Shown: piece after piece, positions 1 through 15,989 of the stretch | How the letters are laid out: each line of letters starts with the position of its first letter | How positions within the stretch are numbered: position 1 is the stretch's first letter | Origin: Candidatus Stramentimicrobium fermentans | GTDB lineage: Bacteria; Atribacterota; Phoenicimicrobiia; Phoenicimicrobiales; Stramentimicrobiaceae | DNA length: 15,989 nt | Direction: 5' to 3' | Assembly: GCA_012520575.1 (NCBI GenBank) | Contig: JAAYOB010000044.1 | Location: forward strand, 1-15,989 | Made by a program: the position numbers and the translations under genes | Notes under the pieces: generated by a model | What the model saw: only the letters and a program-made list of their open reading frames with translations | Database searches by the model: none | What the model was told of the DNA's origin: nothing

Positions 1-1
1 A

Positions 2-103
2 AAAGAGGTAGAGTGGAGATTTAACCATCGGAATGAGAACCTTGTTATCTTATTAAGGAGGTTACTGAATCAACAGATTTCCATTGTCAAAGAGCAAATT
101 TAG
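2..103 (+). mobile_element. C-terminal end of an IS1595/ISXO2-like transposase, cut by the left edge
   Basis: An open frame enters from the left edge and ends at the TAG at 101-103. Its 33 residues include EWRFNHRNENL followed by a leucine-rich tail. This matches the conserved C-terminal end of IS1595-family (ISXO2-like DDE) transposases, which typically finish with a W/Y-R-F-N-R-R type motif and a short hydrophobic helix. The catalytic DDE core would lie outside the window, so I cannot say whether the transposase is intact. An insertion sequence beside a ruined conjugative element fits a mobile-element hot spot. The family call rests on one short motif. Confidence 0.5.
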
Positions 104-213
104 TGCAACTTTGGTTATGCATTACCTAAAATTTTATAAAATTTGTTCTATAATATTGGTAAACAAAAAACATGGATTAGGAGGATTAGAAAAAAGGAAA
201 ATTTTAGGAGATT

Positions 214-417
214 GATAAAATAAAATTAAGTAGTTTTGATTTTAAACATGAGGGTATATTCACAAAAAATATACTTGTGGTAGAGAAGGATTATCAGTTT
301 CAGTATGATTATAGAATATATTCCGGAAGAAACAAAAAAGCTGCATTAAAAGTCGACAATCCTTATACCCCGGTTAGTATTGCATTATTCGTTATTCCTT
401 CAAGTCATATACCTTAA
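214..417 (+). pseudogene. Orphan open frame of about 68 codons without a normal start
   Basis: This frame reads through 67 sense codons to the TAA at 415-417. The composition is protein-like, with mixed charge, segments such as YQFQYDYRIY and VSIALFVIP, and no low-complexity stretch. No ATG, GTG or TTG lies in frame near the upstream AGGAG (206-210). The frame opens after a TAG at 205-207, and the TTG at 212 is in another frame. It is therefore either a gene fragment whose 5' end was lost or frameshifted, or chance. I do not recognise the family. The stretch 104-210 before it holds only AT-rich sequence, including a perfect 16-base palindrome at 129-144. Confidence 0.28.
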
Positions 418-462
418 ATAGCAAATTAGACTTAGGACCCCCTTTCTTTTTTCTTTATTGAA

Positions 463-506
463 ATAAAAAAAGAGAAGTATAGTCTTTAGTTTCTCTATAC
501 TCCTCT
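463..506 (-). terminator. Rho-independent terminator of the methyltransferase gene
   Basis: An inverted repeat pairs 471-482 with 495-506: 12 positions, with one G-U type pair and a 12-base loop. The plus-strand sequence just left of it is A-rich (461-470), so minus-strand transcripts run hairpin then U-tract. It lies about 50 bases after the stop codon of the methyltransferase gene. The other side has no long T-run, so it is probably not bidirectional. Confidence 0.7.
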
Positions 507-553
507 TAATTGCTATTTAATTGTTTTGCTGGATGAGTTAAAACTGCCTCTTT

Positions 554-1270
554 CTATTTTTGAAGTACGACAACACCAAAGAAAGGGCAAAACTCAATCG
601 TTTTTATCAGCTTCAAATCAGCTTTTTTCGCCCAAGAATATAATTCATCTAAAAAATAAAATCTGTTATCCTCCGGGGTATTCTCTATCATGTCAGCTAC
701 GGAGTATGTAACCTTATCATTGAGACAAGGCTCTATATATTGTGTATATATTTCATCCGGCGTGGTCTCTTTAAGAAGATACCTATAAACTTTGTCAAAC
801 AATTCCGGCTCTTCTTCAGGGTTAAACATAATCATAGTGTCGCATAGAAAGAAGTGCCCATCTTTTTCAAGAATATCAGAAACATTTTTCAACGATTTTT
901 CTTTGTCTTTCCACGGAACTTGATGAAAAGTTAACATACTAACAATTTTATTTGTTTTTTGATTGCAGTTTAATTGTTCAAAGCTACCTTGAACATACTG
1001 TACATTAACTGAATCGGTGTGTTCTTTTGCTTTGTTTAGATTTTCTAAATTAGGCTCAATTCCAATCACACTGTTTACTAATTCACTGCATATTTTTGTG
1101 AAATTTCCCCATCCACAGCCAATGTCTATGACCGTATCAGTATCTTTTAACTCAGCTAATTCAAGTAAAGTATCAACTAATTTTTTCTTACTTTCATAGG
1201 TTTGCCTTCCGTCAGGGCTAACAATTTTGTTAACGTACCCAGATAAAACTCTTGTCCAATTTGTATCCAT
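554..1270 (-). CDS. Class I SAM-dependent methyltransferase
   Basis: This 238-residue protein carries the Rossmann-fold SAM-binding motif I as VIDIGCGWGNF (about residues 47-57). The motif II acid is in VIGIEPN (about 68-74). A post-I region and LTFHQVPW, near the place of motif IV, follow. The length and order fit the UbiE/Methyltransf_11/25 group of small-molecule methyltransferases; the substrate cannot be read from the sequence. The ATG at 1268-1270 is preferred over the adjacent TTG (1271-1273), because a GGAGG lies 7 bases before the ATG and only 4 before the TTG. It stands alone, with its own terminator at 463-506. It lies between an IS fragment and the broken end of a coupling-protein pseudogene, so it may be cargo or a later insertion. 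It is undamaged, unlike its neighbours on the right. Confidence 0.8.
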   Translation of the reverse strand: MDTNWTRVLSGYVNKIVSPDGRQTYESKKKLVDTLLELAELKDTDTVIDIGCGWGNFTKICSELVNSVIGIEPNLENLNKAKEHTDSVNVQYVQGSFEQLNCNQKTNKIVSMLTFHQVPWKDKEKSLKNVSDILEKDGHFFLCDTMIMFNPEEEPELFDKVYRYLLKETTPDEIYTQYIEPCLNDKVTYSVADMIENTPEDNRFYFLDELYSWAKKADLKLIKTIEFCPFFGVVVLQK

Positions 1271-1358
1271 CAATTAACCTCCACAATTTCAAAATTTTTC
1301 TATCTGAAATCTCAATTTTACATTAACATTTTTTCTATAGTTCTGTCATTTGTTTTTT

Positions 1359-2852
1359 TTAGAAATCTTTTGTTACTTGCCTTTTCCTGTTGAAGCTGTC
1401 TAATATTTCTTTGCCGAGAATCTCCGATATTTATTTCAGCGTTGTTTTTTCCTTGCCTCCTAAAAAAGCGTTGTATCGTAGTTGCCGACAATGGTATCGG
1501 CACTGTTTTTATAAATTGCCTTTAGATGGCTTTGGCTTTGAAGAACGATGCAAGCTGATATTTCACGGCTTCTGATTGTGGCAATCAGCTTTTCAAACTT
1601 CGGTATTTGACCGATGTTCGCAAACTCGTCCAAGAGGCAGCGCACATGAATGGGAAGCCTTCCGCCGTACACGTCATTTGCTTTGTCACAAAGAAGATTG
1701 AATAGTTGGGTGTAGAGAATACTTACAACAAAGTTAAATGTATCATCCGTGTCGGAGATAATGACAAAGAGCGCCGTTTTTTTGTCGCCCATGGTATCAA
1801 GTTCCATTTCATCCGTTTTTAAGAGCTTACGCAGCTCCCTTATATCAAATGGGGCAAGGCGGGCACCGCACGAAATCAATATACTTTTCGCAGTTTTTCC
1901 CGTAGCTAATTTGTATTTTACATATTACTTCACGGCAAAGTGATCCGGCTTTTTTGCTTCCAAACGTTCAAACATGAGATCGACGGGATTTTGAAAGTCC
2001 TCGCCGTTCTCGCGGACTTTGCTGGCATTTATCATTTCAAGAAGTGTTGTGAAATTCTTTTCCTGTTCCGGTGCTTCATACCAGATGTAACCGATAAGCG
2101 CCGCATAATAAAGGTGTTCAGCTTTGATCCAGAAATCCTCTCCGAATTTTTCGCCGTCTCCTTTAGTGTTGGCTATAATTGTGTTTACCAGCTTCAAAAT
2201 ATCTTTTTCACTGCGAATGTATGCGAATGGATTATAGTGTATGGATTTTTTGAAGTTGATTGTACTCAGTACCTTTGTTTTGTATCCGGCTCTTTGTAAG
2301 AGCTGTCCGCACTCAACTAATACAGTTCCCTTTGGATCCGTAACAACATAGCTCTAATGAAGGTGCATTATATTGGGCTTAACGAAAAACCTTGTTTTAC
2401 TGCCGCCGCCCCCGCCGATTACCACACATTTTTATTCCTTGCGTACTTCGGGTTTTTGGGACGATTACTCATCATCAGCCGTTCAGTTCATGTCAAAAGA
2501 ATGTTATTGTCAAAGACCGGATCAATATATAGCCTTATATCTGCTGCGCTTCCCCAACGTACGGAGCCGTATTCGGTTCCTTTGCGGTATTTCTTTACGT
2601 TCTTTCCCTTGACATAGATAATCAAGCGAATCAGTGCAGCACCGGCAATTCCGATTAAAAGGTCAAGAGGTGAAAAGCTCAGTACCATACTTGCAAAAGC
2701 AGCCGTGAAGCTTTTTCCAAGATAGAGTATCTTACCGGAAAAACCAGTGTCGGGATTAAGTCTAAATGCCTGCGAAACCTTGTCAAAGGGATAAAAAAAA
2801 GCAGATCCGGAAGATTTGGCAAAATCCATTTTTTCAAAGTTTCTGTATTCAT
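1359..2852 (-). pseudogene. Ruined VirD4/TraG-type conjugal coupling protein gene
   Basis: Pieces in several frames together give the coupling ATPase of Tn1549/CTn-type conjugative elements, which feeds the relaxase-DNA complex to the type IV secretion channel. The order is an N-terminal membrane segment (around 2660-2780), EYGSVRWG, SYVVTDPKGTV (about 2310-2342) and the Walker B region LLDEFANIGQIP (about 1600-1640). The end is a frameshifted LGGKEKTTLK. Lesions: an 8-T run near 2792-2799 that breaks the frame; TGA at 2488-2490; a one-base loss near 2420-2432; a Walker A reduced to GGGGSKT by loss of the glycine codon before lysine; an in-frame TAG near 2355; TAA at 1922-1924; a one-base loss in the T-run near 1455; and a further TAA. 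The C-terminal part is absent. The original start is the ATG at 2850-2852 behind AGGAGG (2861-2866). It overlaps the pcfB stop as ATGA. Confidence 0.9.
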
Positions 2853-3229
2853 CGTTCAATCCTCCTGTCTTTGTTTTTGACCTTACTACGCTCTGCATTT
2901 TTCTGACGGGCGATTTCCTTAAACACCGACAGAGCTTTTTTGAGTGATGGCTTTTTCTCCTGCGTCAATTTCTTTGCAGAAAATTCCTTGAATGCTGCCA
3001 TGAGCGCATCTGCATCCCGTCCCTTGAAAAACACAAGATAGCGGGGTGGCGCAGAACTTATGTCCTTTTTCAGTGCGAAGTCAATGCCATATTTCTTTGC
3101 TGTATTCTCAAAGGCCTTGATATTATCCTCGGTGATCTCAATATTGGAGACACCGGCATTTTGCCGCATAAGCTGTTTTAGCGTCTGTTTCCCATGAGGA
3201 ATAGATTGCTTTGCTATTTCCTTTTTAGC
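2849..3229 (-). pseudogene. 5'-truncated PcfB-like protein (DUF3801 family)
   Basis: The readable part has IPHGKQTLKQLMRQNAGVSNIE, RYLVFFKGRDADALMAAFKEF and a lysine-rich tail ending in NKDRRIER. This matches PcfB/DUF3801 proteins, which sit just upstream of the coupling protein in Tn1549-like and pCF10-like conjugation modules and are thought to help bring DNA processing factors to it. The frame is open from 3229 but has no start codon there. The usual N-terminal 40 or so residues are missing and are replaced by sequence from the neighbouring rep remnant. An internal ATG at 3167-3169 could at best start a 106-residue fragment. The stop overlaps the virD4 start as ATGA, which is normal coupling for this gene pair. 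I read it as a deletion fusion with the rep remnant, not a working gene. Confidence 0.8.
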
Positions 3230-3769
3230 TTACATAAGCAGCGGTTTGATTGCTTTCTGCAAGAGCCTTGCTGTCAGCTTTGTTGTTCGAATAGATAGCA
3301 TGATAGTTTTTTCCTTTCCTTTCCGGCTCTGCCTCGCCATCTATGCAAGGAGAGGGGTTAGGGGAAAGGATAGGAATGGAATCGATAATCATTCCATCTT
3401 TATTTTTTAATTCTTTATCTAGTATTTCTTTATTTAATTGCGTTGAATTTTCCAACATAGGTAAATCTGATGCAGGCGGCTGTTCTCATAAATCACATAG
3501 TCCGCACCGTGAAGCCGTCCTTTTTCGTCTCTTGTGCGGGAACGGACAATATGCCCAGCTCGTTCCAACTCTTTGATTGCTTCGCGGATTATGTCGATCT
3601 TCTCTCGGTTGATATGGGACAGCCCTGCAAGGGTATAGTCCCAGTTCTCATGGAGCGAAAACATCTGTGAGAGCAAGCCTTTTGCTTTTAGGGTCAATTC
3701 CTTGTTGCGCAAATGGTGGTTGCTCATAACGGTATAGCATTTGTTTCGCTCTACACGGAATACTGCCAT
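3225..3769 (-). pseudogene. RepA-like replication initiator of a Tn1549-type element, frameshifted and truncated
   Basis: The N-terminal half (3434-3769) reads MAVFRVERNKCYTVMSNHHL, then YTLAGLSHINREKIDIIREA and GRLHGADYVIYE. This is the winged-helix replication initiator N-terminal domain found at the head of clostridial conjugative elements, where it is followed by a linker and a DUF6017-type C-terminal domain. After VIYEN the frame shifts by one base: the linker PPASDLPMLENSTQLNKEI continues in the frame ending at 3225. The best explanation is a one-base loss from an A-run near 3480-3490. The linker goes on to DSIPILSPNPSP, then unrelated residues and a stop, so the C-terminal domain is gone. 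The ATG at 3767-3769 follows AGGAGG (3777-3782). Together with the truncated pcfB this marks an internal deletion near 3230-3310. Confidence 0.85.
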
Positions 3770-3915
3770 AGTGTCACCTCCTAATAATTTTTCTGTTACG
3801 CATTAGAACAGTAATTTTGCAGAAAAAGGCATAAAGCCTTTGCCACGTCAGAAACATGCCTTAAAAGACGCTTATAGCGGGGCGGAAATGCCGTATAATG
3901 CTTAACATCAGACAT

Positions 3916-3953
3916 AAAAAAGCGACATAGACTTATAAAAAAATCTATGCCGC
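3916..3953 (-). terminator. Minus-strand intrinsic terminator upstream of the rep remnant
   Basis: On the minus strand, a 10-base stem pairs 3944-3953 with 3922-3931, with one G-U pair. The stem is followed directly by six T residues (3916-3921). No T-run follows on the plus strand. No minus-strand gene now lies upstream, so it probably ended a gene of the element that has since been lost to the right. Confidence 0.65.
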
Positions 3954-4320
3954 GGTACATACGACAAGGGACGCTCTTTGTAGAAACATCCCTTTATTGC
4001 TCGATTATTCGATTTTTGACTTTGTCCTGTTTGCCCGCTACATAGAAAACCTTTAATTTTACTACATTTTTTCATATTTTCTTATGTCAGCGTGCATGGA
4101 GAGGGTTTTGTCGTGATAAAGATCTATTAAAGGCCATGGAGGGTCATATTCTGGCAGAGGTAGAGTCAATAGGCTTCTATCAACGGGGGCAAATCTTATC
4201 TCAAATAAATTCAACCAAACCATCTAACCGAAAGTAGTATTAATATGCTTTCTATTTCAAAATAATCTATTTCGCCAAACCTTAAAGAGATTTTAACCTT
4301 TTTTAACTTAGAAAATTTAA
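3954..4320. other. Gene-poor junction between element remnants and chromosome
   Basis: Together with 3770-3915 and the 5' region of the next gene, this makes almost 690 bases without a clear gene. A plus-strand frame is open from 4046 to the TAG at 4235-4237 (63 codons). It has no usable start except an internal ATG at 4136 without a ribosome binding site. Its last part, KDLLKAMEGHILAEVESIGF, looks like an amphipathic protein helix and could be the tail of a chromosomal gene cut by the element. I do not recognise it. No integrase gene is visible, and I could not identify an attachment site or direct repeat with confidence. Confidence 0.35.
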
Positions 4321-4349
4321 TTGATTTAATGAGAATAATAGTTTAAAAT
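4321..4349 (+). promoter_or_regulatory. Sigma-A-like promoter for the RimK-like gene
   Basis: TTGATT (4321-4326) and TAAAAT (4344-4349) are 17 bases apart, each close to the consensus. They lie about 105 bases before the ATG at 4456. Placement is right, but AT-rich sequence can give such matches by chance. Confidence 0.5.
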
Positions 4350-4363
4350 TGGACTCTGCCGTA

Positions 4364-4379
4364 TCTCTAGGGATAGAGA
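4364..4379 (+). other. Small perfect hairpin in the 5' leader of the RimK-like gene
   Basis: TCTCTA (4364-4369) pairs perfectly with TAGAGA (4374-4379) around the loop GGGA, a GNRA-type tetraloop. It would fold near the 5' end of the mRNA from the predicted promoter. No T-run follows, so it is not a terminator. It may be an mRNA-stabilising 5' stem, which is inference. Confidence 0.35.
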
Positions 4380-4455
4380 AAAAGATGGTAAGATAAGAAA
4401 ATCTTCTAACTTGAAAGAAAGTGCCAATTTTGGGGAAATAAATAGGAGAAAATAT

Positions 4456-5364
4456 ATGGAAGGTTGGATCCTTTATAAACAGCGCCAGAGTGAGATATCA
4501 ACAGATAAGTATGAGATGAATCGATTTTTAGAGGTAGCAGAGAAGAGAGGGTTAAGCTTAAAAATCTTATGTCCGGAACAATTCGATTTGCTGGTCAATC
4601 GCGATGACAATAAGAGTATAATTGTGGACAATCAATATACCCAACTACCACAATTTTTATTACCACGGCAGGGTGCCAGTACTCCCTATTTTTCACTGGC
4701 AGTCATCAGACACCTTGAGCGGTTGGGGGTAAATACTTTTAATTCTTCACGAAGTATTGAAACAGTAAAGGATAAGTTGTATACTCAGCAGATTTTAGCT
4801 GCTCATAATTTTCCGGTACCCCGAACAATGCTGGCTCGATACCCCTTGAATATTCAACTAATTAAAGATACTATCGGATTTCCTATAGTGGTGAAAACTA
4901 TTTCCGGCTCACAGGGGAGTGGAGTTTTTTTATGCGAAACCCCCGATAATCTGGAAGATCTCATGCGCTTAATTGACACTGCAAAACCCCTGGCTAACTT
5001 CATTATTCAAGAGTTTATCAAATCCAGCAAGGGACGTGATTTAAGAGTATTCGTTGTTGGCGGCAGAGTCATTGCCTGCATGGAAAGAACGTCACGTGAT
5101 GGTAGCTTTAAAGCCAACTTTTCCCGAGGTGGTGAAGTCCGAGCATTTCCGGTGAGTAAAGAGATCGAGCAGTTGGTTACCGAGTGTGCCGGTGTTTTAA
5201 ATTTAGATATCACCGGTATCGATTTATTATTTGATGGTGAGAGTTTTAAGGTGTGTGAAGTCAACTCTTCACCGGGCTTTAAAGGGATTGAAAGCTGTTG
5301 TGATGTCAGTATTCCTGATACTATTTTTGATTTCATCCAAATCAGGCTAGGGCTTTACTCTTAA
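4456..5364 (+). CDS. RimK-like ATP-grasp carboxylate-amine ligase
   Basis: This 302-residue protein has the ATP-grasp core of the RimK/LysX group, enzymes that activate a carboxylate as acyl-phosphate and join it to an amine (often L-glutamate or an amino-acid carrier protein). Visible features are a preceding Rossmann-like domain (1-95), K107, FPIVVKT with K147, and the flexible glycine loop GSQGSGV (151-157). Also present are QEF near 185, RDLRVFVVGG (194-203), the magnesium ligand region GIDLLF (about 254-259) and E268-V-N270-SSPGF. The length suits the family. The ATG at 4456 follows AGGAG by 7 bases; an upstream in-frame TTG (4411) lacks a site. No LysW-like carrier lies nearby, so lysine biosynthesis is unlikely, and the substrate is unknown. 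Tail-to-tail with htpX. Confidence 0.85.
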   Translation: MEGWILYKQRQSEISTDKYEMNRFLEVAEKRGLSLKILCPEQFDLLVNRDDNKSIIVDNQYTQLPQFLLPRQGASTPYFSLAVIRHLERLGVNTFNSSRSIETVKDKLYTQQILAAHNFPVPRTMLARYPLNIQLIKDTIGFPIVVKTISGSQGSGVFLCETPDNLEDLMRLIDTAKPLANFIIQEFIKSSKGRDLRVFVVGGRVIACMERTSRDGSFKANFSRGGEVRAFPVSKEIEQLVTECAGVLNLDITGIDLLFDGESFKVCEVNSSPGFKGIESCCDVSIPDTIFDFIQIRLGLYS

Positions 5365-5570
5365 TTGTAGAATAGCCGCAAATCCTTTTACATTTTTGTG
5401 AAAATTTAACAGATTTTAATATAAATAAAAATGTGCAAGTTTTATTAAATTAGAATTTAAGCCGGTACGTGAATAGCAAAGGCATTTTATAGCTGAGTTA
5501 CCAAACACTACATTAAAATCCTTGCAGTAAATAAAAAAAGAGCGCAAACTTTTCTTTGTTTAATCTTTAT

Positions 5571-6542
5571 TTAAGTTAATTGTGCCAGAGCCTTAATCCT
5601 TTTTAGCATATTAGGATGTGTGCTGAAAATTTCCATCATTCTCTCAGATGGGCTGATGGTGACTTTTTGACTTCTAAGTGCATCTAATTCTCCAGCATCA
5701 ATACTGCCACTGAGATTATGGTCTACATCCTTCAGAGTTTTGAATTCCTCATAAGCTCTACCTACATCGTTGAGGAAAAACGCCCGGAATCCCTCTATCT
5801 CGGTGAGTACCCGTTTCCCCGTTGCACTGCTTTGCAGCTTTGCCGAACCGTAAGTTAATTTATAAAGGGCAGAGGCAAGTTGATGCGGTGGATTATCCAA
5901 CTGGACACTTCCCTGGTCAGCATAATATTCTCTGATTCGAGACCCATAAAGCACCAACAGGTTAGAGATAAAATACAAGAGAAAGGCGGCCATACCTATA
6001 ATAGCAGCAGAGTTCCTATCTCTCCTATCTTGTCTCCCGCCTCCATACATTAACCGTGTGCCTAACCAGTAAAGTATGAGAGGAATAACACTTAAAGCAG
6101 TGATAACAATCATATCTCGATGCTTAATATGGGAAAGTTCATGGCCTATTACCGCTCTTAATTCTTCTTTGTTGAGGAGTTGTTTCATGCTGCTGGTGAC
6201 ACAGATTCGTCCGTCTCTTATACTTCTGCCAAAGGCAAAGGCATTAGGAACTGCAACCTGAGAAATACCTACCTTAGGTTTAGGGATGCCGGCTTTTTGA
6301 GACATTTCTTCTATCATTTGATGAAGTTCCGGTTCTTCTTGCGGGCTAACCCATCTCACCTTCATCATAGTGGTAACCATGTTCGGCCCTATTAAGAATT
6401 GAAAAAGGCTGATTCCAACCGCCATGATGATATAACTGGCAACACTGCCGGAACCCAGATAAGTACCCACGCCGGCAATAACGCCATAGAGTATGGCAAA
6501 CATAAATACTACCAAGATCCACATTTTCATTTGAAGATTCAT
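5571..6542 (-). CDS. htpX: HtpX-type M48 membrane zinc metalloprotease with an EF-hand-like loop
   Basis: This 323-residue protein has two N-terminal membrane helices (about 8-28 and 35-53) and the zinc motif HELSH (134-138). Two further hydrophobic helices follow (about 144-165 and 180-202), then the third-ligand motif REYYAD with E205. HtpX proteases degrade damaged membrane proteins, with the active site facing the cytoplasm. Near the C-terminus, residues 274-285 read DHNLSGSIDAGE, which fits the 12-residue EF-hand loop (D1, N3, S5, G6, I8, D9, E12). This is not a standard part of E. coli HtpX. The ATG at 6540-6542 is chosen because an AGGGG sits 9 to 10 bases before it; a GTG at 6549-6551 lies too close to that site. 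The 206-base gap after it shows no clear terminator. Confidence 0.9.
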   Translation of the reverse strand: MNLQMKMWILVVFMFAILYGVIAGVGTYLGSGSVASYIIMAVGISLFQFLIGPNMVTTMMKVRWVSPQEEPELHQMIEEMSQKAGIPKPKVGISQVAVPNAFAFGRSIRDGRICVTSSMKQLLNKEELRAVIGHELSHIKHRDMIVITALSVIPLILYWLGTRLMYGGGRQDRRDRNSAAIIGMAAFLLYFISNLLVLYGSRIREYYADQGSVQLDNPPHQLASALYKLTYGSAKLQSSATGKRVLTEIEGFRAFFLNDVGRAYEEFKTLKDVDHNLSGSIDAGELDALRSQKVTISPSERMMEIFSTHPNMLKRIKALAQLT

Positions 6543-6832
6543 TTTAAACACCCCTAGTTCTGTTAGAAATTCAGATAATTTAGTGCAATATAAGTATAAT
6601 ACATTAAAATCCTTTCCTCAAGCTGCTTATCATAAAAACCTAATTGAAATAATGGTTAAAACATGCTAATTTTATGTTATTGAGATGTGTTAAAAATCTG
6701 ATACCTGAATCATTAAGACGAGATACTATCAAGGTCTTTTCTAAAAATAACTTTTCCTTAAATTACTATCTTAATGCAATTCAAATAGAACGGTTTAAAA
6801 ATATAAAAATAAAAAGCAGGAGGCATTTACTA

Positions 6833-7531
6833 ATGAGTATTCATATTGGTGCCGAACCGGGAGATATCGCTCCCACTATACTATTGCCCGGGGACCCCTT
6901 ACGTGCAAAATATATTGCCGAGAATTTTCTGGAAGAAGCATATTGCTACAATGAAGTGAGGGGGATGTACGGATTTACCGGCCGCTATCAAGGGAAATTA
7001 ATTTCTGTCCAGGGGACTGGTATGGGAATACCTTCTATTTCCATCTATCTCAATGAGTTAATCAATCAGTATCAGGTCAGAAAATTAATCAGGGTTGGAA
7101 GCTGTGGTTCACTGCAGCCGGAGGTGAAAGTTCGGGATATCATACTGGCTATAGGCGCTTCTACCGATTCGGCTATGAATAAAATTCGTTTTAAGGGTAA
7201 GGACTTTGCCCCTACTGCCTGTTATCAGCTTTTAAAACAGGCTGAGCTTGTTGCAAGTGAGAATGACATTCCAGTACATATCGGAAATGTCTTAACGGAA
7301 GATATGTTTTATCAGGATGACCCGGACCACTGGAAGTTATGGGCTTCCTATGGTGTGCTAGCTGTGGAAATGGAGACAGCAGCTCTTTATACCCTGGCTG
7401 CCAAGTTTAAGGTCAAGGCACTTTCTATCTTAACGGTAAGTGATAGTCTTGTTTCTCATGAGGAGACCACTTCAGCGGAAAGAGAGAGGACTTTTAATGA
7501 TATGATAGAGATTGCCCTGAACCTAATCTAA
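6833..7531 (+). CDS. deoD: Purine nucleoside phosphorylase, DeoD type
   Basis: This 232-residue protein starts [20 protein letters not shown] and has the PNP/UDP motif as RVGSCGSLQ. It also has [10 protein letters not shown]-like [14 protein letters not shown] for the ribose site and LTVSDSL with the catalytic aspartate of hexameric DeoD enzymes. It cleaves purine (deoxy)nucleosides with phosphate in the cytosol. The ATG at 6833 follows AGGAGG by about 7 bases. The frame is open 53 codons further back (to 6674), but that part has no ribosome binding site and no homology to DeoD, so it is leader. It is divergent from htpX across about 290 bases; TTGAAA (6644-6649) and TAATTT (6667-6672) there are only a weak promoter candidate. 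It precedes the spermidine genes on the same strand, which suggests purine salvage next to AdoMet use. I do not infer that it takes methylthioadenosine. Confidence 0.93.
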
Positions 7532-7614
7532 CCCTTACCAACAAAGAGTTTCGAGAGTCAATAGTTTAAATATAATTAGCAGTTTTTCCAAATAAAAAAT
7601 AATTTTTTAACATA

Positions 7615-7643
7615 TTGATTTTTATAGACTTTTCTGTTATTTT
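7615..7643 (+). promoter_or_regulatory. Candidate promoter for the spermidine genes
   Basis: TTGATT (7615-7620) and TATTTT (7638-7643) have a 17-base spacer and lie about 50 bases before the speD start. Each hexamer matches the sigma-A consensus at four positions. The 160-base gap after deoD supports a separate transcript. Confidence 0.45.
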
Positions 7644-7691
7644 AGGTGTGTTTCTTGAATAATTTTTTAATGGAAAAAAGAGGGTAAAGAA

Positions 7692-8090
7692 ATGGATTAT
7701 TTGGGAAATCATCTTTTAGTTGAATTGTATGAATGTAACTCATCAAAACTAAACGACCAGAACCAGTTGGAAAGGGTATTAGAAGATGCCGTACGTATCT
7801 CCGGGGCTACTCCATTGAAGTCATCTTTTCATCAGTTTGCACCCCAGGGAGTCAGTGGATTTATTATCATTGCCGAATCTCATTTTTCAATACATACCTG
7901 GCCGGAATTCGGTTACGCCGCATTGGATATATTCACGTGCGGTGACAGCATAGATAATAAGAAGGCACTGGATTTTATTGAAAGTGAGCTGGATGTTAAA
8001 ACGGTAACAGTAACTGAAATAAAAAGAGGGAATGCCCATTTCCCCTTAAAGATAAACAAAAAAGTCTCTGCCCAAGTAGGAGTATTTTAA
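7692..8090 (+). CDS. speD: S-adenosylmethionine decarboxylase proenzyme (bacterial class 1B)
   Basis: This pyruvoyl enzyme turns AdoMet into decarboxylated AdoMet, the aminopropyl donor for spermidine. The 132-residue proenzyme has GNHLLVELYECN at its start and the self-cleavage motif AESHFSIHTWPE (61-72). The chain is cut before S63, which becomes the pyruvoyl group. H68 and C83 (in LDIFTCG), known catalytic residues of the short bacterial enzymes, sit at the expected positions. The numbering is the same as in the well-studied Thermotoga enzyme. The ATG at 7692 follows GAGGGTAAAGAA. It is 7 bases from the next gene, a diverged homologue, and upstream of speE, so the three form one transcription unit. 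Confidence 0.95.
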   Translation: MDYLGNHLLVELYECNSSKLNDQNQLERVLEDAVRISGATPLKSSFHQFAPQGVSGFIIIAESHFSIHTWPEFGYAALDIFTCGDSIDNKKALDFIESELDVKTVTVTEIKRGNAHFPLKINKKVSAQVGVF

Positions 8091-8097
8091 AAAAAAG

Positions 8098-8490
8098 ATG
8101 AAAGATATTCAAATTCTTAAAGAGGATTATGAAAAAGAAAATATTTGGGGCTTACTCACCAGCATAGATTTACACCATTGTAATCCTGAATTAATTCGGG
8201 ATGCGGACGCCATCAAGCGCTATGTGGCCGAGTTGTGCATATTAATTGAAATGAAGAGATTTGGTGATACTCTGGTGGTAAATTTCGGAGAGGATGAAAG
8301 GGTAGCTGGATTTTCTATGACCCAGCTCATTGAGACCTCTTTAATTTCTGGTCATTTCGCCAATAAAAGTAATGCTGCCTATATCGATATTTTTAGCTGT
8401 AAGTTTTACGACTCCCAGATAGCTGCAGATTTTACTCAGGAATTCTTTCAGGCGAAAGAAATGACCATCCACTATATTTTAAGGAAATAG
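8098..8490 (+). CDS. Diverged SpeD homologue, possible pyruvoyl-dependent amino acid decarboxylase
   Basis: This 130-residue protein is a remote paralogue of the SpeD next door. GLLTSIDLHHCNPELI (18-33) matches the first SpeD strand and AAYIDIFSC (93-101) matches AALDIFTC. S81, H86 and C101 keep exactly the spacing of S63, H68 and C83 in SpeD. The surroundings differ: ESH becomes TSL and HTWPE becomes HFANK. Self-cleavage at S81 is thus possible, but AdoMet binding is doubtful. SpeD-family proteins that have become pyruvoyl-dependent ornithine or arginine decarboxylases have been described in bacteria and archaea. The place between speD and speE fits a putrescine or agmatine supplier. A regulatory or inactive role remains possible. 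The start has no clear ribosome binding site (an AGGAG lies 15 bases away), so it may depend on translational coupling to speD. Confidence 0.75.
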   Translation: MKDIQILKEDYEKENIWGLLTSIDLHHCNPELIRDADAIKRYVAELCILIEMKRFGDTLVVNFGEDERVAGFSMTQLIETSLISGHFANKSNAAYIDIFSCKFYDSQIAADFTQEFFQAKEMTIHYILRK

Positions 8491-8495
8491 GTATT

Positions 8496-9341
8496 TTGAG
8501 CCAGATTGATTTATGGTTTGGAGAACAATACGGAAGAGAAAACGGGCGTTATCTAAATATAAAATTAGATAACGTCCTGGAAAAAATAGTGTCTCCTTTT
8601 CAGGAAATTTATGTAGTAAACTCTCCCGCCTTTGGCAAAGTCCTGATTAATGATGGTGTGGTTATGCTTACTGAGGCAGATGAAGCCGGCTACCATGAGA
8701 TGATTGCCCATGTTCCACTCTGTTCTCATCCTGAGCCTCGGGAGGTTCTGGTAATAGGAGGGGGAGATGGCGGTACAGTACGTGAACTCCTGAAACATCC
8801 TCAGGTAAAAAGAGTGGATATTTGCGAGATTGACGGTATGGTTATTGAGATTTGCCGCAAACATTTTCCTAATTTAGCAAATAGTTTTTCCCATGAGAAG
8901 GTACACATCTATCTGGAGGATGGTGCCAAATTCCTGACCACCAGAAAAGGGCAGTATGACGTAATAATAGTTGACTCTACTGATCCTATCGGACCAGGCG
9001 CCACTCTATTTACAGAGCAGTTTTACCGCTCTATCTCTTCTTCTTTGAAAGAAGATGGGATTGCAGTGAGCCAGATGGAATCAATCTTCTGGCATACCGA
9101 ATTTATTCAGAATACTTTCCTCTATCTGAAAAAAATATTTCCCATTACAACATATTATTATACTATGGTGCCTACTTATCCCAGTGGCATGATTGGTTTT
9201 AGCTTTTGCTCCAAGAAGTATCACCCCATTGAAGATTTTATTGTTGAACGGGCAGAGGAAATACCCGATTTAAGATATTACCACTCCGAACTGCACAGAG
9301 CTGCCTTTCAACTTCCTTCTTTTGCTAAAAATATTTTCTAA
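8496..9341 (+). CDS. speE: Spermidine synthase (polyamine aminopropyltransferase)
   Basis: SpeE moves the aminopropyl group from decarboxylated AdoMet to putrescine, giving spermidine and methylthioadenosine. The 281-residue protein has the N-terminal strand domain, GYHEMIAHVPL (65-75), the SAM-fold glycine motif VIGGGDGGTVREL (86-98) and EIDGMVIE (111-118). These are followed by EDGAKF (141-146) and DSTDPIGPGATLF (160-172), where the aspartates bind the amine. The length is typical. It starts with TTG at 8496, only 5 bases after the preceding stop, behind a modest AGGAAATAGG. That weak start and the close spacing suggest coupled translation with the SpeD homologue. Whether the acceptor is putrescine or another diamine cannot be settled here. 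Confidence 0.95.
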   Translation: MSQIDLWFGEQYGRENGRYLNIKLDNVLEKIVSPFQEIYVVNSPAFGKVLINDGVVMLTEADEAGYHEMIAHVPLCSHPEPREVLVIGGGDGGTVRELLKHPQVKRVDICEIDGMVIEICRKHFPNLANSFSHEKVHIYLEDGAKFLTTRKGQYDVIIVDSTDPIGPGATLFTEQFYRSISSSLKEDGIAVSQMESIFWHTEFIQNTFLYLKKIFPITTYYYTMVPTYPSGMIGFSFCSKKYHPIEDFIVERAEEIPDLRYYHSELHRAAFQLPSFAKNIF

Positions 9342-9413
9342 AACAGAGCATGCTGTGGTAGATTTCTGCTATATGAAAGCTTACTTTATTAATTTAGGTT
9401 AAGATAAAGTACT

Positions 9414-10076
9414 ATGGTTGACATCACAATATCCGACAGATTAAGAAAGTCCTGTCCTTATCTCAGATTGGGAGTTATTAAATCTGAGGTAAAATATGGG
9501 AAAGACCATGAACTTTTAGGACAAGAGATTGAGGAAACTATAAAATCAGTTCAAAGTTCTCTCAGTCGGAATCAGATTGCCGACCTTCCCGTTATAAGAC
9601 ATACCAGAGAGGCATATCTGGCTTTAGGCAAAGAGCCGGCTCGCTACCGCTGCTCTGCCGAAGCATTGTTACGGCGAGCGGTACAGGAGAAAGGCCTATA
9701 CCGTATTAATAATGTTGTGGATATTATCAATCTTATCTCATTACAATTTCATTTTTCTATAGGCTGCTATGATTATCAAAGATTAAGTGAGCCTATTACC
9801 TTTGATATAGCACAAGATGGTGAAACTTATCAGGCAATTGGCAGAGGAACAATGAAAATAGCCCAGCTGCCGGTTTTTAGAGATGAGCAGGGCCCATTCG
9901 GCAGCCCAACCAGTGATTCTGAACGTACTATGATTACCCGTCACACCAGAGAGGTTCTGATTGTAATTATCGATTTTTGCGGAACTGACCCCTTATCTGA
10001 GGCGATGGGAAAGACTTGCTTCTATTTGAAAGAGTATGCCGTTTTCCGGAATGATTACTATTCCGTTATAGTGTAG
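9414..10076 (+). CDS. B3/B4 domain protein, like the editing domain of PheRS beta chain
   Basis: This 220-residue protein consists essentially of the B3/B4 fold known from the beta subunit of phenylalanyl-tRNA synthetase. Typical marks are REAYLALGKEPARYRCSAEA (about 64-83), NNVVDIINLIS (about 98-108) and GSPTSDSERT (about 164-173). Freestanding B3/B4 proteins are common in bacteria. They may help clear wrongly charged tRNA or handle an unusual amino acid, but most are uncharacterised. The ATG at 9414 has only a weak AGGTTAAG upstream. It follows speE by 72 bases on the same strand, so co-transcription is possible. Its last 11 bases overlap the end of the convergent aldolase gene. Confidence 0.85.
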   Translation: MVDITISDRLRKSCPYLRLGVIKSEVKYGKDHELLGQEIEETIKSVQSSLSRNQIADLPVIRHTREAYLALGKEPARYRCSAEALLRRAVQEKGLYRINNVVDIINLISLQFHFSIGCYDYQRLSEPITFDIAQDGETYQAIGRGTMKIAQLPVFRDEQGPFGSPTSDSERTMITRHTREVLIVIIDFCGTDPLSEAMGKTCFYLKEYAVFRNDYYSVIV

Positions 10077-10974
10077 ATACTATCTTCAAATCCGCATCCA
10101 CTAATATTTTTTTAATCTTTTCCTTCTCTTCCTGCTTAAGCGGCAGTAATGGTAACCTGGTCTCCCCACCTTTATAGCCCAATAAATCCATGGCATATTT
10201 AAGCCCGCTAATACCAAAAGTAGCCGTAGTAGCATGATTTACCGGTATCATACGGAGTTGAAACTCTCTGGCTTTCTCATAATTCCCCGACTTTACTAAT
10301 TGATATATTTCTACACATTGCTCAGGTGCAATATTAGCCAAGGCTAAAATACCGCCGCTGCACCCCAGAGTAAGTGCCCCAAAGAGCGCCCCGGCTGTAC
10401 CGACCAGGATATTAAAATTACTTTCCACTCTGTTTAGAAATTGTCCTAACTGATTAACATTTCCACTACTGTCTTTGATACCTATTATATTGTGATGGTG
10501 AGATAGTTGTACCAGAGTTTCTGTACTCATATTAATACCGGTAAATTTAGGTACATTGTAGAGCAAGATGGGGATTTTGGCTTGGTCTGCAACCAGAGAA
10601 TAGTATTTTATTAAGGCCTCTTCATTCATCTTGTTGTTATAGTAAAAAGGAGTGACTAACAGGGCAGCATGAGCTCCAAGCTCAGCTAATTTATTGGTAA
10701 GGCAGATAGTTTCTCGAGCTGATTCACATCCAGAGCCTACTATAATGAGCTTATCTTTAGCAGCATGCTGTATAACTTTTTGTACTACCTCGATTTTCTC
10801 TTGTTCAGAAAGGAAAACATTTTCTCCATTGGAGCCCAATATCACCATACCCCTAATACCACTCTTATTTAATTTTTCCACATTCTCTATTAAATAATCA
10901 TAAGCAACTTCTTCCTTCCGGAATGGAGTAACTATGGGTGGAAAAATACCTGAAAAATATAAATTATTGTTCAT
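10066..10974 (-). CDS. Dihydrodipicolinate synthase-family aldolase, HOGA-like
   Basis: This 302-residue class I lyase is a TIM barrel with Schiff-base lysine K167 (IGIKDSSG) and catalytic tyrosine Y139 (LLYNVP). At the substrate loop it has GSNGE (47-51), where true DapA usually has GTTGE. Further on it has GSGCES (80-85), GCSGGILALANI and FGISGLKYAMDLLGYKGG. These agree better with 4-hydroxy-2-oxoglutarate aldolase (as in human HOGA1) than with lysine-pathway DapA. The reaction would be retro-aldol cleavage to pyruvate plus glyoxylate, or a related keto-acid. The ATG at 10972-10974 follows GGAGG by 5 bases; a further 13 codons upstream to 11013 lack a site. No lysine genes lie nearby. I am sure of the superfamily but not of the substrate. 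Confidence 0.85.
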   Translation of the reverse strand: MNNNLYFSGIFPPIVTPFRKEEVAYDYLIENVEKLNKSGIRGMVILGSNGENVFLSEQEKIEVVQKVIQHAAKDKLIIVGSGCESARETICLTNKLAELGAHAALLVTPFYYNNKMNEEALIKYYSLVADQAKIPILLYNVPKFTGINMSTETLVQLSHHHNIIGIKDSSGNVNQLGQFLNRVESNFNILVGTAGALFGALTLGCSGGILALANIAPEQCVEIYQLVKSGNYEKAREFQLRMIPVNHATTATFGISGLKYAMDLLGYKGGETRLPLLPLKQEEKEKIKKILVDADLKIVSTL

Positions 10975-11083
10975 ATATACCTCCTTCAGTATGGGATGAA
11001 AAATTAACAGCATAAAGCTTATCTATTAGTATAATACAAAATTCTATATTTAGAAATTGTCTAAAAAATATTTTGACGGGGTA

Positions 11084-11112
11084 TTGATAGGTAGATGACA
11101 CGACTATATACT
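11084..11112 (+). promoter_or_regulatory. Sigma-A-like promoter before the short FabH-like frame
   Basis: TTGATA (11084-11089) and TATACT (11107-11112) are spaced by 17 bases, each matching consensus at five positions. It points to the right, about 105 bases before the ATG at 11217. Between the aldolase gene and this site (11014-11083) I see only AT-rich sequence. Confidence 0.55.
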
Positions 11113-11216
11113 TGCTATTATTATTAGATACTAATAAAAACTATTATATGTAGCCACCAAATAAATACTTTTGTAATGGTTAATGATTACTATGAAAAGA
11201 ATTACAAGAGGTAAAA

Positions 11217-11342
11217 ATGCTTTACAGTGAAATTATCGGGGTCGGAGCGGTTATTCCGAATAAGATTTTCAGCAGTGCTGGAAAAATTGGGTTGACATTC
11301 AAATTTGAAAATGATAGTATTTTTTTGAAAAAGTATCTTTAA
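11217..11342 (+). pseudogene. 41-codon frame resembling the start of a FabH-type ketoacyl synthase
   Basis: The frame starts MLYSEIIGVGAVIPNKIFSS and ends at the TAA at 11340-11342. The opening resembles the N-terminus of 3-oxoacyl-ACP synthase III (FabH) and related thiolase-fold enzymes, which begin with a YxxIxGxGxxxP strand. The roughly 280 further residues, including the catalytic cysteine, are absent. An AAGAGG lies about 6 bases before the ATG and a good promoter is upstream, so it is probably expressed. Its 3' half overlaps the promoter of the pyr operon. It may be the stump of a gene deleted when the pyr region was joined here, or a short leader peptide. The resemblance is by eye over about 20 residues only. 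Confidence 0.35.
11292..11320 (+). promoter_or_regulatory. Promoter of the pyr operon
   Basis: A perfect TTGACA (11292-11297) and TAGTAT (11315-11320) are separated by 17 bases. Transcription would start near 11327, just ahead of the PyrR-binding hairpin, as expected for an attenuated pyr leader. Confidence 0.7.
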
Positions 11343-11374
11343 TTTAGTCCTGAGAGACTAGAAAGGTAACTAAA
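11338..11374 (+). promoter_or_regulatory. PyrR-binding hairpin (pyr anti-antiterminator)
   Basis: The leader holds TAGTC (11345-11349) paired with GACTA (11356-11360) around the loop CTGAGA. A purine bulge GAAAGG (11361-11366) follows. A lower stem pairs TTTAATT (11338-11344) with AACTAAA (11368-11374), with one mismatch. This is the conserved AGUCC-GAGAG-CU-AGAAAGG signature bound by PyrR in Bacillota. When UMP or UTP is plentiful, PyrR holds this hairpin, blocks the antiterminator and lets the downstream terminator form. The pyrR gene itself is not in this window. Confidence 0.85.
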
Positions 11375-11445
11375 ATAGTGAATGTTCTTACCGGCACACT
11401 TTCAGTCAGATCTGAGATTAGGCGTAAAATACGGATTAAACAGAG

Positions 11446-11475
11446 ATCTTCCCCATTTTCGGGGGAGATTTTTTT
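11446..11475 (+). terminator. Attenuator terminator of the pyr leader
   Basis: ATCTTCCCC (11446-11454) pairs with GGGGGAGAT (11461-11469), with one G-U pair, around the loop ATTTTC. Seven T residues follow. It sits about 30 bases before pyrF and is the regulated stop of the pyr leader. The palindromic AGATCT in the leader (about 11409-11414) can pair with the same hexamer at 11444-11449, which suggests part of the antiterminator. Confidence 0.9.
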
Positions 11476-11507
11476 ATGTTTAAACATAGGATTAAAAGAG
11501 GTGGAAA

Positions 11508-12362
11508 ATGATTATTGATAAGCTTTATAAGGAAGCTTTACAGAGTCCCGTCTGTGTGGGATTAGATTTCAGGCATCAACTATTACCCGAATATTTACTG
11601 CAATCCGCACTAAGTTTAGAAGAAAAAATATTTTCCTATAATCGTTCAATAATTGAAGCAACCAAAGACATTACGGCTTGCTACAAACTGCAAATAGCCT
11701 GTTATGAAGCACTGGGTTTAGAGGGATTAAGAGCCTATAGTCGCACAGTGCGCTATATCAGGGAAAATGACAAGATTGTTATCGGTGATGTGAAGAGAGG
11801 CGACATCGCCATTACCGCAGAATTCTATGCCAAAGCCCACTTTTCAGGTGATTTTGAGGTCGATTTTGTGACCATGAGCCCCTATTTGGGGAAAGACAGT
11901 ATCAGCCCTTATTTTAAATATTTAGAAACAGGGGAAAAAGGAATTTTTGTACTTATTCATACCTCAAACGAGAGCTCCCGTGATTTTCAGGAATTACCGG
12001 TGGAGGGGAAGCCTCTCTATTTTAAAGTGGCAGAGAAAGTTGAGGAATGGGGAAAGCCTTTTCTAGGTTCTCATGGTCTCAGTCTTGTTGGCGGTGTTGC
12101 CGGCCTTACCTTTCCTGAAGATATGCTCAAGATATGGGAAACCTGTCCCAATTCTTTCTTTCTGATTCCCGGTTATGGAAAACAGGGCGGGGAATCTGCT
12201 GTTCTTGCCCCCCTTTTACAGAAAAAGAGGAGATTTATTATCAATTCATCACGGGATATCATTGGTTCCCATAAGGGCGTTAAAGAAGGTCAAGATTTTG
12301 CCGAATGTGCCCGAAAAGCAGTTTTAAAGATGAAAGAAGATATTTTAAAATGGCAAAAATAA
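11508..12362 (+). CDS. pyrF: Orotidine 5'-phosphate decarboxylase (type 2)
   Basis: PyrF makes UMP from OMP, the last step of de novo pyrimidine synthesis. The 284-residue protein has CVGLDFR near the start and the active-site motif GDVKRGDI (93-100) with D94, K96 and D99. FVTMSPYLGKDS gives the next barrel strand, and a phosphate-binding IPGYGKQGG lies late in the chain. The greater length and the motif spacing mark it as the longer type 2 family rather than the roughly 235-residue Bacillus type. The ATG at 11508 follows AGAGGTGG. It is the first gene of the attenuated operon, and its last 13 bases overlap pyrK. Confidence 0.95.
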   Translation: MIIDKLYKEALQSPVCVGLDFRHQLLPEYLLQSALSLEEKIFSYNRSIIEATKDITACYKLQIACYEALGLEGLRAYSRTVRYIRENDKIVIGDVKRGDIAITAEFYAKAHFSGDFEVDFVTMSPYLGKDSISPYFKYLETGEKGIFVLIHTSNESSRDFQELPVEGKPLYFKVAEKVEEWGKPFLGSHGLSLVGGVAGLTFPEDMLKIWETCPNSFFLIPGYGKQGGESAVLAPLLQKKRRFIINSSRDIIGSHKGVKEGQDFAECARKAVLKMKEDILKWQK

Positions 12363-13057
12363 TTTTTAATAGAGAGATAGATAAAAATATTTATTATTTA
12401 AAAATAGCCGGGAACTATCAAGGCTTGATGGGGCAGTTTTATATGCTTAGGGGCTGGACAACCTGCCATCCCGTTCTGGGCAGGCCCTTTAGTATTTTTG
12501 ACCTCGATGAACAGGCCATAAGTTTTATCTACAGAGTAATTGGTGAGGGAACGCAATTATTGAGCAGATTAAGGAAAGATGATGAGATAGAGCTTTATGG
12601 ACCTTACGGGCGCGGATTTCCTCAAGCTAAGGGTAAAATAGCCTTAGTGGGAGGAGGAGTAGGTTTAGCCCCGCTTTACCTTGCTGCCCGGGAGTTGAGG
12701 AAACAAAGGTCGGTAGAGGCAATACACACCTATTTAGGTTTTCAAGAAAATGCTATTTTAATAGATTTATTTGATAAAGTATCCCATAGATTAGCGATAG
12801 ATATAGGTGGATACATTTCTAAAATGGTAGATGTAAATAGTTATGATTATGTCTTCGCTTGTGGACCGGAAGAGATGATGAAAGCTATTGTAGAACAGAA
12901 AAAATCGGAGAGACCCCATATCTTTCTCTCTTTAGAAAAAAGAATGGGATGTGGTATTGGAGCATGTCTTTCCTGTACCTGTCAGACCAGTAGCGGAAAC
13001 AAATTAACCTGCAAAGAGGGACCGGTATTTCCGGGGGAGGAAATCTATTTTGAATAA
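12350..13057 (+). CDS. pyrK: Dihydroorotate dehydrogenase electron transfer subunit
   Basis: PyrK carries FAD and a 2Fe-2S cluster and passes electrons from dihydroorotate, via PyrD, to NAD+. The 235-residue protein has the flavin motif GRPFSIFD (44-51), [10 protein letters not shown] and a nucleotide loop [16 protein letters not shown] (100-115). The C-terminal cluster cysteines are C201, C206, C209 and C221, with an extra C211. The start is taken as the ATG at 12350, which gives the usual MAKIIF-like opening and a 13-base overlap with pyrF. The frame runs upstream to 12305, but that part lies inside pyrF and has no homology. The ribosome binding site is weak, so translation is likely coupled. 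Confidence 0.93.
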
Positions 13058-13958
13058 TATGCTCCAGGTTCAATTTGGCAACATTACTTTTCAAAATCCG
13101 GTGATTGCCGCATCAGGCACTTTCAGTCCGGATTTTGAGCAGCATTTTGACCTTTCTCGCTTAGGCGGGATTTGTAGCAAGGGATTAACGCTCTATCCCA
13201 GGGCGGGAAACAAAGGGATTCGAATTTGGGAAACAGCATCCGGAATTATGAACAGTGTTGGTTTAGAAAATAAAGGAGTAGACTTATTTATCCAACAAGA
13301 TTTGCCAATTTTAAAGAAATTAAAGGATAAAGGAGTCAGAATTATCATCAATGTCAGCGGATCAACTGAGGAAGAGTACCTCCGGGCAGTTGAACTTTTT
13401 TCCAAAGAAGAAGTAGACATAATTGAGCTGAATATATCTTGCCCAAATATAAAAGGGGGAGGTATGTTATTCGGTATGACCAGTTATGCTGCCCGAGAAT
13501 TAGTCAGGCAGGTAAGAAAAATAACCAGTCTGCCCTTAGTGATCAAACTAACTCCTAATGCCGATAATATTGTTAAAATTGCCCAATGTTGTGAAGAAGA
13601 AGGGGCTGATGGACTATCATTGGTGAATACCTTTAATGCCATGGCTATTGATGTTAAGAAAAGAAAGCCGGCTTTTAATAATGTATATGCCGGTCTTTCC
13701 GGTCCGGCAATTAAACCGATTGCACTGCGAATGGTACATGAGGTTTGTCAAAAGGTTAAGATACCGGTTATAGGAATAGGTGGCATTACTAATGGAAGGG
13801 ATGCTCTGGAGTTCGTTATGGCCGGAGCAACCTGCCTGCAGGTAGGAACGGCAAATTTTATGAACCCATTCTCCTGTGCTCGGATTATCGAGGACATAGA
13901 AAACTTTTTAAGAGAAGAAGGAATTGAATCATTAGAAGAGATTAGGGGAATATTATAA
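13050..13958 (+). CDS. pyrD: Dihydroorotate dehydrogenase, class 1B catalytic subunit
   Basis: PyrD oxidises dihydroorotate to orotate with FMN in the cytosol and works as a heterotetramer with PyrK. The 302-residue protein has [11 protein letters not shown] (16-26), [11 protein letters not shown] with the FMN-contacting lysine, [14 protein letters not shown] and the catalytic-base cysteine C131 in ELNISCPN. Also present are [18 protein letters not shown] and [14 protein letters not shown] for phosphate. A cysteine rather than a serine base marks class 1. The TTG at 13050 is preferred because GGGGGAGG ends 9 bases before it; the in-frame ATG at 13059 would be 18 bases away. It overlaps pyrK by 8 bases. 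Confidence 0.95.
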
Positions 13959-13973
13959 GGAGAGGTGAATTTT

Positions 13974-14588
13974 ATGGAAAAATCGTTTTCGACAAATAAT
14001 AATAATACCCTGAGTCCTAAAGAAAAAGGAGTTTTAGCAATATTAAAAAAAACCGGTGCTCTTTTAAACGGACATTTTCTGCTCACTTCCGGGATTCATA
14101 GTGATGGTTATATTCAATGTGCCAGAATATTACAATATCCTTCCTATGCCAGGGAAGTGATTGAATTGATTGCCCGGAAGGTTAAGGATCTGGATATGGA
14201 GATCATAGTAGGACCCGCCTTAGGTGGAATTATTGCCGCTTATGAGCTGGGCAGACAACTAAACAAAAGAGCCATGTTTGCCGAACGTAAAAATGGAGTT
14301 ATGCAATTGAGGAGAGGCTTTGTTGTTAAACCCGGTGAAAAAGTGCTGATAACAGAGGATGTAGTCACTGCCGGCACCTCTACCGGGGAAGTTAAAAAAC
14401 TGGTAGAAGAGAGGGGTGCAGTGGTAATTGGGGTAGCTTGTATCGTAGACCGTAGAAGCCCAGGTTATTCCCTAGATATACCTATGTATAGTGCCTTAAA
14501 GATGAGTATCAATACCTATCTCCCGGAAGAATGCCCTCTCTGCAAGATTGGTGAACCTTTGGAAAATCCGGGGAGTCGTTTTATATAA
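13974..14588 (+). CDS. pyrE: Orotate phosphoribosyltransferase
   Basis: PyrE joins orotate and PRPP to give OMP, the substrate of PyrF. The 204-residue protein has GHFLLTSGIHSDGYIQ (33-48) and GPALGGIIAAYELG (80-93). It has FAERKNG with catalytic lysine and the PRPP-binding loop VLITEDVVTAGTSTGE (124-139). The tail includes CPLC, and the family form with a longer C-terminus is common in Clostridia. The ATG at 13974 lies 6 bases after GAGAGGTG; the GTG at 13965 overlaps that ribosome binding site and is rejected. It is the last gene of the pyr unit, 15 bases after pyrD. Confidence 0.95.
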   Translation: MEKSFSTNNNNTLSPKEKGVLAILKKTGALLNGHFLLTSGIHSDGYIQCARILQYPSYAREVIELIARKVKDLDMEIIVGPALGGIIAAYELGRQLNKRAMFAERKNGVMQLRRGFVVKPGEKVLITEDVVTAGTSTGEVKKLVEERGAVVIGVACIVDRRSPGYSLDIPMYSALKMSINTYLPEECPLCKIGEPLENPGSRFI

Positions 14589-14617
14589 ATAACCCCACCG
14601 TTAAAAATGTGAATATT

Positions 14618-14648
14618 AGTAGCTCTCAGCAATACTGCTTTTTATTTT
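14618..14648 (+). terminator. Weak candidate terminator after pyrE
   Basis: AGTAG (14618-14622) can pair with CTGCT (14635-14639), with one G-U pair. Alternatively AGCA (14628-14631) pairs with TGCT (14636-14639). A T-rich TTTTATTTT follows. The stem is short, so this is tentative. Confidence 0.3.
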
Positions 14649-14662
14649 GGACTGCTCTTAAC

Positions 14663-14691
14663 TTTTCATTCCAACCATATAATGTTATAAT
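14663..14691 (+). promoter_or_regulatory. Promoter of the HD-domain gene
   Basis: TTTTCA (14663-14668) and a perfect TATAAT (14686-14691) are 17 bases apart. A second TATAAT lies just upstream (14678-14683) without a -35 match. The start codon is about 45 bases downstream. Confidence 0.55.
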
Positions 14692-14719
14692 AGATGTCAA
14701 TAATTTAAATTCCAATTAT

Positions 14720-14735
14720 TGATGGGAGGCCATCA
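14720..14735 (+). promoter_or_regulatory. Hairpin around the ribosome binding site of the HD-domain gene
   Basis: TGATGG (14720-14725) pairs perfectly with CCATCA (14730-14735) around the loop GAGG (14726-14729). The Shine-Dalgarno core GGGAGG thus spans stem and loop, and the A of the ATG start closes the stem. This could lower or tune translation initiation; the effect is inferred from the sequence only. Confidence 0.4.
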
Positions 14736-15313
14736 TGGATAATTTTGTTCCTACCAGAGAAAATGCACTGCAATTATTAAAAGAGTATAATCCGGAAGAC
14801 AGCCTCATTAAACATGGACTGGCAGTAGAAGGTGTAATGCGCTACATGGCTAGAAAAAATGGTGAAGATGAAGAGAAATGGGGCATCATCGGTTTAGTGC
14901 ACGATTTAGATTATGGTAAATTTCCGGAACAGCATTGCCAGAAGAGCAAAGAAATATTAGAAGAAAAGGGTTGGCCCGCTGACTATATTCGTGCGGTAAT
15001 CAGTCATGGCTGGGGAATCTGTTCTGATACAAAACCGGAATCCTTATTAGAAAAGACCCTTTATGCTGTAGATGAGTTGACCGGTTTAGTGGCAACCACC
15101 GCCTTGGTTAGGCCTTCCAAAAGTGTAATGGATGTGGAAGTTAAATCAGTTAAAAAGAAGTGGAAAGATAAGCGATTTGCTGCCGGAGTAAACCGTGATA
15201 TTATAGTAAAAGGTGCTGAAATGCTCGGGGTTGACCTTAGTGAATTGATTGATGACACCATTAAAGGAATGCGAGAAGTGGCAGAAGAAATAGGGTTGAA
15301 AGGGTCCCTTTAG
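14735..15313 (+). CDS. HD-domain phosphohydrolase-like protein
   Basis: This 192-residue protein has the metal-binding HD pattern: H27 (LIKHGLAVE), H56-D57 (GLVHDLDYGKF), H91 (AVISHGWG) and D113 (AVDELTG). This matches the small cytosolic HDIG-type family often annotated as predicted metal-dependent phosphohydrolase, about 185-195 residues long and found in many Clostridia. The substrate (nucleotide or other phosphate ester) is not known for this group. It has its own promoter and a GGGAGG placed in a small hairpin before the ATG. The next gene begins 37 bases later on the same strand and may be co-transcribed. Confidence 0.88.
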   Translation: MDNFVPTRENALQLLKEYNPEDSLIKHGLAVEGVMRYMARKNGEDEEKWGIIGLVHDLDYGKFPEQHCQKSKEILEEKGWPADYIRAVISHGWGICSDTKPESLLEKTLYAVDELTGLVATTALVRPSKSVMDVEVKSVKKKWKDKRFAAGVNRDIIVKGAEMLGVDLSELIDDTIKGMREVAEEIGLKGSL

Positions 15314-15350
15314 AGAATATTATATATAAAGTTAAGGGAGGTAGGAGAGT

Positions 15351-15989
15351 ATGTCAGACCGCAAGGATGTTCAATTTGACGGCTTTTCTGCTGAAACAAT
15401 CTTTTTTTTAAAAAATTTGAGAGAGAATAATAACCGTGAATGGTTTTTGGCACGTAAAAAAGACTACTATAAAAAAGTAGTACAGCCTGCCGGTTATTTT
15501 GTTCAGGAAATGGGTGTAATGCTGGAAAATATTTCACCGGGAATACAGGCTGTTCCTAAAATCGACCGCTCAATCTGCCGTATTTATCAAGACCCCAGAT
15601 TTGCCAAGGATCAGAATCCTTACCGCTCCTATTTGGGTATCTGGTTTTGGTATGGTGCGAGAAGGGGAAAAAAATCTCCCGGTTATTATTTTGAATTGAG
15701 ACCGGATCAACTATATCTTTCAGCGGGTACCCCGATTTTTTCACGCAAAGCACTGCGTTCTTTTCGGAATGCAGCTATTGCTCCGGAAAGCGGAGCAGAA
15801 CTGAATAGAATAATTGAGAAGATACAGAAAAACCAGAATTACCAGACAAGTAAGGCTTATTACGAGAACATTCCCGAAGGATATGAAGAGAGTAAAGGTA
15901 AATTTGATGATTTAATTCGTTTTAATGGCTTGGTAGTTTCCTGGGAAATGGCTGTTCCCCCCGAGATATACAACAGAAATCTGCTCACA
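15351..15989 (+). CDS. DUF2461 (TIGR02453) family protein, 3' end outside window
   Basis: The ATG at 15351 follows a strong GGGAGGTAGGAG. The frame stays open for 213 codons to the right edge, so the gene is incomplete here. The start VQFDGFSAETIFFLKNLREN is followed by NREWFLARKKDYYKKVVQP. Later motifs are SICRIYQDPRFAKDQNPYRSYLGIWFW and YYFELRPDQLYLSAGTP. These match DUF2461, a widespread family of about 220-230 residues with no established biochemical function. Most of the domain is therefore present. It probably shares a transcript with the HD-domain gene. Confidence 0.85.
   Translation, partial: MSDRKDVQFDGFSAETIFFLKNLRENNNREWFLARKKDYYKKVVQPAGYFVQEMGVMLENISPGIQAVPKIDRSICRIYQDPRFAKDQNPYRSYLGIWFWYGARRGKKSPGYYFELRPDQLYLSAGTPIFSRKALRSFRNAAIAPESGAELNRIIEKIQKNQNYQTSKAYYENIPEGYEESKGKFDDLIRFNGLVVSWEMAVPPEIYNRNLLT

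Follow-up and report, generated by a model that had tools for sequence, protein, structure and literature searches.

The window is a 15,989-nucleotide stretch of Candidatus Stramentimicrobium fermentans DNA, and its open reading frame at positions 8098-8490 of the plus strand is very probably speDC, the gene for a pyruvoyl-dependent L-ornithine decarboxylase (probability about 0.93). We infer this activity of the window protein itself from motif, phylogeny, fold, operon structure, and gene absences, which agree with one another, and close relatives have been assayed. These lines of evidence thus support an earlier note on this DNA, which had proposed a neofunctionalised pyruvoyl-dependent ornithine or arginine decarboxylase as a supplier for spermidine synthesis. 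The 130-residue proenzyme would fold like a class 1b AdoMet decarboxylase and cut itself before S81, so that the N-terminus created by the cut carries a pyruvoyl group. With this group, and with H86 and C101, the enzyme would convert L-ornithine to putrescine by decarboxylation. SpeD, encoded next to it, would supply decarboxylated AdoMet, which SpeE would join with putrescine to form spermidine, and the three-gene cluster would thereby need no PLP decarboxylase to lead from ornithine and AdoMet to spermidine.

SpeDC is an enzyme type that was discovered and assayed in 2023, with self-processing and ornithine decarboxylase activity (PMC10407285). Li et al. (2023; PMC10407285) showed that SpeD homologues have evolved in two ways, into SpeDC, which decarboxylates L-ornithine, and into SpeDA, which decarboxylates L-arginine. 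The SpeDC family, its clustering with speD and speE, and a member from Atribacteria are all already published in that paper. This member, the 127-residue SpeD2 of Ca. Atribacteria bacterium CG08_land_8_20_14_0_20_33_29 (PIU25646), is encoded in one cluster with speE and a second speD, decarboxylates ornithine with a kcat/Km of 820 M-1 s-1, and is reported there to have no activity on arginine or lysine (PMC10407285). It is in the same size class as the window protein and matches it in cluster content, and it bears the phylum name of the window protein's nearest named relatives, although the species differs. Ornithine decarboxylase activity was also measured for KXK35843, the SpeD1SpeD2 fusion of OLB16 from Ca. 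Omnitrophica/Hinthialibacteria (PMC10407285). The corresponding open reading frame in our set (L052) is 318 residues long from its first ATG and matches KXK35843 in length and organism. Its C-terminal domain is 60% identical to the window protein over residues 8-130 and has the same signature residues. OLB16 carries SpeDC and its SpeD partner fused in this one 318-residue protein, whereas the window encodes them in two separate genes.

The speDC gene starts with ATG and is 130 codons long. As the earlier note had placed it, it lies between speD (7692-8090), which encodes a classical class 1b AdoMet decarboxylase, and speE (8496-9341), which encodes spermidine synthase. All three genes are on the plus strand, with gaps of 7 bp between speD and speDC and 5 bp between speDC and speE. 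The speD product exceeds the cut-off of the AdoMet decarboxylase equivalog TIGR03330 at 147 bits and contains the ESH and HTWPE motifs, and the speE product exceeds that of TIGR00417 at 314 bits. The window's own genome (1.58 Mb, 98% complete) contains exactly two PF02675 genes, namely speD and speDC. The order speD-speDC-speE is conserved in 15/15 close relatives whose contig spans all three genes, which argues that speDC is neither a chance reading frame nor a pseudogene.

Upstream of speD is a deoD-type purine-nucleoside phosphorylase gene (6674-7531, plus strand; TIGR00107, 340 bits), and the deoD-speD order is preserved in both relatives examined with longer flanks (L166 and L167). That this enzyme salvages the by-product MTA is speculation. 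Ahead of speD, an Rfam scan detected no regulatory RNA. The sole Rfam match in the window is a PyrR binding-site RNA (RF00515, 11332-11478, 55.9 bits), which precedes a pyrimidine operon comprising OMP decarboxylase, the electron-transfer subunit of dihydroorotate dehydrogenase (DHOD), DHOD, and a phosphoribosyltransferase.

The speDC product matches the Pfam family AdoMet_dc (PF02675) with 81.1 bits (E 8.7e-23, cut-off 25) and falls below the cut-off of TIGR03330, scoring 32.4 bits against 75.65. It is a class 1b SpeD homologue that retains the processing serine and the catalytic histidine and cysteine. S81-(5)-H86-(15)-C101 aligns exactly and without gaps to S63-(5)-H68-(15)-C83 of the neighbouring SpeD, as the earlier note had described. 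The classical ESH is replaced by TSL and HTWPE by HFANK, which agrees with the loss of both motifs that it had reported; every one of its statements on the sequence proved correct. The T80-S81 bond is the predicted cleavage site, with S81 predicted to become the pyruvoyl group, and H86 and C101 are the predicted catalytic residues.

SpeDC enzymes are diagnosed by four residues in their central region, Gln, Thr, Phe, and Tyr (PMC10407285). In the window protein, Q76, T80, F87, and Y95, which correspond to I, E, T, and A in the adjacent SpeD, fit these four residues when the columns are assigned by the order in which the accessible text of PMC10407285 names them. The alignment comprises 97 cellular rows, in which some genomes are represented twice, and 33 viral rows. 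S81, H86, and C101 are invariant wherever they are covered in either set, and the four diagnostic positions are invariant or nearly so across the cellular rows. Conservation of Q76, T80, and Y95 is partly by construction, because loci were fetched with the patterns QLIETSLIS or AY[IL]DIFSC. F87 lies outside both patterns, and its column holds F in 95/97 cellular rows and Y in two; relatives from the phylum were fetched without patterns.

The AlphaFold2 model of the speDC product has a pLDDT of 93 and a pTM of 0.87. Its best matches in the PDB are the Thermotoga maritima AdoMet decarboxylase structures 1vr7 and 1tlu (rmsd 1.6 Å, 17% identity), which are also the solved structures closest to the classical SpeD of the window. 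A direct PDB sequence search with the speDC product gave no match, whereas the fold comparison did. The window protein has the fold, autoprocessing serine, and catalytic histidine and cysteine of the class 1b SpeD 1TLU, but it has lost the ESH/HTWPE substrate region, shares only that 17% identity with it in the structural alignment, and differs in predicted substrate. Because the predicted fold matches AdoMet decarboxylase, in addition to the aligned S81, H86, and C101, self-processing at S81 is plausible, as the earlier note had suggested.

A maximum-likelihood tree of 85 rows and 137 columns places the window protein in a SpeDC clade of 47 rows (support 100/99), apart from every classical SpeD; the bootstrap values are rough and had not fully settled. 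The clade also contains relatives from Methanospirillum and the assayed ornithine decarboxylase domain at the C-terminus of the OLB16 fusion. The validated AdoMet decarboxylase of phage phiN3 lies at the base of a broader divergent group in the tree, as it likewise does in PMC9992855, so only the inner clade is read as SpeDC. A search of annotated phage records for SpeDC homologues returned distant matches only.

The closest named loci are from Candidatus Atribacteria MAGs, with 82-66% identity to the window protein, and speDC was found in 17/24 genomes of the order, including the window's. For both SpeD and SpeDC, the subtree of the order divides into the same two families, which suggests that both genes are vertically inherited there. 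A recent local duplication of speD was rejected, as the two genes fall into distinct, deeply separated clades; speDC is an ancient lineage of its own that has been passed on together with speD. Nonsynonymous divergence (dN) of speDC is about 0.11, much the same as that of speD (0.11), and speE diverges more (0.17). Many pairs are close to saturation at synonymous sites, which makes the dN/dS ratio (omega) inestimable, and low dN beside near-saturated synonymous sites indicates purifying selection on speDC.

Several observations concern individual relatives. Between the window and its nearest relative (L004), speD is 94% identical, speDC 82%, and speE 81%, and synonymous divergence is far lower in speD, possibly through local recombination. 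The SpeDC of a contig labelled Nealsonbacteria (L039) is nested in the window's order (100/88), by gene transfer or mis-binning. In other families of the phylum (L020-L023 and L025-L027), SpeD is longer and contains ESHISIHTFP or ESHISVHTFP, and speE is absent from the short flank fetched for these loci.

Some of the evidence on the substrate comes from the window's own genome, in which gene absence rests on family searches that each had working controls in control genomes. No match was found there for Orn_Arg_deC_N (PF02784), arginase/agmatinase (PF00491), agmatine deiminase (PF04371), or PvlArgDC (PF01862). OKR_DC_1 has two sub-threshold matches, one of which resembles an aspartate aminotransferase and the other an AONS/KBL-type ligase when their sequences are read. 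By these searches, the genome has neither canonical SpeA or SpeC nor a route from agmatine to putrescine. The absence of a PF02784 match also means that no LysA was found in the genome, unlike in most relatives; a dapA-like gene in the window (10066-11013) scores just under the cut-off of the dapA model.

The paralogue could instead be SpeDA, a pyruvoyl arginine decarboxylase that forms agmatine. SpeD turned into an arginine decarboxylase at least three times, and the arginine decarboxylase of phage HTVC201P lies near the SpeDC clade (PMC10407285); our tree was built without named, assayed SpeDA sequences, including this phage enzyme. Yet the window protein carries all four SpeDC signature residues, and the assayed bacterial and archaeal SpeDC enzymes, Atribacteria included, are reported to have no arginine activity (PMC10407285). 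Agmatine would moreover be a dead end, as the genome has neither the PF00491 nor the PF04371 family that would supply a partner enzyme (SpeB or AguA/AguB), whereas putrescine feeds SpeE directly. Ornithine decarboxylation is therefore favoured, and arginine decarboxylation is unlikely. The earlier note had left putrescine and agmatine both open as products; putrescine is now preferred, and the agmatine half of the proposal is disfavoured by the missing agmatine-processing families.

Also unlikely is the reading that SpeDC of the window's lineage acts on a substrate other than ornithine, such as an N-modified ornithine or another diamino acid. It arises because the genome shows no recognisable ornithine route: ArgJ was not found, and ornithine carbamoyltransferase has no match over threshold. 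The only gene resembling ornithine carbamoyltransferase was rejected as such and is aspartate carbamoyltransferase, PyrB. As a guess, ornithine could be imported or come from arginine hydrolysis by an ADI/DDAH-superfamily protein on another contig (C9), for which no curated subfamily matched above its cut-off.

It is highly improbable that the paralogue is an inactive, prozyme-like protein that activates or stabilises SpeD as a heteromer. Catalytically dead AdoMet decarboxylase paralogues do work in this way in trypanosomes (PMC5201418), and Lentisphaerota fusions have degraded C-terminal SpeD domains (PMC10407285). However, S81, H86, and C101 show no such decay in any of the rows that cover them, SpeDC often occurs without detectable speD or speE in the fetched flank (L034, L039, L043, and others), and no other putrescine maker was found in the genome. 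That the paralogue is a second AdoMet decarboxylase is scarcely credible: it has the fold and catalytic triad in common with these enzymes but fails TIGR03330, clusters with ornithine decarboxylases in the tree, and has lost ESH and HTWPE, including a proline fully conserved in AdoMet decarboxylases (PMC10407285).

Eight viral contigs (L112, L114, L115, L116, L118, L120, L121, and L122) also have speD, speDC, and speE back to back at about 3600-5200, and in L114 and L115 they follow queD-, phoH-, and queE-like genes. Phages of these contigs may thus carry a full ornithine-to-spermidine module. The accessible text of PMC9992855 reports phage SpeD and SpeE pairs and SpeDC genes, but not the speD-speDC-speE triple.

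A comparison of SpeDC with PF02784 open reading frames across the phylum covered the window's genome and 49 others, 50 in all. Among the 25 genomes of families f4-f7, 24 have a second, shorter PF02784 open reading frame of the AR fold, mostly 384-404 residues long. All three short-type frames tested fall below the LysA TIGR01048 cut-off, and the one compared with the PDB best matches lysine/ornithine decarboxylases. This short type is absent from 17/17 SpeDC-bearing genomes. Where PF02784 frames are present in SpeDC genomes, they are LysA-sized or fragments; the two tested both exceed the LysA TIGR01048 cut-off, and the remaining PF02784 frames were classed by length and match span. SpeDC and the short AR-fold frame never occur together (Fisher P 3.5e-7, for genomes that form two clades and are not phylogenetically independent). 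This complementary distribution may reflect a single event, and the mutual exclusivity suggests that SpeDC replaced a PLP ornithine decarboxylase in the phylum. The exclusivity between families is a comparative point that the accessible text of PMC10407285 does not contain, and the raw sequence of the window bears out, for a candidate phylum, a PLP-free putrescine route that was discovered only recently.
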